NCBI GenBank assembly: GCA_945883495.1
Contig: CAMCXS010000011.1
Span: forward strand, 1-64,000
Direction of reading: 5' to 3'
Origin: Akkermansia muciniphila
GTDB lineage: Bacteria > Verrucomicrobiota > Verrucomicrobiia > Verrucomicrobiales > DEV007
Length of the DNA: 64,000 nt
Part shown: positions 1 to 64,000 of the stretch, piece after piece
How the letters are laid out: each line of letters starts with the position of its first letter
Position numbering within the stretch: the stretch's first letter is position 1
Notes under the pieces: model-generated
Told to the model about the DNA's origin: nothing
Seen by the model: only the letters and a program-made list of their open reading frames with translations
Databases searched by the model: none
Position numbers and translations under genes: made by a program

Positions 1-785
1 TCATTCTCGTTTTGATCCAGGGCGAGGTAGAAGGGCTCGATGGTCGCGAAATCGGACCAGCCGCGCCAATGGCCGATCAGGCCGTAGATCCAACGATCAT
101 CGATCGGCTCGTCCCAGCCGAAGAGGTCACGTTGCAATGGCTGCACGGCGAGAAGGTCGGTGCTCCAGTCGTTCGCGTCTTGGCCGAGCGCTCCGCGGAA
201 GCCGAGGAAGGTGTTGGCGGTGTTGCGCCACTGGTTGTTCGCGAGGAGGCGCCGATCGAGGAATTCGAAATTCTGGATGCCGTAACGCAGGCTGAGCGGA
301 CGATCATTCCCCAGAGGATCCGAGCGCAGCGCATCCTTGAAGAAGAGTTCAGCTTGCAGCCGGGTGATGGCGAACTCGTTCACATCACGGTCGTCGAGCG
401 GATACTTGCCGTCGTCCCGGCGCGAATCCTGCATCTCCACGGCGAAGCGGAACGGATCGAGGACGTCGTGAACGCCCAGGTAAACCCGGGTGCGGTGCAA
501 CAAGGGATCATCCAAACCGGCCAAGGGGCGGCGAATGTCATCTTCGCGATACTCGTAGCGGAAACGATAGTCCATGCCGATGTCCAGCCAAGTGGCGGAC
601 TGAAGGAAATCGTAGGAGGTCCGGGATGCCGGTTTCACGTATTTCGGCGGATCGGGATCGCGCGTTGTGCTGTAACTTTGGGGCGCGCGGTAAAACGTGG
701 CCGGAGGGGTGCTGTTCTTCGGTTCGGCCCATCCCCAAGGGGAGACGATGAGTAGCGAGAGGAAGATGATTCGGTGGTAATGCAT
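1..785 (-). CDS. Alginate export (AlgE-like) family outer-membrane protein, C-terminus outside window
   Basis: The frame opens at an ATG at 785 and reads leftward without a stop to the window edge, giving about 261 residues of an incomplete protein. Residues 1-20 (MHYHRIIFLSLLIVSPWGWA) look like a signal peptide. The mature part has alternating charged and aromatic strand-like stretches, such as MDYRFRYEYREDD and LRYGIQNFEFLDRRLLANNQ, then WRNTANTFLGFRGAL. These resemble the early beta strands of the alginate-export porin family (PF13372), where a strand carrying G-Q-E-F/L, R-L and W-N is conserved. I infer an outer-membrane channel for a polyanionic saccharide or another solute; the substrate cannot be read from the sequence. 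It is a single gene with about 290 bp upstream that hold no convincing gene. Confidence 0.65.
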   Translation of the reverse strand, partial: MHYHRIIFLSLLIVSPWGWAEPKNSTPPATFYRAPQSYSTTRDPDPPKYVKPASRTSYDFLQSATWLDIGMDYRFRYEYREDDIRRPLAGLDDPLLHRTRVYLGVHDVLDPFRFAVEMQDSRRDDGKYPLDDRDVNEFAITRLQAELFFKDALRSDPLGNDRPLSLRYGIQNFEFLDRRLLANNQWRNTANTFLGFRGALGQDANDWSTDLLAVQPLQRDLFGWDEPIDDRWIYGLIGHWRGWSDFATIEPFYLALDQNEN

Positions 786-1075
786 CGTGCGAAGGGGCGT
801 CCGGTTGTCCGGTGGCTCTAACTCTGGCTAGGAATGCTCTAAGATGTACGGAGGAGTGGAATGGATCACGGCACAAAAAAAGACCAGCCGGGGCGTCAGA
901 AAGCGGACGGGGGAAAGCGCTCGCCGACGGCGAAGATAGCTCGGGACCCGCACTCCGCTTTCCTCCGGTGGTCCGGTCGGTCTCAAGGTGCGCTCAATCC
1001 CTAGTAGTAGAAACAATACTGTGCAACTAGGAATTAGAAAAAAGTGCAGGCTAGGGCTGTGGATGAGCCCCCGCT

Positions 1076-1690
1076 TCAGACGCTTTCCGGAGGATTTCCT
1101 TGATCCGCCGGGGCGGGCGCATCGGAAAGAAAGGCCAAGAAGCCTTCACCCGGATCCAGCTTGCGACGAGTTGCCTCCGCCGGCATTTGGGGACGCCCTC
1201 CGGCTCGGTTGCTGATTTCGCGTTGGCCGCTGAAAGGGATCGGCAGATTGTCCCGCCGGAGTTTGCGCAACGTCACCTCGACGACCTGGGCCAACGTGTA
1301 GCGGTCGAGAATGTTCGAGATGGCATTGCGGACATCGACCATGATCATCCGCAGGCCGCAGTGTTGCTCGTCGTCACAGGTGCACGGCTGGTAGAAGCAC
1401 TCGCTGGCGCACGGAATCGGGGCGAGCATGCCGTCGAAGAGCCGGACCATGTCGCCCATGCGGATTTGCGTGGGGTCTTTCTCCAGGTAGTAGCCCCCGA
1501 ACTTGCCCCGGCGCGTGCCGATGATGCCTTCTTGGCGGAGGTCGGCGAGGATCTGCTCAATGAACTTCAGGGGGAGACGCTCGATCTCCGCGAGTTCCGA
1601 AGCGGAAACGACCTCGCGATTCACCTTTCGGGCAATGCCCAACTTGATCAAGGTGCGAAGGCCATACTCACCGCGCTTCGAGAGCTTCAT
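1076..1690 (-). CDS. Rrf2-family (IscR-like) transcriptional regulator
   Basis: A 204-residue protein beginning MKLSKRGEYGLRTLIKLG, the standard start of Rrf2 regulators; the frame could open 12 codons earlier, but that extension has no family match. The N-terminal winged helix (about 1-80) includes the recognition-helix region LPLKFIEQILADLR and the wing segment GTRRGKFGGYYL. Five cysteines at 94, 98, 103, 105 and 111 sit where IscR and NsrR carry their three iron-sulfur ligands, so redox or iron-sulfur sensing is likely. The C-terminal 50 residues, Pro- and Arg-rich, are longer than in typical Rrf2 proteins. It stands alone between the porin gene and an aldo/keto reductase on the same strand. 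Its targets are unknown, and no strong Shine-Dalgarno sequence precedes the start. Confidence 0.9.
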   Translation of the reverse strand: MKLSKRGEYGLRTLIKLGIARKVNREVVSASELAEIERLPLKFIEQILADLRQEGIIGTRRGKFGGYYLEKDPTQIRMGDMVRLFDGMLAPIPCASECFYQPCTCDDEQHCGLRMIMVDVRNAISNILDRYTLAQVVEVTLRKLRRDNLPIPFSGQREISNRAGGRPQMPAEATRRKLDPGEGFLAFLSDAPAPADQGNPPESV

Positions 1691-1851
1691 TCGGCTATAT
1701 GTCCAAGCCGAATGTTGATTTCGCAAGTCAAATTGGAATCAGACGCTCACGACGGACCGCCGTCATCACCTTTGGCCGGCTGGCCGTGGAGCATGCGGAC
1801 TTTTTCCAGACGTCGATAGTAGCGAATCCTCGGTGAACTGCGCTCTAAAAA

Positions 1852-2832
1852 TCACTCGTAGACCGGGCAAAAGGTGTTGAAGGCCGCTTCGCAGAAGAAT
1901 CCGGGGTCGTTGTAACGCCGGTTGCGGTTGAGCGAGGAAATCGCCGCCATTTCTTCCTCCGTAAGATTGAAGTCGAAGATGGCCAGGTTCTCGCGGAGGC
2001 GCGCCGGATTGGCGGTTTTGGGCACGACGGAGGTTCCGCGTTGCACGCCCCAGCGGAGCAGGATTTGCGCGGGGGTCTTCCCGGTGCGTTGCGCGGCCCG
2101 CATCACCGCTGGTTCCAGCAAAACGGACTCATTTGCCGAAGCCATTCCCAAGCTGACGTAGGAGAGGGAGCCGAAGGGCGAGAACGCGGTGAAGGCGATT
2201 TTCTCCTGCTGACAGTAACGCAAGAGCTTGTCCTGAGTGAGGTAGGGATGTGCCTCCACTTGCAACACCGAGGGCCGGATGTCCGCGTAGGTGAGGAGAT
2301 CGCGAATCATGCCCGTGGTCAAGTTGCATACGCCGATGTTACGGACCAAGCCGGAGCGGGCCAATTCCTCCATGGCGCGCCAGGTCTCGTGGAATGGCAC
2401 CTTGGCGAACTCCATCTTGGGGGACGCCGCGGCCGGGTCGTGAAACCAACCCGGCGGGTAACGCTCCGAGAAGGGGACGTAGGCCAACGGGATCGGGAAA
2501 TGGACTAAGTAAAGATCGAGGTAATCGACGCCCAAGTCGTTCAGTGTCCGCTCGCAGGCAGGATAGACGTGCTCGCCGGAGTGATACGTGTTCCATAGCT
2601 TGGAGGTGATCCAGAGGTCATCCCGCTTGCAGAGCCCGGATTGAAAAGCGACTTTGAATCCGGCGCCTGCTTCCGCTTCGTTGCCATAATCACAGGCCGC
2701 ATCGAAATGGCGGTAGCCAGAGGCGATCGCATCCTGAATCACTTTGGGGGCATCGGCAGGAGCGATCTTCCAAAGGCCGAGGCCGACCGCGGGAATCTGG
2801 TCACCGGAGGGGAGGGCGAAACTTGGGATCAT
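1852..2832 (-). CDS. Aldo/keto reductase (xylose-reductase-like)
   Basis: A 326-residue NAD(P)H-dependent carbonyl reductase of the AKR superfamily. Counting from MIPSFALPSGDQ, the catalytic tetrad is visible as D44 (RHFD), Y49 (CDYGNE), K78 (TSKLWN) and H111 (LVHFPIP). The C-terminal part holds the cofactor-binding segment around VVPKTANPARLREN. Length, spacing and the LDLYLVHFPIPLAYV segment fit the AKR2 (aldose/xylose reductase) group, which reduces sugars or other aldehydes. The frame opens 24 codons earlier, but that extension is Pro/Ser-rich and unlike the family, so the ATG at 2832 is preferred. It is single and cytosolic, and follows an unrelated decayed gene. Confidence 0.88.
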   Translation of the reverse strand: MIPSFALPSGDQIPAVGLGLWKIAPADAPKVIQDAIASGYRHFDAACDYGNEAEAGAGFKVAFQSGLCKRDDLWITSKLWNTYHSGEHVYPACERTLNDLGVDYLDLYLVHFPIPLAYVPFSERYPPGWFHDPAAASPKMEFAKVPFHETWRAMEELARSGLVRNIGVCNLTTGMIRDLLTYADIRPSVLQVEAHPYLTQDKLLRYCQQEKIAFTAFSPFGSLSYVSLGMASANESVLLEPAVMRAAQRTGKTPAQILLRWGVQRGTSVVPKTANPARLRENLAIFDFNLTEEEMAAISSLNRNRRYNDPGFFCEAAFNTFCPVYE

Positions 2833-2985
2833 CGGCAAGCATTCCAGGCCAGGGCGAGCCGGGTGACAAGCGCTGGTTTGCGAAAAGTTTGGGGATGGGC
2901 TCAATACGCCGAAGGGATCGGCTCAGCCCGGGCGTGTGCTTCGGTGACGAAGTCGACTACGGTAGACCGAGGTGCCAGATTCCCT

Positions 2986-4978
2986 TCAATTACCTCCGGT
3001 GGGGCGCTCTGTCCATCGCACAATCTTGACTTGGTCGTTGAACGACAGGGCGAATCCGTCCGAGCCCCAGCGCAGCGCTTGCGAGGGTGAGCTGCTCAAT
3101 GGTTCCGGGAAGACGAACTCCCCGGCAAGGCTGCCGTCGCTTAGCGCGAAGGCTTTGATCGATGTCGAACTCACCAAGTAGGCCCGGGACGTCGTGAGAT
3201 CGACGCATGGGGCCGGAAAACCCGAGGCGCCAAGATCCGCGATGGGACTCAGGGTCTGGGAGTCCACCAGTTTGCCGGAGCTGGAGAGGAGGTAGTTTCC
3301 TCTGCCCTCAATTGGGCCAGGGTTGGTGAAGAGACCCGCCACGGGCGCGGTGGCGGTGCAGCCCTCGGAATCGATATTGATCTTGAAAACGCCCTGCCGC
3401 CGCAGGCCAATGAATTCATTCGGAGACGCCGTCGGTTCCATCACGATGCCGTGCCAACAATTCCGTTGGGTCCCGCCACACTTTCCACCGTTCCCTCAGT
3501 CGTCAGATAGGCTTGAACCCGAACGGCGCGGGCTGCGTTCGCTCCTTGATTGGATACTTGAAGGGAGGCGGTGCATGGCTGTCCCACGGAGGCTGGCGCC
3601 GGGGCGAGTCCGACCGTGACGGAAAGATCCGTGGCGGGATCGCTTGGAACGAACCCACCATCGCGAAACAACTAGGTTTGCCCTCCTGCCGAGTAGGCCA
3701 AGTCATGTGCTCCCCAGCGGAGGAATCCGACTGGGTCGTAGCCCGTGCCGGGGACGGAAATTTGGGTCAGGATCTCATGGCTGCTGCGATCAACTGCCAT
3801 GATCCAATAAAAGGAGCTCGAATCAGCAGCAAGGAAGTAGATTCGCCCTGCCGCCTGGTCCTGAGCAGGTCCCAACAGACTACGATCCAAGAAAGATAGT
3901 TGTCCTGCCTGCGTCAAGGGCGACGAACCCTCAGCCTGGAGAACGCCGCGTCGCAATCGGAACCGCTCCAGCGTTTGGGGCTAGTGTCGGCTGCGACAAA
4001 CACATCAGGAGCGTCCGTGGCGTCTATGGACGAGAAGAAGCTGCCCTCCGGGTTGAGGCTGCGGATTGATCGTCCCCTCCGGTAAAGGTCGATGGCTCCG
4101 TCCCGGGGGGGGGCGTTGCTATCGGACCCCCTAATGACGAAGAGAAGTTCGGGGGCCCCAGGCACGGGGCATAGATCGAGGATTACCGTCGAGTTATCGC
4201 GACCGCGGGCGGCGAGGGGGAATCTCGAGTGAAGGGACATCGTCGATGGGGTTAGGCGCGAAATGGCTGCGTTGCCGCCGTTGATTGCGACATAGAGAGC
4301 TTTGCTACGCTGCGTCAGGGCCAGGCGACCGGGCTTGCCAGGGAGATCGATGGTCCGCGATACCTCCAGCGATTCTGGATTCAGGGCAAGCACTTGGCTT
4401 TGGAAGCGGTCTGGGTCAGGTTCGGGCACACTGGCGTAGATTCGACCTCTGATTGAGTCCCAGGCCATGTCCGAGGCGGCGAATTCGAGGGCATGGATGC
4501 CATCCTCCGCGCCGGGGGCACGAGAGACTCCGACCCACTTTACCGTCTCGTTGTTGTCCCGGCGCCGTTCCCGGGCGGCGGACGCAACCTCAATCGAAAG
4601 ACCAACCACGGAACCGGATTTGTTCGGCGTGGTGAGGACCGTCAGAGTCACCGATCTTCGGGCCGCGATGGTCCCGGTTGCCAGCGTCAGTTTGGAGTCC
4701 TGCACCGCGATCGGGCCTGTGGCGATCGTGGCGGAAACGAGGTTCTGTGGACCCTTGAGCGTTATCGAGATCAAGCCGTCTGGGGCTGGACTTCGGCCGA
4801 GGTTCGTCACCCGAACGGTGTAGGTTAACGGCTCTCCGGCCGTAGCCACTCTTGGCGAGGCGGAAATCGTCATGCTTGAATCAGTTCCGGGGGCGGAGGG
4901 AATGGCGTGCGGGTTTTGGAGAAAGCTGACGGAACCGAACTCACCGACAGCCAATCCATTGTTCCCCCAACGCCAAAC
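2986..4978 (-). pseudogene. Decayed secreted DUF11/CARDB-type and beta-propeller repeat protein
   Basis: Four consecutive open segments on the minus strand make sense only as one broken gene: roughly 4978-3930, 3956-3675, 3671-3444 and 3444-2986. Two modules recur. One is a beta-sandwich like DUF11/CARDB (LTYTVRVTNLGRSPAPDG; later CTASLQVSNQGANAARAV). The other is a propeller-like stretch ending in an RWG motif (VWRWGNNGLAV, FLRWGAHDLAYS, LRWGSDGFALSF). Segments two and three are in the same frame and separated only by a TAG at 3672-3674. The other junctions need frameshifts near 3914-3956 and near 3441. There is no start codon or signal peptide: the coding sense begins directly beside the methyltransferase stop, so the 5' part is missing. 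I infer the remnant of a large surface or secreted protein. Confidence 0.75.
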
Positions 4979-4997
4979 GAGCCCTGCCCGGTAAGGC

Positions 4998-5894
4998 TCA
5001 CGCCTTCTGTGCCACGCAAATGACGCTCTGCGTCAGGAGTTCATCCGCCTCGAAACCGGGACACCTTCCTAGAATGGCAGGGGTGAGCCGCTCCGCTCCT
5101 TCGTCCACCGTGGAGAGGGTGGTCTGCCATAGCTCGATCTCGAAGTGCTTTTCCACCAGCGTGCGGAGGTCGTGGAGCCGAATCCGATTTTGCTTTTTGG
5201 TGATCTTGTCGGGCCAATCGCTTCGCGGAACGAGGTGGCGCCAATCGATGTACTTTTCTTGCTCCGCGTCACCCGGCACGATCTCACGGATGGTGCGGGG
5301 TTTCATGTGGTGGCCGCCCCAACAATAGTAATTGGGATGACGGAAAACAATTCTCCCACCGGGCCGGATCAAGGATGCGAACTCCGCGAAGGCTTCCTCG
5401 ATCTGCATGAGGTGTTCCGTGACATTGTGCATCGCCAGAACGTCGAACTTCGAGCCTGGCGGGAGATCCGAAGTTAGACCTTGTACCAGGCGGGTACTGG
5501 GCAAAATCCGTTCCAGGTCGCGTGGTGTCCAGGCGGACTCTGAAAACCGGCCGTGCAAAGGGCGGGAATCCTTGGTGACGTTGGAATCTGGGTCAAGGAC
5601 TGGATCGACTCCGGTGTAGCTCTTGACCCCGGCGAACCAGAAGCCAACTGAGTAGAGACTGCGGCCGCAGCCGACGTCGAGCACGTCGCGACCGCGGAGG
5701 TAATTCGCCACCATTCGAGGCCAATTCACGTTCTTGCGCTGGATGGCCTCGTTGAGCAACGGCGTAGAGAAGCCGTGCCAGGCCCGCGGGTGCAGGCCGC
5801 GGTTTCTCTGAAATTCGGGGAACCACTTGTCGATCCGCCAAACGGATTTCAGATCGATGGGGTCACTAAGGTGCGCGGAAGGCATCGTGCGCAT
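4998..5894 (-). CDS. Class I SAM-dependent methyltransferase
   Basis: A 298-residue protein with a Rossmann methyltransferase core. Motif I is DVLDVGCGRSLYSVGFWFAG (about 71-90), an acidic residue for SAM ribose binding follows in TGVDPVLD, and the motif IV region is FDVLAMHNVTEHL, then the family-typical IRPGGRIVFRHPNYY. This pattern (methyltransferase type 11/23) is common in enzymes acting on glycans, lipids or small molecules, but the substrate cannot be inferred. The N-terminal 60 residues (WFPEFQRNRGLHPRAWHGF) are not typical of the core and may form a substrate lid. The gene abuts the decayed propeller gene downstream and is 36 bp from the IclR stop upstream, all on the minus strand. 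Confidence 0.8.
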   Translation of the reverse strand: MRTMPSAHLSDPIDLKSVWRIDKWFPEFQRNRGLHPRAWHGFSTPLLNEAIQRKNVNWPRMVANYLRGRDVLDVGCGRSLYSVGFWFAGVKSYTGVDPVLDPDSNVTKDSRPLHGRFSESAWTPRDLERILPSTRLVQGLTSDLPPGSKFDVLAMHNVTEHLMQIEEAFAEFASLIRPGGRIVFRHPNYYCWGGHHMKPRTIREIVPGDAEQEKYIDWRHLVPRSDWPDKITKKQNRIRLHDLRTLVEKHFEIELWQTTLSTVDEGAERLTPAILGRCPGFEADELLTQSVICVAQKA

Positions 5895-5930
5895 TCTGGC
5901 ACGGATCTTCAGAGGTGCATCCCGATCCTG

Positions 5931-6734
5931 CTATCGTTCCAAGCTTTTTGTGGGCTCCTGTTGCCCTGGACATCCGAGCTTGGTTGAGAGATCGGCAGCA
6001 TGAGCCTTCACGAATTGCGCGATGGTGGGAAGGTTTGCTTCCGTGACCCGATCCGACGGTCCGCTGATCCAGAGTGCAGCGATCGGGTGGTGATGACGAT
6101 CGAAAATGGGGGCGGCGGCGCAGGCAAAGGTTTCGCTTTCTTCTCCACGATCAAAGGCGAAGCCGAGTTCTCGGACCTGCTCCAGCTCCCTGCGGTAAGA
6201 CTGGGCGCTGGTCAAGGTGTGGCGTGTCTTTCGGGTAAAAGTCGTGCTGGCGATCAGTGCGTCCTGCCGATCCACGGGCAAATAGGCGATGATGGCTTTC
6301 GCGGGCGCGGCCGTGTGGAGGGGAAAGGAGTGGCCGATCTCCACGACGACTTTGACCGGATGGGAGGATGGGACCTGATCCAGCACCACGCCTTGCTGGC
6401 CCGAGAGGGTTCCCAACAACGCGGTTTCTCCGGTGATGTCGCGGAGCGAGGTGAGAATGGGAGCGGCCAAGGAGGTGATGCGTTCCGCCCCGCTGGCTTG
6501 GTGGGCCAGGGAAAGGAGTTTCGGGCTGAGGCGATAGGCCTTGGATCCTTCGTCGCGCTCGGCGTATCCACGCAGGGTTAGGGTGGTTGCAATGCGAAAG
6601 ACGCTGTTCTTCGGCATCCCCAGCCGCTCCGTCATGGCCGTGAGCGTGAGTCCTTCGGGGTGCTGAGCCAAAAGTTCGAGTAATTCCAGGGCGCGATCGA
6701 GAATCGGGACGCGGTAGCGGTCGTCGGCGGCCAT
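5931..6734 (-). CDS. IclR-family transcriptional regulator
   Basis: A 267-residue regulator starting MAADDRYRVPILDRALELLE. A good ribosome-binding site (gaaagga) lies 8-9 bases upstream, so this start is preferred over one 29 codons earlier. The N-terminal winged helix-turn-helix spans about 10-75 (LTLTAMTERLGMPKNSVFRI). The C-terminal effector-binding domain follows, with the family segments VVVEIGHSFPLHTAAPAKAI and AAPIFDRHHHPIAALWISGP. IclR proteins bind small organic acids and usually control adjacent catabolic genes. Here the neighbour is a divergently transcribed SDR-FAD oxidoreductase pair, and a 19-bp inverted repeat lies in the shared 60-bp promoter, so local control and autoregulation are likely. 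Confidence 0.92.
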   Translation of the reverse strand: MAADDRYRVPILDRALELLELLAQHPEGLTLTAMTERLGMPKNSVFRIATTLTLRGYAERDEGSKAYRLSPKLLSLAHQASGAERITSLAAPILTSLRDITGETALLGTLSGQQGVVLDQVPSSHPVKVVVEIGHSFPLHTAAPAKAIIAYLPVDRQDALIASTTFTRKTRHTLTSAQSYRRELEQVRELGFAFDRGEESETFACAAAPIFDRHHHPIAALWISGPSDRVTEANLPTIAQFVKAHAADLSTKLGCPGQQEPTKSLER

Positions 6735-6746
6735 TTGTGTTTGTCC

Positions 6747-6765
6747 TTTCAAAATAGAGTTGAAA
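6747..6765. promoter_or_regulatory. Inverted repeat, probable IclR operator
   Basis: A perfect 6-bp inverted repeat with a 7-bp spacer (tttcaa-N7-ttgaaa) lies between the start codons of the divergent IclR gene (6734) and SDR gene (6795). Size and position match operators of IclR-type regulators, which bind short palindromes in the promoter they share with their target. No footprint or sibling site is visible here, so the assignment is positional. Confidence 0.5.
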
Positions 6766-6794
6766 TCACAAACCGCAACATCGAGCATCGTCTC

Positions 6795-7529
6795 ATGGGA
6801 TCGACGGCACTGACTGGGCAATCCGTGGTGGTCACTGGGGGATCTCGGGGCTACGGGGAAGGAATTGCGGAGGCGTTTGCGGAGGCGGGTGCGAAGGTTT
6901 GGATCACCGGTCGCAATCCAGAGCGGCTAAAGGCTACCGCGCAGCGTCTCGGAGTTTCCTATCGGGTGGCTGATGTGGCGGATGGCGCGGGTTGGGATGG
7001 ACTGTTCGCGGAAGTTCTGGAGACGACGGGGCGTCTGGACCTGCTGGTGAACAATGCTGGTGAAGGGGTTCAGATCGGGCCTGCCAGTGAACAGACAGAT
7101 GAAGCCATCGCGCAGAGCATCGCCAGCAATCTCACCGGGGCGATCCTGGGTTGCCGCCGGGCTGCCGCGATCATGCAGCGTCAGGGGAGTGGTCTGATCG
7201 TGAACATCGGGAGTGCCTGCTCCACGCATGCTTGGGGCGGATGGGGAGTCTACTCGGCGGCCAAGGCGGGCTTGCTATTGTTTACCCGGTGTTTGCTGAC
7301 CGAGTTGCGTCCTTACGGGGTGCGCGTCACCTCGGTGTTGCCATCTTGGGGGCAAACGGACTTCACCGAAGGGGCGAACCTGCCGCCTCGGGACCCTGAG
7401 ATTTTGGCGAAGTGCATTTCTCCGGCGGACCTTGGAAAACTGATCCGGCAGATCGCCGAGATGGAGCCGCACCTCGTCACCGAGGAAATCAAGCTGTGGC
7501 CGATGGTTCAGCCGATGACGCAACTATGA
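6795..7529 (+). CDS. SDR-family NAD(P)-dependent oxidoreductase
   Basis: A 244-residue classical short-chain dehydrogenase starting MGSTALTGQSVVVTGG; an in-frame start 20 codons earlier would run into the IclR promoter region and is not used. The sequence shows the cofactor motif TGGSRGYGEG (14-23), the core motif NNAGEG, the catalytic serine region NIGSACSTH and the active-site YSAAK (Y-x3-K). R-N after the second strand (TGRNPERL) suggests NADP(H) preference. The gene is divergent from IclR and its TGA overlaps the ATG of the FAD oxidoreductase by 4 bp (ATGA), so the two are translationally coupled. They probably catalyse successive oxidations of one substrate; which one is not evident. Confidence 0.9.
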   Translation: MGSTALTGQSVVVTGGSRGYGEGIAEAFAEAGAKVWITGRNPERLKATAQRLGVSYRVADVADGAGWDGLFAEVLETTGRLDLLVNNAGEGVQIGPASEQTDEAIAQSIASNLTGAILGCRRAAAIMQRQGSGLIVNIGSACSTHAWGGWGVYSAAKAGLLLFTRCLLTELRPYGVRVTSVLPSWGQTDFTEGANLPPRDPEILAKCISPADLGKLIRQIAEMEPHLVTEEIKLWPMVQPMTQL

Positions 7530-10500
7530 GAACGTGGCTCTGCCTGCTGTGGGCCGTCCCAGTGCTTCTCGGGGCGGAAGTGATCGAAGCGGATCTTCTC
7601 ATTTGTGGGGGCGATGAGTCGGGCTGCGCGGCGGCGGTGCAGGCGGCCCGGCTTGGCGTGAAGCGGATCGTCCTCGCAAACGACATCGATTGGCTGGGCG
7701 GCCAATTTTCCACGCAGGGGATTGGACCGATCGATGAGTGGACGACGGTGGAAGGGAAGCGAGTCGAGTTCCCGGCGAGCGGCGCGTTTCTAGAGATTTT
7801 GGAACGGATCGAAGCGCACAATCGACAAGTTTACGGGATCGCGCACCCGGGGAACGGCTGGTGCGGGCGGCACACGATTGAGCCGGTGGCGGCGGCGAAG
7901 ATATTTGAGGAGTGGCTCGCCCCGTATGCGGGCCAAATCACGATTCTGCGACACCTCCATCCAGACCGGGTGTTCCGGGAAGGAAAACGCGTCACCGGAG
8001 TGGTCTTTCGGAATCAGGACGGTACCGAACTGGCGATTCATGCCGGTCTCACGCTCGACTCCACGGATTGGGGCGATGTGATTCGCCTGAGCGGAGCGGC
8101 CTATATGGCGGGCCCAGATCTGCGGTCCAAGTTTCAAGAACCGAGCGCTCCGGAGAAGTTGGAGGCGGACGGAGAGCAGGAGATGAACCCCATTTCCTGG
8201 TGTCCTTTGCTTCGGGAGACGGGTCAAGAAAGTACCTTGGAGAAACCAGATCGATACGACGAACGATCTTTTTCGGACTGGCGGAACGCGCCGCCTTGGG
8301 TGGATTGGGATGGAAGCGGTGGGATCTATCATATGGCGGGCTGGTGTATTTATACGCACCGCCGGATGGTGGATCGTTATCACAACAATCTGCCGGTTGG
8401 TACGGAAGCGGTGATTCTGAACTGGCCGGCTCACGATTATCCCTTGGGATCGCTTTCGAAGCACGTCCTGGAAGCCTTGGAAGCCAGCGAACCAGGGGCG
8501 TCGCGGAAGAACATCGTGAATCTCACTCGCGCGCAACGGGAGATCATTTTTGCGGATGCGAAAGACCGCGCCTTGGAGTTTGTCTATTGGCTCCAGACTG
8601 CCGCCCATGAACGGGTAGGAGATTATCCTCAATCGTTCCGCTATATGAAACTAGCGGACGACTATGGCACTGCGGATCGACTCCCGCCCAAGCCCTATAT
8701 TCGGGAGGGCTTGAGGCTTGAGGCGCTGTATGTGCTGCGCGAGCAAGACGTCCGGACTGCCTCGGAGACTCCGCTCTGGGCCAAGGCCATGGTGCCGGAT
8801 GGAGTCTTCGGGTATCAGTTCAACATCGATTTTCATCCGACTCGGCGGAAGTTTGTGGATGACGATCCCTCTCAACCGTGGCAGCCCAAGTTCTTCGGAA
8901 AGCGCGACTGGAATGCGCACACAGATCGGGCGATGTTTCCCTTGCGTGGCTTGGTGCCGGTGGAGATGGACGGGCTGCTGGGTTGCTCCAAGAACATTGG
9001 GGTGACCAGTTTGGTGCAGGCCTCGCTTCGGCTGCATGGGCAGATGATGCACGTGGGGACCGCAGCAGGGACGGTGGCGGCGCTGGCGTTGCGGGAGGGG
9101 ATTGCTCCTCGGGCGATCGCGTCCTCGCCGCAACGGATTCGGGAGGTGCAGCGCACGTTGGTGCGGGGCAGCGAGGGGCCAGGGATGCTGATTTGGCCCT
9201 GGCATGACGTTAGGTCGGAGGAGGCGCATTTCGAAGCGGCGAATCTGCTGACAATCGCGGGTATTTGGAGAGCGGGTGCGGACACTGTCTTCTTCGAACC
9301 AAGGAAGGTGGTGACGCGGAGGGAACTTGCGGGAGCCTTGGTGCGTTTGCGGCGGTCGTTGCCTGAGTCCCCGGACTGGCCGGAGTTTGCGGCGGCGTCG
9401 CGGTATTCTGACGTGCCGGTGGATGATCCTGACCGGGCTTTCATTGAAGCGATGATCGCCTGGGGGGAGTTTGGAAGCCAACCTGCCACCTTTTCGCCCG
9501 ATGCACCGGTGACTTGGGCAACGCTCCACCGTTGGCTCGTGGCATTGAAGCTGCCGTCCTTTCCAGCGCTAGCCCATGAGAAGACTGCGGTGTCTCTGCT
9601 GACGCGCGCTGAATGTACCGACTTTCTGTATCGGATTCTGAGGCAGAGCGGTGAAATTCACGCGGCGGACGGGGCCTGGCTGCAGCCCGGTGGAGATGAC
9701 GACGGGGACGGGCGGAAGGATTACGACGACGCCCTTCCGTTCGACCGGGATAACAACAATGTGCCCGACCGGCTCCAGCCTCCCAATCTGATGCAAGCCA
9801 TCCACCCCTTTGGGCGCCGGGTGTTGGTCAGCGACTACGGTGGCGACAAGGTGGCGATTGTCGATCCGGACGGACGCGTGGAGTGGGAGTTTCCGGCGGA
9901 GAAGCCGCAAGATGTTTGGATGCTGGCAAATGGAAATGTGCTGTTCAGCCATTTGCGTGGGGCGCGGGAGGTGACCATGCAGCGGAAGACTGTTTGGGAA
10001 TACACAAGCCCGCCGGGGACGGAAGTTCACGGATGCCAGCCGTTACCTGGCGGGCGCGTGCTCGTGGTCGAGTGCGGGACCAAGCGGCTGGTGGAGGTGG
10101 ACCGAGACGGCGAGATCGCCCGTGAGATCGCGGTGCCAATTGTCACCCGCAATCCGCATGATCAAATGAGGGGATGCCGTCGCACTCTGGATGGGAGATA
10201 CCTTATCAGCGCCAAGGGAGATCGCGCGGTTCTGGAGCTCGATGCCTCAGGGAAGCTGGTCCGCTCCATCAAGACGCCGGGGGATCCGCACGAAGTCCGC
10301 GAGTTACCCAACGGGCATCTCTTGATTGCTTGTGGCGAAGGCGAGGCGATCCTTGAACTCGACCGAGAGCGCAGCGTCGTATGGAAGTTGGGGACGGAAG
10401 AGGTGCCGAACAATCCTCTTCGACTGATCAGCGGATTTCAACGTCTTCCGGATGGGCACACGGTGGTAGTGAATTGGCTCGGCCACGGTTACCTCGCGAC

Positions 10501-10639
10501 CACAGCGCAGTTCTTCGAGTTGGATGAGGGCAAAAAGATCGTTCGGCAATTCGTGGATCACGGGCGCTTCGTGAGCATCAATAAAGTGCAGGTGCTTGAT
10601 GTGCCGGGCGATCCGGTGAACGATGAGGTTTGGCGATGA
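7526..10639 (+). CDS. Secreted FAD-dependent oxidoreductase fused to SLH-like segment and beta-propeller
   Basis: A 1037-residue protein with an N-terminal signal peptide (MRTWLCLLWAVPVLLGAEV). Residues about 20-590 form an FAD-dependent oxidoreductase of the PF12831 type, with the dinucleotide-binding motif LLICGGDESGCAAAVQAARL and the family segment DIDWLGGQFSTQGI. Residues about 610-715 resemble an S-layer-homology segment (YSDVPVDDPDRAFIEAMIAWG). An acidic calcium-type linker follows (DDDGDGRKDYDDALPFDRDN, about 723-742). The rest, to 1037, is a WD40/PQQ-like propeller with repeats such as LPGGRVLVVECG, LDGRYLISAKG and LPNGHLLIACGEG. PF12831 enzymes usually stop after the oxidoreductase domain, so the C-terminal fusion is unusual. 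The ATGA overlap couples it to the SDR; IclR is the likely regulator. The substrate is unknown. Confidence 0.85.
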   Translation: MRTWLCLLWAVPVLLGAEVIEADLLICGGDESGCAAAVQAARLGVKRIVLANDIDWLGGQFSTQGIGPIDEWTTVEGKRVEFPASGAFLEILERIEAHNRQVYGIAHPGNGWCGRHTIEPVAAAKIFEEWLAPYAGQITILRHLHPDRVFREGKRVTGVVFRNQDGTELAIHAGLTLDSTDWGDVIRLSGAAYMAGPDLRSKFQEPSAPEKLEADGEQEMNPISWCPLLRETGQESTLEKPDRYDERSFSDWRNAPPWVDWDGSGGIYHMAGWCIYTHRRMVDRYHNNLPVGTEAVILNWPAHDYPLGSLSKHVLEALEASEPGASRKNIVNLTRAQREIIFADAKDRALEFVYWLQTAAHERVGDYPQSFRYMKLADDYGTADRLPPKPYIREGLRLEALYVLREQDVRTASETPLWAKAMVPDGVFGYQFNIDFHPTRRKFVDDDPSQPWQPKFFGKRDWNAHTDRAMFPLRGLVPVEMDGLLGCSKNIGVTSLVQASLRLHGQMMHVGTAAGTVAALALREGIAPRAIASSPQRIREVQRTLVRGSEGPGMLIWPWHDVRSEEAHFEAANLLTIAGIWRAGADTVFFEPRKVVTRRELAGALVRLRRSLPESPDWPEFAAASRYSDVPVDDPDRAFIEAMIAWGEFGSQPATFSPDAPVTWATLHRWLVALKLPSFPALAHEKTAVSLLTRAECTDFLYRILRQSGEIHAADGAWLQPGGDDDGDGRKDYDDALPFDRDNNNVPDRLQPPNLMQAIHPFGRRVLVSDYGGDKVAIVDPDGRVEWEFPAEKPQDVWMLANGNVLFSHLRGAREVTMQRKTVWEYTSPPGTEVHGCQPLPGGRVLVVECGTKRLVEVDRDGEIAREIAVPIVTRNPHDQMRGCRRTLDGRYLISAKGDRAVLELDASGKLVRSIKTPGDPHEVRELPNGHLLIACGEGEAILELDRERSVVWKLGTEEVPNNPLRLISGFQRLPDGHTVVVNWLGHGYLATTAQFFELDEGKKIVRQFVDHGRFVSINKVQVLDVPGDPVNDEVWR

Positions 10640-10666
10640 GTCCCGGCGGACCTCCGATTCGAGCCA

Positions 10667-11995
10667 TCAGCCCGATTTGCGCCAGAATCGCCTGGCGAAC
10701 AACACCGCGCAAACCGTAAGGCCAATCGTCAGTCCCCACCAGATGCCCTGGACACCTGTGCCCTGACGAAAGGCAAGCCACCAGCCTAGCGGGAGACCGA
10801 TCAACCAGTGTGCTGCGAACGCCGCTCGCGCCGGGAACTGAACATCTTCCAGTCCCCGCAGTGCGCCCATGGAAATGACTTGGACGGCGTCGCTGGCCTG
10901 GAAAACGGCGGAGATGAGGAGCAGCCCGGCCGCCAGTTCCAACGTGGCTGAATCCGTGATGAACCAGCCGGCGATCACGTGTCGGCCGCCTGCGATGACG
11001 CCGAAGGTGGGCAACGTAAACAGCGCGGCGACGAGGAGAGCGCCACCGAGGATCCGTCGAGGCCCGCTCCGGTCACCGGCGCCGCGGGCGGCTCCAGTGC
11101 GCACGGTCACAGCCATCGAGAGACCGAGAGGAATCATGAAGACGGAGGCTGCGCAGACCAGGGCGACCTGATGGGCGGCCAGCGGCTCGCCACCGAGTGT
11201 CCCCACGAGGAAACCGGCGGCGACGAAAGCGCTGACCTCCGCCAGCATTTGCATGGCCGATGGCAGACCGAGCCGGGCCAGGGAAGCGAAAGGGCGCCAA
11301 GAGGGGCGGCGGAGCCAGTGAGCTGGGATCCAGTCCCTCAGATCTCTGGACGATCGGCACCAAGCAACGAGACCCACGAACACCGCGACTCGAGCGATAC
11401 AGGTGGCGATCCCCGCACCGGCCAAACCGAGAGTGGGGAATCCCGCGTTTCCGTAGATTAGGAGCCAGTTGAGAACGACATTGAGAAACACTCCGCCCAG
11501 GGTGATCCAAAACGGTGGCCAGGGATGATCCATGGCGTCCGCATGATTCTTCACGGCGATGCCAAGAAACGCTGGAACCATCGAAAGCGCGATCCACTCC
11601 AGAAGTGGGGGAGTAATCGCCACCACAGCGGGGGCTTGGCGGAAGTTCCCCAGCTGGGGAAGGAGGACTGAGGCTCCCAGCAGGGTGGAGATCCCCAGGA
11701 GGAGCGCCAGCCACATCCCGTGGCGCAGAGCAGCGCGCGCTCTCTCTGGGTGGGCGGCTCCACGTGCTTGGGAGACCCGGACGGAGATGGCGGTGAGCAG
11801 ACCGATCCCGAACACCAGGGGGACGTGACTGAGATTCGTGACGAGGGCGGCTGCCGCCAAGGGGGTGGTTCCAAGTCGGCCGATCATCGCGGTATCGACC
11901 ACGCCCATGAGCATTTGGCTCAACTGTCCCGCAATCAGTGGCGTTGCCAAACGGAGGGTCACCTTGGCATCGGTGAACAGGTCCGCGAGCCTCAT
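10667..11995 (-). CDS. MATE-family efflux transporter
   Basis: A 442-residue integral membrane protein with about 12 hydrophobic segments in two similar halves, as in Na+- or H+-coupled multidrug and toxin extrusion transporters. The N-terminal sequence LATPLIAGQLSQMLMGVVDT followed by AMIGRLGTTPLAAAAL is the family signature, and its half-repeat appears at LGLPSAMQMLAEVSAFVAAG. It would export drugs or metabolites from the cytoplasm across the inner membrane. It is transcribed convergently with the FAD oxidoreductase (27 bp between stops) and divergently from the small membrane protein; the 144-bp divergent gap is the only promoter space. Confidence 0.93.
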   Translation of the reverse strand: MRLADLFTDAKVTLRLATPLIAGQLSQMLMGVVDTAMIGRLGTTPLAAAALVTNLSHVPLVFGIGLLTAISVRVSQARGAAHPERARAALRHGMWLALLLGISTLLGASVLLPQLGNFRQAPAVVAITPPLLEWIALSMVPAFLGIAVKNHADAMDHPWPPFWITLGGVFLNVVLNWLLIYGNAGFPTLGLAGAGIATCIARVAVFVGLVAWCRSSRDLRDWIPAHWLRRPSWRPFASLARLGLPSAMQMLAEVSAFVAAGFLVGTLGGEPLAAHQVALVCAASVFMIPLGLSMAVTVRTGAARGAGDRSGPRRILGGALLVAALFTLPTFGVIAGGRHVIAGWFITDSATLELAAGLLLISAVFQASDAVQVISMGALRGLEDVQFPARAAFAAHWLIGLPLGWWLAFRQGTGVQGIWWGLTIGLTVCAVLFARRFWRKSG

Positions 11996-12139
11996 GAGGT
12001 GGCAAAGATGCGGACGGTCATGACTTCAGATACACCGTTGCCGTTCTGTCGGCAATCATTCGGAATTCAGGGGATTTCCGCTTCCCCTTCTTGCAACCCG
12101 AAGGTGCTTCTAGTAAGGAGAGGGACGACACGCGCAGCC

Positions 12140-12487
12140 ATGGACCCTCTATTCTACAAGATTCTTCACTTGGCCGGTATCATGACGCTGTTCACCGGGC
12201 TCGCCGTGCTTTTGATTCAAGGCAAGGACGGTCCGCTGCGTAAGCAGGCGCTCATGTTCCACGGCGTGGGGCTCTTTTTGATGCTTCTCAGCGGTTTTGG
12301 ACTCATGGCGAAGCTCCACCTTTCTTACACGGCGGGCTGGTTCTTTCTCAAGCTCGGCATCTGGCTGTTCTTCGGAGCGGTCGTAGCGCTGGCGAAGAAT
12401 GGAGTGCTCAAGGGATTGACTGGCTGGGTCGTTTGCATCGTGGTTGGCGTTGTCGCTGCCTGGACTGGTCTCGTCAAACCTTTCTGA
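12140..12487 (+). CDS. Small four-helix membrane protein of unknown function
   Basis: A 115-residue protein starting MDPLFYKILHLAGIMTLFTG. It has four clear hydrophobic helices, at about 8-24, 39-56, 66-83 and 93-112, joined by short charged loops (QGKDGPLRKQ, AKNGVLKG). I do not recognise a named family; the layout resembles small SirB2- or CopD-like membrane proteins, but no signature confirms this. A conserved-looking histidine (H10) and the pair FHGVG lie in or near the helices. It is 15 bp upstream of, and in the same reading frame as, the glycosyltransferase gene, so the two are probably cotranscribed. An open frame upstream of this ATG lies antisense to the MATE gene and is not coding. 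Confidence 0.7.
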   Translation: MDPLFYKILHLAGIMTLFTGLAVLLIQGKDGPLRKQALMFHGVGLFLMLLSGFGLMAKLHLSYTAGWFFLKLGIWLFFGAVVALAKNGVLKGLTGWVVCIVVGVVAAWTGLVKPF

Positions 12488-12502
12488 CCGGCCCCAATCC
12501 AC

Positions 12503-13741
12503 TTGCCTCCGGTCGCTCAAGTCGTCGCGGTTCTTTGGCTTTTGCAGGTTCTCTACGGACCTTTCAAGGCCTTGATTTCTCACTCGCTGCTGCGCCGGCA
12601 ACGCCGTCTCTTCGCTGACTCCATTCCAGAGCGTTATCGCCGCGCCCTGCTCATCGTCCCCGCCAAGGGAGCCGGACCTGATTTTCCCGGTTTCCTCAAT
12701 CTGGTAATGCATCAGGATTACGCGGAGTACCGGATCATTCTGGTGACGGAAAGCGCCGAGGATCCCGCGGCCGTGCAGGGGAGGGCCTTTTTGGGCCTTG
12801 GCCCGGGAGAATACGTGTGGAGGTCAAATCGTGCCCCTGGGGAGGAGGCTCGGGAAGTAGAGTTCGTCGTGGCTGGCCTTTCGGAGAATGAAGGGCAAAA
12901 GGTCCACAACCAACGCGCCGCCCTGGCTCAGCTGCGTTCCGATGATGAAATCGTCGCTTTTGCGGATGCGGATATCGTTGGCAGCCGGGATTGGTTGCGT
13001 CAGCTGTTCGCTCCACTCAACCTCAACCGGGCGGATGTGAGTTCCGGATACCGCTGGTTGATCCCATCCCGGCCGAGTGCGATCACCTGGATCGCCTCCA
13101 ATTTGAATGGAGACATCGCGTTCCTGGGCGGCCCGTCCTGGTGTACGTTGCTTTGGGGCGGCTCGATGGCGATGACTCGGGAGGTTTACGATGAGTTGGA
13201 TGTCCTGGGGGCGTTGCGGGGCAGTCTCAACGACGACCTGCAGTTGACGCGATTGGCCCGGGAGGCCCGTAAACGCTTGGTCTTCGTGCGCAGTCTCATG
13301 GCGCCCTCGCCGGTCGACTACGATTGGAGCCGGTTTTGGGAGTTCGCTCGTCGTCAGTACTTTCAGGTGCGGGTTTACGTGCCATTTTTCTGGTGGTTGG
13401 CGTTCGTCTTTAACTCGCTCTGGTTGGCTGGGGTGGCGGTTACATGGTGGGGGGCGTTCCGTGGGTATGCGGGGTGTTACGTCTTCATCGCGACCGGAAC
13501 GATGAGCGTTTTGCTCACACACTGGCTTCGTCAGCGCTATCTCAGGGAGCTGTTCGCGACGGAAATGCGGGAGAGAATTCGCGCGGCGCGGTCCATTGCG
13601 TGGTTCACGACCACGCTGAATTTTCTGGTGCACTGGCTCATCGTCGTGAGCGTAATCCCGATGCGAGGTATCACCTGGGCGGGCATTCGCTACCGGGTGC
13701 GCGGGAGGCAGCGGGTCGAAGTGCTAAGTCGCCACGCGTAG
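12503..13741 (+). CDS. Membrane glycosyltransferase, GT2/GT21-like (ceramide glucosyltransferase type)
   Basis: A 412-residue protein with an N-terminal membrane anchor (VVAVLWLLQVLYGPFKALI) and C-terminal helices (about 285-390) around a GT-A catalytic domain. Visible GT2 signatures are FADADI (about 152-157, nucleotide-sugar and metal binding), the acceptor-region acidic motif NDDLQLTRLA (about 242), and RRQYFQVRVY, which stands where processive GT2 enzymes carry Q/R-x-x-R-W. The arrangement fits ceramide glucosyltransferase and hopanoid glycosyltransferase relatives, so a lipid acceptor is plausible. The only nearby start is TTG at 12503, with no clear ribosome-binding site, so the exact start is uncertain. 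Its last 18 bp overlap the convergent M20 peptidase gene. Confidence 0.83.
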   Translation: MPPVAQVVAVLWLLQVLYGPFKALISHSLLRRQRRLFADSIPERYRRALLIVPAKGAGPDFPGFLNLVMHQDYAEYRIILVTESAEDPAAVQGRAFLGLGPGEYVWRSNRAPGEEAREVEFVVAGLSENEGQKVHNQRAALAQLRSDDEIVAFADADIVGSRDWLRQLFAPLNLNRADVSSGYRWLIPSRPSAITWIASNLNGDIAFLGGPSWCTLLWGGSMAMTREVYDELDVLGALRGSLNDDLQLTRLAREARKRLVFVRSLMAPSPVDYDWSRFWEFARRQYFQVRVYVPFFWWLAFVFNSLWLAGVAVTWWGAFRGYAGCYVFIATGTMSVLLTHWLRQRYLRELFATEMRERIRAARSIAWFTTTLNFLVHWLIVVSVIPMRGITWAGIRYRVRGRQRVEVLSRHA

Positions 13742-15055
13742 CACCAGTTCCTCCAAGGCTTCGATGCCGAAGCGAAACCCATCGACCGGGATGCGTTCGT
13801 CATCTCCGTGGAAAAGGGAGGAAAACTGAAGGTCGGCCGGGAGCGGCAAGGGATAGAACCCGTAGCAGATGGTGCCGAGCTTGGCGTAGTTCCGGGAATC
13901 CGTGGCGCCAAAAACTGGGTAGGGCAGGACTTCGGAACCGGGGTCCTTTTCTTGAATGAGCCGCTTCATTTCCGCGAACACCGGGGTGTCGGGCGAAAAA
14001 GCGGTCGGGGCTTCCTCGTGGAGCAGCTCAATGATCGGGTCCGGTCCAATCAAGGCCCTGGTCTCGGCCACAAGTTCGGCGGCGCTGCTTCCAGGGACGA
14101 TCCGGCCGTCTACATAGATGACCACCTCAGAGGGCACGACGTTGATGGCCTCGCCCGCCCGGATCACCGTGGGATTGACGGTATTCGAGAGAATGGTTTG
14201 CAAGGCGAGGCGTCTCTCACCCGGGGGCACCACGTGGTGGAGCAAGAGTTTTCCCAGAGCAGGATGGCGCAGACCGGAGAGCACGGCTGCCTCAAGCGGC
14301 CGACTGAGGCGGATCATCCCTTCCAAAAAATGCCGGGCAGGCTCATTCCAATGATGAGGCAAACGCGCATGCGCCAGACGGTCCAGCACCTGCGCCGCGC
14401 GGGCCACGCTGCCGTCCGGGCATGGTTTGGCACCGTGACCAGGCTGACCGGAGACCCGAATGCGTAACCTGGCTAAGCCACGCTCGGCGATTTGGATCAG
14501 ATAACAGCGTGTCCCGTGTAGGTCGAAGGAGAAGCCTCCCACCTCGTTGATGCAGTACTCGGCCCGCACCAGATCAGGATGCTCCCGGACTAGGTAAGCC
14601 GATCCGAATTCGCACTCCCGTTCCTCATCGGCCACCGCGGCGAAGATCACATCCCGCTTCAACCGGACGCCCGCGCGGCGCAAACGGCGAACCACCGTCA
14701 ACGCCATAATCGCGAATCCCTTCATATCAATCGCACCGCGGCCCCAGAGAAAGCCATCCTGCTCGATTCCCGCGAAAGGAGGGTGGGTCCAGCGGGCGGG
14801 ATCCGCCGGGACGGTGTCCAGGTGGCTGCTCAGGAGCAGGGGAAGCGCGGAGCCATCACCTTGGAGGCGGCCGACAAGATTTACCCGCCCGGGTGCGGGC
14901 TCAACCAATCTGACCGGGATGTCATCCTGGCTCAATGCCGATTGGAGTAACTCGGCGGCAGGGCGCTCATTCCCGGGAGGATTCGAGGTGTCGATCCGCA
15001 GGAGTGCCTGCAGGAGCTCCTTCGCTTCGCGGAATTCAGCCTCGGACAGGGCCAT
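13724..15055 (-). CDS. M20-family metallopeptidase (ArgE/DapE/carboxypeptidase type)
   Basis: A 443-residue zinc hydrolase. Metal-site residues are readable: H78 and D80 in SSHLDTVP, bridging D110 in GRGAIDMKG, the catalytic and metal glutamates E144-E145 in ADEERECEFGS, a further acidic residue in INEVGG, and the C-terminal histidine in LFHGDDERIPVDGF. The lid/dimerisation domain lies between about 195 and 340 (ISGQPGH-type start: VSGQPGHGAKPCPDG). The family hydrolyses peptide or N-acyl amide bonds; the substrate is not specified. The gene starts 9 bp after the stop of the LolA-like gene and is probably the last cistron of the ABC operon, although no functional link is obvious. Confidence 0.9.
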   Translation of the reverse strand: MALSEAEFREAKELLQALLRIDTSNPPGNERPAAELLQSALSQDDIPVRLVEPAPGRVNLVGRLQGDGSALPLLLSSHLDTVPADPARWTHPPFAGIEQDGFLWGRGAIDMKGFAIMALTVVRRLRRAGVRLKRDVIFAAVADEERECEFGSAYLVREHPDLVRAEYCINEVGGFSFDLHGTRCYLIQIAERGLARLRIRVSGQPGHGAKPCPDGSVARAAQVLDRLAHARLPHHWNEPARHFLEGMIRLSRPLEAAVLSGLRHPALGKLLLHHVVPPGERRLALQTILSNTVNPTVIRAGEAINVVPSEVVIYVDGRIVPGSSAAELVAETRALIGPDPIIELLHEEAPTAFSPDTPVFAEMKRLIQEKDPGSEVLPYPVFGATDSRNYAKLGTICYGFYPLPLPADLQFSSLFHGDDERIPVDGFRFGIEALEELVLRVAT

Positions 15056-15064
15056 CCTGGGCGA

Positions 15065-15826
15065 TCAGGAAGCCGCTGGAAGGTGATCGACGTCGAAGAC
15101 TTCGGGAGAGAAGTTCTTGGTCTTGAAATCGCGGAAGCTGAGAATGGTGGTCTTGGGGGTGCCGAGCATCTCTACGACTTCGAGCTTGGAGAGAAAAGGA
15201 AGCTCCTTGCCTCCAATGGTAATTTTGGAGTCGTGCTTGAAGGTGGCCGTGCGGATGAGCTTGCCAGTCTTGGTGTAAAACTCTGCTTTGCGGGAGACGC
15301 GGTCGGTGTTGGAGACCCAAAGGAGCACCTTGTCGTAGGATGCGGTGGTTCCCGGACGCGCGTTCAATTCAAACTGGGTGCAGGATTCACCGTTCAAGGT
15401 GGCCTTGTGAGCGGCGGAAGGGGAGTATTCCTGGAGGAAGCTGATCGAGGCAATGTCGCCAATCGCGGCATCACCGGCCACTTGCTGACGGCGAGGGACG
15501 AGGACGGCCCGTTTGGTTCCAGGGCGGTAAAAATACATTTGCCCGCCGGTCAGGAGGTACTTTTTGCCGGCGGAGGTGGTGGGTTCCACGACTTCGGCGG
15601 CGGCTTTGCCTCCTTGGGTCCGCACGATCAGCGTGGCATTGGCGTCCTCCTTGGGGGACTGGCTGCCGGCGTTGACGGTCCATTGCATTCCTGACGAGAA
15701 ACGTACGCCGCGACGGATTTCGGCGTCATCGAGCAACGACTGCTGGCTCGAAGTGATTTCCGCCGATAATGGGGCGGACAACACCACTCCGAGAACGAGG
15801 AGGGTGAGGGCGGATAGCTTGGTCAT
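15065..15826 (-). CDS. LolA-like outer-membrane lipoprotein-sorting protein
   Basis: A 253-residue secreted protein with a signal peptide (MTKLSALTLLVLGVVLSAPLSA); an upstream extension of the frame would overlap the permease gene. The mature region alternates polar and hydrophobic strands (GGQMYFYRPGTKRAVLVPRR, KVLLWVSNTDRVSRKAEFYT) in the style of the LolA/MucB half-barrel fold, PF17131 type. These proteins carry lipid-anchored cargo or sense lipids in the periplasm and are typically encoded with a LolCE/FtsX-type ABC transporter, as here. The start lies 13 bp downstream of the permease stop. I infer it is the periplasmic acceptor for cargo released by the adjacent ABC system. Confidence 0.78.
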   Translation of the reverse strand: MTKLSALTLLVLGVVLSAPLSAEITSSQQSLLDDAEIRRGVRFSSGMQWTVNAGSQSPKEDANATLIVRTQGGKAAAEVVEPTTSAGKKYLLTGGQMYFYRPGTKRAVLVPRRQQVAGDAAIGDIASISFLQEYSPSAAHKATLNGESCTQFELNARPGTTASYDKVLLWVSNTDRVSRKAEFYTKTGKLIRTATFKHDSKITIGGKELPFLSKLEVVEMLGTPKTTILSFRDFKTKNFSPEVFDVDHLPAAS

Positions 15827-15839
15827 GAGAGGGATTCTG

Positions 15840-17090
15840 TTAAACGTGGCCGAGTGCTTCCACAATCCCTTGGCTGGAGGCCTTCCGGGCGGGAAGGATG
15901 GCAGCGGCCAATGTCAAGACGATCAGGAAGACGGAAGTCATCAAGAGATACTCCGGAACCAGTTGGATTTCCAGTGGCACTTTCCGGCCAATAGTAGGAG
16001 GCGTCCACATTGGGGCCTGAACCTTGATGGTCGCCCAAACGATCACGCTCAGGAGAAGGCCCGCCATGGCTCCCCCAATCCCGATCAGCGTCCCTTCCAT
16101 GGCAAACAATTGAATGACCCCGGCTCGCCGCAATCCGAGGGCGCGCAGGGTGCCGATTTCCGTGGTTCGCTCAATGATTGCCATGGCCATCGTGTTCATG
16201 ACGCTCATGCTCACGATCACGATGAGGATGAAAAACACGATGCCGAAGATCATGTTGAACATCTTCTTCGTGAGCTGATACAACTCGGACTCCTCGTCCC
16301 AACGCTTCACCTCATAGCCGCCGCCCTCGGCCTCCAGAAATTCCCGCAGCGCCTGCTCTACCGCAGGGAGGTCGTGACGATGCTTGAGAAGGATCGCGAT
16401 CCGGCCCACGCCCTCAGTCTGCACCAAATCTTGAGCGAGTTTCAGCGGCAACACGATCAGCTTTTCGTCCAGCTCCGAGCTTGGACTCGCAAAGGTGTTC
16501 CGGACGACGGCATCCACCACGTTGATTTGGCCGTCGACGGTGCGGGCCATCAAGGCCACGTCCGACTCCAGCCCAAGGCCGAGAATCCGCTCCACGCCGT
16601 GCGCAATTCCGATCTCATTTGGATTCTCATCAGAGAGCGAATCCCCGGTGTCGAGGAAGGATGCGCCGCGCCCTAGAGTTTTCGATTCTTTGAAAAAGAC
16701 ATCGCGGTGCGACGGCTGAAACGCCTTGGCGACAAAGATGTTGGCCCGGTCCCCAGCGTCGAGCTGACCGGTCAGCTCCATCGTTCCGGCCACGAGGAGA
16801 ATGCGGTCATCCTTTTCCGGAAGATGGGTGAGGCGATCATAGACATCACCGGGGACGAGATAGCCGCCCGGATCCGTGGTTGCGTTTTCCTTGTAGCCGG
16901 TCCGGTAGACTTGAAGGTGGCCGTTGCCGCCGGCGTAGATGAATCCATCCCGCAGATTATCAAACATGTAGGCGGTAAACCCGCCAAACACGTTCACTGC
17001 GGCGAAGCCGAAAGCAGCGGCGAGAATGGTCACGGCGGAGCGGCGACGGTTGCGCAGCAGGTTGCGCGCGGCAAAGACGAACCAGTTCAT
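15840..17090 (-). CDS. ABC transporter permease, FtsX/LolE/MacB type
   Basis: A 416-residue permease with one N-terminal transmembrane helix (SAVTILAAAFGFAAVNVFGG), a large periplasmic domain (about 40-270), and three C-terminal helices of the FtsX domain (about 275-405). The segment preceding the second half, ERTTEIGTLRALGLRRAGVI, is the cytoplasmic coupling-helix signature of LolC/LolE and MacB permeases. These mechanotransmission-type ABC systems extract lipoproteins or other envelope substrates from the inner membrane rather than pumping through a channel. The gene overlaps the ATPase gene by 4 bp (ATGA) and precedes the LolA-like gene, forming an operon of ATPase, permease and carrier. 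Confidence 0.92.
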   Translation of the reverse strand: MNWFVFAARNLLRNRRRSAVTILAAAFGFAAVNVFGGFTAYMFDNLRDGFIYAGGNGHLQVYRTGYKENATTDPGGYLVPGDVYDRLTHLPEKDDRILLVAGTMELTGQLDAGDRANIFVAKAFQPSHRDVFFKESKTLGRGASFLDTGDSLSDENPNEIGIAHGVERILGLGLESDVALMARTVDGQINVVDAVVRNTFASPSSELDEKLIVLPLKLAQDLVQTEGVGRIAILLKHRHDLPAVEQALREFLEAEGGGYEVKRWDEESELYQLTKKMFNMIFGIVFFILIVIVSMSVMNTMAMAIIERTTEIGTLRALGLRRAGVIQLFAMEGTLIGIGGAMAGLLLSVIVWATIKVQAPMWTPPTIGRKVPLEIQLVPEYLLMTSVFLIVLTLAAAILPARKASSQGIVEALGHV

Positions 17091-17779
17091 GCGGGAGTGA
17101 CGCGGACGTCTTCAGTGATCAAGCCATCCTGCAGATGGACCTTGCGATCCACGCTGGCCAGAAGCCGCTCGTCGTGGGTGGAAAAGACAAAGGAGGTGCG
17201 AAACTCGCGATTCAAGCTGCGCATCAAATCGATGATTCTCTGCGCATTTTCGGAGTCGAGGTTCGCGGTTGGTTCATCGGCCACGATGACCACCGGCCGA
17301 TTGATCAAGGCGCGAGCAATCGCGACGCGTTGACGTTGCCCGCCGGAAAGCTTCTTGGGCCAGTGCGACGCGTGATCCGCGAGGCCCACTTTCTCCAGCA
17401 TCTCAAGCGCTAGTTTGCGGCTGCCTGAGTCCGTCACCCCGAGCATTTGCAAGGGCAACTGCACGTTCTCCAAGGCGGAAAGCACCGGGACCAAATTGAA
17501 GTTCTGGAACACGAAGCCGATCTTCCGGTTTCGCAAGTCGCTCCGGGCATCATCGGAGAGGGAAAGGACATCCACTCCATCGAACTCAACCCGCCCTGCC
17601 GTAGGCTGATCGATGACGCCGATGAGATGGCAAAGGGTGGACTTCCCGGAGCCCGAGGGGCCCCAGACGGCGACGAATTCACCCTCAGCGATCGTGAGAT
17701 CGACTCCCCGAAGGGCTTCGATCCACGTGTCGCCTAAGGGATAAGTCTTTCGAGCGCTAAGGACGTTGACGAGGGACAA
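17087..17779 (-). CDS. ABC transporter ATP-binding protein, LolD/MacB type
   Basis: A 230-residue ATPase of the usual LolD length. Motifs in order: Walker A GPSGSGKST (40-48), Q-loop FVFQNFNLVPVLSALENVQL, ABC signature LSGGQRQRVAIARAL, Walker B VIVADEPTANLD, and H-loop FVFSTHDERLL. The early residues YPLGDTWIEALRGVDL match the LolD/MacB A-loop region. It powers the adjacent FtsX-type permease, whose start codon overlaps its stop. Its start is the first gene of the minus-strand operon; about 100 bp separate it from a HicB-like gene upstream, the likely promoter space. Confidence 0.94.
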   Translation of the reverse strand: MSLVNVLSARKTYPLGDTWIEALRGVDLTIAEGEFVAVWGPSGSGKSTLCHLIGVIDQPTAGRVEFDGVDVLSLSDDARSDLRNRKIGFVFQNFNLVPVLSALENVQLPLQMLGVTDSGSRKLALEMLEKVGLADHASHWPKKLSGGQRQRVAIARALINRPVVIVADEPTANLDSENAQRIIDLMRSLNREFRTSFVFSTHDERLLASVDRKVHLQDGLITEDVRVTPA

Positions 17780-17879
17780 AGCGACGGGGCGATGGTTCGG
17801 GCGACCATGCTAGCCGGACGCCGCATTCGGGCAAGAAGATTGTGGATGATTGAGGGCTTCCTCTGAATCCGTTGGGGAC

Positions 17880-18137
17880 TCAGGCGGAAAGCATCTCGGA
17901 ACCGAGTGGCTCCGGGGTGTGATCGACCGTGACCGTGAGGCGGCGCGCCCCAGGCGTGGCTTCACGGAAGGCCTCGTCACGATTCACCTCAAAGGCGATC
18001 GCGATCGAATCGCTGAGATTGGCAATGGCTTCCGCCTCGCTCTCGGCTTCCGCGACGATTCCCGGAATTTCCGCGCAACTTGCTACAAATCCCCCGTCCT
18101 CGGATCGGGAAACAACCGCAGTGAATTCTCCATGCAT
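17880..18137 (-). CDS. HicB-like antitoxin-family protein, orphan
   Basis: An 85-residue protein starting MHGEFTAVVSRSEDGGFVAS. The pattern F-x-A-x-V-x-x-S-E-D-G-G-F-V-A-x-C-x-E-I-P-G-I, followed by EAEAIANLSDSI, is the HicB/UPF0150 fold, a degraded RNase-H-like domain that normally neutralises HicA mRNA interferase toxins. There is no C-terminal DNA-binding domain, and no HicA-like gene is adjacent (17780-17879 and 18138-18300 hold none). It may be a solitary HicB-fold protein, as is common in environmental bacteria, or the relic of a toxin-antitoxin pair. A start 9 codons upstream is also possible. Confidence 0.75.
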   Translation of the reverse strand: MHGEFTAVVSRSEDGGFVASCAEIPGIVAEAESEAEAIANLSDSIAIAFEVNRDEAFREATPGARRLTVTVDHTPEPLGSEMLSA

Positions 18138-18336
18138 GTTGGCATCGTAACGAAACCGACACATTGCGCAAGCGACGAAAGCCTAAAAATTTAGACCTGT
18201 TAGTATTCTGGGGACAACATGTGAATAACTGGCGGGCGGCCGATCTCGTCGCAAAGCGGCCCTTGGCAGAGCTGGCCGTTCACGCGAGGTGAGGCCGAAA
18301 ATTCTTTCGCAATGTCTCCTCACGCGTGAGCGCGCC

Positions 18337-18570
18337 TCCGAACAACTTTCGCCGGTGCGGTCCATCGATGAGTGCGGGTCCGAACAACTTTCGCAGGTGC
18401 GGTTCATCGATGAGCGCGGGTCCGAACAACTTTCGCCGGTGCGGTTCATCGATGAGCGCGGGTCCGAACAACTTTCGCGAGTGCGGTTCATCGATGAGTG
18501 CACGTCCGAAAAACTTTCGCGAGTGCGGTTCATCGATGAGTGCACGTCCGAAAAACTTTTCGGAGGTCTT
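18337..18570. repeat. 42-bp direct tandem repeat array, about 5.5 units
   Basis: Five units of exactly 42 bp begin at 18337, 18379, 18421, 18463 and 18505, with a partial sixth at 18547. Each starts tccgaa and carries tttcgc and the palindrome catcgatg. Units 4 and 5 share agtgcacg ends, showing stepwise duplication. The decamer ctcacgcgtg flanks the array at 18319-18328 and 18571-18580, and 18290-18336 looks like a decayed unit. Because 42 is a multiple of 3, several frames stay open on both strands (about 14-residue peptide repeats). No start, ribosome site or domain supports translation. It lies 53 bp beyond the 3' end of the DUF1501 gene. Confidence 0.85.
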
Positions 18571-18632
18571 CTCACGCGTGTGTGCACGTTTCCAACAGCG
18601 GGCGTCGAGCTGGGGGCCAAGCCGATAGATGT

Positions 18633-20099
18633 TTAGCCGATGACTTCCCGGATCGGGTCGGCTCCTTCAACGCCGACGAGCTTTTGATCGAGACCGCCGT
18701 AGAAATAGCTCAAGCCGTCCGGGTCCAGGCCGAGAAGGGTCAGGATCGTCGAGTGCAGATGCTTGACGTGATAGCGGTTTTCCACCGCCGCGCTGCCAAG
18801 CTCATCGGTGGCTCCCACGGAGACCCCGCCTTTGACGCCGCCGCCGGCCATCCACATGGTGAACCCGTAGGCGTTGTGGTCGCGGCCGGTGCCTTTTTCG
18901 TATTCCGCCGTCGGTTGGCGTCCGAATTCACCGCCCCAAACGACAAGCGTTTCTTCGAGCAGGCCGCGCCGTTTCAAATCTTGGAGGAGGCCGGCGATGG
19001 CTTTGTCGGTGGCGCCGGCGTGGTGGGTGTGGTTCTTCTCCAGATCCCCGTGGGCGTCCCAGTTGTCATCGTTGTGGGCGCCGCCGGAGTAAATCTGGAT
19101 GAAGCGCACGCCGCGTTCCACCAAGCGCCGCGCAAGGAGGCATTTGCGGCCGAAATCCTCGGTTTGCGGCTGGTCGATCCCGTAAAGGCGCTTCGTTTCC
19201 TCGCTTTCCTGGTTGAGATCGATCGCTTCCGGCGCGCTGACTTGCATGCGATACGCCAACTCGTAACTGGCGATCCGCGCCGCGAGGTTGCTGTTGTCCG
19301 GCCGCGCGGCGAGGTGGGATTGGTTCAGCTGGTTCAACGAATCGATGACCATGCGTTGCCCGGTTCGCTCCATGCCGGCGGCGTTGGAGAGGTTGAGGAT
19401 CGGCTCGCCATGGGAGCGGAAGACGGTGCCTTGGTAACCGGCCGGCATGAAGCCCGAGGTCCAGTTCTTGGCGCCGGAGATCGGGCCACCGGATTGATCG
19501 AGCATGACCACGTAACCCGGAAGGTTCTCGTTTGCGGAGCCGAGTCCGTAGTTCACCCAGGAACCGAGCGATGGTTTGCCGCTGATGACCGACCCGCAGT
19601 TCATCATGAGCAACGCGGAGCCGTGGATTGGCGAATCCGCGGTCATCGAGTGGATGAACGCGATGTCGTCGACGCATTGACCGACGTGGGGAAAGAGGTC
19701 GCTGACCCATTTTCCGCACTGCCCGTATTGTTTGAACTTCCACTTGGGCTCGACGATGCGCCCCTGGTTGCGTTTGCCGCCGCGGCCGAAGGTTTTGACG
19801 TCGATGGTTTTGCCGTCCATCCCGTACATCCCCGGCTTGTAGTCGAAGGTGTCGATGTGGCTCGGGCCACCGTACATAAATAGGAAGATGACATTCTTGG
19901 CCTTGGCCGGGATCATCGGAGGCTTCACCGCCAAGGGATTGGCCGCCGCCGTGGCCGCGTTGACGGAACCGAAGAAGCCGTCTTGGGACAGCAGGCCCGC
20001 CAGCGCAAGGGCTGGGAAGCCGGCTCCGGCGGTGTGGAGGAATTCGCGGCGGCGCAGGTTTCCGCAAAAGCTGCCTTTGGGTTTGCTCGAAGGGTTCAT
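18633..20099 (-). CDS. DUF1501-domain protein with Tat signal
   Basis: A 488-residue protein starting MNPSSKPKGSFCGNLRRREF. The twin-arginine motif (RRREF) is followed by a hydrophobic stretch, suggesting Tat export. The rest matches the sulfatase-like DUF1501 fold common in Planctomycetes and Verrucomicrobia: KNVIFLFMYGGPSHIDTFDY near the start, the middle segment LPGYVVMLDQSGGPISG, and GRKCLLARRLVERGVRFIQI. DUF1501 proteins belong to the alkaline phosphatase/sulfatase superfamily, but the reaction is not established. The gene follows the DUF1549/DUF1553 gene by 10 bp on the same strand; this two-gene pairing is a hallmark of PVC genomes. The two probably act together in the periplasm, possibly on polysaccharides. 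Confidence 0.93.
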   Translation of the reverse strand: MNPSSKPKGSFCGNLRRREFLHTAGAGFPALALAGLLSQDGFFGSVNAATAAANPLAVKPPMIPAKAKNVIFLFMYGGPSHIDTFDYKPGMYGMDGKTIDVKTFGRGGKRNQGRIVEPKWKFKQYGQCGKWVSDLFPHVGQCVDDIAFIHSMTADSPIHGSALLMMNCGSVISGKPSLGSWVNYGLGSANENLPGYVVMLDQSGGPISGAKNWTSGFMPAGYQGTVFRSHGEPILNLSNAAGMERTGQRMVIDSLNQLNQSHLAARPDNSNLAARIASYELAYRMQVSAPEAIDLNQESEETKRLYGIDQPQTEDFGRKCLLARRLVERGVRFIQIYSGGAHNDDNWDAHGDLEKNHTHHAGATDKAIAGLLQDLKRRGLLEETLVVWGGEFGRQPTAEYEKGTGRDHNAYGFTMWMAGGGVKGGVSVGATDELGSAAVENRYHVKHLHSTILTLLGLDPDGLSYFYGGLDQKLVGVEGADPIREVIG

Positions 20100-20109
20100 G
20101 AGTTGAGGC

Positions 20110-23052
20110 TCAGTCGAGGTAGACAAATTCGTTCAAATTCAGGGCGAGGAGGGCGAGGCGATTCAAGGCTTGTTTCTCGTCGAGGCCGCCCTCGGTTTGG
20201 AGACGGTGGAGCAGAGCGGTGGCGACCCGTTCATCAGCTTCGGCCGGATCGCGTTGGGTGACTAAGTAGAAGGCGGCACGGACCTGATGAGCGAGATCGG
20301 GTTGCTCCTTGCGCAACCGTTCGCCGAGCAGGGCGGCTTGCTCGTTGGTGAAGCCGGAGTTCAACATCGCCAAGGCCTGGGTGGGCACGGTGGTGGCAAA
20401 TCGCACCGCGCAGGGGCTATCCGTGTCCGCTTGGTCGAAGTCCGCCAGGAACGGATGCCGCAAGCTGCGTTTCACGTGGATGTAAAGCGAGCGGCGGACA
20501 TGGTCTGCCGGATCGGGCGAGACGGGCCAGACTGCTCCGGGGCGGGACGCGGTGGCGAGCACCTCGGCGGGCAGCGGCGGGAAAACCCAGGGACCCCCGG
20601 TTCTGGCGGCGTTGAGGGTGCCAGTGACGGCGAGGATGGAATCGCGAATTTCTTCCGCGGTGAGGCGTCGCATGTTGGCTCGCCAAAATAGGTCGTTCGC
20701 CGGATCGCGCGCCAAACCTTCCTCCGTCCCCGCACTCGACATTTGCGCTGCCGCGCTGGAGAGGATGAGGCGGTGCATCGCCTTGACGCTCCAACCAGTG
20801 GCAATGAACTCGCTCGCGAGGTAATCCAGGAGTTCCGGGTGGGTGGGGGACTCGCCCAATTGACCGAAGTCGTTGCTGCTCGGGACAATGCCGCGACCGA
20901 AGTGATGCTGCCAAATCCGGTTCACCATGACGCGGGCGGTGAGCGGGTTGTTGGAGTTCGCGATCCACCGGGCCAGCGCCAGGCGACGGCCGGACGAAAC
21001 CACGCCTTTACGGTTCACGCTTTCCGCCGCTACGGGCACCGGCTCCGAACCGTCCAGGGAGGCCAAAACCGCCGGGAATCCGGGAACGACCGGGGCCCCC
21101 AAGGCGTGAGCGGAACCGCGCAGGTGCACATGCAGCGGAGCGGGATTCGCGGAGGTCTCTTGCACCGCGTTGAGCGGGACGCCAGGAACCTCTTTCCGAA
21201 TCCGGTCGATCGCCGCGACGAGGTCTTTGCGTTCCTTCACGATGTCGCGCCCGAAACGTTGCTTGGCCCCCTTGCGCAGCCCTTCGCCAGCACGCTTCAT
21301 CGCGTCGGCCAACGAAGCAAAACCGCCATCGCCGGAGCGGAGGGAAACGTCGATGTATTGCCCACCGCCGCGTTGCAGACAATGCACCGCCAGCGTGTTC
21401 CGCCCGGTCTGCAACGCTTTGAGAGCCGTCTCACCCAGAACAATGGTGGTGTATTCCGTGAGGTAGCCCTTGGCGCGGTAGATTTCGGTTCCGTTGAGGT
21501 AAACTTCCACGTCCTCGTCGTGATGGAGGCGGAGGCTCAAGTCTTCCGGCATCGCGTTGAGGCCGAACGAGGTCACCATCCAAAGGTCCTTTGTGCGCCA
21601 CTCGGTATGAACCACGGCGCCGGGGGTTCCGGGGGTTCCAAATCCGCTCCTGCCTTTGCTCCAGGTGGTGGGCCGGAAGCTCGTCTCGTACCAGTCGGGC
21701 GAAGGCGGTTCCGTGGTGTAACTCCATTCCGCGCCGGCTCCCTGGGCGTCGTCAATCCAGATGGAAGGTTTTTGCGAGTTGGTGGCGAGTTGTCCGGTTT
21801 GCTTGAGCCAAGCGCTCAGTGCCGTGTCCAGTGCCGCCAGTTTCGCCTCCGCATCGGCGATGCGTTTGGCTTGCGCCTGCACGAAGGCCGCGCGTTCGGC
21901 GGCGCTGGCCCAGGAGACGCTGCTCCCCTCCGTGCGATACGGCGTGACTCCGTGGAAGAAGGCCATGAATGAGTAGTAATCCCGCTGGGAGATCGGATCC
22001 GCCTTGTGGTCATGGCAACGGGCGCAACCGAGCGTGGTCGCCAGAAATGTCTCCGCGGTGATCTGCACGTTGTCGGCGAGCACGTCGTAGCGGTGCTGCT
22101 CCCGGTCCGCCGGTTCGTCGTCCCATTGCATCAAGTGGTGAAAGCCCGTCGCGGTGAGGGACGTTTGGGTCGGTTCCGGGATTTCGTCGCCAGCCAGTTG
22201 CTCGATGACGAACCGGTCGTAGGGAAGATCGGCGTTGAAGGCATCGACGACGTAATCGCGGAAACGCCAGATGTGAGGCTTGGGGTTGTCCCGTTCGAAG
22301 CCGTTGGTTTCCGCGTAACGCACCAAGTCGAGCCAATGCCGAGCCCAATGTTCGCCGTAGGCGGGGCTTGCGAGCAAGGTATCGACTTTGGCGGCAACGG
22401 CCTTGGACAAGCCATCGCGACGCGCCTGATCCGCGAAGGCGCGCACTTCATCCAACGTCGGCGGCAAGCCGGTCAAATTGTAGTGAAGGCGACGCGCCAA
22501 CTGTTCCGCCGGGGCGGGCCCATTCCGCGAGAGTCCGGCTTCGGCGAGCTTGGCATCGAGGAAGGCATCGATCGGATGGACGCCAGCTTTTTCCGGAACG
22601 GGTGGGGAGGTCAACGGGCGGTAGGCCCAGTGCTCCCGTTGTTCCGTGGTGATCGCGAATCCGCCATGGTCGTTTCCGGCGATTTCCAACGCGGGATCAT
22701 ACGGCGCCCCGAGGAGAATCCATTCCCGCAGCACGGAGAGCTCAGCTTCGGGAAGCTTGGCTTTGGGCGGCATTTGATGCTCGTCGTCCGCATACGCGAT
22801 CATCTTCAGAAGCAGCGAGTTCTCCGGATGCGACTCGTCGATCGCGGAGCCGAGGTCGCCACCTTTGCGCAAACCGGCGCTCGATGTCAGCCGGAGACCG
22901 CCGCGGAGTTTGTCCTTGCCGCCGTGGCACTCGAAACACTTTGCTTCCAGAATGGGGTAAACCTTTTCCGCGAAGAACTTGGGGCCATCCGCCGGAGCGG
23001 ACCAAGCAGAGGTGGCCAGGAGGAAAAGGAAGGCGCTGAGAGGACGGATCAT
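20110..23052 (-). CDS. Haem-binding PSD1/DUF1549/DUF1553 protein
   Basis: A 980-residue secreted protein with a signal peptide (MIRPLSAFLFLLATSAWSAP). A planctomycete-type cytochrome c (PSD1) domain carries the c-haem motif C39-F-E-C42-H43. A DUF1549 region follows (about 165-380; CARCHDHKADPISQRDYYSF supplies another C-x2-C-H). A jelly-roll or lectin-like middle (about 440-580) comes next, then DUF1553 (about 670-930; RLALARWIANSNNPLTARVM, VNRIWQHHFGRGIVP). The family is almost restricted to PVC bacteria, and its biochemical role is not established; electron transfer coupled to glycan oxidation has been proposed. It forms an operon with the DUF1501 gene downstream. The upstream gap to the AraC gene is about 113 bp. 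Confidence 0.94.
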   Translation of the reverse strand: MIRPLSAFLFLLATSAWSAPADGPKFFAEKVYPILEAKCFECHGGKDKLRGGLRLTSSAGLRKGGDLGSAIDESHPENSLLLKMIAYADDEHQMPPKAKLPEAELSVLREWILLGAPYDPALEIAGNDHGGFAITTEQREHWAYRPLTSPPVPEKAGVHPIDAFLDAKLAEAGLSRNGPAPAEQLARRLHYNLTGLPPTLDEVRAFADQARRDGLSKAVAAKVDTLLASPAYGEHWARHWLDLVRYAETNGFERDNPKPHIWRFRDYVVDAFNADLPYDRFVIEQLAGDEIPEPTQTSLTATGFHHLMQWDDEPADREQHRYDVLADNVQITAETFLATTLGCARCHDHKADPISQRDYYSFMAFFHGVTPYRTEGSSVSWASAAERAAFVQAQAKRIADAEAKLAALDTALSAWLKQTGQLATNSQKPSIWIDDAQGAGAEWSYTTEPPSPDWYETSFRPTTWSKGRSGFGTPGTPGAVVHTEWRTKDLWMVTSFGLNAMPEDLSLRLHHDEDVEVYLNGTEIYRAKGYLTEYTTIVLGETALKALQTGRNTLAVHCLQRGGGQYIDVSLRSGDGGFASLADAMKRAGEGLRKGAKQRFGRDIVKERKDLVAAIDRIRKEVPGVPLNAVQETSANPAPLHVHLRGSAHALGAPVVPGFPAVLASLDGSEPVPVAAESVNRKGVVSSGRRLALARWIANSNNPLTARVMVNRIWQHHFGRGIVPSSNDFGQLGESPTHPELLDYLASEFIATGWSVKAMHRLILSSAAAQMSSAGTEEGLARDPANDLFWRANMRRLTAEEIRDSILAVTGTLNAARTGGPWVFPPLPAEVLATASRPGAVWPVSPDPADHVRRSLYIHVKRSLRHPFLADFDQADTDSPCAVRFATTVPTQALAMLNSGFTNEQAALLGERLRKEQPDLAHQVRAAFYLVTQRDPAEADERVATALLHRLQTEGGLDEKQALNRLALLALNLNEFVYLD

Positions 23053-23165
23053 AAACGGGGGTTCTCGATGCGACACGGCATCCTAGCCCACGATTTTGCC
23101 CGCCGTCTTGTTTCGAAAGGTTCCGTTTTTGGCGAAATGCGACACTTCCCGCGAGATTTCGCCTT

Positions 23166-23930
23166 TCACCGGAAGCGCTTCCGGTATTCCATCGGCGTCG
23201 CGCCCATATGTTTGCGGAAGAGGCGGGAGAAGGCGCTTTGATCGTAAAACCCGCACTCCAAGGCCAAATCGCCGAGGCTTTGGTTGGACTCGCGGAGGAG
23301 CTGGCACGCGCGGAAGATCCGCATTTTGATGATGAACTCTTGCGGCGTCGTTTTCAGGTGCTTGCGGAAGCGCCGCTCAAACTGGCGCACGGAGAGCCCG
23401 GCCGTCTTCGCCAAGTCTGCAACCGGAAGGTCCTCGGTGAAGCGTTCTTGGATCACCTCGAGCGCCCGGCTGATGTCGAGATCCTCAGGGAGGTTGGCCC
23501 GGAGATTCGAATACGGCTGGATAATCCCCATCACGCCGATCACCTCGCCCTCGCGATCGCGCATCGGCAGCTTTGTCGTCAAAAACCAGCCGGGCACGCC
23601 CTGCCGGTTGACGAAGATCTCCACCAAATCGACCAGAGGCCGCCCTGTCGCGATGACCTGCAAATCGTCGCGGCGGAACTTCACGGCCAAACTGTGCGGC
23701 AGGAGCTGGAAATCCGTGATCCCGAGAAAGCTGGCCTCGTCGCGATAGCCATAATGATCGAGCAACGCCCGGTTCGCCGCCAGCAGGTGTCCGTCCCGGT
23801 CCTTGGCGAAGAAAAGCACGTCGGAAAGATGATCGAACAACCCGAAGAGTTGCCCATCGGGTTGCAGCGATGCCAAGAACTCCGCTCGCAGTTTTGCCCC
23901 CTGGGTCTCGCTTGGCCGTATCTCGTTCAT
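23166..23930 (-). CDS. PAS-domain AraC-family transcriptional regulator
   Basis: A 254-residue regulator. Residues about 25-145 form a PAS domain (DVLFFAKDRDGHLLAANRAL, then a C-terminal GWFLTTKLPMRDREGEVIGV). Residues about 155-254 form two AraC helix-turn-helices (VADLAKTAGLSVRQFERRFR and LGDLALECGFYDQSAFSRLF, ending MGATPMEYRKRFR). PAS-AraC proteins sense a small ligand or redox state and activate nearby promoters. The ATG at 23930 is used; a GTG four codons upstream is an alternative. It is divergent from the aldo/keto reductase gene across about 58 bp, so that gene is a natural target, and the DUF1549/DUF1501 operon lies just downstream on its own strand. Confidence 0.93.
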   Translation of the reverse strand: MNEIRPSETQGAKLRAEFLASLQPDGQLFGLFDHLSDVLFFAKDRDGHLLAANRALLDHYGYRDEASFLGITDFQLLPHSLAVKFRRDDLQVIATGRPLVDLVEIFVNRQGVPGWFLTTKLPMRDREGEVIGVMGIIQPYSNLRANLPEDLDISRALEVIQERFTEDLPVADLAKTAGLSVRQFERRFRKHLKTTPQEFIIKMRIFRACQLLRESNQSLGDLALECGFYDQSAFSRLFRKHMGATPMEYRKRFR

Positions 23931-23988
23931 CTGCGTTGACACAAAAACCCGCTTTGCAGCCCGCTCTTTTCAGGCTCTTTGTCCGCTC

Positions 23989-25029
23989 ATGAGAATGCGA
24001 CGGCTTGGCGGCAGCGGTTTGGTGGTTTCGGAAATTGGACTCGGCACGATGACCTTCGGGGAGCAAACCGACGAGCCAACGGCTTTCCGGATCATGGATC
24101 GCTCCTTTGAACGCGGCGTCAATTTCCTCGATACCGCCGAACTCTATCCGGTCCCGCCCAGCGCGCCCAAAGCCGGGATTACCGAGGAAATCGTCGGCCG
24201 TTGGATGAAGACCAAGCCGCGGCATCAGGTTCTCGTCGCCAGCAAGATCGCCGGTCCCGGCCACGGCTGGTTCACACCGCCCGTCCGCGATGGCGTCACC
24301 CACATCGACCGGCATCAGATCCGTCTCGCGGTGGACGGAAGCCTGCGGCGCCTGCAAACGGATTACCTCGACTTGTATCAAGTGCATTGGCCCGATCACG
24401 GCGCCCGGCACGCCGACATCCTCGGCGCACTGACCGAATTAGTCCAAGAGGGGAAAGTCCGTGCGATTGGCACCAGCAACGACACCTGCTGGGGCGTGAT
24501 GAAATCGCTTTGGGAGGCCGAGCGGCATGGCACCGCGCGCTACGACACCGTGCAGAACAACTTTTCCCTGATCAATCGCCGTTGTGAAAGCGAGCTGGCT
24601 CAAGTTTGCCGCCGGGAGAACGTCAGTTTGCTCCCGTATTCTCCGCTGGGAGGCGGCGTCCTCAGCGGCAAGTACGCCGACGGTGCGTTGCCCGATGGCG
24701 CCCGGTTCAGCGAATATTTGAAAACCGGTGGGGAACGGCAGAAACGCATGGCCGTGCGCTTCGTGAATGCCCGCACCTTGGAGACCACGCGGCGCCTTGC
24801 GGAGATCGCGGCGGATCTTGGAATTTCCGTCACCACCTTGGCGGTTGCCTGGAGCAAACAACACGATTTCGTGGCCTCGACGTTGATTGGCGTCAGTCAG
24901 TTCGAGCAGCTCGACGAGTGTCTCGATGCCGCGGAGGTCGTGCTCGACCGGGCCACGCTGGACCGGATTGACCAGATCGACGTGGAGATCCCGAATCCGA
25001 TGACGGAGGATGGCTTGAGGCGTCTGTAA
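23989..25029 (+). CDS. Aldo/keto reductase, Tas-like
   Basis: A 346-residue NAD(P)H-dependent aldo/keto reductase. The start MRMRRLGGSGLVVSEIGLGT is typical of the AKR11-12/Tas group. Catalytic residues are readable as D48 and Y53 (FLDTAELYPV), lysine in VLVASKIAG, and histidine in DLYQVHWPDH. The long insert after the lysine (PGHGWFTPPVRDGVTHIDRH) matches E. coli Tas-like proteins. The C-terminal part carries PYSPLGGGVLSGKY and the cofactor segment STLIGVSQFEQL. The gene is single, divergent from the PAS-AraC regulator, and followed by an intrinsic terminator at 25038-25059. The physiological carbonyl substrate is not apparent. Confidence 0.92.
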   Translation: MRMRRLGGSGLVVSEIGLGTMTFGEQTDEPTAFRIMDRSFERGVNFLDTAELYPVPPSAPKAGITEEIVGRWMKTKPRHQVLVASKIAGPGHGWFTPPVRDGVTHIDRHQIRLAVDGSLRRLQTDYLDLYQVHWPDHGARHADILGALTELVQEGKVRAIGTSNDTCWGVMKSLWEAERHGTARYDTVQNNFSLINRRCESELAQVCRRENVSLLPYSPLGGGVLSGKYADGALPDGARFSEYLKTGGERQKRMAVRFVNARTLETTRRLAEIAADLGISVTTLAVAWSKQHDFVASTLIGVSQFEQLDECLDAAEVVLDRATLDRIDQIDVEIPNPMTEDGLRRL

Positions 25030-25037
25030 AAAGAAAG

Positions 25038-25059
25038 AACAGACAACTCTGTCTGTTTT
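25038..25059 (+). terminator. Intrinsic terminator after the aldo/keto reductase
   Basis: A perfect 7-bp stem (aacagac / gtctgtt) with the 6-base loop aactct is followed by further T residues and preceded by an A-rich run, 8 bp beyond the aldo/keto reductase stop. The A-run on the other side means it could work in both directions. It separates that gene from the thioredoxin gene at 25085. Confidence 0.7.
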
Positions 25060-25084
25060 CATTCGCGACGGCGTCAGAACTGGT

Positions 25085-25402
25085 ATGAAACCAGTGTCTC
25101 TCACCAAGTCGAACTTCGATACCACCGTCGCTCAAGGCACCGTTCTCGTCGATTTTTGGGCGGAATGGTGCGGCCCTTGCCGTCAACAGTTGGCGGTGCT
25201 GGAACGGGTTGCTCCGAAAGTTCCCGAAGGCGTCACCCTTGCGAAGGTAAACGTCGATGAAGAACGGGAGCTCGCGACCCGCTTTCAGATTCGGTCCATC
25301 CCGGCGTTGTTGCTCTTCCAGGACGGGAAGCTGGTGAAAACAGTGAATGGATTGACCCCTGACAATCGTCTCTTGGAGTGGCTGACCCCTGTGGCGCGAT
25401 GA
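25085..25402 (+). CDS. trxA: Thioredoxin
   Basis: A 105-residue protein, the standard length for a cytosolic thioredoxin, without a signal peptide. The active site is FWAEWCGPC (C29 and C32), and the cis-proline loop is RSIPALLLFQDGK; the buried-acid region VLVDFW is also conserved. It reduces protein disulfides with electrons from thioredoxin reductase. The gene is monocistronic, between an intrinsic terminator upstream and a 23-bp palindrome that starts at its stop codon. A residue worth noting is QQLAVLE after the active site, where most thioredoxins have M/L-I-A-P; this places it outside the best-conserved TrxA group, so it may be a paralog rather than the main thioredoxin. Confidence 0.92.
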   Translation: MKPVSLTKSNFDTTVAQGTVLVDFWAEWCGPCRQQLAVLERVAPKVPEGVTLAKVNVDEERELATRFQIRSIPALLLFQDGKLVKTVNGLTPDNRLLEWLTPVAR

Positions 25403-25422
25403 CAAATTTTTAAATTTTGTCA
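25400..25422. other. AT-rich 23-bp palindrome at the thioredoxin stop codon
   Basis: The sequence reads tgacaaa, a t-rich centre, then ttttgtca; 10 of 11 base pairs match around a single central base. It begins with the TGA of the thioredoxin gene. The stem is too AT-rich for a strong intrinsic terminator, so it may be a weak bidirectional terminator or a protein-binding operator. Confidence 0.45.
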
Positions 25423-25466
25423 CAAGGCCGCTGCCGGGGACAAGAGTATTTGAACCCTCCTGTTTT

Positions 25467-25697
25467 GTGAAACTCCACCTCCTTCTGGCCCTGATGATTT
25501 TTGCAGGGCTGGTCCATAGCTTCGTCGAGGCAGCTAGGCTGCACCTCCCCACCGGCGCGACTCCCCAACACGCCGGAGCTTGGTTGCCCGACGAAGCTGA
25601 TGGCCCGGCTGCAACGGTTCTGGATGCGGATCCGCTAGCGGTTGAGGTCCCGGCCAACGGGCAAAAGATCACCGGAAGCTTCGCGGCGGTCCGCTGA
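25467..25697 (+). CDS. Possible small secreted protein (unrecognised)
   Basis: A 76-codon frame starting at GTG (25467). Its first 23 residues (MKLHLLLALMIFAGLVHSFVEAA) form a plausible signal peptide; the rest is Ala/Pro-rich with no recognisable domain. There is no clear ribosome-binding site, and no family is recognised. It lies between the thioredoxin gene and tRNA-Tyr. The signal-like N-terminus and the codon pattern are the only support, so this may be a chance frame in GC-rich DNA. Confidence 0.3.
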   Translation: MKLHLLLALMIFAGLVHSFVEAARLHLPTGATPQHAGAWLPDEADGPAATVLDADPLAVEVPANGQKITGSFAAVR

Positions 25698-25798
25698 ATT
25701 GCGGCCAAGAAGGAAAAAGAGTTGCACGACCGGCTCAATCGGATTAATTGCCACCTCTCGCCGGTCCAAAAGACCGACGCCCCGCAGGCAGCGAGAAT

Positions 25799-25880
25799 GG
25801 GTAGGTTCCAGAGCGGTCAAATGGGGCAGACTGTAAATCTGTTGTCTTCGACTTCGCTGGTTCGAATCCAGCCCTACCCA
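25799..25880 (+). tRNA. tRNA-Tyr (GUA anticodon)
   Basis: The acceptor stem pairs gggtagg (25799-25805) with cctaccc (25873-25879), followed by discriminator base A at 25880. The anticodon stem-loop is gcaga-ctgtaaa-tctgt, with gta at 25833-25835. The T-arm is ctggttcgaatccag. The length of 82 nt with a long variable arm between anticodon and T stems fits a class II tRNA-Tyr. CCA is not encoded. No integrase or repeated 3' end is visible beside it. Confidence 0.95.
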
Positions 25881-26042
25881 GCTCCTTCCAAATCAGCGGG
25901 TTACGCTAGTTTGTCACAGCGGTCGCGCTAGCCCGCAATCTCGGCAAAATCACTTTCCTGCCGTTTTCGTTCTGACTCAGGCCCCGGGCTGTTGGATTGT
26001 GTTGACAGATATGCCAGTTCTGTCCGTGGGTAGGGGGCAGCC

Positions 26043-27344
26043 ATGGCGCTTCCACCGACTCCCATCACATCTCCCACCCGACGCCGTTTTCTCCGTAGTT
26101 CCGGGGCGCTCATCGCGTTACCGGCTTTGGAATCGATTGGATTCCGCGCCTTTGCCGCCGCCCAGGCCCCCATTCCATCGAAGCGAATGGTCTTCCTTGG
26201 GTTCGGTTGGGGAGTGACCAATGAAACTTGGTTTCCGGACAAGGCGAAGACCGGCGCGGATTGGGAGTTGCCGGACGGACTCAAGCCTTTGGCTCGGCAC
26301 CGCGAGGACATCACGATCGTGCAAGGTTGCTCCAACCGCTTCAGCAACGAAGCGCATTGGGGCAGCACCTTCTGGCTCACGGGAGCCAATCGGTACGCGG
26401 AGCCGGGCCAGAGCTTTCACAACAGCATCAGCGCGGATCAGGTGGCGGCGGCGCATTTCGGCGGCGACACGCGATTTGCTTCGATTCAGCTCAACTCACC
26501 CGACGTGCAGAATTCCGGGCACGGACCGGGGCTGTCGATGGCTTGGGATTCGCGGGGCAAACCGATGGCGGGCTTGGAGAATCCCGTGGCGGCGTTTCAC
26601 CGGTTGTTCTCGGATGAGACGATGCCATTGAGCGAACGCCAGGCGATGCTGGCGCAGAAACGCAGCGTCCTCGATGCGGTCAGGGAAGACGCCAAACGCG
26701 TGCAGCAAGGTTTGACCAAGGCGGATACGGACAAGCTCGACGAATATTTCCAGAGCATAAGGGACATTGAGGTGCGCCTGGGCAAGGATGAACAATGGCT
26801 CAGCGTGCCGAAAGCCAAACCGGGAATCTCCGAGCCGAAGCCGGGGCTGGCTGGGAGAGAAGAAATCAAGGTGATGTACGATCTCATCGTTGCTGCGCTC
26901 CAGACGGAAAGCACGCGAGTGATTACGTATCGTCAGCCGGTGGGAACGTTATTGCAAAGTCTGGATCTGAAGGTGGCCCCACATGATATGAGCCATTACA
27001 CGCCGGGGGATCGGATGGCGGCTTCCCAAAAACGCGATACGGTGCAGAGCGAACTGCTCGCCGGATTGATCGACAAGCTCAAGGCTACCAAGGAAGCGGA
27101 TGGCCGGAGTCTCTTTGATTCCACGTGTCTGGCTTACGGGAGCAATATCCGGACGATTCACTATTTAGATAATTGTCCGACACTCCTCACTGGCGGTGCC
27201 GCCGGGATCAAGTTGGGACAACATATCGTGCTGCCGAAAGATACTCCGCTGTGCAATGTCTGGTTGACCTTGCTGAATGGGATGGGGATCGATACCGAGC
27301 GGCATGGAGACAGCTCGGGGGTGGTGACTGCGCTGCAGGGGTGA
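26043..27344 (+). CDS. DUF1552-domain protein with Tat signal
   Basis: A 433-residue protein. The N-terminus has a twin-arginine motif (TRRRFLRSSGALIALPALES), predicting Tat export. The body matches DUF1552: RMVFLGFGWGVTNETWFPDK, the repeated reference to conserved sites EAHWGSTFWLTGA, and the C-terminal LDNCPTLLTGGAAGIKLGQH. DUF1552 proteins are restricted mainly to PVC bacteria and myxobacteria and nearly always occur beside DUF1592-type cytochromes, as here (8 bp gap). The function is not established; structural analogy places them near the sulfatase/phosphatase-like DUF1501 proteins. A purine-rich stretch (aggggg) precedes the start. Confidence 0.93.
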   Translation: MALPPTPITSPTRRRFLRSSGALIALPALESIGFRAFAAAQAPIPSKRMVFLGFGWGVTNETWFPDKAKTGADWELPDGLKPLARHREDITIVQGCSNRFSNEAHWGSTFWLTGANRYAEPGQSFHNSISADQVAAAHFGGDTRFASIQLNSPDVQNSGHGPGLSMAWDSRGKPMAGLENPVAAFHRLFSDETMPLSERQAMLAQKRSVLDAVREDAKRVQQGLTKADTDKLDEYFQSIRDIEVRLGKDEQWLSVPKAKPGISEPKPGLAGREEIKVMYDLIVAALQTESTRVITYRQPVGTLLQSLDLKVAPHDMSHYTPGDRMAASQKRDTVQSELLAGLIDKLKATKEADGRSLFDSTCLAYGSNIRTIHYLDNCPTLLTGGAAGIKLGQHIVLPKDTPLCNVWLTLLNGMGIDTERHGDSSGVVTALQG

Positions 27345-27351
27345 TGGCGTG

Positions 27352-30300
27352 ATGGAGAAGGGGATTCTGATTGCGATCGGGCTGCTGTGGATTATGGCGG
27401 CTGGTGTTTGGGCGGCTTCGCCTTCGGCACGGCTGGATGAGGCGCACCGCGCGTTCTTGTCTTCCTACTGCGCCGATTGTCACAACGCGGACAAGCAGAA
27501 GGGGAAGGTCCGCCTGGATGACATCTCCTTCACGATCGATAGCGTCGAACGGGCGGATCTCTGGCAGAAGGTCCTGAACTCCATCAATTCCGGAGAGATG
27601 CCGCCGGAGGATGAGAAGCAACCTGATCCAGCAGCCAAGACGGACTTTCTGGATGATCTTTCGCTCGTGCTCGTGACGGCTCGGACCGCCCTGAGTGATA
27701 GCGGCGGAAAGATCACCATGCGCCGTCTCAACCAGCGCGAATATAAGAATACGATTCGCGATGTACTCGGCGTGGATCTCAACGTGCGCGAGTTGCCCGC
27801 GGATGGCGGCGCCGGAACGTTTGATACCGTGGGCGCCTCACTCTTCATGTCGAGTGATCAGTTTGAGCAATACCTGGCCCTGGGGCGGCTGGCCTTGGAT
27901 GAGCACTTTGCGCGGTTCGTATCCCCATCCGGGGCGAAACCGCGGCACCTGCATATTGAGGCGGAAGATCGCAACCCACGCATCGCCAAAGCGCTTGCGG
28001 AGCGTCTCGACGCCCATGAACGTTATGTGAAATGGACTACGGCCGTGGATGCTGCGGCCAAGAAGACCGGTGACCCGAAGCTATATGCCCAATGGCAGAG
28101 TATCCCAGGCGCACCGTCGCCAGTAGAGTTTGGCTTCACTGATGCGGTGCACGCCGAAGAGCAGGGGCGGCGCAATTGGGTGCATTATGTTCCGCATCAC
28201 AAGGCGTATGTGGAGCATCCGGCGACGAAGACCGGTGCGTTTCTTACGGTGGAGGATGTCTACGTCAATCCCTATCAGCCGTTTCGGATTCCGGGTGACT
28301 GGCCGGCGGGCGACTATGTGGTTCGAGTGCGGATCGCCGCCACGGGAAACACGCCCGCGGAACGGCATTTCGTCGAATTCGGATCGCAACACGATAGCGG
28401 AGTGCGCGCGGTGGCGAGCAGTCACCAAGTGACGGGCACGATGGAGAAGCCGCAGGTGTTGGAGATCCCGCTCAAGTTTTCCCCAGCCAAAGGCCATGGA
28501 TTCTTTTTCCAGGAGAAGGGGACGTATGAGTCGGAAGACGCCGCTCGTCGAGTCTTCGGAGAGGCCAAGCAACGCAATGGAATTGGGCCGGAGTTCGCTC
28601 TCTGGATCGATTGGATTGAAGTGGAATCGGCGAGTGGTCCGATCCGGCAACGCCGGGAGGTGGAGTTGCACGCCAACGCCATGGTGGGCGGAACCTACAA
28701 TGGCTATTACAAAGGCGGCTATACAGTGGCCAAAGCGTATTTGGATAGCGATCGGTCAGAGCCGCCCTCCGCGTTCGGAAAAGGGATTGCCGATGAACAG
28801 GAAGCCAAGTTCCGCGTGCGCGTGTTCGAGGAGCACGGTCCCTCCTTCGAGCGGTATCTGAGCGATCCCCTCACGCAGACCGGCGCGTTGCTGACGATTC
28901 ACAATGTGCATACCGAGGAGGTGATCACATTGCCTCCCGATCAGCCTTCGGGTTGGCTCAAGACGAAGCACGAGGTGGAGAGCGTCCCGCCGGGCGACTA
29001 TCGGCTGCGGTTCCGGATCGGCGCGGTGGAGGGGACCGGGAAGGAGCGGCATTTTGTGGAGCTCGGCAGCCGCATTGAGAAAGACGAATTCACGCTGCTG
29101 CAGACCTTGCAGATCACCGGGCCCGTGGCGGCCCCGCAGGTGATCGAAGTGCCCGTCAATCTTTCGGCCGATGGTCCCCGCACGTTTGTGCTGCGGGAGA
29201 AGCGTGACGTGAAACGGGACTTCGATGTCTACCAAGCCGCCCGGAAGGAAACGAAAGTGGGACCGCCGTCCGCTTTGTGGATCGATTGGGTGGAGTGGGA
29301 AGGGCCGATCTTGCCCACCGCATCGCAGGCCGTCGTTCCCTCCGTGATCGCCGCCGGTGAGACCGACGCCCGGCGCGTCCTCGAAACCTTCGCGAAGCGC
29401 GCCTTTCGCGGCAAAGAACCCTCCGCCGCCTTTTTGGACAAACTCACCGCATTGCACGCCGCCCGGATCCAAGCGGGAGAGCCGTTTGAGCAAGCGATCC
29501 GCGAGCCGCTCAGCGTGGTTTTGGCGTCGCCGGGCTTCTTGTATCTCCAGGAGACCGGGGTGACCGAGAAGGAAGGGCCCAAACCGCTCTCTCCGGCGGA
29601 ACTCGCCACCCGTCTCTCTTACTTCCTCTGGAGCGCCCCGCCGGACGCCCGGTTGCTGGCCGCGGATCTCTCGAATCCGCAGGTGATGGCCCGTGAAGTG
29701 GACCGGCTCATCGCCAGCGACAAAGCCGCCGAGTTCGTCAGTGGCTTTGTGCATCAATGGCTCGATATGGACCGGCTCGATTTCTTCCAGTTCGATACCA
29801 AGCAATTCCGGGACTTCGACGAAAGCGCCAAGGCGGCGGCGCGGCGAGAGGTCTACGAAACCTTTGCCTTGCTGCTGCGGGAAAACGGCAGCCTCAGCCG
29901 CCTGCTGAAGAGCGATGAAGTGGTGGTGAATGGCCTCCTCGCCACGTATTACGGACTTGAGGGCGTGAGCGGGGACGAGTTCCGCAAAGTCTCGTTGCCG
30001 CCCGGTTCGCCGCGTGGCGGCCTCCTCGGGATGGCCGCCGTCTTGGCGATGGGCAGCAATGGAGAACGCACCAGCCCGGTGGAACGCGGTGCCTGGGTGT
30101 TGCGCAAACTCCTGAACAACCCGCCACCGCCCGCGCCGCCGAATGTCCCGCAATTGGATCGCTTGGTCGGCAAGCCGATGAGTCCTCGCGAGCGTCTCCA
30201 GGCGCACCAGGAGGAACCGCAGTGTCTGCAATGCCACCGCAAGATCGATCCGATCGGCTTCGGCCTGGAGAATTTCAACGCGGCAGGCAAATGGCGCGAC

Positions 30301-30594
30301 GTGGATCACGATCCCAAAGCGAAAAAGGACTGGCCGATCGAGCCCGCCGGAGCGTTTCACAACGGCCCCTCGTTCCAAACCTTCTTCGAACTCCGCGACC
30401 ACATCGCCGCTCAGCCGGAAGCCTTTGCCCGAGGATTCAGCGAGGCGCTGATCGAGTACGCGCTGGGGCGGCCGTTTGGCTTTACCGATGAGTCGCTCGC
30501 GGAAGCCATGGTGGCCAAAGCGAAGGCCAAGGATTTTGGGCTGCGCGAGCTGATCGTCGAGTTGGTCACTAGTGAAGCGTTTGGCCGGAAGTGA
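27352..30594 (+). CDS. Secreted haem-binding DUF1587/DUF1592/DUF1588/DUF1585 protein
   Basis: A 1080-residue protein with a signal peptide (residues 1-22). The N-terminal cytochrome motif is C40-A-D-C43-H44, followed by DUF1587 (ITMRRLNQREYKNTIRDVLG). The middle (about 270-650) contains two copies of a sandwich domain, each with a G-D-Y-x-x-R-x-R-I-x-A/G core and ending in ALWIDWIE or ALWIDWVE. The C-terminal half is the DUF1592 block (PLSPAELATRLSYFLWSAPP), DUF1588 (GVLAMGSNGERTSP-type region with a second haem site, CLQCHRKIDPIGFGLENF) and DUF1585 (FARGFSEALIEYALGRPFGF). The role is unproven. It forms an operon with the DUF1552 gene. GTG at 27349 directly precedes the chosen ATG. Confidence 0.93.
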   Translation: MEKGILIAIGLLWIMAAGVWAASPSARLDEAHRAFLSSYCADCHNADKQKGKVRLDDISFTIDSVERADLWQKVLNSINSGEMPPEDEKQPDPAAKTDFLDDLSLVLVTARTALSDSGGKITMRRLNQREYKNTIRDVLGVDLNVRELPADGGAGTFDTVGASLFMSSDQFEQYLALGRLALDEHFARFVSPSGAKPRHLHIEAEDRNPRIAKALAERLDAHERYVKWTTAVDAAAKKTGDPKLYAQWQSIPGAPSPVEFGFTDAVHAEEQGRRNWVHYVPHHKAYVEHPATKTGAFLTVEDVYVNPYQPFRIPGDWPAGDYVVRVRIAATGNTPAERHFVEFGSQHDSGVRAVASSHQVTGTMEKPQVLEIPLKFSPAKGHGFFFQEKGTYESEDAARRVFGEAKQRNGIGPEFALWIDWIEVESASGPIRQRREVELHANAMVGGTYNGYYKGGYTVAKAYLDSDRSEPPSAFGKGIADEQEAKFRVRVFEEHGPSFERYLSDPLTQTGALLTIHNVHTEEVITLPPDQPSGWLKTKHEVESVPPGDYRLRFRIGAVEGTGKERHFVELGSRIEKDEFTLLQTLQITGPVAAPQVIEVPVNLSADGPRTFVLREKRDVKRDFDVYQAARKETKVGPPSALWIDWVEWEGPILPTASQAVVPSVIAAGETDARRVLETFAKRAFRGKEPSAAFLDKLTALHAARIQAGEPFEQAIREPLSVVLASPGFLYLQETGVTEKEGPKPLSPAELATRLSYFLWSAPPDARLLAADLSNPQVMAREVDRLIASDKAAEFVSGFVHQWLDMDRLDFFQFDTKQFRDFDESAKAAARREVYETFALLLRENGSLSRLLKSDEVVVNGLLATYYGLEGVSGDEFRKVSLPPGSPRGGLLGMAAVLAMGSNGERTSPVERGAWVLRKLLNNPPPPAPPNVPQLDRLVGKPMSPRERLQAHQEEPQCLQCHRKIDPIGFGLENFNAAGKWRDVDHDPKAKKDWPIEPAGAFHNGPSFQTFFELRDHIAAQPEAFARGFSEALIEYALGRPFGFTDESLAEAMVAKAKAKDFGLRELIVELVTSEAFGRK

Positions 30595-30796
30595 TTTTTT
30601 GGGGGGCTCGCGAGTGCCGACGTTACCGGGAATCCCGGAAAGGCAGCCTTCTGTCCGACGCAATCCTCCAGGCCAACGGGCCTTAACGTGTACGGAAAAC
30701 TTATCGGTAAGAGGCAGGACGAGTCCCCGCACTCCTCACCAATTTGTCACTTGTCCTGATCCGGTTTCCTCGTCAGGGTAAGGCGTCCGCCTTGCC

Positions 30797-33604
30797 ATGC
30801 ACGACGTCTTCCTCAGCTACAACAGCGCCGACCGGGCCGCCGCTCGGCTCATCCTGGCGGCTTTGGAGGCGCAGGGCCTGGAGGTGTTCCTTGATGAACG
30901 GGAACTCGCCGCCGGGCAGAACTTCATCCCGCGCCTGGAAGCCGCCCTCCTGGCCTGCCAATCCGTGGCCATTCTCATGGGGCCGCGTGGATTGGGCAAA
31001 TGGCAGCAGATCGAAAAAGACTTCGCGCTCGACCGCAAAGCCCGGGAACCGTCCCTGCCGGTCGTGCCTGTTCTGCTCCCCGGGGATGTCGATCCGCCCA
31101 CCGGGTTTCTTTCCCTGAACACCTGGATCGATCTCCGGGGCGGGGTGGAAAACGCTGACGGGATCGCCCGGCTCAGCGCGGCCTTGCGCAACCAGCCGCC
31201 TCCGGGCGCGGCGTTCAATCCGCGCAACGATGTCTGTCCCTACCGCGGCCTCTTGCCGTTCCGGGAGGAGGACCGGGAGTTTTACTTCGGCCGGGAACCC
31301 GACGTGGCCGCTTTGGTGAAATTGGTGAGGGAAGACCGGCATGCCGTGGTCCCGGTGATTGGCAGTTCCGGGAGCGGGAAATCGTCCTTGGTCTATGCCG
31401 GATTGATCCCGGAGTTGCGCAACCCCGCGCATCAGGCGGATCGCACGCCGTGGGAGATTCTCACCTTGCGCCCGCTCACGGATCCATTGGTCAGCCTCAT
31501 GGAAGCGGTATCCCCTCCGCCGGAGGATCTCGACCGCGCGGTGCGCATCGCCCGGCTCAACGAATCCGTCGAGGTCCTCCGCGCCGGCAAGGTCCGCCTT
31601 TCCCAACTGATCGAAGACGTCCTCAAACGCAGCGGCGGTTGCCAGAGGCTCCTCCTCTTCGTGGATCAATGGGAAGAACTCTACAGCCAGATCCCGCGCG
31701 ATGTCCCGGAAGCGGAGCGGAAAAAGGCCGAGGCGGATCGCATCCTCTTCATCGATGCCCTGCTCGAAGCCACGAAGCACTCCGCCTGCACCCTGGTCTT
31801 CACCGTCCGGGCAGACTTTTACGATCCGCTCCTGGGTTGGGACAACCGGCTCAAGCACGGCAAACTCCAGGAGCACCTCAACCGCGCCGGGCTCAGCCTG
31901 GGCCCGATGCACCGGGAAGCGCTCGAAGCCGCCATCGTCAAACCGGCCGAAAAGGCGGGCTACCGTTTTGCCGAAGGCCTGGTCAAAGTGATTCTCGATG
32001 AAGTGGGCCTTCAGCCGGGCCAGCTCCCGCTCCTGGAATTCTTCCTCCGGGAGCTTTGGCTGCGCCGGGATGGGGACGAGTTCACTTTCAAGGGCTACCA
32101 AGACAGCGGCGGCGTTTCCGGAGCCATCGCCCGCCGTGCGGACGACGAGTTCGCCAAGCTCCTCCGGACCGGGGACAAGAAACTGGAAGAAGCGGCCCGC
32201 CGCGTCTTCGTCAGCCTGGTGACGCCGGGGGAAGGCCGGGAAGACACCCGCGCGGTGATCTCCCTTCCGGAGAGCGGCCCGGAACGGCGGGTCGTGGAAT
32301 TCTTCAGCGCCCACGACGTCCGCCTCCTCGTGGCCGGAGAAGGCAAAGTGGAAGTCAGCCACGAAGCGCTGATCCGCCAGTGGGCGCGCTTGCAGAAGGA
32401 TTGGCTGGCAAAGAACCGGGATTTCCTCCGGGTGCGGGACCGGATCCGGGCGGGGCGGGATATCTGGGATCCGCCCTTGGCGGAGAGAGGAGAGGTTGAG
32501 AGCGCGAGGAAGGAGAAGGGGAGCGGGAAGAAGAAAGAGAAGCGCCGGTCGCCGGAACGGCTCATCCAGCGAGGCTTGGCGCTGCAAGAAGCCAAGGCGC
32601 TGCTGAAGCATCATGGGGACGTGATCATCGATGACATCTGGGAGTACATCCGGCTGTCGTTGCGCCGGGATTTTTGGCGGCGGGTGCGGGACGGGGTGTT
32701 TTTGACGGTGGTGGCGGGGATTGCGATGGTGGTGGGGTTTGTCGGACTCCTCGTGTTTATCGCGGGTTACGCAATGTTCACCGGCGAGGAAGACGCGTTG
32801 GAACGCTATCACCAAGAGGTTTACGAACGGGAAGTCGCGCCTCTGGAAGTTCCTAGTCGTACGGCGTCACCGCAGAGCTCCGTAACGCCATTGCGCCCAC
32901 ACACCAACCGGATTGGCATGGAAATGATCTGGTGTCCGCCAGGTTCGTTTCAAATGGGGAGTGCGGGAGAAGAGCCCGGTCGATCCTCTGATGAACGGTT
33001 GCATCACGTGACCTTGAGCCACGGATTCTTCCTGGCCAAGACGGAGGTGACTCAAGGGCAGTGGCTGCAACTCATGAAAACCAACCCAAGCCTGTTTCAC
33101 TGGGATGGGCGGTTGCCGGTCGACAGGGTTAGTTGGAATGGAGCGTCCGTCTTTTGCCGGACTTTGACCGAGCTGGAACGGGAAACAGGAACGCTCCCCG
33201 AAGATTGGGTGTACTCGCTGCCCACCGAAGCGCAGTGGGAATACGCTTGCCGCGCGGGGATCTCAGCGCCCTTTTCCGGACCGGCGCTTCCAGAACTGGG
33301 GTGGTACATCGGAAACGCTTGGTTTCACACCCATCCTGTCGGCTTGAAGCAGCCGAACCGGTGGGGCTTTCACGACATGCACGGGAACGTCTACGAATGG
33401 TGCCAGGATTGGGACGGTGACTACGAAAACGGTGATGCAGTCGATCCTAGTGGGGTTCGGGCGTTCTCGGATCGGGTGTCCCGGGGCGGCAGCTGGGGTA
33501 TCAACGCCGGGTGCTGCCGGTCCGCGTACCGATTTAGGGGGATGCCGGAGAGCCGGGACTTCAACCTGGGTTTTCGCCCAGTCCTCACCCTGGCCAGCAA
33601 GTAG
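30797..33604 (+). CDS. TIR - STAND NTPase - transmembrane - FGE-fold receptor-like protein
   Basis: A 935-residue multidomain protein. Residues 1-115 are a TIR domain (VFLSYNSADR; putative catalytic Glu in KWQQIEKDF). Residues about 145-560 are an nSTAND1-type NTPase, with the lead-in CPYRGLLPFREED, Walker A GSSGSGKSS (189-197) and Walker B LLLFVDQWEE (285-294). After a basic stretch (KKKEKRR; WRRVRD), one transmembrane helix lies at about 634-658. Residues 703-935 are an FGE/SUMF1 fold (GMEMIWCPPGSFQMGS, PTEAQWEYACRAG, DMHGNVYEWC, RVSRGGSW). By the positive-inside rule, TIR and STAND are cytoplasmic and the FGE domain is outside. Of the two FGE catalytic cysteines, the first is replaced (GI), so it probably recognises ligands. 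It is single, upstream of palindromic element A. Confidence 0.9.
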   Translation: MHDVFLSYNSADRAAARLILAALEAQGLEVFLDERELAAGQNFIPRLEAALLACQSVAILMGPRGLGKWQQIEKDFALDRKAREPSLPVVPVLLPGDVDPPTGFLSLNTWIDLRGGVENADGIARLSAALRNQPPPGAAFNPRNDVCPYRGLLPFREEDREFYFGREPDVAALVKLVREDRHAVVPVIGSSGSGKSSLVYAGLIPELRNPAHQADRTPWEILTLRPLTDPLVSLMEAVSPPPEDLDRAVRIARLNESVEVLRAGKVRLSQLIEDVLKRSGGCQRLLLFVDQWEELYSQIPRDVPEAERKKAEADRILFIDALLEATKHSACTLVFTVRADFYDPLLGWDNRLKHGKLQEHLNRAGLSLGPMHREALEAAIVKPAEKAGYRFAEGLVKVILDEVGLQPGQLPLLEFFLRELWLRRDGDEFTFKGYQDSGGVSGAIARRADDEFAKLLRTGDKKLEEAARRVFVSLVTPGEGREDTRAVISLPESGPERRVVEFFSAHDVRLLVAGEGKVEVSHEALIRQWARLQKDWLAKNRDFLRVRDRIRAGRDIWDPPLAERGEVESARKEKGSGKKKEKRRSPERLIQRGLALQEAKALLKHHGDVIIDDIWEYIRLSLRRDFWRRVRDGVFLTVVAGIAMVVGFVGLLVFIAGYAMFTGEEDALERYHQEVYEREVAPLEVPSRTASPQSSVTPLRPHTNRIGMEMIWCPPGSFQMGSAGEEPGRSSDERLHHVTLSHGFFLAKTEVTQGQWLQLMKTNPSLFHWDGRLPVDRVSWNGASVFCRTLTELERETGTLPEDWVYSLPTEAQWEYACRAGISAPFSGPALPELGWYIGNAWFHTHPVGLKQPNRWGFHDMHGNVYEWCQDWDGDYENGDAVDPSGVRAFSDRVSRGGSWGINAGCCRSAYRFRGMPESRDFNLGFRPVLTLASK

Positions 33605-33663
33605 CGGAGGGCGACTCGCCGGAGCCTGATCCGAGGGCGGTAGCCCGTCCCGGAGGGCGGATT

Positions 33664-33784
33664 CTTCGGACTGCGGTGACTTGTCACCGCCTTCAGAACC
33701 GAAGCTTGCTGAGGTTCAATCACGACGATGACTCCTCAGCAAGCTTCGTCGGGAAAGGCGGTGACAAGTCCCCGCAGTCCGAAG
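33664..33784. repeat. Palindromic element, copy A
   Basis: A 121-bp nested inverted repeat. The outer arms, 33664-33693 and 33755-33784, match at 29 of 30 positions; the inner arms, 33700-33714 and 33734-33748, are a perfect 15 bp (cgaagcttgctgagg). Copies B and C have the asymmetric centre in reverse-complement orientation. Sixty bases of left flank (33602-33661), directly after the FGE stop, are also shared with copy B. The remaining 162 bp up to the antitoxin gene (33785-33946) hold nothing recognisable. Confidence 0.9.
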
Positions 33785-33946
33785 GATGCCAGCCATCGGC
33801 GGGTTCGCTTTCAGCCCGCGGTTCGCCCAGACCATTGTGAGCGCATGGTGACGGCGAAAGCCAACGAGAAGGAGATCGACCAGTTCGTCAGGTGGCTCCC
33901 ACGAACCTGGTCGTTAGGGTAAGTCTTTGGACAGGTCGCCATCAGG

Positions 33947-34183
33947 CTACAGCCGGTCATGCGCTTCCGGCTCCACATCGGGCACTTTGGCCAAGACTCG
34001 TTCAAACTTCTCCCGGCTCCCGCGCGCGGCGCGCTTTTGGATGTAGGTGTCCGCATCCAGCACCGCGACCTTTTCCGCCAACGCCGTCGCGATGAATTGG
34101 TCCAGCGTCACTCCGTCTGCCTGGGCCAGCGACTCCGCGCGAAGGCGGAGGGATTCGGGGATGTTCACATTCATGAGGCTCAT
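33947..34183 (-). CDS. Ribbon-helix-helix antitoxin of a PIN toxin pair
   Basis: A 78-residue protein starting MSLMNVNIPESLRLRAESLA. The N-terminal strand-helix-helix pattern (NVNIPESLRLRAESLAQADG, then VTLDQFIATALAEKVAVL) fits a ribbon-helix-helix DNA-binding fold, and the C-terminal tail (SREKFERVLAKVPDVEPEA) would wrap the toxin. The start overlaps the PIN gene stop by 4 bp (ATGA), so translation is coupled. The toxin gene comes first, the reverse of the usual order. I assign it as antitoxin by fold and position. RHH antitoxins normally repress their own promoter, which here would lie upstream of the toxin at about 34600-34750. Confidence 0.78.
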   Translation of the reverse strand: MSLMNVNIPESLRLRAESLAQADGVTLDQFIATALAEKVAVLDADTYIQKRAARGSREKFERVLAKVPDVEPEAHDRL

Positions 34184-34596
34184 CTCGGGAAGAGGATACG
34201 CAGAAACTCTGCCGGTGTCACCGCGCGAATTCCCAAGTCGTTCACTCCGGGAAAGTGGCGGACGTTGTGGGTCACGATGAATGGCGCTCCACCCGCTAGG
34301 GCGAGTTCCAGGACCAAATCGTCCTGGGGGTCCGGCAGATGAGGCCGCCAAAGAAAGTGGATGTGGCACTCGATGCACTCGGAAAGGAAGTAATCCAGGA
34401 AGTCATCAATGTCCTCCGTCGTGAATCCCGGCAGTAGGCCCGGCCGGCGCAGGACGGCTTCATATTCCAGGCAAAGTGGCGGCGAGATGACCGGCTCAAT
34501 CTGGGTCGAGCCGAACGCCTGCATCAGCCGGAAGGATGCCCCACGCCGGGAACGCAGCGAAGACACCAGGACGTTCGTATCGATGACAACGCGCAC
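34180..34596 (-). CDS. PIN-domain toxin (putative RNase)
   Basis: A 138-residue PIN-domain protein of the COG1569 type. It starts at GTG: MRVVIDTNVLVSSLRSRRGA, where the first metal-binding aspartate is D5 or D6 of the IDTNV motif. The other acidic residues are E in CLEYEAVLRR, the pair in PDPQDDLVLELALAGG, and NDLG near the end. PIN toxins are Mg2+-dependent ribonucleases that cleave tRNA, rRNA or mRNA. A frame extension of 19 codons upstream (LRRVNPSLHLS) reads through palindromic element E and is not the natural start. It is translationally coupled to the RHH antitoxin gene. Confidence 0.85.
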   Translation of the reverse strand: MRVVIDTNVLVSSLRSRRGASFRLMQAFGSTQIEPVISPPLCLEYEAVLRRPGLLPGFTTEDIDDFLDYFLSECIECHIHFLWRPHLPDPQDDLVLELALAGGAPFIVTHNVRHFPGVNDLGIRAVTPAEFLRILFPR

Positions 34597-34607
34597 GAGA
34601 GGGCATA

Positions 34608-34659
34608 ACCGAAGTTCGCTGAGGTGCAACGATGGATTCACTCGCCTCAGCAAACTCGT
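34608..34659. repeat. Palindromic element, degenerate copy E
   Basis: A diverged half-size copy of the central part of the palindromic element: inner arms cgaagttcgctgagg and cctcagcaaactcg flank a centre of about 16 bp. It sits directly upstream of the PIN toxin start, in its probable promoter. The outer arms are not recognisable. Confidence 0.6.
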
Positions 34660-34753
34660 ATGAGCTGGAAGCCGCGTCCGAAGGTCCCGCCGGGCTAGTT
34701 CTCCTTCCGGAGAGATTTGCTGGCAATGGACTCCGTGCTATCGATGCGCCTTG

Positions 34754-35922
34754 ATGTCAGGCATCTTCGTCAGTCACTCCAGCAAGAACCGGGACTTCGT
34801 GGTGGGCGCCATTCTCCCAATGCTCAAGGCGGAGGGCTGGAATCCATGGTATTCCGACGAGCGGATCACAGCGGCCGATCAATGGCGGCGCGAGATCAAG
34901 GACGGGCTGGAGCGCTGTCCCTGGTTCTTGGTGGTGCTCTCCCCGGAGGCCGTGGCTTCGGAATGGGTCGAAGTCGAAGTGGACTGGGCCATGGAACACC
35001 GCCGGGGGCGGATCATCCCGTTGATCTACTGGGAGTGCCGGGTGGATGACCTCCATCTCTTCCTGCGCAAGCTCCAGCACATCCGCTTCACGGAAAACAC
35101 CGCAGCCGATCGCGCACGGGTGGCGGCGGAGTTGCGCCGGGTGATGGGCGCGAGTTCGCCAGCCGCTCCGGCTACATCCAAAGTTCCCAAGACCATTCCG
35201 CTCATCCAGGAAGTGAGTTCCCCGGCCGAGTCCAATTTCACCAATCGCCACGGCCTGGAAATGATCTGGTGTCCGCCGGGGAAGTTCCTCATGGGCAGCC
35301 CGGAGTCGGAGCCGGGTCGCTCTTCCGATGAAACCCAGCACGAGGTGACGCTGACGCGGGGCTTTTGGATCAGCCGGTTTCCGGTGACTCAGGAACAGTG
35401 GAAGAAGCTGATGAGGACGAATCCGAGCCACTTCACGAAATCCGGACGGAAGGCGCCGGTGGAAGCCGTCAGTTGGGACGATGCGATGGCGTTTTGCGCC
35501 AGGCTCGGTCCGGAACCGGATGGGCGGGGCTACACTCTGCCGACGGAAGCGCAATGGGAATACGCATGCCGGGCGGGCACCAAGGGACGATATGCGCACA
35601 CGAGTTTGGGCAAGATGGGCTGGTACCTTTTAAACAGTTGGTTCAAGTCCCATCCGGTGGGTGAAAAGCAAGGCAATCCTTGGGGGTTTATGACATGCAT
35701 GGGAATGTCTGGGAATGGTGCCTGGATTGGTATGGACCGTATCGCTCCGCGCCGGTCACGGATCCTACGGGTCCCCCGCAGGCCTCGAATCGGGTGATCC
35801 GGGGCGGCAGCTGGAGCAGCAACGCCGGGGACTGCCGGTCCGCCATCCGCCTCAGAAACACGCCGGAGGCCCGCAACAACAACCTGGGGTTCCGCCCAGT
35901 CCTTAACCTAGCCAGCCAGTAG
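34754..35922 (+). pseudogene. TIR - FGE-fold protein interrupted by a frameshift at a G5 tract
   Basis: Residues 1-125 are a TIR domain (GIFVSHSSKNRDFVVGAILP; putative catalytic Glu in SEWVEVEVDW). After a short linker, an FGE/SUMF1 fold begins (LEMIWCPPGKFLMGS, PTEAQWEYACRAG). There is no STAND or transmembrane segment. At 35682-35686 a run of five G shifts the frame: the upstream frame reads PWGFMTCMGMSG and ends at 35797, while the expected VYDMHGNVWEWC continues in the other frame to 35922. A sixth G would restore one 390-residue protein. This could be a true mutation, phase variation or a sequencing error. The end (RVIRGGSW ... GFRPVLNLASQ) matches the 30797 gene closely, and the FGE catalytic cysteine pair is incomplete. 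Confidence 0.85.
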
Positions 35923-35981
35923 CGGACGGCGACTCGCCGGAGCCTGATCGGAGGGCGGTAGCCCGTCCCGGAGGGCGGCTT

Positions 35982-36098
35982 CTTCGGACTGCGGGGACTT
36001 GTCACCGCCTTTCCCGACGAAGCTTGCTGAGGAGTCATCATCGTGATTGAACCTCAGCAAGCTTCGGTTCTGAAGGCGGTGACGAGTCCCCTCAGTCC
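35982..36098. repeat. Palindromic element, copy B
   Basis: The same nested palindrome as copy A, with its centre (agtcatcatcgtgattgaa) the reverse complement of A's centre. The outer left arm is 35982-36011 and the right arm begins at 36073. The 60-bp left flank after the TIR-FGE stop matches copy A's, and the right flank (atgccgaaag) is shared with copy C. Confidence 0.9.
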
Positions 36099-36165
36099 AT
36101 GCCGAAAGGCCCGCCTCTTGGCCCCAGTGTGTTGGAAGTTGAGAACTGCGGACGGACCTCGTAAG

Positions 36166-36498
36166 GTGAAATCCGTGATCGAGACCGCCGAGCGTTATCC
36201 GCACCTGATCTTTCGTGCCGAGGACGGCTTTCCCGTGATTGAGAGGGCCGGGTTTAAGGCGATTCATTTGATCGCCAATCATGTCGCCCATGGCTGGAGC
36301 GCGGAGGAATTGGTGGTGAACTCTCCCCAGTTGACGCTTGGGGAGGTGTATTCGGTCCTGGCCTGGTTTGCGGATCACCGGGACGCCGTGACGGCGGTGT
36401 TGGAGAAAAGCGCAGCCGGAGCACGGGCTTTGTCGCTGGAAGCCAGGCATCAACAGCTGGCTGTCCGTTTGCGCGAGAGCGGAGGGGCCGGGGCGTAG
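36166..36498 (+). CDS. DUF433-type small protein (possible antitoxin)
   Basis: A 110-residue protein from GTG at 36166 (VKSVIETAERYPHLIFRAED, first residue read as Met). The pattern FPVIERAGFKAIHLIANHV followed by GWSAEELVVNSPQLTLGEVY and AVLAWFADH-like spacing resembles DUF433 (VapB54-type antitoxin) proteins, helical DNA-binding proteins often paired with PIN or DUF5615 toxins. No such toxin follows: an AbrB-like antitoxin gene begins 38 bp downstream. The frame extends 41 codons upstream into palindromic element B; that part is not coding. Probably a solitary or orphaned antitoxin. I am moderately sure of the family. Confidence 0.62.
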   Translation: MKSVIETAERYPHLIFRAEDGFPVIERAGFKAIHLIANHVAHGWSAEELVVNSPQLTLGEVYSVLAWFADHRDAVTAVLEKSAAGARALSLEARHQQLAVRLRESGGAGA

Positions 36499-36536
36499 AG
36501 AGTCCAGCCGCACCCTCAAACGCGTAGGCTGCATCA

Positions 36537-36800
36537 ATGATCACCACGCTTTCCGCCGATGGATCGTTGAGGTTCCCGGACGCCCTTCGCGACGCCGATG
36601 AGTTGAAGCCCGGACAAGCGTGCGAAATCGAACGGATCGGGCGGGGAGACTATCGGGTGAGGGTCACCGAATTCGAAGACTCCCCTGCAAAGCCGCGATT
36701 GATCGATGTCCTCCGGAGCTGTCCGGTGAAAGACTGGTGGACGGAGCCTGACCGGAGCGAGCGCACTTCACTGGAACCTTCCCGGTTCTTTGAGGAATGA
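36537..36800 (+). CDS. AbrB/MazE-like antitoxin (orphaned)
   Basis: An 87-residue protein, MITTLSADGSLRFPDALRDA. The swapped-hairpin pattern (strand ITTLSADGSLRFP, helix, then GQACEIERIGRGDYRVRVTE) matches the AbrB/SpoVT DNA-binding fold used by VapB-type antitoxins. The C-terminal tail (DVLRSCPVKDWWTEPDRSER) is the usual toxin-binding extension. Directly after its stop lies only the last third of a PIN toxin, so its partner is lost. It may persist as a repressor or as an anti-addiction protein against related toxins. Confidence 0.75.
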   Translation: MITTLSADGSLRFPDALRDADELKPGQACEIERIGRGDYRVRVTEFEDSPAKPRLIDVLRSCPVKDWWTEPDRSERTSLEPSRFFEE

Positions 36801-36905
36801 AGCGAGGACACGATGATCGCCGCGTCCGCCCAGCTCCATGGACTCACCGTGGCCACGCGAAATGTGAAGAACTTTGTGCGGTGCGGCGTGACGCCCGGAG
36901 CGGCC
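36801..36905 (+). pseudogene. C-terminal remnant of a VapC-type PIN toxin
   Basis: In the same frame as the AbrB gene and right after its stop, the sequence reads EDTMIAASAQLHGLTVATRN followed by VKNFVRCGVTP. This is the typical C-terminal end of VapC PIN toxins (D-x-x-I-A-A-x-A-x-x-H-G-L-x-x-x-T-R-N). The N-terminal two thirds with the D-T-N motif are missing. The homology ends at the left boundary of palindromic element C (36910), so deletion and element insertion or recombination may be linked. Confidence 0.75.
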
Positions 36906-36909
36906 GTGT

Positions 36910-37067
36910 CTTCGGACTGCGGGGACTCGTCACCGCCTTTCCCCGACGAAGCTTGCTGAGGAGTCATCCTCGTGATTGAACCTCAGCAAGCTTCGGTTCT
37001 GAAGGCGGTGACAAGTCCCCGCAGTCCGAGCTTCGTCGGGAAAGGCGGTGACAAGTCCCCGCAGTCC
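36910..37067. repeat. Palindromic element, copy C with duplicated arm
   Basis: Positions 36910-37029 form a full copy in the orientation of B. A second right half (37030-37067: cttcgtcggg then aaggcggtgacaagtcc) follows and matches the right end of copy A, so this locus looks like a recombined or nested element. The right flank resembles that of copy B. The 97 bp after it, up to the Uma2 remnant, hold nothing recognisable. Confidence 0.88.
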
Positions 37068-37170
37068 ATGCCGAAAGACGCGCCTCGGGACTCCGGTCTT
37101 GAGAACCGTTAAGCTGCTTAATAGTTGCACGTCCCATGGGAATTTCAGACCCCGGAGATGGCCGGTCGCC

Positions 37171-37413
37171 TCAACCTTTCTGGAAGAGGTCACTGAGGCG
37201 GACGGACAACTGTGGCAGTGCAACTGATGTCACGGCCGCTTCGCTGGTCAGGATCTCGTGATGTTGGTACTCGCCGCTCTCCGGCAGAGGCGAGGTGAAG
37301 CGCTCGATCCGGAGACGGTCACCGTCCACGATCCAATACTCGGCCACGTTCGCGCTGGCGTAGAGCGCCGCTTTCCGATGGTCTCGGGCTGACGTGGAAA
37401 CGGAAACTTCAAT
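37171..37413 (-). pseudogene. C-terminal remnant of a Uma2-family (DUF820) endonuclease-like gene
   Basis: Read leftward from about 37413 to a TGA at 37171-37173, the frame gives IEVSVSTSARDHRKAALYAS, then ANVAEYWIVDGDRLRIERFT, ending LSVRLSDLFQKG. This is the hallmark C-terminal half of Uma2 proteins (E-V-S-x-S-T, K-A-x-L-Y-A, E-Y-W-I-V-D), a restriction-endonuclease-like fold. An in-frame TGA precedes IEVS and no N-terminal half is present. The gene was probably truncated when the adjacent repeat array and palindromic element were assembled. Confidence 0.8.
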
Positions 37414-37471
37414 TCATGCGCAGTCCGGTCTCATCCACCCCAATCCGCTCCCAAATCTGGGGGAATCGTCC

Positions 37472-37764
37472 ACCGGACGCCGGAACGACGATTCGCCGTT
37501 TCGGGAAGTGGCACCGGACGCAGGAACGACGTTTCCCCCGTTTTGGGGAGTGGCACCGGACGCAGGAACGACGATTCCCCCGTTTCGGGAAATGCCACCG
37601 GAAGCGGGAACGACGCTTCCCCCGAATCGGGAAGTGCTCCCGGACGCCGGAACGACGATTCCCCCGTTTCGGGAAGTGCTTCCGGACGCCGGAAAGGCCA
37701 TTCCCCCGTTTCGGGAGGTGAATCGGACGCGGGGAAGATGATTACGCCGTTTTCTCGGCGAAAT
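37472..37764. repeat. 42-bp tandem repeat array at the 3' end of the 37742-38428 gene, about 7 units
   Basis: Units begin at 37472, 37513, 37555, 37597, 37639, 37681 and 37723. The first is 41 bp and the next five exactly 42 bp. Each holds cggacgc, gaacgacgatt and the hairpin cccgtttcggg. The last unit runs into the final codons and stop of the minus-strand gene, so the array probably arose by slippage or duplication of that gene's 3' end. The same array type recurs at 43941-44236, again next to a copy of this gene's tail. No translation signal supports the open frames inside. Confidence 0.88.
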
Positions 37765-38428
37765 CACCCTTCACCACTTTCGAAGTGTCGGCGCCGGAGC
37801 GCTTGGAGGGATAAAGATTGGGGAAGAGCCGGTCGGCCACGAGGCGGCCCCACTGCTTGCGGGCGTCGAGGTAATTGGCTTCGTATTTCCGGCGCAGGGC
37901 GCTTTTTGCGATGTCTTCCTCTGCTTCGGCGGCTTTTTGGGCGCGAATGGCTTCGCGGTGCATGGTGAGGGCTTCCCGGACCGCTTGGGCGGCTTCACGC
38001 AACTTGGCGGCATGAGGCGCCAGGTCATGTCCGCTGCCGAGCAGGTCCAGTTTCTTGGCCAAGGCATCGACGGCATCTGGCTCATCGGTGCGGGGCAGAT
38101 CAATGACGGAACTGAAGCCGCCGCTGGGAAACAGATCGGGAAGAGCTGGCGCGGTGGGGTTTGAGCGGTCGTGCTGCCTCGCCGAATCAAAGAGGTTGCG
38201 CACCGCGTCATCCAAATCCCCATCCGCCGCCACGACGGCATCGAGGGCCGCCTGCGCATCGAGCACGCGTTCTTCGCAAAGCTGCCGCTTTTGCGCGAGA
38301 TCGGTGATCAAGGGTTCGATGCCCTTGATCAGCTCCTCACATCGGTATCGGCGCAGCAAGCGCACGTGACGGCGAGAACCATTGACGACAAGGAAGGCGG
38401 AGTCACGCTCCGAAAGCATTCGAGGCAT
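37742..38428 (-). CDS. Helical protein of unknown function
   Basis: A 228-residue protein, MPRMLSERDSAFLVVNGSRR. I recognise no family. Most of it is predicted helical and partly coiled-coil: the central part (QKRQLCEERVLDAQAALDAV; AAKLREAAQAVREALTMHRE; AIRAQKAAEAEEDIAKSALR) is Ala/Glu/Arg-rich, and the C-terminus (PNLYPSKRSGADTSKVVKGD) is basic. There is no signal peptide or membrane helix. It lies 125 bp downstream of the LRR-Roc-COR-TIR gene on the same strand and may be its cotranscribed partner. A truncated copy of its last 26 codons lies at 44215-44292, so the gene has been duplicated within this island. Confidence 0.7.
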   Translation of the reverse strand: MPRMLSERDSAFLVVNGSRRHVRLLRRYRCEELIKGIEPLITDLAQKRQLCEERVLDAQAALDAVVAADGDLDDAVRNLFDSARQHDRSNPTAPALPDLFPSGGFSSVIDLPRTDEPDAVDALAKKLDLLGSGHDLAPHAAKLREAAQAVREALTMHREAIRAQKAAEAEEDIAKSALRRKYEANYLDARKQWGRLVADRLFPNLYPSKRSGADTSKVVKGDFAEKTA

Positions 38429-38553
38429 AAGATCGGGGAAGTTCGAGTGAAGTGTATCCGGTCAGGAGAATCTTGGCGGATACGGTGAGAATGGGTACCC
38501 GGTGAGGTCAAAGATCAAGGGCGGAATGTGAGGAAATTCGGTTGCCGGGGAGG

Positions 38554-41532
38554 TCATCTCCGGTTGGCCGCCGCCTGGATCATCGCCTCCACGCCGAGCC
38601 GGTTGCGGATCTCCGCGAACACCGTCTCCGGGCCATCGCTCCACTTTAGGTTGATGGCGAGCCGGTCGGCCAAGCGATCGTGGACGTCGTGGATGTGACC
38701 CTTCGCTACCGTGCGCAATTCTTCGCGCGTGGCAAACGGGCGTGGTTCCCCGGCGTAGATGTCCCACTGTTTCTCATAGGCATCACGCCCGTCCGCCTCC
38801 CGGATGCGGCTTCCCGGGATTTCCACCGGGATGACAAAGTCATTGAAGCGGTTCCCGTCCAGGCACTTTTCGTAGACGGCGTGCAGCTCGTGGATGCAAT
38901 ACGGTCGGCCCCAATACCGGTCGCTGTGGAGAAGGATCACCTTGTCCGCCGCCCCGGCGCTCGCGGTGAACTCTTTGATGCTTTCCCCGCTCTCCAGCTC
39001 CCGTTTGTCCCGGATCACCTCGATGAACTGCTCGAACTGCCGCAGATGGTTCTCCACGGCATCCACCGGGGCTTCGATCCCGGTTCCGTCCACGTCCCGC
39101 GCATAGCTGAGGAAGACCTTGAGCCGGTGCCGCCGTTCCCCCAGGGCTTGGGCGGTGTTCTCCGGCGGACGGCCTTCGGATTCCGGCAAGAACCCGATGA
39201 GGAAGTCTTTCACCTCAGCCAACCGTTCTTTTGCCTTCGGACCCTGCACATAGAGATCAAACGTGCCGCCGAGCCCCCGGGCCTGTGGCTTGAACCGGAC
39301 GAGGATGCGTTGGCCTTCTTGGTTCTCCCAAAAGAGTGCCTTCTTCGCATAACTGGCAGCGCTGCCGTAGTATTCCCCGGCCTGGGTGAGGAAGCTTTGC
39401 CAATGCCGTTTGTGGACCCCGGCTGAGGGCACCGACGTAGAATCATCGCTCGGCGTGACCGCTTCCATCCACTCCAAAGGGGCCTCTGGCAAATGCTCAA
39501 AGCTGACGTAAACCGCTTCTTTGCCCCAGGCGTCCTTCTTGTCCCGCAGTTGGATGCAGAGCCCGCATTGGCGCATGAAGGAGAGCAGCAGTTCGTGGGA
39601 CTCCTCGGGATAGCCGCATCGTTTCCATTCCGAGGCCAGCTCGGAGAGTTTGAAGCGGCCCTGGTTCCCGGTCAGCCACGCATAGACCGCCGCCTTGCGC
39701 TGCAAGATGGCGTAGAGCCCTTCCAAGGCCCAACGTTGTCCCACGATGACCCGGCATTCGAAGAGATCCTTCTTCCAATAGACCCAACCGCTGTGGGTGA
39801 GGAATTCCAAGGTGCGCTCCACGCGCCGCTCTTGCCCCAGATCGAAGCGGCGCTGCTTCCACTTCTCCCGCAGTTTGGCATACTGTGCCCCGGACGCTTT
39901 AGGAATCGCGGTTTCCAGTTCTTTGCGGAACCGGTCCATCGGCATCTGCCGGTAGGTCTCCACGAACTTGGCGGCCGTTTTCGGATCATTGAGCCGGGTG
40001 ACCCAGCCTTCCACCAGGTCTTGAGCCACTTCCCAGTAGGAGGGCACCGCCGTTCCTTGGGCCTGGATCAGATCGATGACATTCTTGTCGAGCCAGTTCT
40101 TCAGCTTTCCCATCTCCCCCTGCTGCCGGAGGGAATCGACGTAATAGCACTCGATGGCCGCGTGGTACGCTTCTGGGATCTCCCGCCTCCAACGTGCTTC
40201 CAGTTCCGGGGAGGACGCTGTCTTTTGGGAGCAGACCAGGGCGATCCGTGGTTTGCGGGGCTTGCAGGCTTGGTGGATGAAATCCAGCCAGTAGCTCAAG
40301 GGACGCCGCTCGTCCTGATACCCGCCGTCGTAGGCATCCGTGGGCGGGGCGTCGCCCTGATCCGGATTCCAGACCACCACGAACAAGCTGCCGGTGTTCA
40401 TGAAGAGCTGGTGGGTATTGTGGTAAATCTCCTGCCCGCCAAAGTCCCAAATGTGGAGGTGGGTCGGGTCTTCCGCCGGTCCCACTTGGTAATCGAAGAA
40501 CTGAATCCCGTTGGTGCTGAGCGGCTTGTTCGTCTCGCTGACTGGTTGGCCATGGAGCGGCGCGTTCGCCAAAGCGTGGGCCAGACAGCTTTTCCCGGCG
40601 CCTCCGTTGCCCAGGATGAGCAGCTTGCAGCGCTTCACCGTTCCTTTCCCCACTTCCTCCACGTCCTTGAAAAAAGCCCGGGTCCGCTGCGCCACGTTCT
40701 CGTCCGCATCCGCTCCATGTTCGGAAGCTGGCGGCACCAAAATCCCCGAGCCGTGCAGATAGAGCGTGCGGGGGCGCGGTGTCTGAGTGGGTTCCTTGGG
40801 GATGGGCGGGAGCTTGGGAAGCACGGTCAGTTTTTCCATTCCGCGCAGATCCACGCAATCTAGTTCCCCGTGCAGCGGTGGCAAAGGACCCGGCAAGGCC
40901 GCGACTCCGCGGAGGGTGATGCGCCGCAGATGGGGCGGCCATTGCTTGGGCAGGTTTTGGAGGCCGGTGCAGCCGTCCAAGCGGGCGTCCACCAAGCTCT
41001 CCGGCCACTGGTCCAGGCGTACCAGTTGGGAACAACCGGAGAGATTCAAGAACCGCAGCCGCGGCGCCCGGCTCTGCACCAACGTCACCATCCAACCGGC
41101 ATCCAGGGCCGCGCATTCCTTCAGGCTGAGATCCGTGAGCACTGGGAAAGCTCCATCGGCCGGGATTCCGCGCAGACGGGGCAAGGTTTCCAGCACCATG
41201 GTCCCCAACGCAGCGGTGGGGAGCGGCGGGATCGTTTCCAAATCCCGACACCGGCGCACGTCCAATGCCTGGAGACCGGCGGGCAAGTCCGGCAAAGTGG
41301 TCAATCCCTTCAGCCCCCAGAGATGCAAGTGCGTCAGCCGGGGGAACAACGCGGCCAGATCCGGCGGAAGCGTGGCGGCCTCGACCGATTTGTTCGCGTC
41401 GGGTTGTCCCAATACGATCTTGGTGACGCGGTGGCGGAATCCTTCCTCCAACGCCAGCCAGTCCGGCACCTGATCGGGCGAAAAGAGAGCTTCATCCTGG
41501 GGGGCGGTGGCGGAGGCAGGGCGCGTGCTCAT
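38554..41532 (-). CDS. LRR - Roc GTPase - COR - TIR (Roco-type) protein
   Basis: A 992-residue protein. Residues about 55-260 carry leucine-rich repeats (LFPRLTHLHLWGLKGLTTLP; LRFLNLSGCSQLVRL). Residues about 300-480 are a Roc GTPase with P-loop LGNGGAGKS (308-316) and switch II WDFGGQE (362-368). A COR-like region follows to about 790 (FLTHSGWVYWKKDLFECRVI). Residues about 802-920 form a TIR domain (RLKVFLSYARDVDG, VILLHSDRYWGRPYCIHELH; the Glu in IHELH is the likely catalytic residue). Roco proteins couple GTP-dependent dimer cycling to an attached effector; here that would be a TIR, usually an NADase or cyclic-ADP-ribose synthase in bacteria. There is no signal peptide or membrane segment. 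It is probably cytosolic and immune- or cell-death-like. Confidence 0.9.
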   Translation of the reverse strand: MSTRPASATAPQDEALFSPDQVPDWLALEEGFRHRVTKIVLGQPDANKSVEAATLPPDLAALFPRLTHLHLWGLKGLTTLPDLPAGLQALDVRRCRDLETIPPLPTAALGTMVLETLPRLRGIPADGAFPVLTDLSLKECAALDAGWMVTLVQSRAPRLRFLNLSGCSQLVRLDQWPESLVDARLDGCTGLQNLPKQWPPHLRRITLRGVAALPGPLPPLHGELDCVDLRGMEKLTVLPKLPPIPKEPTQTPRPRTLYLHGSGILVPPASEHGADADENVAQRTRAFFKDVEEVGKGTVKRCKLLILGNGGAGKSCLAHALANAPLHGQPVSETNKPLSTNGIQFFDYQVGPAEDPTHLHIWDFGGQEIYHNTHQLFMNTGSLFVVVWNPDQGDAPPTDAYDGGYQDERRPLSYWLDFIHQACKPRKPRIALVCSQKTASSPELEARWRREIPEAYHAAIECYYVDSLRQQGEMGKLKNWLDKNVIDLIQAQGTAVPSYWEVAQDLVEGWVTRLNDPKTAAKFVETYRQMPMDRFRKELETAIPKASGAQYAKLREKWKQRRFDLGQERRVERTLEFLTHSGWVYWKKDLFECRVIVGQRWALEGLYAILQRKAAVYAWLTGNQGRFKLSELASEWKRCGYPEESHELLLSFMRQCGLCIQLRDKKDAWGKEAVYVSFEHLPEAPLEWMEAVTPSDDSTSVPSAGVHKRHWQSFLTQAGEYYGSAASYAKKALFWENQEGQRILVRFKPQARGLGGTFDLYVQGPKAKERLAEVKDFLIGFLPESEGRPPENTAQALGERRHRLKVFLSYARDVDGTGIEAPVDAVENHLRQFEQFIEVIRDKRELESGESIKEFTASAGAADKVILLHSDRYWGRPYCIHELHAVYEKCLDGNRFNDFVIPVEIPGSRIREADGRDAYEKQWDIYAGEPRPFATREELRTVAKGHIHDVHDRLADRLAINLKWSDGPETVFAEIRNRLGVEAMIQAAANRR

Positions 41533-41649
41533 GGCGCCCTCACGTTTGCCTCAACCCTGGAAAATGTCCAAAGCAACCAATCGAGCCAGGAAAGCGGTCA
41601 GCCGGAACGATTTCACCACGAAGCGCGCGAAGAGACACGAAGGATGGAA

Positions 41650-41980
41650 ATGCAGGCCTGAAAGGCCGAAACAAGGTAGCCCAGGCCGGAGGGCGCCTTT
41701 GGCGACCGCAGGCCTGGGAATCTGGATCCAATCGGTTTCCGTCCTGAAGGGGCGGGACAACCCGGTCGATCCGCCGATTGTCTCGCGCTTTCAGCGCTTC
41801 GGTCTTTCCTTTTGAGGATCCCAGGGCTTTGCCCTGGGCTGTCCTGTCCCGGCCCGTTGGGCCTGTGGGTGCGTGGGAAGTGCAGGGACTTCGGCGAACG
41901 CTCAACTTCCAATTTTCAACTTCCAATCTTCAATATTCAACTCGCGCAGCGTCCCGGCCCGTTGGGCCTCGTGGAATCGT
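41650..41980. other. Intergenic tract of consecutive short hairpins and PVC-type interspersed repeat
   Basis: Between the Roco gene (ends 41532) and FGE gene (42076), 540 bp hold no convincing gene. They contain a string of near-perfect hairpins: ggcctgaaaggcc (41654), cccaggcc with ggcctggg about 23 bp on, gcgctttcagcgc (about 41785), cccagggctttgccctggg (41820-41838), and ggcccgttgggcc twice (about 41850 and 41955). Upstream, ccacgaagcgcgcgaagaga resembles an interspersed repeat common in environmental bacteria. An AT-rich run (caacttccaattttcaactt) follows. No promoter or peptide is apparent; a structured repeat or RNA is possible. Confidence 0.5.
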
Positions 41981-42075
41981 CACTTACCATTCCCGGGATC
42001 CTTTCTCCCTAGGCTCCCAGACGCCCCACTTGCACACCCCACATCCTCGCGTGTAAGGAAAACCCGCCGCAATCC

Positions 42076-42876
42076 ATGAAGCCCTCCCGGCCCCTCACGC
42101 TCCACCTGACCCGTCCGTTCTTCGGCGGCGGAGTGACCATGGTCTTCCGCCGCATCCCGGCGGTGCGCTTTGTGATGGGGGCGCGGGGGGAATACGAGGA
42201 TGAAGAACCGCCGCACGAGGTCGAACTCACCCGGGATTACTGGATGGCGGAAACGCCGGTGACGCAGCGGCAGTTCGCGGTGTGGACGAAGGCGGCCAAG
42301 ATCCAGCACGAGAACCATTTTAAGGACAAACCCGATCACCCTGCGGAAAACATGGATTGGAATGAAGCGACCGCGTTTTGCCAATGGTTGACGAAGGGAT
42401 GCCGGGGTGGAATCCCCAAAGGGATGGTGGCGCGCTTGCCGACGGAGGCGGAGTGGGAGCGCGCGTGCCGGTCCGGGACGGATTCGCAGACAACGGACTC
42501 GGAGTATTGGAGCGGGGATGGAGTGGGTGCGTTGGCCGAAGCAGGGTGGTTCAACAAGAACTCAAACTCTTCGACCCAGCCGGTGCGTGCCAAAGCCGCC
42601 AACGGTTTCGGGCTTTACGACATGCATGGAAATGTCTGGGAGTGGTGCGCTGATGCGTGGGACGACCGGGCCTACGCGAGACGAGTGAGCGGCTTCCAAG
42701 ATCCTTACAACGCGCCGCGCGAAGAGGACCCGTATCGCGTGCCGCGCGGCGGCTCGTGGGGCATCTCCGCCGGGTACTGCCGTTCCGGCTTTCGGGCTAG
42801 GAGGAGGCTGAACAGGCGGTACGGGGACCAGGGGTTTCGGGTCTGTTTGGGGCGCGATCTGGCGGAGCCGTCTTGA
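42076..42876 (+). CDS. Stand-alone FGE/SUMF1-fold protein
   Basis: A 266-residue protein consisting of one FGE-sulfatase domain: FRRIPAVRFVMGARGEYEDE, ETPVTQRQFAVW, RLPTEAEWERACRSG, GLYDMHGNVWEWCADAWDD, then VPRGGSWGISAGYCRSGFRA and GFRVCLG. There is no signal peptide, TIR or membrane segment. Genuine formylglycine-generating enzymes have two catalytic cysteines in R-G-G-S-x-L-C-x(4)-C; here the first is absent (GI) and the second present (YC), so oxidation of sulfatases is unlikely. The gene shares its N-terminal extension (LTLHLTR) with the pseudogene at 43463, its tandem paralog. I infer a ligand-binding or ternary-system protein of the island. Confidence 0.85.
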   Translation: MKPSRPLTLHLTRPFFGGGVTMVFRRIPAVRFVMGARGEYEDEEPPHEVELTRDYWMAETPVTQRQFAVWTKAAKIQHENHFKDKPDHPAENMDWNEATAFCQWLTKGCRGGIPKGMVARLPTEAEWERACRSGTDSQTTDSEYWSGDGVGALAEAGWFNKNSNSSTQPVRAKAANGFGLYDMHGNVWEWCADAWDDRAYARRVSGFQDPYNAPREEDPYRVPRGGSWGISAGYCRSGFRARRRLNRRYGDQGFRVCLGRDLAEPS

Positions 42877-43001
42877 ATCCATCCGGAAGAAAAACAACAA
42901 GCGGAGGTCCCAGCCCGGGCCGAGCAAGGAGCGCGCGTAGCGGAATTCCCGAGAATTCCGATTCGACGCCGCCGGACTGGGATGGGACCGGAGCGGGCGT
43001 C

Positions 43002-43112
43002 GGAGTGCTGAGACTTGTCTCAGCCTTCCGGTCCGAAGCTCGCTGAGGAACCACGAGTCCAATTCGTCGGCAAGCCTCCTCCGAAAAGCGGCGACAAGTC
43101 GCCTGCAGTCCA
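43002..43112. repeat. Palindromic element, degenerate copy D
   Basis: This stretch follows the order of copies A-C (gtgctgagacttgtctcagcc, ccgaagctcgctgagg, a central region, aattcgtcggcaagc, gcggcgacaagtcgcctgca) with many substitutions. It lies about 125 bp beyond the FGE stop at 42876, as copies A and B lie beyond theirs. The surrounding gap of 42877-43462 holds no gene apart from this and the inverted repeat at 43320. Confidence 0.65.
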
Positions 43113-43319
43113 AGGCAGAAGCGGAGATTGCACTCACTGGAAGACCAAATCGCGAAAGTAGGGTAGGGTGACGGCAACTACGTCGGTCGATTTCGCTCCA
43201 TGGTTCGAGGCTGGCAAAGGTTGCGCGGCCGTTACTAAATCCGGTTGTGTTCAACCACAGTGCAGATTCTTAACTGTCACCTTCTTAGTTGTCTCCTGTG
43301 CGCCGGAACGATGGGTTAC

Positions 43320-43392
43320 GGTCGGATCACAGATCCAACCTACGAAACTGACGCGACTAGCCTTCAACGTAGGTTGGACCTGTGGCCCGACC
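43320..43392. repeat. Imperfect 25-bp inverted repeat (73 bp in total)
   Basis: The arm 43320-43344 (ggtcggatcacagatccaac then ctacg) pairs with 43368-43392 at about 22 of 25 positions, around a 23-bp loop. It ends 70 bp upstream of the FGE pseudogene start. It resembles the taggttgg/gcccgacc class of interspersed palindromes seen in PVC genomes; whether it regulates the next gene is unknown. Confidence 0.65.
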
Positions 43393-43462
43393 GATCCAGT
43401 CTCACAAAACCGAGGATTGGCCCTTCAGCTTCGCGGCGCGTAGTGGAATTCCTCCCCGATCT

Positions 43463-43889
43463 ATGCAACACGAGCGGCCGATCACGCTCCATCTGACCCG
43501 CGCGCTCGGTAGGGGAGGTGTGGCGATGGGATTCCGTCGGATTCCCGCGGGCCGCTTTGTCATGGGATCGCGAGGTCAATGCGATTGGGAGGAACCACCA
43601 CACCAAGTCCAGATCACTCGGCACTACTGGATGGGGGAAACCCCGGTGACCCAGCGCCAGTTTGCCGTGTGGACGCAGATGGAAGCGATCAAGCATCGGA
43701 ACTCCTTCCAGAACATGGACAATCACCCGGCTGAAGACTTGGTCTGGGACGACGCCGTCGCCTTTGGCCAGTGGCTGACCGTGCGCCTGCCGGACTGGCG
43801 GCAGCCCGCATGATCGCACTGGACGCCGGGGTTTTCGTGTCTGTTTGGGTTTCCCTTTGCCGGGGCTTGACGGAAACGAGCGGCGGTGA
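43463..43889 (+). pseudogene. FGE/SUMF1-fold pseudogene with internal deletion
   Basis: It starts MQHERPITLHLTRALGRGGV and parallels the intact paralog at 42076 (FRRIPAGRFVMGSRG, ETPVTQRQFAVWTQ) until RLPDWRQPA, where a stop occurs at 43811. In another frame from 43821 the paralog's final segment reappears (GFRVCLG). About 110 residues are missing, including the PTEAEWE, HGNVWEW and RGGSW blocks and the putative variable region. The deletion joint is right after R-L-P, and the remainder is out of frame. A truncated 116-residue product could still be made, but the fold would be incomplete. Confidence 0.85.
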
Positions 43890-43940
43890 GTCAGCCGGAA
43901 GCCCGTCTGTGACCTGATGGTTCCGCCTGCGGAATGCCCC

Positions 43941-44236
43941 TAAGGACGCGGGAACGCGCATTCCGAAGTTTCGGGAGCGGCGCGGGGACGCGGGAAAGAC
44001 GATGCTGAAATTTCGGGAAAGGCACTCGGATGCGGGAAGAACGGTTCCGCAGCTTCAGGAACGGCTACCGGACGCAGCCGTGAGCGCTCCGCCGTTTCGG
44101 GACGGGCGATCCGACGCAGGAAAGACGAGTCCTCCGATTCAGGAAGCGCTACCTGACGCCGGAAAGACCGTTCCCCCGTTTCGGGAGCGCGAACGGACGA
44201 AACAAAGACGATTCCACCATTTTCTCTGCGAATTCT
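43941..44236. repeat. 42-bp tandem repeat array, second copy, about 6-7 units
   Basis: The anchor gga/cga/tga recurs at 43944, 43986, 44028, 44070, 44112 and 44154 (exactly 42 bp apart), with a last unit near 44195. The unit is the same as in the 37472-37764 array (ttcggga, g-a-c-g-c-a-g-g-a-a, cg-ttccccc) but more diverged. The array runs into the remnant of the gene tail at 44215-44292, reproducing the arrangement of the first array. Confidence 0.85.
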
Positions 44237-44292
44237 CCCTTCGCCACTTTGGATGTGTCGGAGCCGGAACGTTTCGTGGGGAGGAGATTGGG
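44215..44292 (-). pseudogene. Duplicated C-terminal fragment of the 37742-38428 gene
   Basis: Read leftward from 44292, the sequence gives PNLLPTKRSGSDTSKVAKGE then FAEKMV. It aligns with the end of the gene at 37742-38428 (PNLYPSKRSGADTSKVVKGD then FAEKTA) at about 20 of 26 residues. The original stop is replaced (gtg gaa) and the frame continues into the 42-bp array. No more upstream homology is visible. It marks a segmental duplication of gene tail plus array. Confidence 0.85.
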
Positions 44293-44336
44293 CCGCGCGC
44301 GTTGGAAACCGAGTGACATCACCCACCGCCTGAGCG

Positions 44337-44702
44337 ATGGGCTACGGCATGACGGTGGAGCGGATGAAATATGTGATTTGGGCGGTGGATATGAGCCGCG
44401 CGGTGGGGTTTTACACTGGGGTACTGGGCGGGAAGCTGCTGAAGCAGAATGAGGTGATCAGCGAGGTGGAGATCTGTGGCGGCATCATTGGGATTCACGG
44501 TGGTGGCGAGGGTGGCCGGACTTGGACGGGATTGAGTTTTCAGGTGCCGGATGTGATCGCGGGCGCGGCGGAGATTGTGGCGGCGGGCGGTCAGTTGGTG
44601 CGGGAACCTCAGCCGGAAAACGGCGAGCCGCCGCATCTGGCGATGTGCGTGGACCCGGAAGGCAATGAGATCATGCTGACGCGCAAGCGCCACGCGGCGT
44701 GA
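44337..44702 (+). CDS. VOC-family (glyoxalase/dioxygenase fold) protein
   Basis: A 121-residue single-domain vicinal-oxygen-chelate protein. Paired beta-alpha-beta modules start at YVIWAVDMSRAVGFYTGVLG and GLSFQVPDVIAGAAEIVAAG; the C-terminal DPEGNEIMLTRKR supplies the usual metal-site glutamate (E112), while the expected second-module histidine lies in HLAMCVDPEG. The family includes lyases, dioxygenases and resistance proteins; substrate and reaction are unknown. The gene is convergent with the sulfatase gene, with 4 bp between stops, and begins 44 bp after the gene-tail remnant. Alternative internal starts exist (MTVERMKYV). Confidence 0.85.
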   Translation: MGYGMTVERMKYVIWAVDMSRAVGFYTGVLGGKLLKQNEVISEVEICGGIIGIHGGGEGGRTWTGLSFQVPDVIAGAAEIVAAGGQLVREPQPENGEPPHLAMCVDPEGNEIMLTRKRHAA

Positions 44703-44706
44703 GCCA

Positions 44707-46212
44707 TCAGCGCACTTGTCCGCGTGCCCGGATTTGGTCGAGCAATCGGCCGAGTTCCTGCACTCGCTCCGGTTGGGCCGCGTAAACGTTGCGGTGTTGG
44801 CCCAGGTCGGTGCTCAAGTCGTAGAGCTCGCCGGGCAGGGAATTGGGTTGGTATCCATTGGATTCGTCGAACCAAGCCGGCACTTTGGAAATCGCGCCGC
44901 CGGTTTTGGCGGCGATGAGCAGCCATTGGCCATGACGCAGGCCATAGCCGTTGGGGTTGGTGTTGTGGACGAGCGTCTGGCGGGCGCTGGGGCCTTCGCC
45001 CTTGAGCAACGCGAGTTGATTGTAGCTGTCTTCGGCGGATCCGGCGGGAATCTCGGCTCCGATGACTTTGGCGATGGTGGCGTAGAGATCGATTTGGCTG
45101 AGCAAGCCGTCTGATACCTTTCCGGCAGGAACGACGCCAGGCCAGCGCACGAGAAAGGGCACCCGGTGGCCGCCTTCATAGAGATCGCGCTTCAGTCCGC
45201 GCAGTGGGCCCATGCTGCGGTGGCCGAACTTCTGGACCCGTTCGTAGGCGTAATGCTCGGGACCGTTGTCGGCGCTGAAAATCACCAAGGTGTTCTCGGC
45301 GAAACCCGCCTTTTGCAATGCCTGGAGCACGCGCCCGACGGTATCGTCCGTCTGGACAACGAAGTCGCCGAAGCCTCCTGCGTTGGATTTACCCTCAAAC
45401 TCGGCGGCGGGAACGATCGGCGCATGGGGTGACGTGAACGGAAGGTAGAGGAAGAAGGGTTTCTCCTTGGTTTGGCGCGCGATCCACTCTTCCGCCTTGT
45501 CGGTGAGCGTGGGCATCACGGCCCAGAAATCCCAGTCCTTCACCGATGGTCCCGGACGCGCTTCCCAGTCTCCTTCCGCGGCGGGTTTTGGCGTCGCGAC
45601 GGGCACCGTCGGCTCCGTGACGACGCGATCATTCTGGAACCAGGCATAAGGCGGGAAGTTCGGGACATCGTCTCCGAAGTATTCGTCGAACCCATGGGAC
45701 AACGGGCCGCCCGGGATTGGCTTGGACCAGTCAAACGCATCCGGAGCGAAGCCGCCTGCGCCCTTGACCTGCTTGCCGTTCTTCTCGCCATCCGCGGCCA
45801 CGGCGCCGGGCTTCTTGATCGCGTTCCAGTCCCAGCCGAGATGCCATTTGCCGATGCAGGCAGTGGCGTAGCCCTTGGATTTGAGGAGCTCCGGCAAGGT
45901 GGTCTTCTCGTCATCCAGGACGGGTGGATCGAAGCTGCCGACGATTCCGTGGAACTTCCGCCAGTGGTAACGCCCCTGCAGCAGTGCATAGCGGCTGGGC
46001 GTGCAGACGCCCGATGAGCTATGAGCGTCCGTGAAGCGGGTTCCCTCGTGCGCAAGGCGATCCAGATTGGGGGTGGGGATCTTCGATTCCGGGTTTTGGA
46101 CGCCGAGATCGCCGTAGCCCATGTCGTCGGCATAGAGGATGACGATGTTTGGCGGCGTGGCCCAGGCGGAGCCGAGCAGGGCCAACAGCAAAAGAGCAGA
46201 TACGATCTTCAA
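44707..46212 (-). CDS. Secreted arylsulfatase-type sulfatase (S1)
   Basis: A 501-residue protein with a signal peptide (MKIVSALLLLALLGSAWA). The N-terminal metal motif is NIVILYADDMGYGDLG (D-D), and the sulfatase signature is SSGVCTPSRYALLQGRY, whose cysteine (C-x-P-S-R) would be converted to formylglycine. Further active-site segments are GKWHLGWDW, TSPHAPI and FSADNGPEHY. It would hydrolyse sulfate esters of a polysaccharide or aromatic compound in the periplasm or outside. None of the FGE-fold proteins in this window looks able to activate it, so a true FGE must be elsewhere. It is divergent from the propeller gene across 80 bp. Confidence 0.93.
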   Translation of the reverse strand: MKIVSALLLLALLGSAWATPPNIVILYADDMGYGDLGVQNPESKIPTPNLDRLAHEGTRFTDAHSSSGVCTPSRYALLQGRYHWRKFHGIVGSFDPPVLDDEKTTLPELLKSKGYATACIGKWHLGWDWNAIKKPGAVAADGEKNGKQVKGAGGFAPDAFDWSKPIPGGPLSHGFDEYFGDDVPNFPPYAWFQNDRVVTEPTVPVATPKPAAEGDWEARPGPSVKDWDFWAVMPTLTDKAEEWIARQTKEKPFFLYLPFTSPHAPIVPAAEFEGKSNAGGFGDFVVQTDDTVGRVLQALQKAGFAENTLVIFSADNGPEHYAYERVQKFGHRSMGPLRGLKRDLYEGGHRVPFLVRWPGVVPAGKVSDGLLSQIDLYATIAKVIGAEIPAGSAEDSYNQLALLKGEGPSARQTLVHNTNPNGYGLRHGQWLLIAAKTGGAISKVPAWFDESNGYQPNSLPGELYDLSTDLGQHRNVYAAQPERVQELGRLLDQIRARGQVR

Positions 46213-46292
46213 GAGCGAATTGGGTGGGGTTGGCTCTACTTGCCTCCAAGGCAGGTGCGCTGGACGAGGAGAGGGTTGATAACTCTTGCGGC

Positions 46293-47381
46293 GTGGAGAC
46301 GTGCTTTTCCGCTGTGGTCTCCTACCGTACTTTTTTACCCGTTGTTTCCGCTCTTTGCCTGGGTTCCGTGGCGTTGGCGGAAGATTCCTCTTTGCTCGGC
46401 CACGGCAGCGCGCGTTACCGGATCAACACGAGCTGGGCCAAGGTAGAGCCCTCGGTGGCTCCGGTGATCAATGCGCATGGGCTGGCGGAAGATCGCGCCG
46501 GACGCATCTATCTGGTCACCGACCATCCGCAGAATGACTTCCTCGTGTTTGAGAAGGACGGACGTTTTGTGCGCTCGATTCGCGCGGGCCTCGGGGGCGG
46601 ACACGGTTTGGAAATCTTTGAGAGCGGCGGCCGCGAGTATCTTCTGCATATCGACTGTGGGTGGCATTTTGCGGCGGAGGGTTGGAATCCAACCCCCGGG
46701 GAGGGCCGGGTGACGCTGCTCACGACCGAGGGCAAAGTGGTGCGCAAATTCCCCACGCCCGCTGAGCTTGGCGTGCGCGATGGCAAGTTCCTGCCCTGCG
46801 ATGCGGCGGTGACGCCCGCCGGGACCATACTGATCGCGGACGGCTACGGATCGAACTTCATTTACGAATTCAGTGTGGAAGGGGCGTTGCTGAACAAGTG
46901 GGGCGGCCCGAGCAAGGATGCGGCCAATCTGAGCAACGCACATGGAATCTCCATTGATACCACCGATGCACGCGGACCTTTGGTTTGGATTCCGTCGCGC
47001 GCTCAAAGTCAGCTGAAGGCGTTCAAGCTCGATGGGACCTATGTCGAAACTCTGGACCTGCCGGGGACCTATGCGGGGCAGCTAGCCTTCCGGGACGACA
47101 AGATGTATACGGCAGTTTGTTGGAGCAAGGAGAAGGGGACGGGGAAGAAGCTCTCCAACTCCGGTTTCATCCTCATTCTGGATCGAAAGTCAAAGAAAGT
47201 GATCAGCGCCCCGGGAGGCAGCGAACCGGTCTATATCGATGGCAAATTGCAGCCGATGTATCAATCCGCCCCGGTCTTCAAGCATGGCCACGACCTCTAT
47301 GTGGACCGTGCCGGAGATATTTACGTCGGCGAATGGAATGCGGAGCGGAGATATCCTTACAAGCTCGTGCTGGAGCGTTGA
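46293..47381 (+). CDS. Secreted NHL-type six-bladed beta-propeller protein
   Basis: A 362-residue protein. The preferred start is GTG at 46293, because it gives a signal peptide (VETCFSAVVSYRTFLPVVSA, first residue read as Met, then LCLGSVALAED); an upstream extension of the frame has none. The body contains NHL/SMP-30-like blades: INAHGLAEDRAGRIYLVTDH, GGGHGLEIFESGGREYLLHI, SNAHGISIDTTDARGPLVWI and HGHDLYVDRAGDIYVGEWNA. The histidine-containing A-H-G motifs at blade starts resemble peptidyl-glycine lyase-like propellers. The catalytic role is unknown. The gene lies between two sulfatase genes, overlapping the second convergently by 25 bp, and could belong to a polysaccharide-use locus. Confidence 0.8.
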   Translation: METCFSAVVSYRTFLPVVSALCLGSVALAEDSSLLGHGSARYRINTSWAKVEPSVAPVINAHGLAEDRAGRIYLVTDHPQNDFLVFEKDGRFVRSIRAGLGGGHGLEIFESGGREYLLHIDCGWHFAAEGWNPTPGEGRVTLLTTEGKVVRKFPTPAELGVRDGKFLPCDAAVTPAGTILIADGYGSNFIYEFSVEGALLNKWGGPSKDAANLSNAHGISIDTTDARGPLVWIPSRAQSQLKAFKLDGTYVETLDLPGTYAGQLAFRDDKMYTAVCWSKEKGTGKKLSNSGFILILDRKSKKVISAPGGSEPVYIDGKLQPMYQSAPVFKHGHDLYVDRAGDIYVGEWNAERRYPYKLVLER

Positions 47382-48820
47382 GGGAACTGCTGGAGGAGCA
47401 ATTCACGAGCTCGCTTTTGCGTTTCGATCAGCTTGGCATCGCCGACTGCGTTGCGGAGTTCCTGGGGATCAGTCTGGTGGTCGTAAAGCTCCTGGGCGAC
47501 GACCTCGCCGCTTTTCCAGTCCCGCCACTCTGTGTAGCGCACTTGCTGCGTGCGCACGCTGTAACCCATGGCGGTGGGCGTGCCGGAGGGTTCGCGGTCG
47601 TAGTAGGCGGGACGGGGATGTTGGCTGAAGGCGCCTTCGTGAACGGTCGCGGTGGGATCGCGCAGGACGGGAACAAGGCTGCGGCCGTCGAGTCCGCCCG
47701 GTGTGCTGAGTCCGCAAAGTTCCACAAGGGTGGGAAACAAATCGGTCAGCTCGGCGAGTGAGTTGGTGCGGACGCCAGCCTGGATTCCTTGGCCGGAAAA
47801 GAGCATCGGGACGCGGGCATCATACTCAAACGTGGAGGTTTTGCCCCACAGGGTGTGTTCGCCGAGGTGGTAGCCGTGATCGCTGAAGAACACGATGATG
47901 GTCTTTTCGGCCAAGCCTTGCTCTTCCAGCGCGTCGAGGACTCTGCCCAACTGCGCGTCAAGGTAGCTGACGTTTGCATAATAGCCATGCCGCCATTCGG
48001 CAGCCTGCGCCGGCGATGGTGTGACCTTGTTGGCACCGGCGCCGAGGACCTCGGTACTGGCGTGAAACGCGAGCTCCGGCGCTCCCTCCGGGCGCTCTCC
48101 ACGGAGCGGCGGAAGCTGTTCCCGCTGGTAGAGGTCCCAATACTTTTTGGGCGCATTGAACGGAGCATGAGGTTTCCAGAAGCCGACAGCCAGAAAGAAT
48201 GGCTGATCCTTGATCTCGGCGATCACCTTGACGCCTTCGGTAGCGACTCGGCCATCGTAGTAGGCTTCGTCCGGCACGTCACGGCACTCGCAGAGCGGAC
48301 CGTTTCCGTAGTTACGGAGATTGGCGGTGGAGAGATTGGGAGGAAGCTCGCCCTCGACCTGAGGTGCGTCGTCGCCGTGGTTGGCGTAATGCAGAAACTC
48401 CGGGGCGCTCCAAGAACGGCGGTCCCCTTGTTCCTTGGTGTGCCAGTTGTGAAATATCTTTCCGGTGCAGCGGGTCACATAGCCATTTTGGAGAAACCAT
48501 TGTGGGATGGTGACGACGGACGGATTGAGTTCGCGGAAGTGGGTACTGTTGTTCCAGATCCGCAACCTGTCGGGGCGCAATCCAGTTAGCAGCGAAGAAC
48601 GGGAGGGATTGCAAACGGCCTGTTGGCAATAGGCGTGGTCGAACTGCATCCCGCGGTTGGCCAACCGATCGAGATTCGGCGTGATCGCGGCCGATCCGTA
48701 ACTGGCGAGCTCCGGCCGGAAATCATCGGCCATGAGAAAGAGGACGTTTGGCTTGTCCGCGGCGGTGCTGGAGAGGGCGCCGCAGAGAATCACGAGGGCG
48801 ATGGGTAGAAAAGAAGACAT
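47357..48820 (-). CDS. Secreted sulfatase, iduronate-2-sulfatase-like
   Basis: A 487-residue S1 sulfatase with a signal peptide (MSSFLPIALVILCGALSSTA). Signatures are NVLFLMADDFRPELASYGSA, QAVCNPSRSSLLTGLRPD (formylglycine cysteine in C-x-P-S-R), TGKIFHNWH, FWKPHAPFNAPKKYWDLY and FFSDHGYHLGEH. The FWKPH-P-F and DHGYHLGEH segments are typical of iduronate-2-sulfatase relatives, which act on sulfated uronic acid polymers. It is last in a minus-strand run with the LOG, TlyA and NAD kinase genes (9 bp gap after NAD kinase) and overlaps the propeller gene convergently. Confidence 0.92.
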   Translation of the reverse strand: MSSFLPIALVILCGALSSTAADKPNVLFLMADDFRPELASYGSAAITPNLDRLANRGMQFDHAYCQQAVCNPSRSSLLTGLRPDRLRIWNNSTHFRELNPSVVTIPQWFLQNGYVTRCTGKIFHNWHTKEQGDRRSWSAPEFLHYANHGDDAPQVEGELPPNLSTANLRNYGNGPLCECRDVPDEAYYDGRVATEGVKVIAEIKDQPFFLAVGFWKPHAPFNAPKKYWDLYQREQLPPLRGERPEGAPELAFHASTEVLGAGANKVTPSPAQAAEWRHGYYANVSYLDAQLGRVLDALEEQGLAEKTIIVFFSDHGYHLGEHTLWGKTSTFEYDARVPMLFSGQGIQAGVRTNSLAELTDLFPTLVELCGLSTPGGLDGRSLVPVLRDPTATVHEGAFSQHPRPAYYDREPSGTPTAMGYSVRTQQVRYTEWRDWKSGEVVAQELYDHQTDPQELRNAVGDAKLIETQKRARELLLQQFPQRSSTSL

Positions 48821-48829
48821 GGGGATGGA

Positions 48830-49696
48830 TCAGTCGTTGCTCCCCGACCAATCGAGCTTCTGCCGGAGCACTTGGAAGAAGTTGGACTGCATGGAGGTCA
48901 CCAGCGGCACGTCAAAGTCTGCTCGCTGGATTTCAAACCGGTGATCGGGCGTGATGGCGCGAGAGCCCTGACCGTCCAGGGTGAAGTAGACTTCATCCCG
49001 CTGAGCTGGGGCGGAAATCTCGATGCGGGACCGGTCGCTGACCACCAGTGGCCGGCTGGACAGAGAGTGCGGGCAGACCGGGGTAATCAGGAGCACGCCC
49101 GCGCCGGGCTCAATGATCGGGCCACCCGCGGAGAGTGAGTAAGCGGTTGAGCCAGTTGGTGTGGCGATGATCAGGCCGTCGCTTCCATAGCGCGTCACGA
49201 AATCTCCGTTGATGCGCAGTTCGATCTTCACCAAGCGCGTCACCGGGCCGCGGTTGAAGGAGACTTCGTTCAGGGCATGCGCCTCCTCGACGAGCCGATC
49301 GTTGAGAAAGGTGCGGACCCGGATCACCGAGCGATGGCTCGTGCGGAAATGCCGGTTCGCCAATTGCGCGGCGATTTCGTCGAGTTGATCGGCCGTGCCG
49401 AGGGTAAGGAAACCGAGTGTCCCGATGTTGATCGCCGCGATCGGCTTGACGCGGGAACCGAGCTGTTTCGCAAGGTGAAGAATCGTGCCGTCCCCGCCGA
49501 GCAGGACCAGGATATCGACCCGGGAGGCCAACTCTTCCATCGCGACGCCGCGCTGATCGCCCAAGAGCGCCGCGGTGTCCGCTTCGAGGAGGCACTGGAT
49601 TTGCAGTCTGGCAAACGCCGTTCGCAAACCGGTAAGCACCTCAGGCGCTTCGGGCTTCTGGGTGTTGGCGATGATGCCTATTCGTGGCGCAGCCAT
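48830..49696 (-). CDS. nadK: NAD kinase
   Basis: A 288-residue cytosolic kinase, MAAPRIGIIANTQKPEAPEV. It phosphorylates NAD+ to NADP+ using ATP or polyphosphate. The catalytic motif is LVLLGGDGTIL (GGDGT), and the NAD-binding region is GSDGLIIATPTGSTAYSLSA, with ALNEVSFNRGP preceding it; AINIGTLGFLT is also conserved. The start overlaps the TlyA gene by 19 bp, so the frame extending upstream to about 50128 is only the antisense-like overlap of TlyA and not part of this protein. The gene belongs to the LOG-TlyA-NadK-sulfatase run; tlyA-nadK proximity is widespread in bacteria. Confidence 0.95.
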   Translation of the reverse strand: MAAPRIGIIANTQKPEAPEVLTGLRTAFARLQIQCLLEADTAALLGDQRGVAMEELASRVDILVLLGGDGTILHLAKQLGSRVKPIAAINIGTLGFLTLGTADQLDEIAAQLANRHFRTSHRSVIRVRTFLNDRLVEEAHALNEVSFNRGPVTRLVKIELRINGDFVTRYGSDGLIIATPTGSTAYSLSAGGPIIEPGAGVLLITPVCPHSLSSRPLVVSDRSRIEISAPAQRDEVYFTLDGQGSRAITPDHRFEIQRADFDVPLVTSMQSNFFQVLRQKLDWSGSND

Positions 49697-50409
49697 GCGA
49701 GAAACTCCCGGTTGCCGTCGGTGCCGGTGATAGGGGAATCGATCGTACCTTTCCACGTTTTGTTCAAACTGGACGTGACGAAGCTTTGGATTTTCGACAC
49801 CGCCCGGAGATGAAGCCCTGTGTCGCGGACGATGCCGCCTTTGCCGATGTCCCCACGTTCGAGTTCGAACTGCGGCTTGATGAGGCAAACGAGATCGCCG
49901 TCCGGCGCCAACACCGAAAACGCGGCGGGGAGGATCAGGGTCAGCGAGATGAAAGAAACGTCGATGACGACGATTCCGGCAGGCTCCCCGGTATCCGTCA
50001 AGCTTAAGTCGCGGCAATTGAACTTCTCCCGCGAATGGACGCGAGGGTCTTGGCGCAGCTTCCAAGCGAGCTGGTTGGTGCCGACATCGAAGGCGTGGAC
50101 CCGAAGGGCGCCGCGTTGCAAGAGGCAATCGGTGAATCCGCCAGTGGAGGACCCGATATCGACGCCAATGCGCTCCGAGACGTCGATGCCGAAGGAGTCG
50201 AGCGCGGCTTCGAGCTTGAGTCCTCCGCGGCTGACGAAACGGGGCTTTTCCTTCAGGTGAATGACGGCCTCGGTCGAAACCTTCTGACCTGGTTTGGGAG
50301 AAGGAACGCCCTCGACGGTCACTTCCCCGGCCAGGATGAGCCGCTTGGCCTGCTCGCGGGTCTCTACCAGCCCGCGTTCGACGAGCAGTTGGTCGAGACG
50401 CTGGCTCAA
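49678..50409 (-). CDS. tlyA: TlyA-family rRNA 2'-O-methyltransferase
   Basis: A 243-residue protein. An N-terminal S4 RNA-binding domain (RLDQLLVERGLVETREQAK) is followed by an FtsJ-like Rossmann methyltransferase (FVSRGGLKLEAALDSFGIDV; GVDIGSSTGGFTDCLLQRGA as the SAM motif; VIDVSFISLTLILPA). TlyA proteins methylate cytidines in 16S or 23S rRNA and affect capreomycin sensitivity; some are annotated as haemolysins. The start overlaps the LOG gene stop by 4 bp (ATGA), and its end overlaps the NAD kinase start. Its activity on 16S versus both rRNAs cannot be told from the sequence. Confidence 0.94.
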   Translation of the reverse strand: MSQRLDQLLVERGLVETREQAKRLILAGEVTVEGVPSPKPGQKVSTEAVIHLKEKPRFVSRGGLKLEAALDSFGIDVSERIGVDIGSSTGGFTDCLLQRGALRVHAFDVGTNQLAWKLRQDPRVHSREKFNCRDLSLTDTGEPAGIVVIDVSFISLTLILPAAFSVLAPDGDLVCLIKPQFELERGDIGKGGIVRDTGLHLRAVSKIQSFVTSSLNKTWKGTIDSPITGTDGNREFLAWLRHE

Positions 50410-51554
50410 GAGGCGATCTCCGAGCGGTTGAGGGCGTCGATCATTTTGCGCATTTTGCCGTAATGACTGCGACGCGGGGTGCAGACGAGGCGGGGCAAAG
50501 CGGCGATTTCGGGTTGATCGGCTTCCGCGGGCAACGGTTTGCTGAGCTCATAGCGGCCGGAGAGGAGGAAGTCCCCGTGCTCATCGTTGAGGCGGAGCAA
50601 CGAGGCGGCGGTGATCGGGTGATTGAGCCGGATCACGAGTTTGTCGCGGACGTAGCGATACGAATGGAAAATCCGGTAGAAGGTAACGATCTCATCGACG
50701 GCTTCGTCCACGGAATCGGTGACTTTGAAGAGGTCGAGGTCCTCCTCTGAGATCAACCGCAGGCGCAGCAGGTGGTCGGCGATGAAGTCGCGGAATTCGT
50801 TCCAGTAGACGCCGCCCGGGGCATCGATCATGACGATGGGGAAGATGATCGCTTTGCCAGTTTGGATGAGGGTCATGGTTTCGAATCCCTCGTCCATTGT
50901 GCCGAATCCACCCGGGAACAACGCGGCGGCGTGGGCTTCCTTCACGAAGGACAGCTTCCGCGTGAAGAAATACTTGAAGTTGATCAGTTTGGGATCGCCC
51001 TCAATGAAGGAGTTCGCTCCCGCTTCGAACGGCAGCTGGATGCGGAGTCCGAAACTGTTGCCAGGGCCGGCGCCGAGGTTGCCAGCTTCCATGATGCCCG
51101 GACCCGCCCCGGTGATCGTCATGAAATCGTGCTCGGTCATACGGCGGCAGAATTCCACGGCGGAGTCATACTCGGGATCCCCCGGTTTGGTTCGCGCGGA
51201 TCCGAATACGGTGATTTTGCGCCGTTTGCGATAAGGCAGGAAGACGCGGTTGGCGTAGCGCATTTCCTTGACCGCGCGGTTGACGATCTTGAGGTCGAGC
51301 TCATCGGACCCGTCCTTGGCCAGCTTCAGGGCGGTGTTGATCAGTTCGGCGATGTAGGCTTCTTTGCCGTTGCATCCCCAATCCTTGACCAGCTTGGTGA
51401 CTCGTTCCTCGAAGCTTTCTTGACCGTGGCCGAGGTGTTCCTCGGGGGCGGGAAGATCGTGAATAAAGCCGCCCGTGTAGTCGAGATCGGTGACGAATTG
51501 ATCGGCGTCGTGAATGGCCCGGGATTCTCTCGGGCGCTTCTTCGTTTTGCTCAT
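50406..51554 (-). CDS. LOG-family (TIGR00730-type) Rossmann protein, long form
   Basis: A 382-residue protein whose middle (about 115-280) is the lysine-decarboxylase-like/LOG fold: VFGSARTKPGDPEYDSAVEF, TITGAGPGIMEAGNLGA and the signature LFPGGFGTMDEGFETMT. LOG proteins are nucleotide 5'-monophosphate phosphoribohydrolases that release cytokinin-type bases or act on purine nucleotides. This one is about twice the length of plant-type LOG; the charged N-terminal 110 residues and the C-terminal 100 residues extend it, a form also annotated as TIGR00730 in many bacteria. It is first in the operon with tlyA and nadK and divergent from the DAHP synthase gene by about 108 bp. Confidence 0.85.
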   Translation of the reverse strand: MSKTKKRPRESRAIHDADQFVTDLDYTGGFIHDLPAPEEHLGHGQESFEERVTKLVKDWGCNGKEAYIAELINTALKLAKDGSDELDLKIVNRAVKEMRYANRVFLPYRKRRKITVFGSARTKPGDPEYDSAVEFCRRMTEHDFMTITGAGPGIMEAGNLGAGPGNSFGLRIQLPFEAGANSFIEGDPKLINFKYFFTRKLSFVKEAHAAALFPGGFGTMDEGFETMTLIQTGKAIIFPIVMIDAPGGVYWNEFRDFIADHLLRLRLISEEDLDLFKVTDSVDEAVDEIVTFYRIFHSYRYVRDKLVIRLNHPITAASLLRLNDEHGDFLLSGRYELSKPLPAEADQPEIAALPRLVCTPRRSHYGKMRKMIDALNRSEIAS

Positions 51555-51662
51555 GTGGCGAGAAGGGGAAGTCGTCTGAACAGGGAGAAAGTCAAAACTT
51601 TCGGTTGAGCCCCGCAGTTTCAGGCTTGAATGGCGTCCGCAACCCTTTCCGATTTCCGAACC

Positions 51663-52730
51663 ATGTCAATCGTAACCGATGACCTTCGCATCGAGCGCAT
51701 CGACCAACTCATTACTCCTGAGACGGTTATTCGCGAGCTTCATTTAGAAGATGAGGCCGCTGGATTTGTGCTTGAGTCCCGTCGTCGCGTAGAGGCGGTC
51801 TTGAAGGGCGAGTCCGACCGGCTTCTGGTGGTCGTGGGGCCCTGTTCGATTCACGATCCCGCCGCTGCTCTCGAATACGCGCGCCTTCTTAAGGCATACG
51901 CCCCCACTGTGGCGGACGATTTGGAAATCGTGATGCGCGTCTACTTCGAGAAACCGCGGACGACCGTGGGCTGGAAGGGGCTGATCAACGATCCCGGCCT
52001 CGACAACACCTACGACATCAATCGCGGCTTGCGCACCGCGCGCCATTTGCTGGTGGACGTCGCCAATCTCGGCGTCCCGGCGGGAACCGAATTTCTCGAT
52101 ACCATCAGCCCGCAATACGTCGCGGACCTCATCTCTTGGGGGGCGATCGGCGCACGCACCACGGAGAGCCAGGTGCACCGTGAGCTCGCTTCCGGCTTGT
52201 CCATGCCGGTCGGCTTCAAGAACGGCACGGGCGGGAGCATCCGCATCGCGGTGGACGCCATTGAAGCGGCTCGTTGCCCGCACACGTTTCTCTCCGTGAA
52301 GAAGAATGGCATGACGGCGATCGTCCGAACCAAGGGGAACGACACCTGCCACGTGATTCTGCGCGGTTCTTCCGCGGGGCCGAATTACGATGCCGACAGC
52401 GTAGCCGGCGTTGTTACGATGCTGGAGAAAGCCGGATTGCCGCCCTACCTGATGGTGGATTGCAGTCACGGGAACAGCCAGAAAGACCCGCAGAAGCAAC
52501 TCGCGGTGGCCAAGAATCTCGGGGACCAAATTGCATCTGGATCCCGCCATGTCGTCGCCGTGATGGTCGAGAGCCACCTAAAGGCGGGTAATCAACCGAT
52601 TTTGGATCCGAACGATCTTCTCTACGGAGTCAGTGTGACGGATGCCTGTATCGATTGGGCGGCCACCACCGAGATGCTCGACGGCTTGGCCGCCTGTGTC
52701 CGGGAGCGGCGCGCTACGGTCAAGGCCTGA
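51663..52730 (+). CDS. aroG: 3-deoxy-7-phosphoheptulonate (DAHP) synthase, AroG class
   Basis: A 355-residue enzyme that condenses phosphoenolpyruvate and erythrose 4-phosphate in the first step of aromatic amino-acid synthesis. Type Ia features: VGPCSIHDPAAALEYARLL, the catalytic block MRVYFEKPRTTVGWKGLIND, WGAIGARTTESQVHRELASG, MPVGFKNGTGGSIRIAVDAI and VMVESHLKAGNQ. The start MSIVTDDLRIERIDQL is chosen because it aligns with the E. coli AroG N-terminus; an ATG at 51630 is also possible. The allosteric specificity (Phe, Tyr or Trp) cannot be read. The gene is monocistronic, with 4 bp between its stop and the convergent hypothetical gene. Confidence 0.93.
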   Translation: MSIVTDDLRIERIDQLITPETVIRELHLEDEAAGFVLESRRRVEAVLKGESDRLLVVVGPCSIHDPAAALEYARLLKAYAPTVADDLEIVMRVYFEKPRTTVGWKGLINDPGLDNTYDINRGLRTARHLLVDVANLGVPAGTEFLDTISPQYVADLISWGAIGARTTESQVHRELASGLSMPVGFKNGTGGSIRIAVDAIEAARCPHTFLSVKKNGMTAIVRTKGNDTCHVILRGSSAGPNYDADSVAGVVTMLEKAGLPPYLMVDCSHGNSQKDPQKQLAVAKNLGDQIASGSRHVVAVMVESHLKAGNQPILDPNDLLYGVSVTDACIDWAATTEMLDGLAACVRERRATVKA

Positions 52731-52734
52731 TCCG

Positions 52735-53304
52735 TCACTTCGCGACGGTCCGCCAGAGGACGAGCCGTTGCAGCCCGTCACCGCGATCCGCCGGGGCGAA
52801 CACGAGGGTTTCCCGTTCACCGACATTGACGGTCGCTTCCCGGGCGGACGATTTCCCCGGTACGATGGCGGGAACGGGCGTGGTTGGGGCGCTCAAGGTG
52901 CAGTCCGGCATGGGGCGTTCGGGGTTGTCGATCGAGACCAATTGGAAATGGACGGTACCGTCCGCGAGGGTCCCGGTCCCGTGGAAGCCGCAGCCGATCT
53001 TGGGAAGTTCAATGGAGAACTCTTCGGATTCGCTGAGCCCGAGGACCAAGTGAGTGGAGGCGTTGTCGTGGCCGCCGATGGATTGCAGCCAGGTATCCGC
53101 ATCGAGGGAGGATACTTCGAACTTGCCGGGGAGGGGCAGGGAGCTGGCGAAGTCCGCGGAAAGACCGGACGGGACTTCCACCATCCAGACTTCCACCTCA
53201 AAGGCCGGGGCAGGTGGGGGAGTGGCGGAGAGAGTCCCCAGGCTGGCGATCAGGGCGCTCAGTGCCAGTTGCGGACGCAAATGCTGAAGGCGAGGGACGT
53301 TCAT
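52735..53304 (-). CDS. Secreted protein of unknown function
   Basis: A 189-residue protein with a signal peptide (PQLALSALIASLGTLSATPP). I recognise no family. The mature part is strand-rich (EVEVWMVEVPSGLSADFASS; CGFHGTGTLADGTVHFQLVS; TVNVGERETLVFAPADRG). It resembles the style of short secretin- or pilus-operon companion proteins with FEVEVWMVEV-like strands, but nothing confirms that. It is single and convergent with the DAHP synthase gene; about 130 bp separate it from the divergent beta-helix gene. The coding case rests on the signal peptide and length. Confidence 0.6.
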   Translation of the reverse strand: MNVPRLQHLRPQLALSALIASLGTLSATPPPAPAFEVEVWMVEVPSGLSADFASSLPLPGKFEVSSLDADTWLQSIGGHDNASTHLVLGLSESEEFSIELPKIGCGFHGTGTLADGTVHFQLVSIDNPERPMPDCTLSAPTTPVPAIVPGKSSAREATVNVGERETLVFAPADRGDGLQRLVLWRTVAK

Positions 53305-53435
53305 GTGTCAGTGAGACGCCGGGGCGGAGCGAAACCGCGAAAAAAATCGTGTTGTGTCATGAATAATTTCTTTCAGACAGATTGAGATTGCCAAGCCGGT
53401 TGGCCTTTTCAGGTTGTCCGGATCCAAATCCTCTT

Positions 53436-56102
53436 ATGCTCCGTCCCCTCTGTTTCCTCTTCGCCTTGCTTGGATTGGCCTCGGCCGCAGACATCGAATT
53501 GTCCCCGGCAGGCCCGATTCAAACCCCCTTGGCTGCCCGGGATGCCGCACGGAAGGCGCCGAAGCCGGCCCGCATTGTGGTCCAAGACGGCGTGTACGAG
53601 CTGAGCGAGGCGCTGCAACTTGGTCCAGAAGACTCGCAAGTCACGTGGGTGGCGGCAGAGGGGGCCCGGCCGGTCTTCAGTGGGGGACGGGAAATCAAAG
53701 GATGGACCAAGGCCAATGGCGGGTTGTGGAAGGCCTCGCTAGCGGACAAAACCTGGCGGTTCGAGCAGCTTTGGGTCAACGGCCGCCGCGCCGTTCTCGC
53801 GCGAACTCCCAACAAGGGTTTCTTTCACATCACCGACTCGTTGTGGCCCAATGTGTTCCCGGGACTGGAAAAGGACGTGAACTTTCAGGCGTTTGCCCTC
53901 GCTCCGGAGCATTACTCAATTCTCAGGGCGATCCCGGCTACGGAACGGGATCAAGTGCTCGTCACCGTGACGCATGCTTGGGCGGTCGGCCAATGCCGAA
54001 TCGCCGCACTCGACGACGCCACCCACGGCGTGCGCATAAAAGGCCGGGCGGCCTATCCCTTTGTCGAGTTTGAGCCGGACCAGCGTTATTGGATGGAAAA
54101 CTTCCGCGCCGCCCTGGACGCGCCGGGCGAGTGGTATCTGGATCGGGCAACGGCGGAAGTCTTTTACCATCCGCTTCCTGGCGAGGAACTGGACAAGGTG
54201 CAGGTGATTGCTCCCTTCGCGGAGAAACTGCTGACAGCGGCCAAAGTGAAGGACGTGAGCTTCCGCGGGATCTCCTTTCAGCATGGGAATTATCTGTATC
54301 CGGAAAGCGGCGTCCATGACCGGCAGGCGGCGGTGGTGACCGATGGCGCGATCGAGTTCGAGGACGCCAGTGGCATTCGTCTGGAGAATTGCGAAGTGGC
54401 TCGGGTCGGCCGGCACGCTGTGTTTTTTAAGAATGGCTGCTTCGATTCCGCGGTGAGCCATTGTCACCTCCACGATCTCGGGGGCGGAGGCGTGCGGATC
54501 GGGGAATCCAACCGGCCGGACGAAGCGCGTGTCAATCACCACATCGTCGTCGACGATTGCATCATTCATCATGGCGGCAGGCTTCATCCCAGCGCTTGCG
54601 GGGTGTTCCTGACCCACACGCAGTATTGTTCCGTAACGCATTGTGATATCGCCGATCTCTATTACACCGGGATCAGCGCCGGGTGGAATTGGGGATATGG
54701 CGAAAGCTTGTCCCGCGAGACGCTTGTGGAAAACAACCACATCCACCACCTCGGCTGGGCGTATCTCAGCGACATGGGCGGATACTACGGCCTGGGCACC
54801 TCTCCCGGCACCGTGATCCGCGGCAATCACGTTCATCACGTGGTGAGCCATCGCTACGGCGGCTGGGGGCTCTACAATGACGAAGGCAGCGCCGATACCT
54901 TGATGGAGAACAATCTCGTGCACGACACCTGGAACTCCGGATTCCATCAGCACTACGGGTATGCCAACGCGGTGCGCAATAACATCTTTGCTTTTGGGAA
55001 AACCGCGCAAATTCAACGCAGCCGGAATGAGACTCGTCTCTCCTTTAAATTCGAACGGAACATTGTCGTCTGGGATCCAAGTGCACCGCTTCTGGATGGA
55101 GGCGAGTGGAACTGGAAGCTCAACGCTCCGCCAGGACGTGGAGAGCCCAAGGATACGACAATCTTTCGCAACAATCTGTACTGGCCCACGGATGGGGAGG
55201 TTCCTTCCCTACTCACCAAGAGCCATTACTCGTGGGACGAGTGGAGGGCCATGGGGCGCGATGGCGGCACGATGATCGCCGACCCGCAGTTCGAGAATTT
55301 GGGAGCGCGCGATTTCCGTCTAAAGCCGGGTAGCCCGGCGGCGAAGATTGGATTCAAGCCATGGGATCTCTCCGTCGCCGGGGTGCGAAAGACGGACCAG
55401 CAATGGCAGGCTCTCGCCGCCGAGGGAAATGTGTATCCGAATTGGGAGAACGACGCGAGGCCGTGGCCCGCACCGCCATACCGGGTGGAGGAATTGACGT
55501 TTGAATCGACTCCCGTTGGAGTGATTGGGATCCGGAATGCCAAGTGTGTCTCGCCGAGAGAGGAACTGGTCACGGGACAGGGGTTCGCGGTTTCGGAAGA
55601 ATTCTCGTCGCCGATTCCACTAGGGAAGCTTCCGAAAGGCAAACGCAGTTTGAAGGCTCAGGATCTGCCGGATCTCGTGCATACCTACGACCCGGTTCTA
55701 GATATCTTCCCGAATTGGACGGCGGGCAGCTTTGCCGTGCAGTTCGACATCATGGGGCAGCCCGGTGCGGACTGGTTCTTTGAGATGCGTGAGAAGGGCG
55801 GAGAATTTGCCGCCGGGCCATATGTGCGTTGGCTCAACGGCAAACTGGTCGCGAACAACACCTCAAGTGTTCCCTTGGCGGAAATCAAGCCAGGGGAATG
55901 GGTGCGAATCGCCATTGCGGCCTCCACTGGTGCTGGGAAATATAGCGTGACGGTGACGCGAGAGGACGGAACAACCAAGGAGTATCCGGACGTCCCCTGC
56001 AAGCCGACGTGGACTTCCGCCAGTTACCTGCTCTTCAGTTCTCTAGGAGTGACGAAAACGGCGTATTACATCGACAATGTATCCTTGGTTTCGATGGAAT
56101 AG
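53436..56102 (+). CDS. Secreted right-handed parallel beta-helix protein
   Basis: An 888-residue protein with a signal peptide (MLRPLCFLFALLGLASA). Residues about 30-640 form a parallel beta-helix: early strands ARIVVQDGVYELSEALQLGP, then regularly spaced turns such as VSFRGISFQHGNYL, SHCHLHDLGGGGVRIGE, VENNHIHHLGWAYLSDMGGY and ENNLVHDTWNSGFHQHYGYA, typical of GH141-like and pectate-lyase-like enzymes. Residues about 690-888 form a C-terminal sandwich resembling a carbohydrate-binding or laminin-like domain (DWFFEMREKGGEFAAGPYVR). I infer a glycoside hydrolase or polysaccharide lyase acting outside the cytoplasm; specificity is unknown. The gene stands alone with about 150 bp of empty sequence downstream. 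Confidence 0.78.
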   Translation: MLRPLCFLFALLGLASAADIELSPAGPIQTPLAARDAARKAPKPARIVVQDGVYELSEALQLGPEDSQVTWVAAEGARPVFSGGREIKGWTKANGGLWKASLADKTWRFEQLWVNGRRAVLARTPNKGFFHITDSLWPNVFPGLEKDVNFQAFALAPEHYSILRAIPATERDQVLVTVTHAWAVGQCRIAALDDATHGVRIKGRAAYPFVEFEPDQRYWMENFRAALDAPGEWYLDRATAEVFYHPLPGEELDKVQVIAPFAEKLLTAAKVKDVSFRGISFQHGNYLYPESGVHDRQAAVVTDGAIEFEDASGIRLENCEVARVGRHAVFFKNGCFDSAVSHCHLHDLGGGGVRIGESNRPDEARVNHHIVVDDCIIHHGGRLHPSACGVFLTHTQYCSVTHCDIADLYYTGISAGWNWGYGESLSRETLVENNHIHHLGWAYLSDMGGYYGLGTSPGTVIRGNHVHHVVSHRYGGWGLYNDEGSADTLMENNLVHDTWNSGFHQHYGYANAVRNNIFAFGKTAQIQRSRNETRLSFKFERNIVVWDPSAPLLDGGEWNWKLNAPPGRGEPKDTTIFRNNLYWPTDGEVPSLLTKSHYSWDEWRAMGRDGGTMIADPQFENLGARDFRLKPGSPAAKIGFKPWDLSVAGVRKTDQQWQALAAEGNVYPNWENDARPWPAPPYRVEELTFESTPVGVIGIRNAKCVSPREELVTGQGFAVSEEFSSPIPLGKLPKGKRSLKAQDLPDLVHTYDPVLDIFPNWTAGSFAVQFDIMGQPGADWFFEMREKGGEFAAGPYVRWLNGKLVANNTSSVPLAEIKPGEWVRIAIAASTGAGKYSVTVTREDGTTKEYPDVPCKPTWTSASYLLFSSLGVTKTAYYIDNVSLVSME

Positions 56103-56252
56103 CACGTGCGGCGATCTGCGACTGATGAATCCGTCGTTGTATTGAGGGCGGCATGCTTCGCAGATTCAAGGGACGTGCGCCGGAGGCTTGCCGCTCTCCT
56201 GATAGACGCCGTAATCCGTGTTGATGGTGCACAGGTCTTGCGAGGCTCCATA

Positions 56253-56339
56253 TTACCTCACGTCGCAGCCCTTGCGGCAGAGGTCCAACGCGGCGGTGAG
56301 GCCAGCCGGCCCCGCTCCGATGACGGCGACTCGCTTCAT
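56253..56339 (-). pseudogene. N-terminal fragment of a Rossmann-fold FAD/NAD(P) oxidoreductase
   Basis: Starting at an ATG (56339) that overlaps the GT87 stop by 4 bp, the frame gives MKRVAVIGAGPAGLTAALDL then CRKGCDVR and stops at TAA (56253-56255). This is the dinucleotide-binding N-terminus of an amine-oxidase- or GlfT-type flavoprotein (G-A-G-P-A-G-L-T-A-A-x-x-L). After the stop the frame reads YGASQ, as expected in place of V-Y-E-A-S-D, so the stop is a nonsense mutation. The homology fades within a few codons further on. The rest of the gene is missing; 56103-56252 contains nothing else recognisable. Confidence 0.7.
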
Positions 56340-57606
56340 TTCAAGCGGCTCGCCGCAGCTTGGGGCCAAAGCGCGAGCAGAGTCAATCCGGTGAGGAGCA
56401 GCGTGGGCAGGTGGATCATCCAGAGGGCGGACGGTTCCCGTAAAGCCAGGATGTATCCGAAGAGCAGCGGAAATCCCAGGAGGTTTTGTGCGGCGCCCTG
56501 GCGTTCGCTCTTCAGAAGAAGCCAAGCCATCACGTTCAGAATGAGAACGTCGTTGTAGGGATTGCGGTAAGCGGGAAGGAAGAAGTCGATGAGAAAGCTC
56601 CAGGCGGCGATCCCGGTCAGCCACGTTCCATCCTCAGCAGGTTTGGTGGCACGCACCCAAAAACCGAGGGAGATTGCAAGCGCGGCGAGGAGGAGAGGCG
56701 CGGGGACGGGGGCGATCCCGCAGGCGCGGAGAAGGCGGAAGAGAGAAGAGTCGGCGTATTGCGGCACCGCATAATGGGAAAGTTGATCCAGCTTGAGCCC
56801 TTCGATCACGGCGGGGTAGGCGATGGCGCCGGGAGCGGGGTTGTCGTTGTGCCGGTAGAGGTGGGACCACTCACCCATTGCTTGGGCGTATTGACTCCAG
56901 GTGCCGCCGTTGAGGAGAAACGGGAGAATCACGGCGGCGGCCAGCGCGAACGCGGCACTTTGGCGTTGTTCCGGGCGGCGGAACCAGAGGAACGGCGCGA
57001 TGAGTAGGAAGAGAGGAGGACGGAGCGCGATGAGCAGACCAGCGAGCGCGCCGGGGAGCGCCGCTTTGGCTTGATTGCGCACGTGGCTTCGGGTGATCCA
57101 AACGGAGAGAAGCAGGGCCAGGATGATGTAGTATTGCCCTCGATCGATGTGGTGCTTCCAGGCCAGCGTGTAACTGAACCCTGTGAGCAGCGCGGTCCAG
57201 AGCAGGCGTTGCCAACCCTGGGGGAATTGGGCGAGCCAAACCCACCAGATGCCCAGCAGACAGGCCCATTCGAGGAGCAACCAGGCGCGTTGCGCCGCCG
57301 GGTAGGGAAGGGCGGCCACCGGACTGGTGAGCAGCAGCATGGCCGGAGTCACCGTGGTTTTGGTCACGGGGTGGGCGCGATTGGCATAAACGTCGCACCA
57401 GCCGGCCGGAGCGCCCGGAAGCCATTTGTAGTGGTAGGCATCCTCGCCGGCGAGGAGGAGGCGGGCGCCGGTGACACGATTGCGGAAATCGATGGAGCCG
57501 GTCTGGCTCACCATTTTCCAATCGTTCCAAAAACTGAAGAGAGCCAGAGCCGCGAGGACGATCCACGCAGCCTGGCTCTTGAAGTTGGGACGGGCTGAAG
57601 TTCCGC

Positions 57607-57610
<4 letters not shown>
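56336..57610 (-). CDS. Membrane glycosyltransferase, GT87/DUF2029 type
   Basis: A 424-residue integral membrane protein with about 10-12 hydrophobic helices. GTG at 57610 is the start: its GTGA overlaps the superoxide dismutase stop, and the frame extension beyond it is antisense to that gene. The pattern VTGARLLLAGEDAYHYKWLP, followed by TPAMLLLTSPVAALPYPAAQ and LALLLSVWITRSHVRNQAKA plus LLIALRPPLFLLIAPFLWFR, matches DUF2029 (GT-C fold) polyprenyl-phosphate mannosyl/glycosyltransferases. It would transfer sugars to a glycan on the periplasmic side of the inner membrane. It is the middle gene of an overlapping three-gene run, sodB-like, GT87 and the oxidoreductase remnant. Confidence 0.8.
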
Positions 57611-58332
<722 letters not shown>

Positions 58333-58441
58333 AGAACAGCGATAGCGCGCCCGGAAGTGGTTTTCAATCGGGAAAGGGCAGAGGAAGGGGATTCGCGGGT
58401 GCACTTGACGTGAGGGCAGAGGGGGGCACTTTGAGTGCAGT

Positions 58442-59452
58442 GTGACAACGGCTTCCTTCCCAGTCAGTTTTTACGACACAAAAACCTATGACCGGAGGGC
58501 GTTCTTGGATGCGTCGTCCAGCATGGGGATCGAGTGGCGGTTTCACGAATTCCGCCTCAGCAACGAAACGGCAGCTTCGGCGAAAGGCGCGACGGCCGTT
58601 TGTGTCTTCGTCAACGATCAAGTCGATGCGGCGTGCCTGCGAACGTTGGCGAGCCAGGGGGTGCGCTTGATCGCGTTGCGCTGTTCCGGGTTCAACAACG
58701 TCGACCTCCGCGCCGCGCATGAAGTGGGAATCGCGGTGGTGCGCGTGCCGGCTTATTCGCCCTACGCGGTGGCGGAGCACGCGGTGGCGCTGCTGTTGAC
58801 CTTGAACCGGCAGATCCACCGGGCTTACAACCGGGTGCGCGATCTGAATTTTTCCCTCAGTGGGCTCGTGGGCTTCGATGTCCGCGGCAAGACGGTCGGG
58901 ATCGTGGGTACCGGGAAAATTGGCCAGGTGACGGCGGAGCTGTTTCGCGGGTTTGGGGTCAAGCTTCTCGGGCAGGATCCCTATCCAAAACGGGACTGGG
59001 CCTCTGAAGTGGGGCTCGAATACATGGAGCTGGATGACCTGCTGGAACGAAGCGACATTGTCAGCCTGCATCTGCCGCTCACGCCGGAATCCCGCTATTT
59101 GATCAACGAGCGAACCTTGGCCCGAATGAAACCGGGCGCTTATCTCATCAACACGAGCCGGGGCAAGCTGATCGAAACCACGGCGCTGATCGCGGCACTC
59201 AAGGCGGGGCGGCTCGGGGGCGTGGCACTGGATGTCTACGAGGAAGAGGAAGGCATTTTCTTTGAGGATCACTCCGGCAAACCGCTCCAGGACGATGAAC
59301 TGTCCCGGCTCCTGACGTTTCCAAATGTCTTGATCACCGCGCACCAAGCCTTCCTGACGCGTGAGGCTTTGGCCCAGATCGCTTCCAGCACGATTCAGAA
59401 TCTTGTGCGATTGCAGAAAGGCGAACCGTGGCTGGAGGGAACCGAGCTATGA
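58442..59452 (+). CDS. ldhA: D-lactate dehydrogenase (2-hydroxyacid dehydrogenase family)
   Basis: A 336-residue NAD-dependent enzyme starting at GTG (58442; MTTASFPVSFYDTKTYDRRA). It aligns along its length with E. coli LdhA: ALRCSGFNNVDL, VRVPAYSPYAVAEHAVALLL, the nucleotide-binding motif GKTVGIVGTGKIGQVTAELF, INTSRGKLIETTALIAALKA and the catalytic histidine in LITAHQAFLTREAL. It reduces pyruvate to D-lactate in fermentation. The catalytic Arg and Glu lie in the conserved NTSRG and DVYEEE segments. Its TGA overlaps the start of the P-type ATPase gene by 4 bp, so the two are translationally coupled, an unusual pairing. Confidence 0.94.
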   Translation: MTTASFPVSFYDTKTYDRRAFLDASSSMGIEWRFHEFRLSNETAASAKGATAVCVFVNDQVDAACLRTLASQGVRLIALRCSGFNNVDLRAAHEVGIAVVRVPAYSPYAVAEHAVALLLTLNRQIHRAYNRVRDLNFSLSGLVGFDVRGKTVGIVGTGKIGQVTAELFRGFGVKLLGQDPYPKRDWASEVGLEYMELDDLLERSDIVSLHLPLTPESRYLINERTLARMKPGAYLINTSRGKLIETTALIAALKAGRLGGVALDVYEEEEGIFFEDHSGKPLQDDELSRLLTFPNVLITAHQAFLTREALAQIASSTIQNLVRLQKGEPWLEGTEL

Positions 59453-62196
59453 GTGCCGTTTCCCCCACCGTGGCGGAAGAACAAGCAGCGGAGACCGACG
59501 CGGCCCACGAACTGGCGGCGTGCGATGCGTTGCGGTTGACGAACTCGACCCTGGAACACGGCTTGAGTAGTGAGGAGGCGGCGAATCGCTTGCAACGCTA
59601 CGGTGAAAACCGGATCGAAGTCCGCTCAGGGACGCCGGCTTGGATCCGCTTGCTGCGTCAATTTACCGCACCGCTCGTGCTCGTGCTGATCGTCGCCGCG
59701 GTGGTGACCGGCTTTCTCAAGGAGTGGGTCGATGCCGTGGTCATCCTTGTGGTGGTGGTGGTGAACGCTTTCGTCGGATTTTTCCAGGAATCCAAAGCCG
59801 AGAACGCGTTGGAAGCCCTCATGAAGATGGTGGTCGGCGAGGCGTTGGTCCGGCGTGACAGCCGCAAACTGAAGGTGCCGAGCACGGCGCTCGTGCCGGG
59901 TGACATCGTCCTTCTGGCGGGCGGAGACCGGGTGCCGGCGGACATCCGGCTTCTCGAAACCAAGGGGCTTCAGGTGGATGAATCCTCGCTCACCGGAGAA
60001 TCCGTCCCGGTTCACAAGCAGCCGGACCCGTTACAAGCGGACACCGTTTTGGCCGACCGGGTGAACATGGCCTATGCCGGCTCCCTGGTGACGGCGGGGA
60101 CGGGCACGGGCGTCGTTTGGGCGACGGGGGATCGCACGGAGACGGGACGCTTGGCCTTTTTGATCGCGGAAGCGGTCGATCTGACGACGCCGTTGACGCG
60201 GAAAATCGCCCGGTTCAGCGGGGTCCTCTTGTGGGTGATTCTAGGTTTGGCCGCAGTTCTGTTTGCTTACGGGGTGTTCGTCCGGCAGGGCAGTCCGGTG
60301 CAGATGCTCATGGCGAGCGTTGCGTTGGCGGTGGGCGTGATTCCCGAAGGTCTTCCGGCGGCGATCACGATTGTCCTGGCGATCGGCGTTTCCCGGATGG
60401 CGCGTCGCCGGGCGATCATTCGCAAGCTTCCGGCCGTGGAGACACTGGGCTGCACGACGGTGATCTGTTCTGACAAAACGGGCACGCTGACCCAAAACAT
60501 GATGACCGTCCGGGTGATTTACGCCGGGGGCGAGACCTTCCGGGTCACGGGCGGCGGTTACGAACCTCGTGGCGTGGTGCAAGATGCGGCGGGCAGCGAA
60601 CTTGGCGCCCTCTCACAGGCGACCGCGCTGCGGGAGTGCCTTCGGGCCGGGATGCTCTGCAACGATTCCGCGCTGATCGAGGATGACGAAGGACGTTGGA
60701 GCATCGCGGGCGATCCAACCGAGGGGGCGATGATTGTTTCCGCCGAAAAGGCGGGCCTGCGCCACGCCGAGATCCACGCGGAGGCTCCCCGGATCGACAT
60801 GATACCGTTCGACTCCGGCTACATGTTCCGGGCGACGCTGCACGATCATGAGGCGGGGCGATCCATTTACAAAGTGGGGGCGTTGGAGCGGTTGCTGGAG
60901 CGTTGCAGTCACATGCTGGATCCTCAGGGGAATCTCGTTGCGCTCGACGCGGAGGCGATCCGGGAGGTGGCGAATCAGTTCGCTGCGGAAGGATTACGGG
61001 TGATCGCCTGTGCCCGCCGGGATGGGAGCGATGTCACGGAGGATTTGGGGCATCATCACGTCAGCAGTGGCCTGGTGTTTTTGGGGATGCAGGGGATGAT
61101 TGATCCTCCGCGCGAGGAGGCCGTGGCGGCGGTGGCCAAGTGCCAAGCGGCCGGCATTCGCGTGAAAATGATCACCGGGGATCACGCGGTGACGGCGGGT
61201 GCGATTGCCCGTCAGATCGGGTTGGTCGGCGCGGAGTCGGCCCCAGTGATCACTGGACGCGAGCTGGACTCCATTGAGGATGAGGATTTGCCAGCTCTCG
61301 CTGACCGAACGGCGGTATTTGCCCGAGTTGCTCCAGAACAGAAGTTGCGGCTCGTGCGCGCTTTGCAGAGTTTGGGGCACATCGTCGCCATGACGGGTGA
61401 TGGCGTGAACGACGGGCCCGCCTTGAAACAAGCGGACATCGGAATCGCGATGGGGATCAGCGGGACCGACGTGGCCAAGGGCGCGGCCAGCATGGTGCTG
61501 ACGGATGATAACTTCGCCACGATCGCCGCCGCCGTGGAGGAGGGGCGAGGCGTTTTCGACAACTTGACGAAGTTCCTCGTCTGGACGCTGCCGGTGAGTG
61601 TTGGCTTTGCCTTGATTCTGCTCACCAGCGTGGTCTTTGGACTGACCTTGCCGACGCTGCCGGTTCACCTGCTATGGGTGAATCTGACGACGGCGATTCT
61701 TCTGGGCTTGATGCTCGTCTTCGAGCCTCCGGAAGCGGATCTTATGACGCGTCCTCCGCGGGATCAAAAACAGCCGATCTTTGACTTTCCGCTCTTCATG
61801 CGGACGGGATTCGTCTCCATGATCATGCTGGCTGGTGCGTACTCGGTGTTCTTCTTGGAGCTTGGCGGGCAAGGCGAGGATCGGATCGCCGAGGCGCGGA
61901 CGGCGGTGGTCAACACGGTGGTGGCGGTGGCTTCGGCTTACCTCATGAATTGCCGTTCCCTGCGCCGGAGCATTCTCACCATCGGCTTGTTCACGAATCC
62001 GCAAGTGCTGATGGGGATCGGGATCACGATCTTGTTTCAGCTGGCCTTCACCTATGCTCCCTTCATGAACCGTTTCCTCCACACCGCGCCGCTAGCGGGA
62101 GGGGTGTGGTTGCGGATCTGCGGAATTGCGGTCATCGCGTTTGTGCTGGTGGAGCTGGAGAAGAAGGTCAGGTCCCTGGTGAAGCGACGGGCATAG
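59449..62196 (+). CDS. P-type cation-transporting ATPase, type II (Ca2+/Na+ group)
   Basis: A 915-residue pump. The start MSAVSPTVAEEQAAETDAAH is set by the ATGA overlap with ldhA. Motifs in order: actuator VDESSLTGESVPVHK, TM4 ion-site VIPEGLPAAITIVLAIGVSR, phosphorylation site CSDKTGTLTQN (catalytic Asp), nucleotide-binding region with IYKVGALERLLERC, hinge MTGDGVNDGPALKQADIGIA, and the six-helix C-terminal cation ATPase domain. PEGLPA with the N-terminal cation-ATPase domain (LSSEEAANRLQRYGENRI) places it in the SERCA/PMR1-like P2 group. The exact ion (Ca2+, Na+ or Mn2+) cannot be deduced. Its last 29 bp overlap the convergent hypothetical gene. Confidence 0.94.
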   Translation: MSAVSPTVAEEQAAETDAAHELAACDALRLTNSTLEHGLSSEEAANRLQRYGENRIEVRSGTPAWIRLLRQFTAPLVLVLIVAAVVTGFLKEWVDAVVILVVVVVNAFVGFFQESKAENALEALMKMVVGEALVRRDSRKLKVPSTALVPGDIVLLAGGDRVPADIRLLETKGLQVDESSLTGESVPVHKQPDPLQADTVLADRVNMAYAGSLVTAGTGTGVVWATGDRTETGRLAFLIAEAVDLTTPLTRKIARFSGVLLWVILGLAAVLFAYGVFVRQGSPVQMLMASVALAVGVIPEGLPAAITIVLAIGVSRMARRRAIIRKLPAVETLGCTTVICSDKTGTLTQNMMTVRVIYAGGETFRVTGGGYEPRGVVQDAAGSELGALSQATALRECLRAGMLCNDSALIEDDEGRWSIAGDPTEGAMIVSAEKAGLRHAEIHAEAPRIDMIPFDSGYMFRATLHDHEAGRSIYKVGALERLLERCSHMLDPQGNLVALDAEAIREVANQFAAEGLRVIACARRDGSDVTEDLGHHHVSSGLVFLGMQGMIDPPREEAVAAVAKCQAAGIRVKMITGDHAVTAGAIARQIGLVGAESAPVITGRELDSIEDEDLPALADRTAVFARVAPEQKLRLVRALQSLGHIVAMTGDGVNDGPALKQADIGIAMGISGTDVAKGAASMVLTDDNFATIAAAVEEGRGVFDNLTKFLVWTLPVSVGFALILLTSVVFGLTLPTLPVHLLWVNLTTAILLGLMLVFEPPEADLMTRPPRDQKQPIFDFPLFMRTGFVSMIMLAGAYSVFFLELGGQGEDRIAEARTAVVNTVVAVASAYLMNCRSLRRSILTIGLFTNPQVLMGIGITILFQLAFTYAPFMNRFLHTAPLAGGVWLRICGIAVIAFVLVELEKKVRSLVKRRA

Positions 62197-62617
62197 CTTT
62201 AGGAGGCTGGCTGATTTCAGGGGGAAGTTTACCCGTCGGCTTGGGTTGAGCTGGTGTTGGTTGCAGCGCGGGCAGTTCGGCGGACTGTTCCTCCATCAAG
62301 CGGGAAAATTCTTCAGGAGTAGGAAGATCGGCCGAATCGGCTGGACGCTCAGGATGACCATGAGGCGGAGCGCTCGGAACGGCGAAGGGCGGCGCAACCG
62401 TGGCTTCGTCTGAAATTTGGACAGACCGGCCGAGTGGATCTTCTGCGCCCAGCAAGCTCCTCGTGGGCACGGACCGCAAGCTGGCATCGGGCAGAGGTTG
62501 GTTCGGGGGAGGCAATTCCTTCTGGAGTGCCAAACCGCTCAAGCCCCCAAGCCCGAGAAGAAGCAGGCAGGCGCCACCACCGATGACGATCGCTTTGCCC
62601 CTGAATCGTGGTTTCAT
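62168..62617 (-). CDS. Proline-rich single-pass membrane protein of unknown function
   Basis: A 149-residue protein, MKPRFRGKAIVIGGGACLLL. One N-terminal membrane helix (about 9-31) is followed by a Pro/Ala-rich, largely disordered region (APPHGHPERPADSADLPTPE and PALQPTPAQPKPTGKLPPEI). No family is recognised. Its start codon overlaps the stop of the upstream large gene (tgatg), so the two are cotranscribed. It may be a periplasmic anchoring or linker component for that larger protein. The 3' end overlaps the P-type ATPase gene by 29 bp. Confidence 0.6.
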   Translation of the reverse strand: MKPRFRGKAIVIGGGACLLLLGLGGLSGLALQKELPPPNQPLPDASLRSVPTRSLLGAEDPLGRSVQISDEATVAPPFAVPSAPPHGHPERPADSADLPTPEEFSRLMEEQSAELPALQPTPAQPKPTGKLPPEISQPPKAMPVASPGT

Positions 62618-64000
62618 CAATAGACAACCACCAGCCAGACCGGGGAGTATTCCGAGGACGAAGGTGCGGGGGCTTGCGTGTAGACGATGAATTTGGTGCG
62701 CTGGTCACAGGCAATTCCGCCGGCGAGCGCTGCCTGATAGTTGTCGCCAGCGTAGTCCTGGTAACGGCCGCCTGGGAGTGGCGCTTTTGAGCGGAGGCTC
62801 GTCGGGCGACCGAATGTGAGGAGTCTGGCGGAGTCCGGAACGAGCCGGGGAGCGGGGAGCGGCCCGGATTCGTCATCTACGGCATCAGCCGAGACCACGC
62901 TCTTCAGCGAGCCTGCCGAGGCTCTGGGAATGGAGAACCACGCGCCTGTGACCACTGGTCCCGTATTGGAGTTTGCCGGGAAGCCCCATTGGTTGAGCAT
63001 CAGGGAGCCTGCGGAGCCGGGGACGGTCAGCGGGTCATGAAAGGTTGCTCCCTCCACGGTTATCGTTCCGGGTGTGGCCGCGAAAGTGGGATCGTTGCCA
63101 TAGCTCAACTGACTAGCCGCTCCCGGTCCAAGCCGGAAAAACACCCCGCGGGCGTCTCGGTAGATCCCGTCGACCTGGGTCCACCCCCTGGCCTCGTATC
63201 CGTTACCTGCTGCGTGCGTTGCCCGTTGTTGCACGAGTTCGCCCCGGCGCAGGCTGACCGCCGTGGTCGCGCCCGTGACCCGGGCCGGGATCGGCGTCGG
63301 TATCCATTCGGGCACGTACGCGGCCACCGATTCAAATGGCGGAGCGGGGTAGTAGGTGTCCCCTGACCATCCGCTAAACACGAAGTTGTAGTTCAGGCCA
63401 GTTGGCCGGTTCGGGAGTGAGATGATGACGCCATGCGTTCCGCCAAAGTAATCCACCGGGGCGTTGAGGTTCACTGGGTACCGTTTGTCGTCCACGAAGG
63501 ACGGGCGGCCTTGCCAATTCGCCAACAATCCCCCGGTTGCTCGAGGCTTCTTTGCCGCGGGCGACTGTTCGCGCAAACTGGTCAGGAGAGCGCTGCCAGC
63601 GGGGCGGAGGGCGGAGGGATTTTGCGCGGGCCGGAACCAACGCGCCTGGCGCAATCCGACGGAATCAGAAAAGAAGACGACATTGTCGGTGGCTCGCACC
63701 GCAGGAACTTGCGGCAGTCCGGTCGTTTGCACCACCTCGGAGCGATAGGCGGTTCCATCCCACCAGGTCGCAACCATCGGCCATGGCTGGGAAAACGGAT
63801 CGGTGCTCGCCGGAACGCCCAGCCCTGGGGCATCCGCATGCACGGAGTAGAGAATGTGCCAACGGCTGTCGACATCTCCCGCCGTGGTGACGGGTCCCAG
63901 GCCATCCTTCACCAGTTGGCTAGTCCAAGCCTGCGTTGCTTGGTCCCAATGGATGCTGAGAATGGCGCCGCGGGCGGCGTCGTAAGCATAGATCGCGTGC
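62617..64000 (-). CDS. Large protein of unknown function, N-terminus outside window
   Basis: The frame is open from the window's right edge to a stop at 62617, giving about 460 C-terminal residues; the internal Met at 63912 is not the natural start, since the coding pattern (HAIYAYDAARGAILSIHWDQ) continues to the edge. It has many Trp, Tyr and Gly residues with strand-like segments (YNFVFSGWSGDTYYPAPPFE; VDGIYRDARGVFFRLGPGAA) and ends SSSEYSPVWLVVVY. It is a secreted-type beta-rich sequence, and no family is recognised. Its arrangement with the small proline-rich membrane protein directly downstream suggests a surface or pilus-like cassette specific to this lineage, but this is only a guess. 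Confidence 0.65.
   Translation of the reverse strand, partial: HAIYAYDAARGAILSIHWDQATQAWTSQLVKDGLGPVTTAGDVDSRWHILYSVHADAPGLGVPASTDPFSQPWPMVATWWDGTAYRSEVVQTTGLPQVPAVRATDNVVFFSDSVGLRQARWFRPAQNPSALRPAGSALLTSLREQSPAAKKPRATGGLLANWQGRPSFVDDKRYPVNLNAPVDYFGGTHGVIISLPNRPTGLNYNFVFSGWSGDTYYPAPPFESVAAYVPEWIPTPIPARVTGATTAVSLRRGELVQQRATHAAGNGYEARGWTQVDGIYRDARGVFFRLGPGAASQLSYGNDPTFAATPGTITVEGATFHDPLTVPGSAGSLMLNQWGFPANSNTGPVVTGAWFSIPRASAGSLKSVVSADAVDDESGPLPAPRLVPDSARLLTFGRPTSLRSKAPLPGGRYQDYAGDNYQAALAGGIACDQRTKFIVYTQAPAPSSSEYSPVWLVVVY

Follow-up and report, generated by a model that had tools for sequence, protein, structure and literature searches.

Intergenic tandem arrays that share a 42-bp length across largely unrelated sequence families in an Akkermansia muciniphila genome

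Tandem repeats are usually put down to slippage, which sets no common length. Bacterial minisatellites (MIRU/VNTR and the cyanobacterial LTRR) form one or a few sequence families. Centromere and iteron arrays consist of tandem sites in helical register beside parR- or rep-like genes, and MITE-like non-autonomous elements are recognised by dispersed copies, conserved ends and empty orthologous sites. The REP/BIME-2 repeats with their RAYT partner genes provide a further comparison (PMC4210602, PMC3733652, PMC2817692). We describe here arrays that resemble the latter in being short, intergenic, in part palindromic and also tandem, in lying at 3′ ends and in convergent gaps, in forming species-specific families, and in having a partner gene flanked by its own repeats. 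They differ in keeping a fixed period of 42 or 21 bp across unrelated families, and where REPs have a Y1 HUH enzyme the partner here is an orphan helical protein. Our literature searches found nothing to the point on intergenic 42-bp arrays, and within them no precedent was found for a fixed length with free sequence and an orphan partner.

The window is the whole stretch of 64,000 nucleotides analysed here (on contig C11), and its features are given in Table 1. An earlier note, made from the letters alone, had described downstream of the DUF1501 gene a tandem array of 42-bp units that carry a palindrome and are flanked on both sides by a decamer, and all three claims were borne out. TRF placed the array at 18337–18559 with a period of 42, 5.3 copies, 94% matches, zero indels and a score of 348, and TCCGAA opens units at 18337, 18379, 18421, 18463, 18505 and 18547. 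The palindrome CATCGATG is present in all five 42-bp core units. The decamer CTCACGCGTG lies at 18319–18328 and 18571–18580, and its two occurrences are the palindromes of two end modules, which are degenerate and akin to the core units. Each module of this element, which we call F1, has two dyads, one of the CGAA..TTCG type and, ∼21 bp on, a loop-free palindrome, which is TCATCGATGA in the core units; in the end modules it reads CTCACGCGTGA(G). A CRISPR array was ruled out, as the window units run head-to-tail without spacers. An Rfam search of the window gave a tRNA as its sole match. The product of the 94-aa gene on the other side of the element had no Pfam or NCBIfam match; it resembles HicB-type antitoxins. 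Upstream of that gene, a block at 18195–18245 (AGTTATTCACA-GTTGTCCCCAGAATACTAACAG) is nearly identical in three species and resembles two DnaA boxes.

Table 1. Coordinates of the features discussed in the window
Feature	Position	Strand	Remarks
94-aa gene, other side of element	17880..18164	-	conserved in L186 and L187
Stretch found here, lacking at the corresponding site of two genomes of the same genus	18231..18645	.	~415 bp
F1 left end module (43 bp)	18295..18337	+	CGAAA..TTTCG dyad, CTCACGCGTGAG palindrome
Five 42-bp F1 core units	18338..18547	+	each with CGAA..TTCG dyad; CATCGATG palindrome ~21 bp away
F1 right end module (42 bp)	18548..18589	+	CCGAAAAACTTTTCGG dyad and CTCACGCGTG
DUF1501 gene, 3′ end towards element	18633..20099	-	Pfam PF07394, E 2.9e-153
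Duplicated block: array, gene and ~108 bp upstream	37459..38536	.	82% identical to C7 (L081:12590-13668)
F2 array, period 42	37460..37757	+	TRF at 37470-37752; last unit overlaps orphan-gene stop codon
Orphan 228-aa helical protein gene	37742..38428	-	adjoins 37-kb array
F2 array, spacing 42 at 43944-44195, beside orphan-gene fragment	43944..44240	+	
Orphan-gene fragment (residues 193-224)	44218..44313	-	

The gap between the DUF1501 gene and the 94-aa gene measures 25 bp in one genome of the same genus (G001) and 28 bp in another (G002), compared to ∼415 bp here, and we therefore consider the window array to be a lineage-specific insertion. The gene order is also kept without the element in V1-115 (L186) and REEB427 (L187), at ∼76% DNA identity; as these two assemblies are perhaps identical to G001 and G002, the site was counted as empty in two genomes and not in four. 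The extra DNA exceeds the F1 element by ∼65 and ∼55 bp. Neither of the two sister gaps read contains a precursor unit. Judging from the sequence comparison, F1 likely inserted behind the DUF1501 gene after the species split from its genus-mates, the formal alternative being a deletion in the sisters. Three other arrays face empty sites as well, namely an F1 copy at C18:16.7k (35 bp in G002 vs 773 bp), a 43-bp array (L077; ∼72 bp in G002 vs 402 bp) and the L155 array (∼120 bp in G001 vs 1911 bp). Sister sites were thus empty for all four arrays that allowed a judgement. This count excludes L025, whose flanks fall on different contigs, L027:932 (flanks split or single) and L086 (unclean matches).

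We searched the whole genome (6.46 Mb in 206 contigs) with positions 18280–18600 by blastn at E ≤ 1e-3 and obtained seven F1 copies: the window copy, four on C18 and one each on C161 and C12. All follow the layout left end–[42-bp core]n–right end, with n from 0 to 6 (none in the C12 copy, one at C18:24.7k, and 4, 5 or 6 in the remaining ones), and their ends are conserved across the seven copies. The likeness of units is 0.77 within an array and 0.74 between arrays. F1 is absent from 56 other genomes, two of them of the same genus (E ≤ 0.001), and plasmids, phages and viral contigs gave no match. In its dispersed copies, conserved ends and empty orthologous sites F1 resembles the MITE-like elements; unlike these, it has no long terminal inverted repeat, its internal unit number varies, and no target-site duplication was seen by eye at the window site. 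The core-less copy on C12 (L037:11020–11105) lies directly behind a gene that resembles DUF1501 by sequence.

The period survey covered 1,650,529 bases of the genome (identity of at least 68% over 84 bp, lags 12–260). Out of 57 repeat regions, 33 had periods of 21, 22, 41, 42 or 43 bp or near multiples of these: 20 of period 42, seven of 21, two of 41, and one each of 43, 22, 64 and 125 (3 × 42 − 1). The remaining 24 are spread over 18 periods, the commonest being 18 (n = 4) and 72 (n = 3). When the window and the stretches fetched for known matches are left out, the 21/42 kind makes up 23 of 43 regions, or ∼16 per Mb. Lag 42 occurs at 30 places in the 1.65 Mb; the other leading lags are multiples of 42, or 21, 63, 105 and 147, and non-multiples of 21 occur at most five times. 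The outcome that the earlier note had named as speaking against it, many other periods being equally common, was thus not found. The length shared by the window array and the arrays at 37 and 44 kb is no coincidence; the sequence of the window array differs from theirs. Local shuffles of 850 kb gave zero windows with 68% identity at any lag from 15 to 130. In relatives, ∼1.0 Mb from nine genomes held three regions of the 21/42 type, two of which are 21-bp arrays of G001 (L128, L133) that appear by eye to be coding repeats. The third, in G014, of another genus in the same family, is an intergenic array (L105:840–1105; dyad p 0.0015) with near-perfect 18-bp palindromes, CTGGGTACACGTACCCAG, every 21 bp.

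The sequences of the units are mostly unrelated. Grouping of the 33 arrays by blastn gave ∼21 groups, 13 of them single. By profile comparison, 8 of the 21 ungapped 42-bp arrays join one loose group around F2, the family to which both the 37-kb and the 44-kb array (each of period 42, as the earlier note had it) belong, and nine clusters remain. This F2 group has profile links to L025, L073, L155 and L023:9530 (z 5 to 12); between F1 and F2 there is no blastn match. Representatives of different families agree on average at 18.7 of 42 positions in their best match, compared to 18.3 for random intergenic 42-mers (P 0.02), and the 21-bp arrays occur in six families. Genome-wide, the intergenic arrays have in common a length of 42 (or 21) bp and not a sequence. 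Like minisatellites, they are intergenic tandem repeats that change in copy number; unlike minisatellites, they show one length and many sequences.

We compared the positions of the arrays with gene calls from a purpose-made mini gene caller (no published program was used; one pass was made at a looser threshold). Among the 33 arrays, 28 could be classed, as 15 tandem, 11 convergent and 2 divergent, the other five being four at locus edges and one in a called ORF; by another count, three of the 33 regions lie inside a called gene. The background of gaps of at least 100 bp was 247 tandem, 57 convergent and 138 divergent. Arrays are thus enriched in convergent gaps (Fisher p 2.4e-4) and depleted in divergent ones (p 2.8e-3), and an array lies near the 3′ end of 18 of 1214 called genes and near the 5′ end of 4. 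Placement at 3′ ends is therefore general, and divergent promoters are avoided. The more particular claim that each array lies just past a minus-strand gene stands for the 18-kb and 37-kb arrays and fails for the 44-kb array. The genes on either side of the latter are both on the plus strand, the left one having its 3′ end 130 bp away; a minus-strand gene fragment, however, directly adjoins this array with its 3′ end. REPs prefer the same gene-end and convergent places (PMC3733652). As the preference is shared, the location bias marks tolerance or function at gene ends and not a family. A separate 26-nt inverted repeat, with arms 88% complementary and 23 nt between them, lies at 43319–43393 of the window.

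F1 is a non-coding, palindrome-based element. Of 42 matched sites of its palindromes, which include a few chance matches, 24 are centred on TCGA and 11 on CGCG. Both centres are self-complementary, so that several bases have changed and the symmetry has been kept. The dyad columns are less variable than the rest (entropy 0.43 vs 0.90). In the whole set, 11 of 33 arrays had a significant dyad relative to column shuffles (p < 0.05; the families are not independent) and 22 did not. Dyads with even centre gaps score above those with odd ones, and double-stranded sites therefore fit better than hairpins. As to phasing, the observations on the suggestion that 42 bp stands for four helical turns point both ways: 42 and 21 dominate, and 31–32 and 52–53 are absent among the assigned periods, whereas no 21-bp or 10-bp rhythm was found inside the 42-bp units. 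Dyads spaced by 21 bp (mean z 1.92) score no better than those spaced by 11 bp (1.95), and periods of 41, 43 and 22 in 4 of the 33 arrays count against exact phasing. The idea of 42 as a dimer of 21 was rejected, the lag-21 signal being absent. The mean predicted curvature of the 33 arrays was not significantly elevated (z 0.47), and six arrays reached at least 2.9.

The 37-kb array adjoins an orphan gene, whose stop codon lies inside the last unit of the plus-strand F2 array. This gene of ∼228 codons is present in the genome as four full copies and one fragment, every one of them abutting a 42-bp array. F2 neighbours the full copies at C11:37.7k, C7:92.9k and C157:0.3k (at the last, F2 is known from short matches at 941–1145) and the fragment at 44.2k, and a divergent copy at C18:31.0k, 42% identical, adjoins an F1 array. 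Because the three F2 gene copies are mutual duplicates, the gene–array link amounts to about two independent cases against a background of 1.5%; most arrays have no orphan gene alongside. Between two copies dN/dS is 0.12 and the differences fall 19/10/67 by codon position, and the protein is therefore real and constrained. The gene is missing from 18 near relatives and was not found in 386 other genomes of the phylum, save for one weak match of 52 residues. The best Pfam hit of the protein (RIP, E 0.011) was under the cut-off, and NCBIfam, PDB sequences, plasmids and viral contigs gave none above it. An AlphaFold model built from three sequences has long helices (mean pLDDT 74.5); a search for related folds returned none at E ≤ 1e-3, and no DNA-binding domain was recognised. 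With tandem sites in helical register next to a gene whose product is a putative binder, the arrays recall those of centromeres and iterons. The present arrays differ from these in being chromosomal, dispersed and of many families, and in lying behind the gene and not before it.

The reading that we favour, at a little below an even chance, is that the arrays are helically phased, palindromic, predicted protein-binding sites that spread in a REP/BIME-like manner as gene-plus-array and array-only copies. It starts from what was observed: how the element is built, the vacant sister sites, the locked length, the position at 3′ ends, the lack of coding and an array beside every orphan-gene copy. 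A dimeric DNA-binding protein would recognise the units as palindromic sites; for F1 and F2 this is perhaps the orphan protein. The sites would repeat at whole helical turns, four or two, and hence face one way. Spread could have occurred as gene-plus-array or array-only copies, much as REP/BIME repeats relate to RAYT genes, with the unit number then changing locally. At gene ends the arrays may form roadblocks when bound or serve to handle supercoils, or may be tolerated selfish DNA. Against this reading weigh the 22 arrays that lack a significant dyad, the unexceptional score of the 21-bp dyad spacing, the periods of 41, 43 and 22, the ordinary mean curvature and the many arrays with no orphan gene as neighbour.

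Two explanations are serious rivals for the cause of the length lock. One is a mutational ruler that serves no function: in this lineage some process would duplicate 42 or 21 bp of arbitrary intergenic DNA in tandem while selection clears the promoters. It could involve a polymerase, two nicks a fixed distance apart, or slippage or exchange under helical constraint. The near-random dissimilarity of the families, the many singletons and the species-specific arrays are what such a process would leave, and the location bias fits plain promoter avoidance. However, F1 and F2 occur as multi-copy families scattered over the genome, with conserved ends or a gene partner, and are not local duplications, the two sister gaps lack a precursor unit, and dyads exceed shuffles in a third of the arrays. 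We regard this explanation as possible but unlikely. The other is an inherited period, in which one ancestral gene-plus-array element spread and concerted evolution replaced the unit sequences fast while the period stayed. It would account for an orphan gene beside both F1 and F2, whose arrays are unrelated and whose proteins are 42% identical, for the profile links of the F2 group, and for a between-family likeness slightly above control. That excess is tiny, however, and since 21-bp arrays occur in six families while the 42-bp units have no 21-bp rhythm, at least two periods would need two origins; we hold it to be rather unlikely.

Three other proposals were weighed. That these are true REP/BIME elements mobilised by a RAYT (Y1) transposase would agree with the shared location bias (PMC3733652), with the palindromes and with the Y1 genes of the genome, one of which lies between two F2 arrays on C7. 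The Y1 genes, though, are on C7, C9, C23, C76, C27, C97 and C41 and on none of the F1 contigs (C11, C18, C161, C12), and it is because of this result for a cognate RAYT that F1 was not filed as REP/BIME. The C7 gene, moreover, adjoins its own 247-bp palindromic repeat, and the dyads of F1 are loop-free. REPs carry a GTAG/GGAG or CGTC tag at the foot of the palindrome. On reading the F1 modules, no GTAG/GGAG foot shared by all was seen; CGGAGG precedes the right-end palindrome, ACGTC precedes most left-end palindromes, and core units have neither. The proposal is improbable in our estimate. Hairpins acting at the RNA level, as terminators or mRNA stabilisers, fit the 3′-end location and the strong folding of some arrays (L151, L169 and L027:11760). 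The earlier note had likewise named structured RNA as something to test. Folding is uneven and unremarkable on average (mean z −0.98 and −0.68 over 33 arrays, using rough consensus units uncorrected for indels), neither a terminator nor a promoter was found at the window array, and the loop-free F1 palindromes would give short stems at most; such a role is quite improbable. The note's idea that 42 bp reflects 14 codons was rejected. Several frames are open, which follows from 42 being a multiple of 3; against 14-residue protein repeats stand the intergenic position of the arrays, with few regions inside called genes, the periods of 41, 43 and 22, and 26 F1 units without codon rhythm (entropy 0.66/0.52/0.75 by position), and coding is scarcely credible.

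Unrelated arrays with one period call for either a duplication that measures length or selection for helical phase, and either cause would inform in general how short intergenic DNA arises and persists. The orphan gene, each copy of which adjoins an array, provides a concrete candidate for the acting protein. A further conjecture, which we consider doubtful, is that of a novel repeat-propagating system: the orphan helical protein, which is unrelated to the transposases found in this analysis, would recognise and multiply the arrays of its own family, measuring off four turns (42 bp) whatever the sequence, and so litter gene ends. Other repeats of the genome lie beside Y1 genes: a Y1 (RAYT-like) transposase gene at L081:14058–15481 stands next to a 247-bp tandem array of palindromic REP-like units, and a 72-bp tandem array comes right after a second Y1 gene (L085:9137–9902). 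At L155:1998–3199 there are two further 72-bp arrays.

Follow-up and report, generated by a model that had tools for sequence, protein, structure and literature searches.

A TIR-nSTAND1 protein with a predicted membrane helix and an FGE-type head: a possible membrane-spanning version of receptors that some bacteria deliberately mutate

The window considered here, a stretch of 64,000 nucleotides assigned to Akkermansia muciniphila, encodes a protein of 935 residues from an intact open reading frame. Reading frame and Pfam agree with the initial annotation in placing a TIR domain, an nSTAND1 NTPase, a basic stretch, a hydrophobic helix and an FGE domain in this one chain (Table 1). All three Pfam domains (TIR_2, nSTAND1 and FGE-sulfatase) score well over the cut-off. 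Judged from sequence, the catalytic motifs of the TIR domain and the NTPase are intact: the putative glutamate of TIR NADase catalysis is present as E73, the NTPase has a Walker A motif (GSSGSGKSS at 189) and a Walker B region (LLLFVDQWEE at 285), and neither W69 and E73 nor the core Walker residues vary between the window protein and the three planctomycete proteins of TIR-nSTAND1-FGE composition aligned with it.

Downstream of the gene are a PIN-domain gene, a second TIR-FGE gene, a ROCO-type TIR gene, a stand-alone FGE gene and two sulfatase-like genes. The neighbouring TIR-FGE gene is frameshifted in its FGE part, near 35690. A long palindromic repeat is found behind both TIR-FGE genes (33661-33787, 35982-36098 and 36910-37029), with 29 matches in the genome in all; its copy at 33661-33787, situated behind the VR-like segment of the window gene, was considered as the cruciform of a diversity-generating retroelement (DGR) and turned out to be this dispersed repeat. 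A tandem array with a period of 42 bases occupies positions 37454-37758, between the TIR-FGE and the Roc-COR-TIR genes.

Table 1. Features of the locus, with positions counted from the first nucleotide of the window.
Feature	Position	Strand	Basis or remark
Gene for the TIR-nSTAND1-TM-FGE protein, 935 aa	30797..33604	+	ORF and Pfam
TIR_2, residues 4-126; W69 and putative catalytic E73 kept	30806..31174	+	Pfam, E 4e-20
nSTAND1 NTPase, residues 148-558	31238..32470	+	Pfam, E 1e-99
Basic stretch, residues about 571-588	32507..32560	+	Sequence
Predicted transmembrane helix, residues about 634-660, positive side toward the N-terminus	32696..32776	+	Sequence and model
FGE-like domain (C-type-lectin fold), FGE-sulfatase, residues 709-929	32921..33583	+	Pfam, E 2e-37
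VR-like segment at the 3' end of the gene	33476..33583	+	Comparison with neighbour and templates
PIN-domain gene	34180-34653	-	Downstream of the window gene
Neighbouring TIR-FGE gene, no predicted TM	34751..35922	+	VR-like segment from 35794
ROCO-type TIR protein: LRR-like N-terminus, Roc, COR-A, TIR, 992 aa	38554-41532	-	
Stand-alone FGE gene	42076-42876		
Two sulfatase-like genes with C-x-P-S-R motifs	44707-46212 and 47357-48820		

Between the NTPase and the FGE domain, residues 634-660 constitute a run of 27 uncharged hydrophobic residues that is preceded by the basic stretch. The Kyte-Doolittle peak over 19 residues is 2.82, a value matched by 1 of 5,000 shuffled versions of the protein. 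On the Wimley-White octanol scale, the linker attains a best 19-residue sum of -7.94, and the best sum elsewhere in the chain is -2.12. The 21-residue flanks hold six K+R and four D+E before the segment, two K+R and seven D+E after it; these charges fit the positive-inside rule, which predicts TIR and NTPase inside and the FGE domain outside. The AlphaFold model of residues 600-935, only moderate in quality (mean pLDDT of 64.7), contains a single long helix at model residues 36-62, corresponding to about 635-661. Two hydrophobicity scales together with the charge bias thus uphold, as a prediction, the N-in/C-out topology proposed initially, and the window protein is predicted to be a single-pass receptor with one transmembrane helix.

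The helix has many counterparts in the family. The comparison covered 30 nSTAND1 proteins, taken from the window's phylum, Planctomycetota, and cyanobacterial, actinobacterial and Caballeronia plasmids. In 22 of them, counting the window protein, a hydrophobic segment follows the NTPase at a distance of no more than about 150 residues, compared to 3 of 105 control segments located further along the same proteins, a contrast that is indicative given a sample of best matches that is not random and includes one incomplete protein, and controls that are mostly repeat sensors. The N-terminal flank of the segments is usually net positive, and the proteins bearing the helix carry differing sensors. 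Most of the cyanobacterial, actinobacterial and Caballeronia proteins, with WD40, pentapeptide and other sensors, share the helix and its basic N-flank with the window protein, whereas they differ from it in having WD40 or another sensor and no FGE domain. The protein of the Caballeronia plasmid pNK84 is TIR-nSTAND1-TM-WD40, and the plasmid relatives reach TIR-nSTAND1-TM at most. From its frequency in this sample, the membrane-spanning layout seems to characterise much of the nSTAND1 family rather than a single gene.

Strong nSTAND1 matches were found in 9 of 343 genomes from the phylum of a Planctomycetota MAG. TIR-nSTAND1-FGE architecture is represented there by three proteins (L159, L164 and L168), and several further planctomycete proteins are nSTAND1-FGE, with or without a transmembrane segment. 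The Wimley-White scan detects no hydrophobic segment in the linker of two of the three; the exception, L168, probably has a transmembrane helix in this place (Wimley-White sum of -7.6, yet a borderline Kyte-Doolittle value of 1.34). In the window's phylum, nSTAND1 occurs in 13 of 289 genomes, and the search of these genomes revealed no FGE head on any other fetched nSTAND1 protein; among the genomes sampled from its own phylum, the window protein alone is TIR-nSTAND1-TM-FGE.

FGE heads on predicted membrane proteins recur within the window genome itself, in which FGE matches number 51. Two proteins are TIR-TM-FGE with no STAND part: L036 on contig C151 (6127-7695, minus strand, 523 aa, hydrophobicity peak of 3.33) and L051 on C48 (4876-7185, plus strand, predicted transmembrane segment), the TIR domain of the latter being under the Pfam cut-off and recovered by homology to the C151 TIR (39% identity, E 4e-32). 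Both resemble animal Toll-like receptors in layout. The protein of C63 combines TIR and a transmembrane segment with a different C-terminal part, and two further proteins are Pkinase-TM-FGE. The repeated use in one genome of an effector inside, a single transmembrane segment and an FGE head supports the topology predicted for the window protein. Other FGE proteins of the genome are built differently. Contig C128 encodes a DUF4062-NACHT-FGE protein (L045, 7058-9961, plus strand), and DUF4062 has recently been reported to act in the Swarozyc defence system as a TIR-like NADase (PMC13174449). Two other proteins string FGE domains together, about six of them on C128 (L045, 1-5085) and about eight on C4 (L046, 3772-11157), and the VR-like segments of these multi-FGE proteins are strongly varied.

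With somewhat better than even confidence, we understand the window protein as a membrane STAND receptor having an outward FGE head and TIR as its output. The best surviving alternative is a cytosolic or membrane-peripheral STAND sensor, the helix of which would anchor or pack and the head of which would detect invader molecules in the cytoplasm. Cytoplasmic sensing is the proposal for most STAND-FGS proteins and most described STAND sensors are cytosolic; the neighbouring TIR-FGE gene is free of a transmembrane segment, and the two planctomycete TIR-nSTAND1-FGE proteins devoid of a hydrophobic linker imply that a cytoplasmic location is compatible with a functional head as well. We nevertheless consider this explanation unlikely, for the 27 uncharged residues are by far the strongest hydrophobic stretch of the chain, a positive-inside bias accompanies them, and TIR-TM-FGE as well as Pkinase-TM-FGE proteins are encoded in the same genome. 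Quite improbable, in our assessment, is a housekeeping or developmental receptor (e.g., for kin or surface recognition), the TIR domain of which would signal or scaffold without killing. The abundance of FGE heads in the genome and their presence on protein kinases are consistent with such a role, as is the outcome of PADLOC, which for the three proteins scanned recognised no defence-system gene set and returned weak TIR-region matches only, with no full-length match of the window protein to a defence model. The catalytic glutamate kept in the TIR domain argues against it, as does the island-like setting with a PIN protein, a second TIR-FGE protein and the LRR-like Roc-COR-TIR gene nearby.

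As regards the FGE head in the receptor reading that we prefer, the evidence points away from enzymatic function. The active site of human formylglycine-generating enzyme comprises the cysteine pair C336 and C341, named in structures 2aft and 2afy. In the window protein, motif spacing puts I902, five residues before C907, in the place of the first catalytic cysteine, and C907 is retained, so the pair of cysteines five apart that characterises the enzyme is broken. The absence of one of the two catalytic cysteines, pointed out in the initial annotation, is thus confirmed, and the motif supports loss of FGE catalysis in the window protein. The C-x4-C motif is absent from every fetched FGE locus of the window genome. 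Among solved proteins, TvpA of Treponema denticola (PDB 2y3c; E 3e-25) comes nearest to the FGE domain in sequence, and this DGR variable protein is also among the best matches by fold; structure prediction, recommended earlier for the head and done on residues 600-935, gives an FGE/TvpA-like fold, matching FGE enzymes, TvpA and PvdO. TvpA is an outer-membrane lipoprotein (PMC10907252) and differs from the window protein in having neither TIR nor STAND. Sulfatase maturation, in which the FGE domain would make formylglycine for the C-x-P-S-R sulfatase-like proteins encoded nearby, was discarded on the missing cysteine and is hardly credible, considering the Ile in its place, a best solved-structure sequence match that is TvpA and not an enzyme, and a fusion to TIR and STAND that makes little sense for a maturase.

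In the planctomycete locus L168 (G527:C125, 463-5179), the TIR-nSTAND1-(probable TM)-FGE gene has a template repeat (TR) and a DGR reverse transcriptase downstream of its VR, and the mismatches between TR and VR fall on template adenines in 18 of 18 cases; L168 is the target of a complete adjacent DGR. It shares with the window protein the same three domains, the probable transmembrane segment in the same linker and a VR-like segment of the same spacing, and it differs in the adjacent DGR and in an overall identity of only about 30%. The window genome contains three TR/VR pairs, all of them involving FGE variable regions: L023 (C187), L024 (C64) and L048 (C76). Reverse transcriptases adjoin the pairs on C187 and C64, whereas the template on C76 is present with no reverse transcriptase match and may depend on a reverse transcriptase in trans. 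VR and template on C76 are separated by a small ORF and a gene for a REP-type transposase (Y1_Tnp). None of the three templates fits as the source of the window VR. No DGR reverse transcriptase is found within the window, and a DNA search of the whole assembly (6.46 Mb, 206 contigs) with the VR region returned no template for the window gene, matching only the neighbouring TIR-FGE gene (78%) and the framework of other FGE genes; with completeness estimated at about 96%, the assembly could lack a template that the genome has.

The VR-like segment nonetheless bears a distinctive pattern. With 12 variable codons defined by the three genomic templates, a single comparison, of the window gene with its TIR-FGE neighbour over their 3' ends, reveals differences in 10 of 12 variable codons and in 1 of 24 others (Fisher p 2.7e-6), in addition to six silent changes in non-variable codons. 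No other of the 120 FGE pairs examined in the genome differs at so few constant positions. Across all 120 pairs, about 90% of the variable positions and 27% of the others differ, and because of this general variation the pattern by itself is not proof of DGR action. Variable codons ending in C are expected since the template codons are AAC; counted as single comparisons, they make up 12 of 12 in the neighbour, compared to 11 of 22 codons elsewhere (p 0.003), and 9 of 12 in the window gene, compared to 7 of 22 elsewhere (p 0.03). An old DGR origin of the VR in the window gene is therefore likely from the sequences, while its current diversification is not supported by the assembly. The earlier suggestion of a possibly diversified ectodomain is plausible to the extent that the codon pattern and the DGR-targeted L168 speak for it, whereas the assembly offers no template.

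Much of the architecture has precedent. Kaur et al. (2021, eLife; PMC8195603) present STAND NTPase-FGS proteins as predicted conflict systems, which include nSTAND1 and TIR as components and often have a DGR nearby or elsewhere in the genome. The window protein shares the described order of an N-terminal effector (including TIR), a central STAND NTPase and a C-terminal FGS/FGE domain; it differs in the membrane helix between NTPase and FGS, a feature absent from the section of that paper on these proteins. Dore et al. (2024, PNAS; PMC10907252) report DGR-diversified CLec sensors in multicellular bacteria, the targets including nSTAND1 or NACHT STAND proteins with a variable C-terminal CLec/FGE domain, some also with TIR, and some predicted to be periplasmic or membrane-spanning, among them a periplasmic CLec in a STAND protein. 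The window protein is like these targets in its STAND and C-terminal CLec/FGE domains and in the TIR that some of them have, and unlike them in that its gene has no detectable TR or adjacent reverse transcriptase. A cyanobacterial study of 2020 adds DGR variable proteins that contain TIR-like domains, as well as targets located away from the DGR locus (PMC7517822). Since a helix after nSTAND1 is common in the proteins compared and combinations of TIR, STAND and FGE are published (PMC8195603, PMC10907252), the designation as a new type of receptor is not supported. The combination is mostly not new, and the window protein appears as a good example of a receptor class already described.

The mechanism that we propose for the membrane STAND receptor begins with the FGE head, which would sit outside of the cytoplasmic membrane and bind a ligand (a phage, neighbour-cell or envelope molecule) through a variable face built from roughly the final 35 residues. 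Receptors would gather upon binding, the nSTAND1 domain would swap nucleotide and oligomerise, and the clustered TIR domains would cleave NAD+ or make a nucleotide signal, with the effect that the cell stops. Clustering, oligomerisation and TIR output are modelled here on established knowledge of STAND and TIR defence proteins. The binding face would derive from a retroelement-diversified FGE lineage, with no current template in the assembled genome. Most likely, as read from its domains, the protein would be a membrane-anchored receptor that feeds into an abortive pathway, with TIR bringing about cell suicide; our confidence in an action directed specifically against phages is lower than in the receptor reading as a whole.

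Lastly, most of the STAND defence proteins studied so far detect invaders that are already intracellular. If a TIR-STAND protein exposed its lectin-like head on the outside, surface contact could trigger a suicide response, in a layout like that of the animal Toll-like receptors, and DGR hypermutation of such a head would mean a receptor diversified in advance. The full scenario, a transmembrane immune receptor having an outward lectin head of retroelement-hypermutated lineage and signalling inside through the NTPase and a TIR NADase, is put forward tentatively and we regard it as rather doubtful. If true, it would represent a surface receptor of an adaptive-like kind, able to sample threats before they enter the cell; L168, with its complete adjacent DGR, would be a working example of the hypermutated receptor, and the window gene would be a copy cut off from its template, or else one diversified in trans from an unassembled template. 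Some bacteria deliberately mutate receptors of this class, and the window protein may be a membrane-spanning version of them. More generally, and easily tested, many nSTAND1 proteins may span the membrane, whatever sensor they carry.
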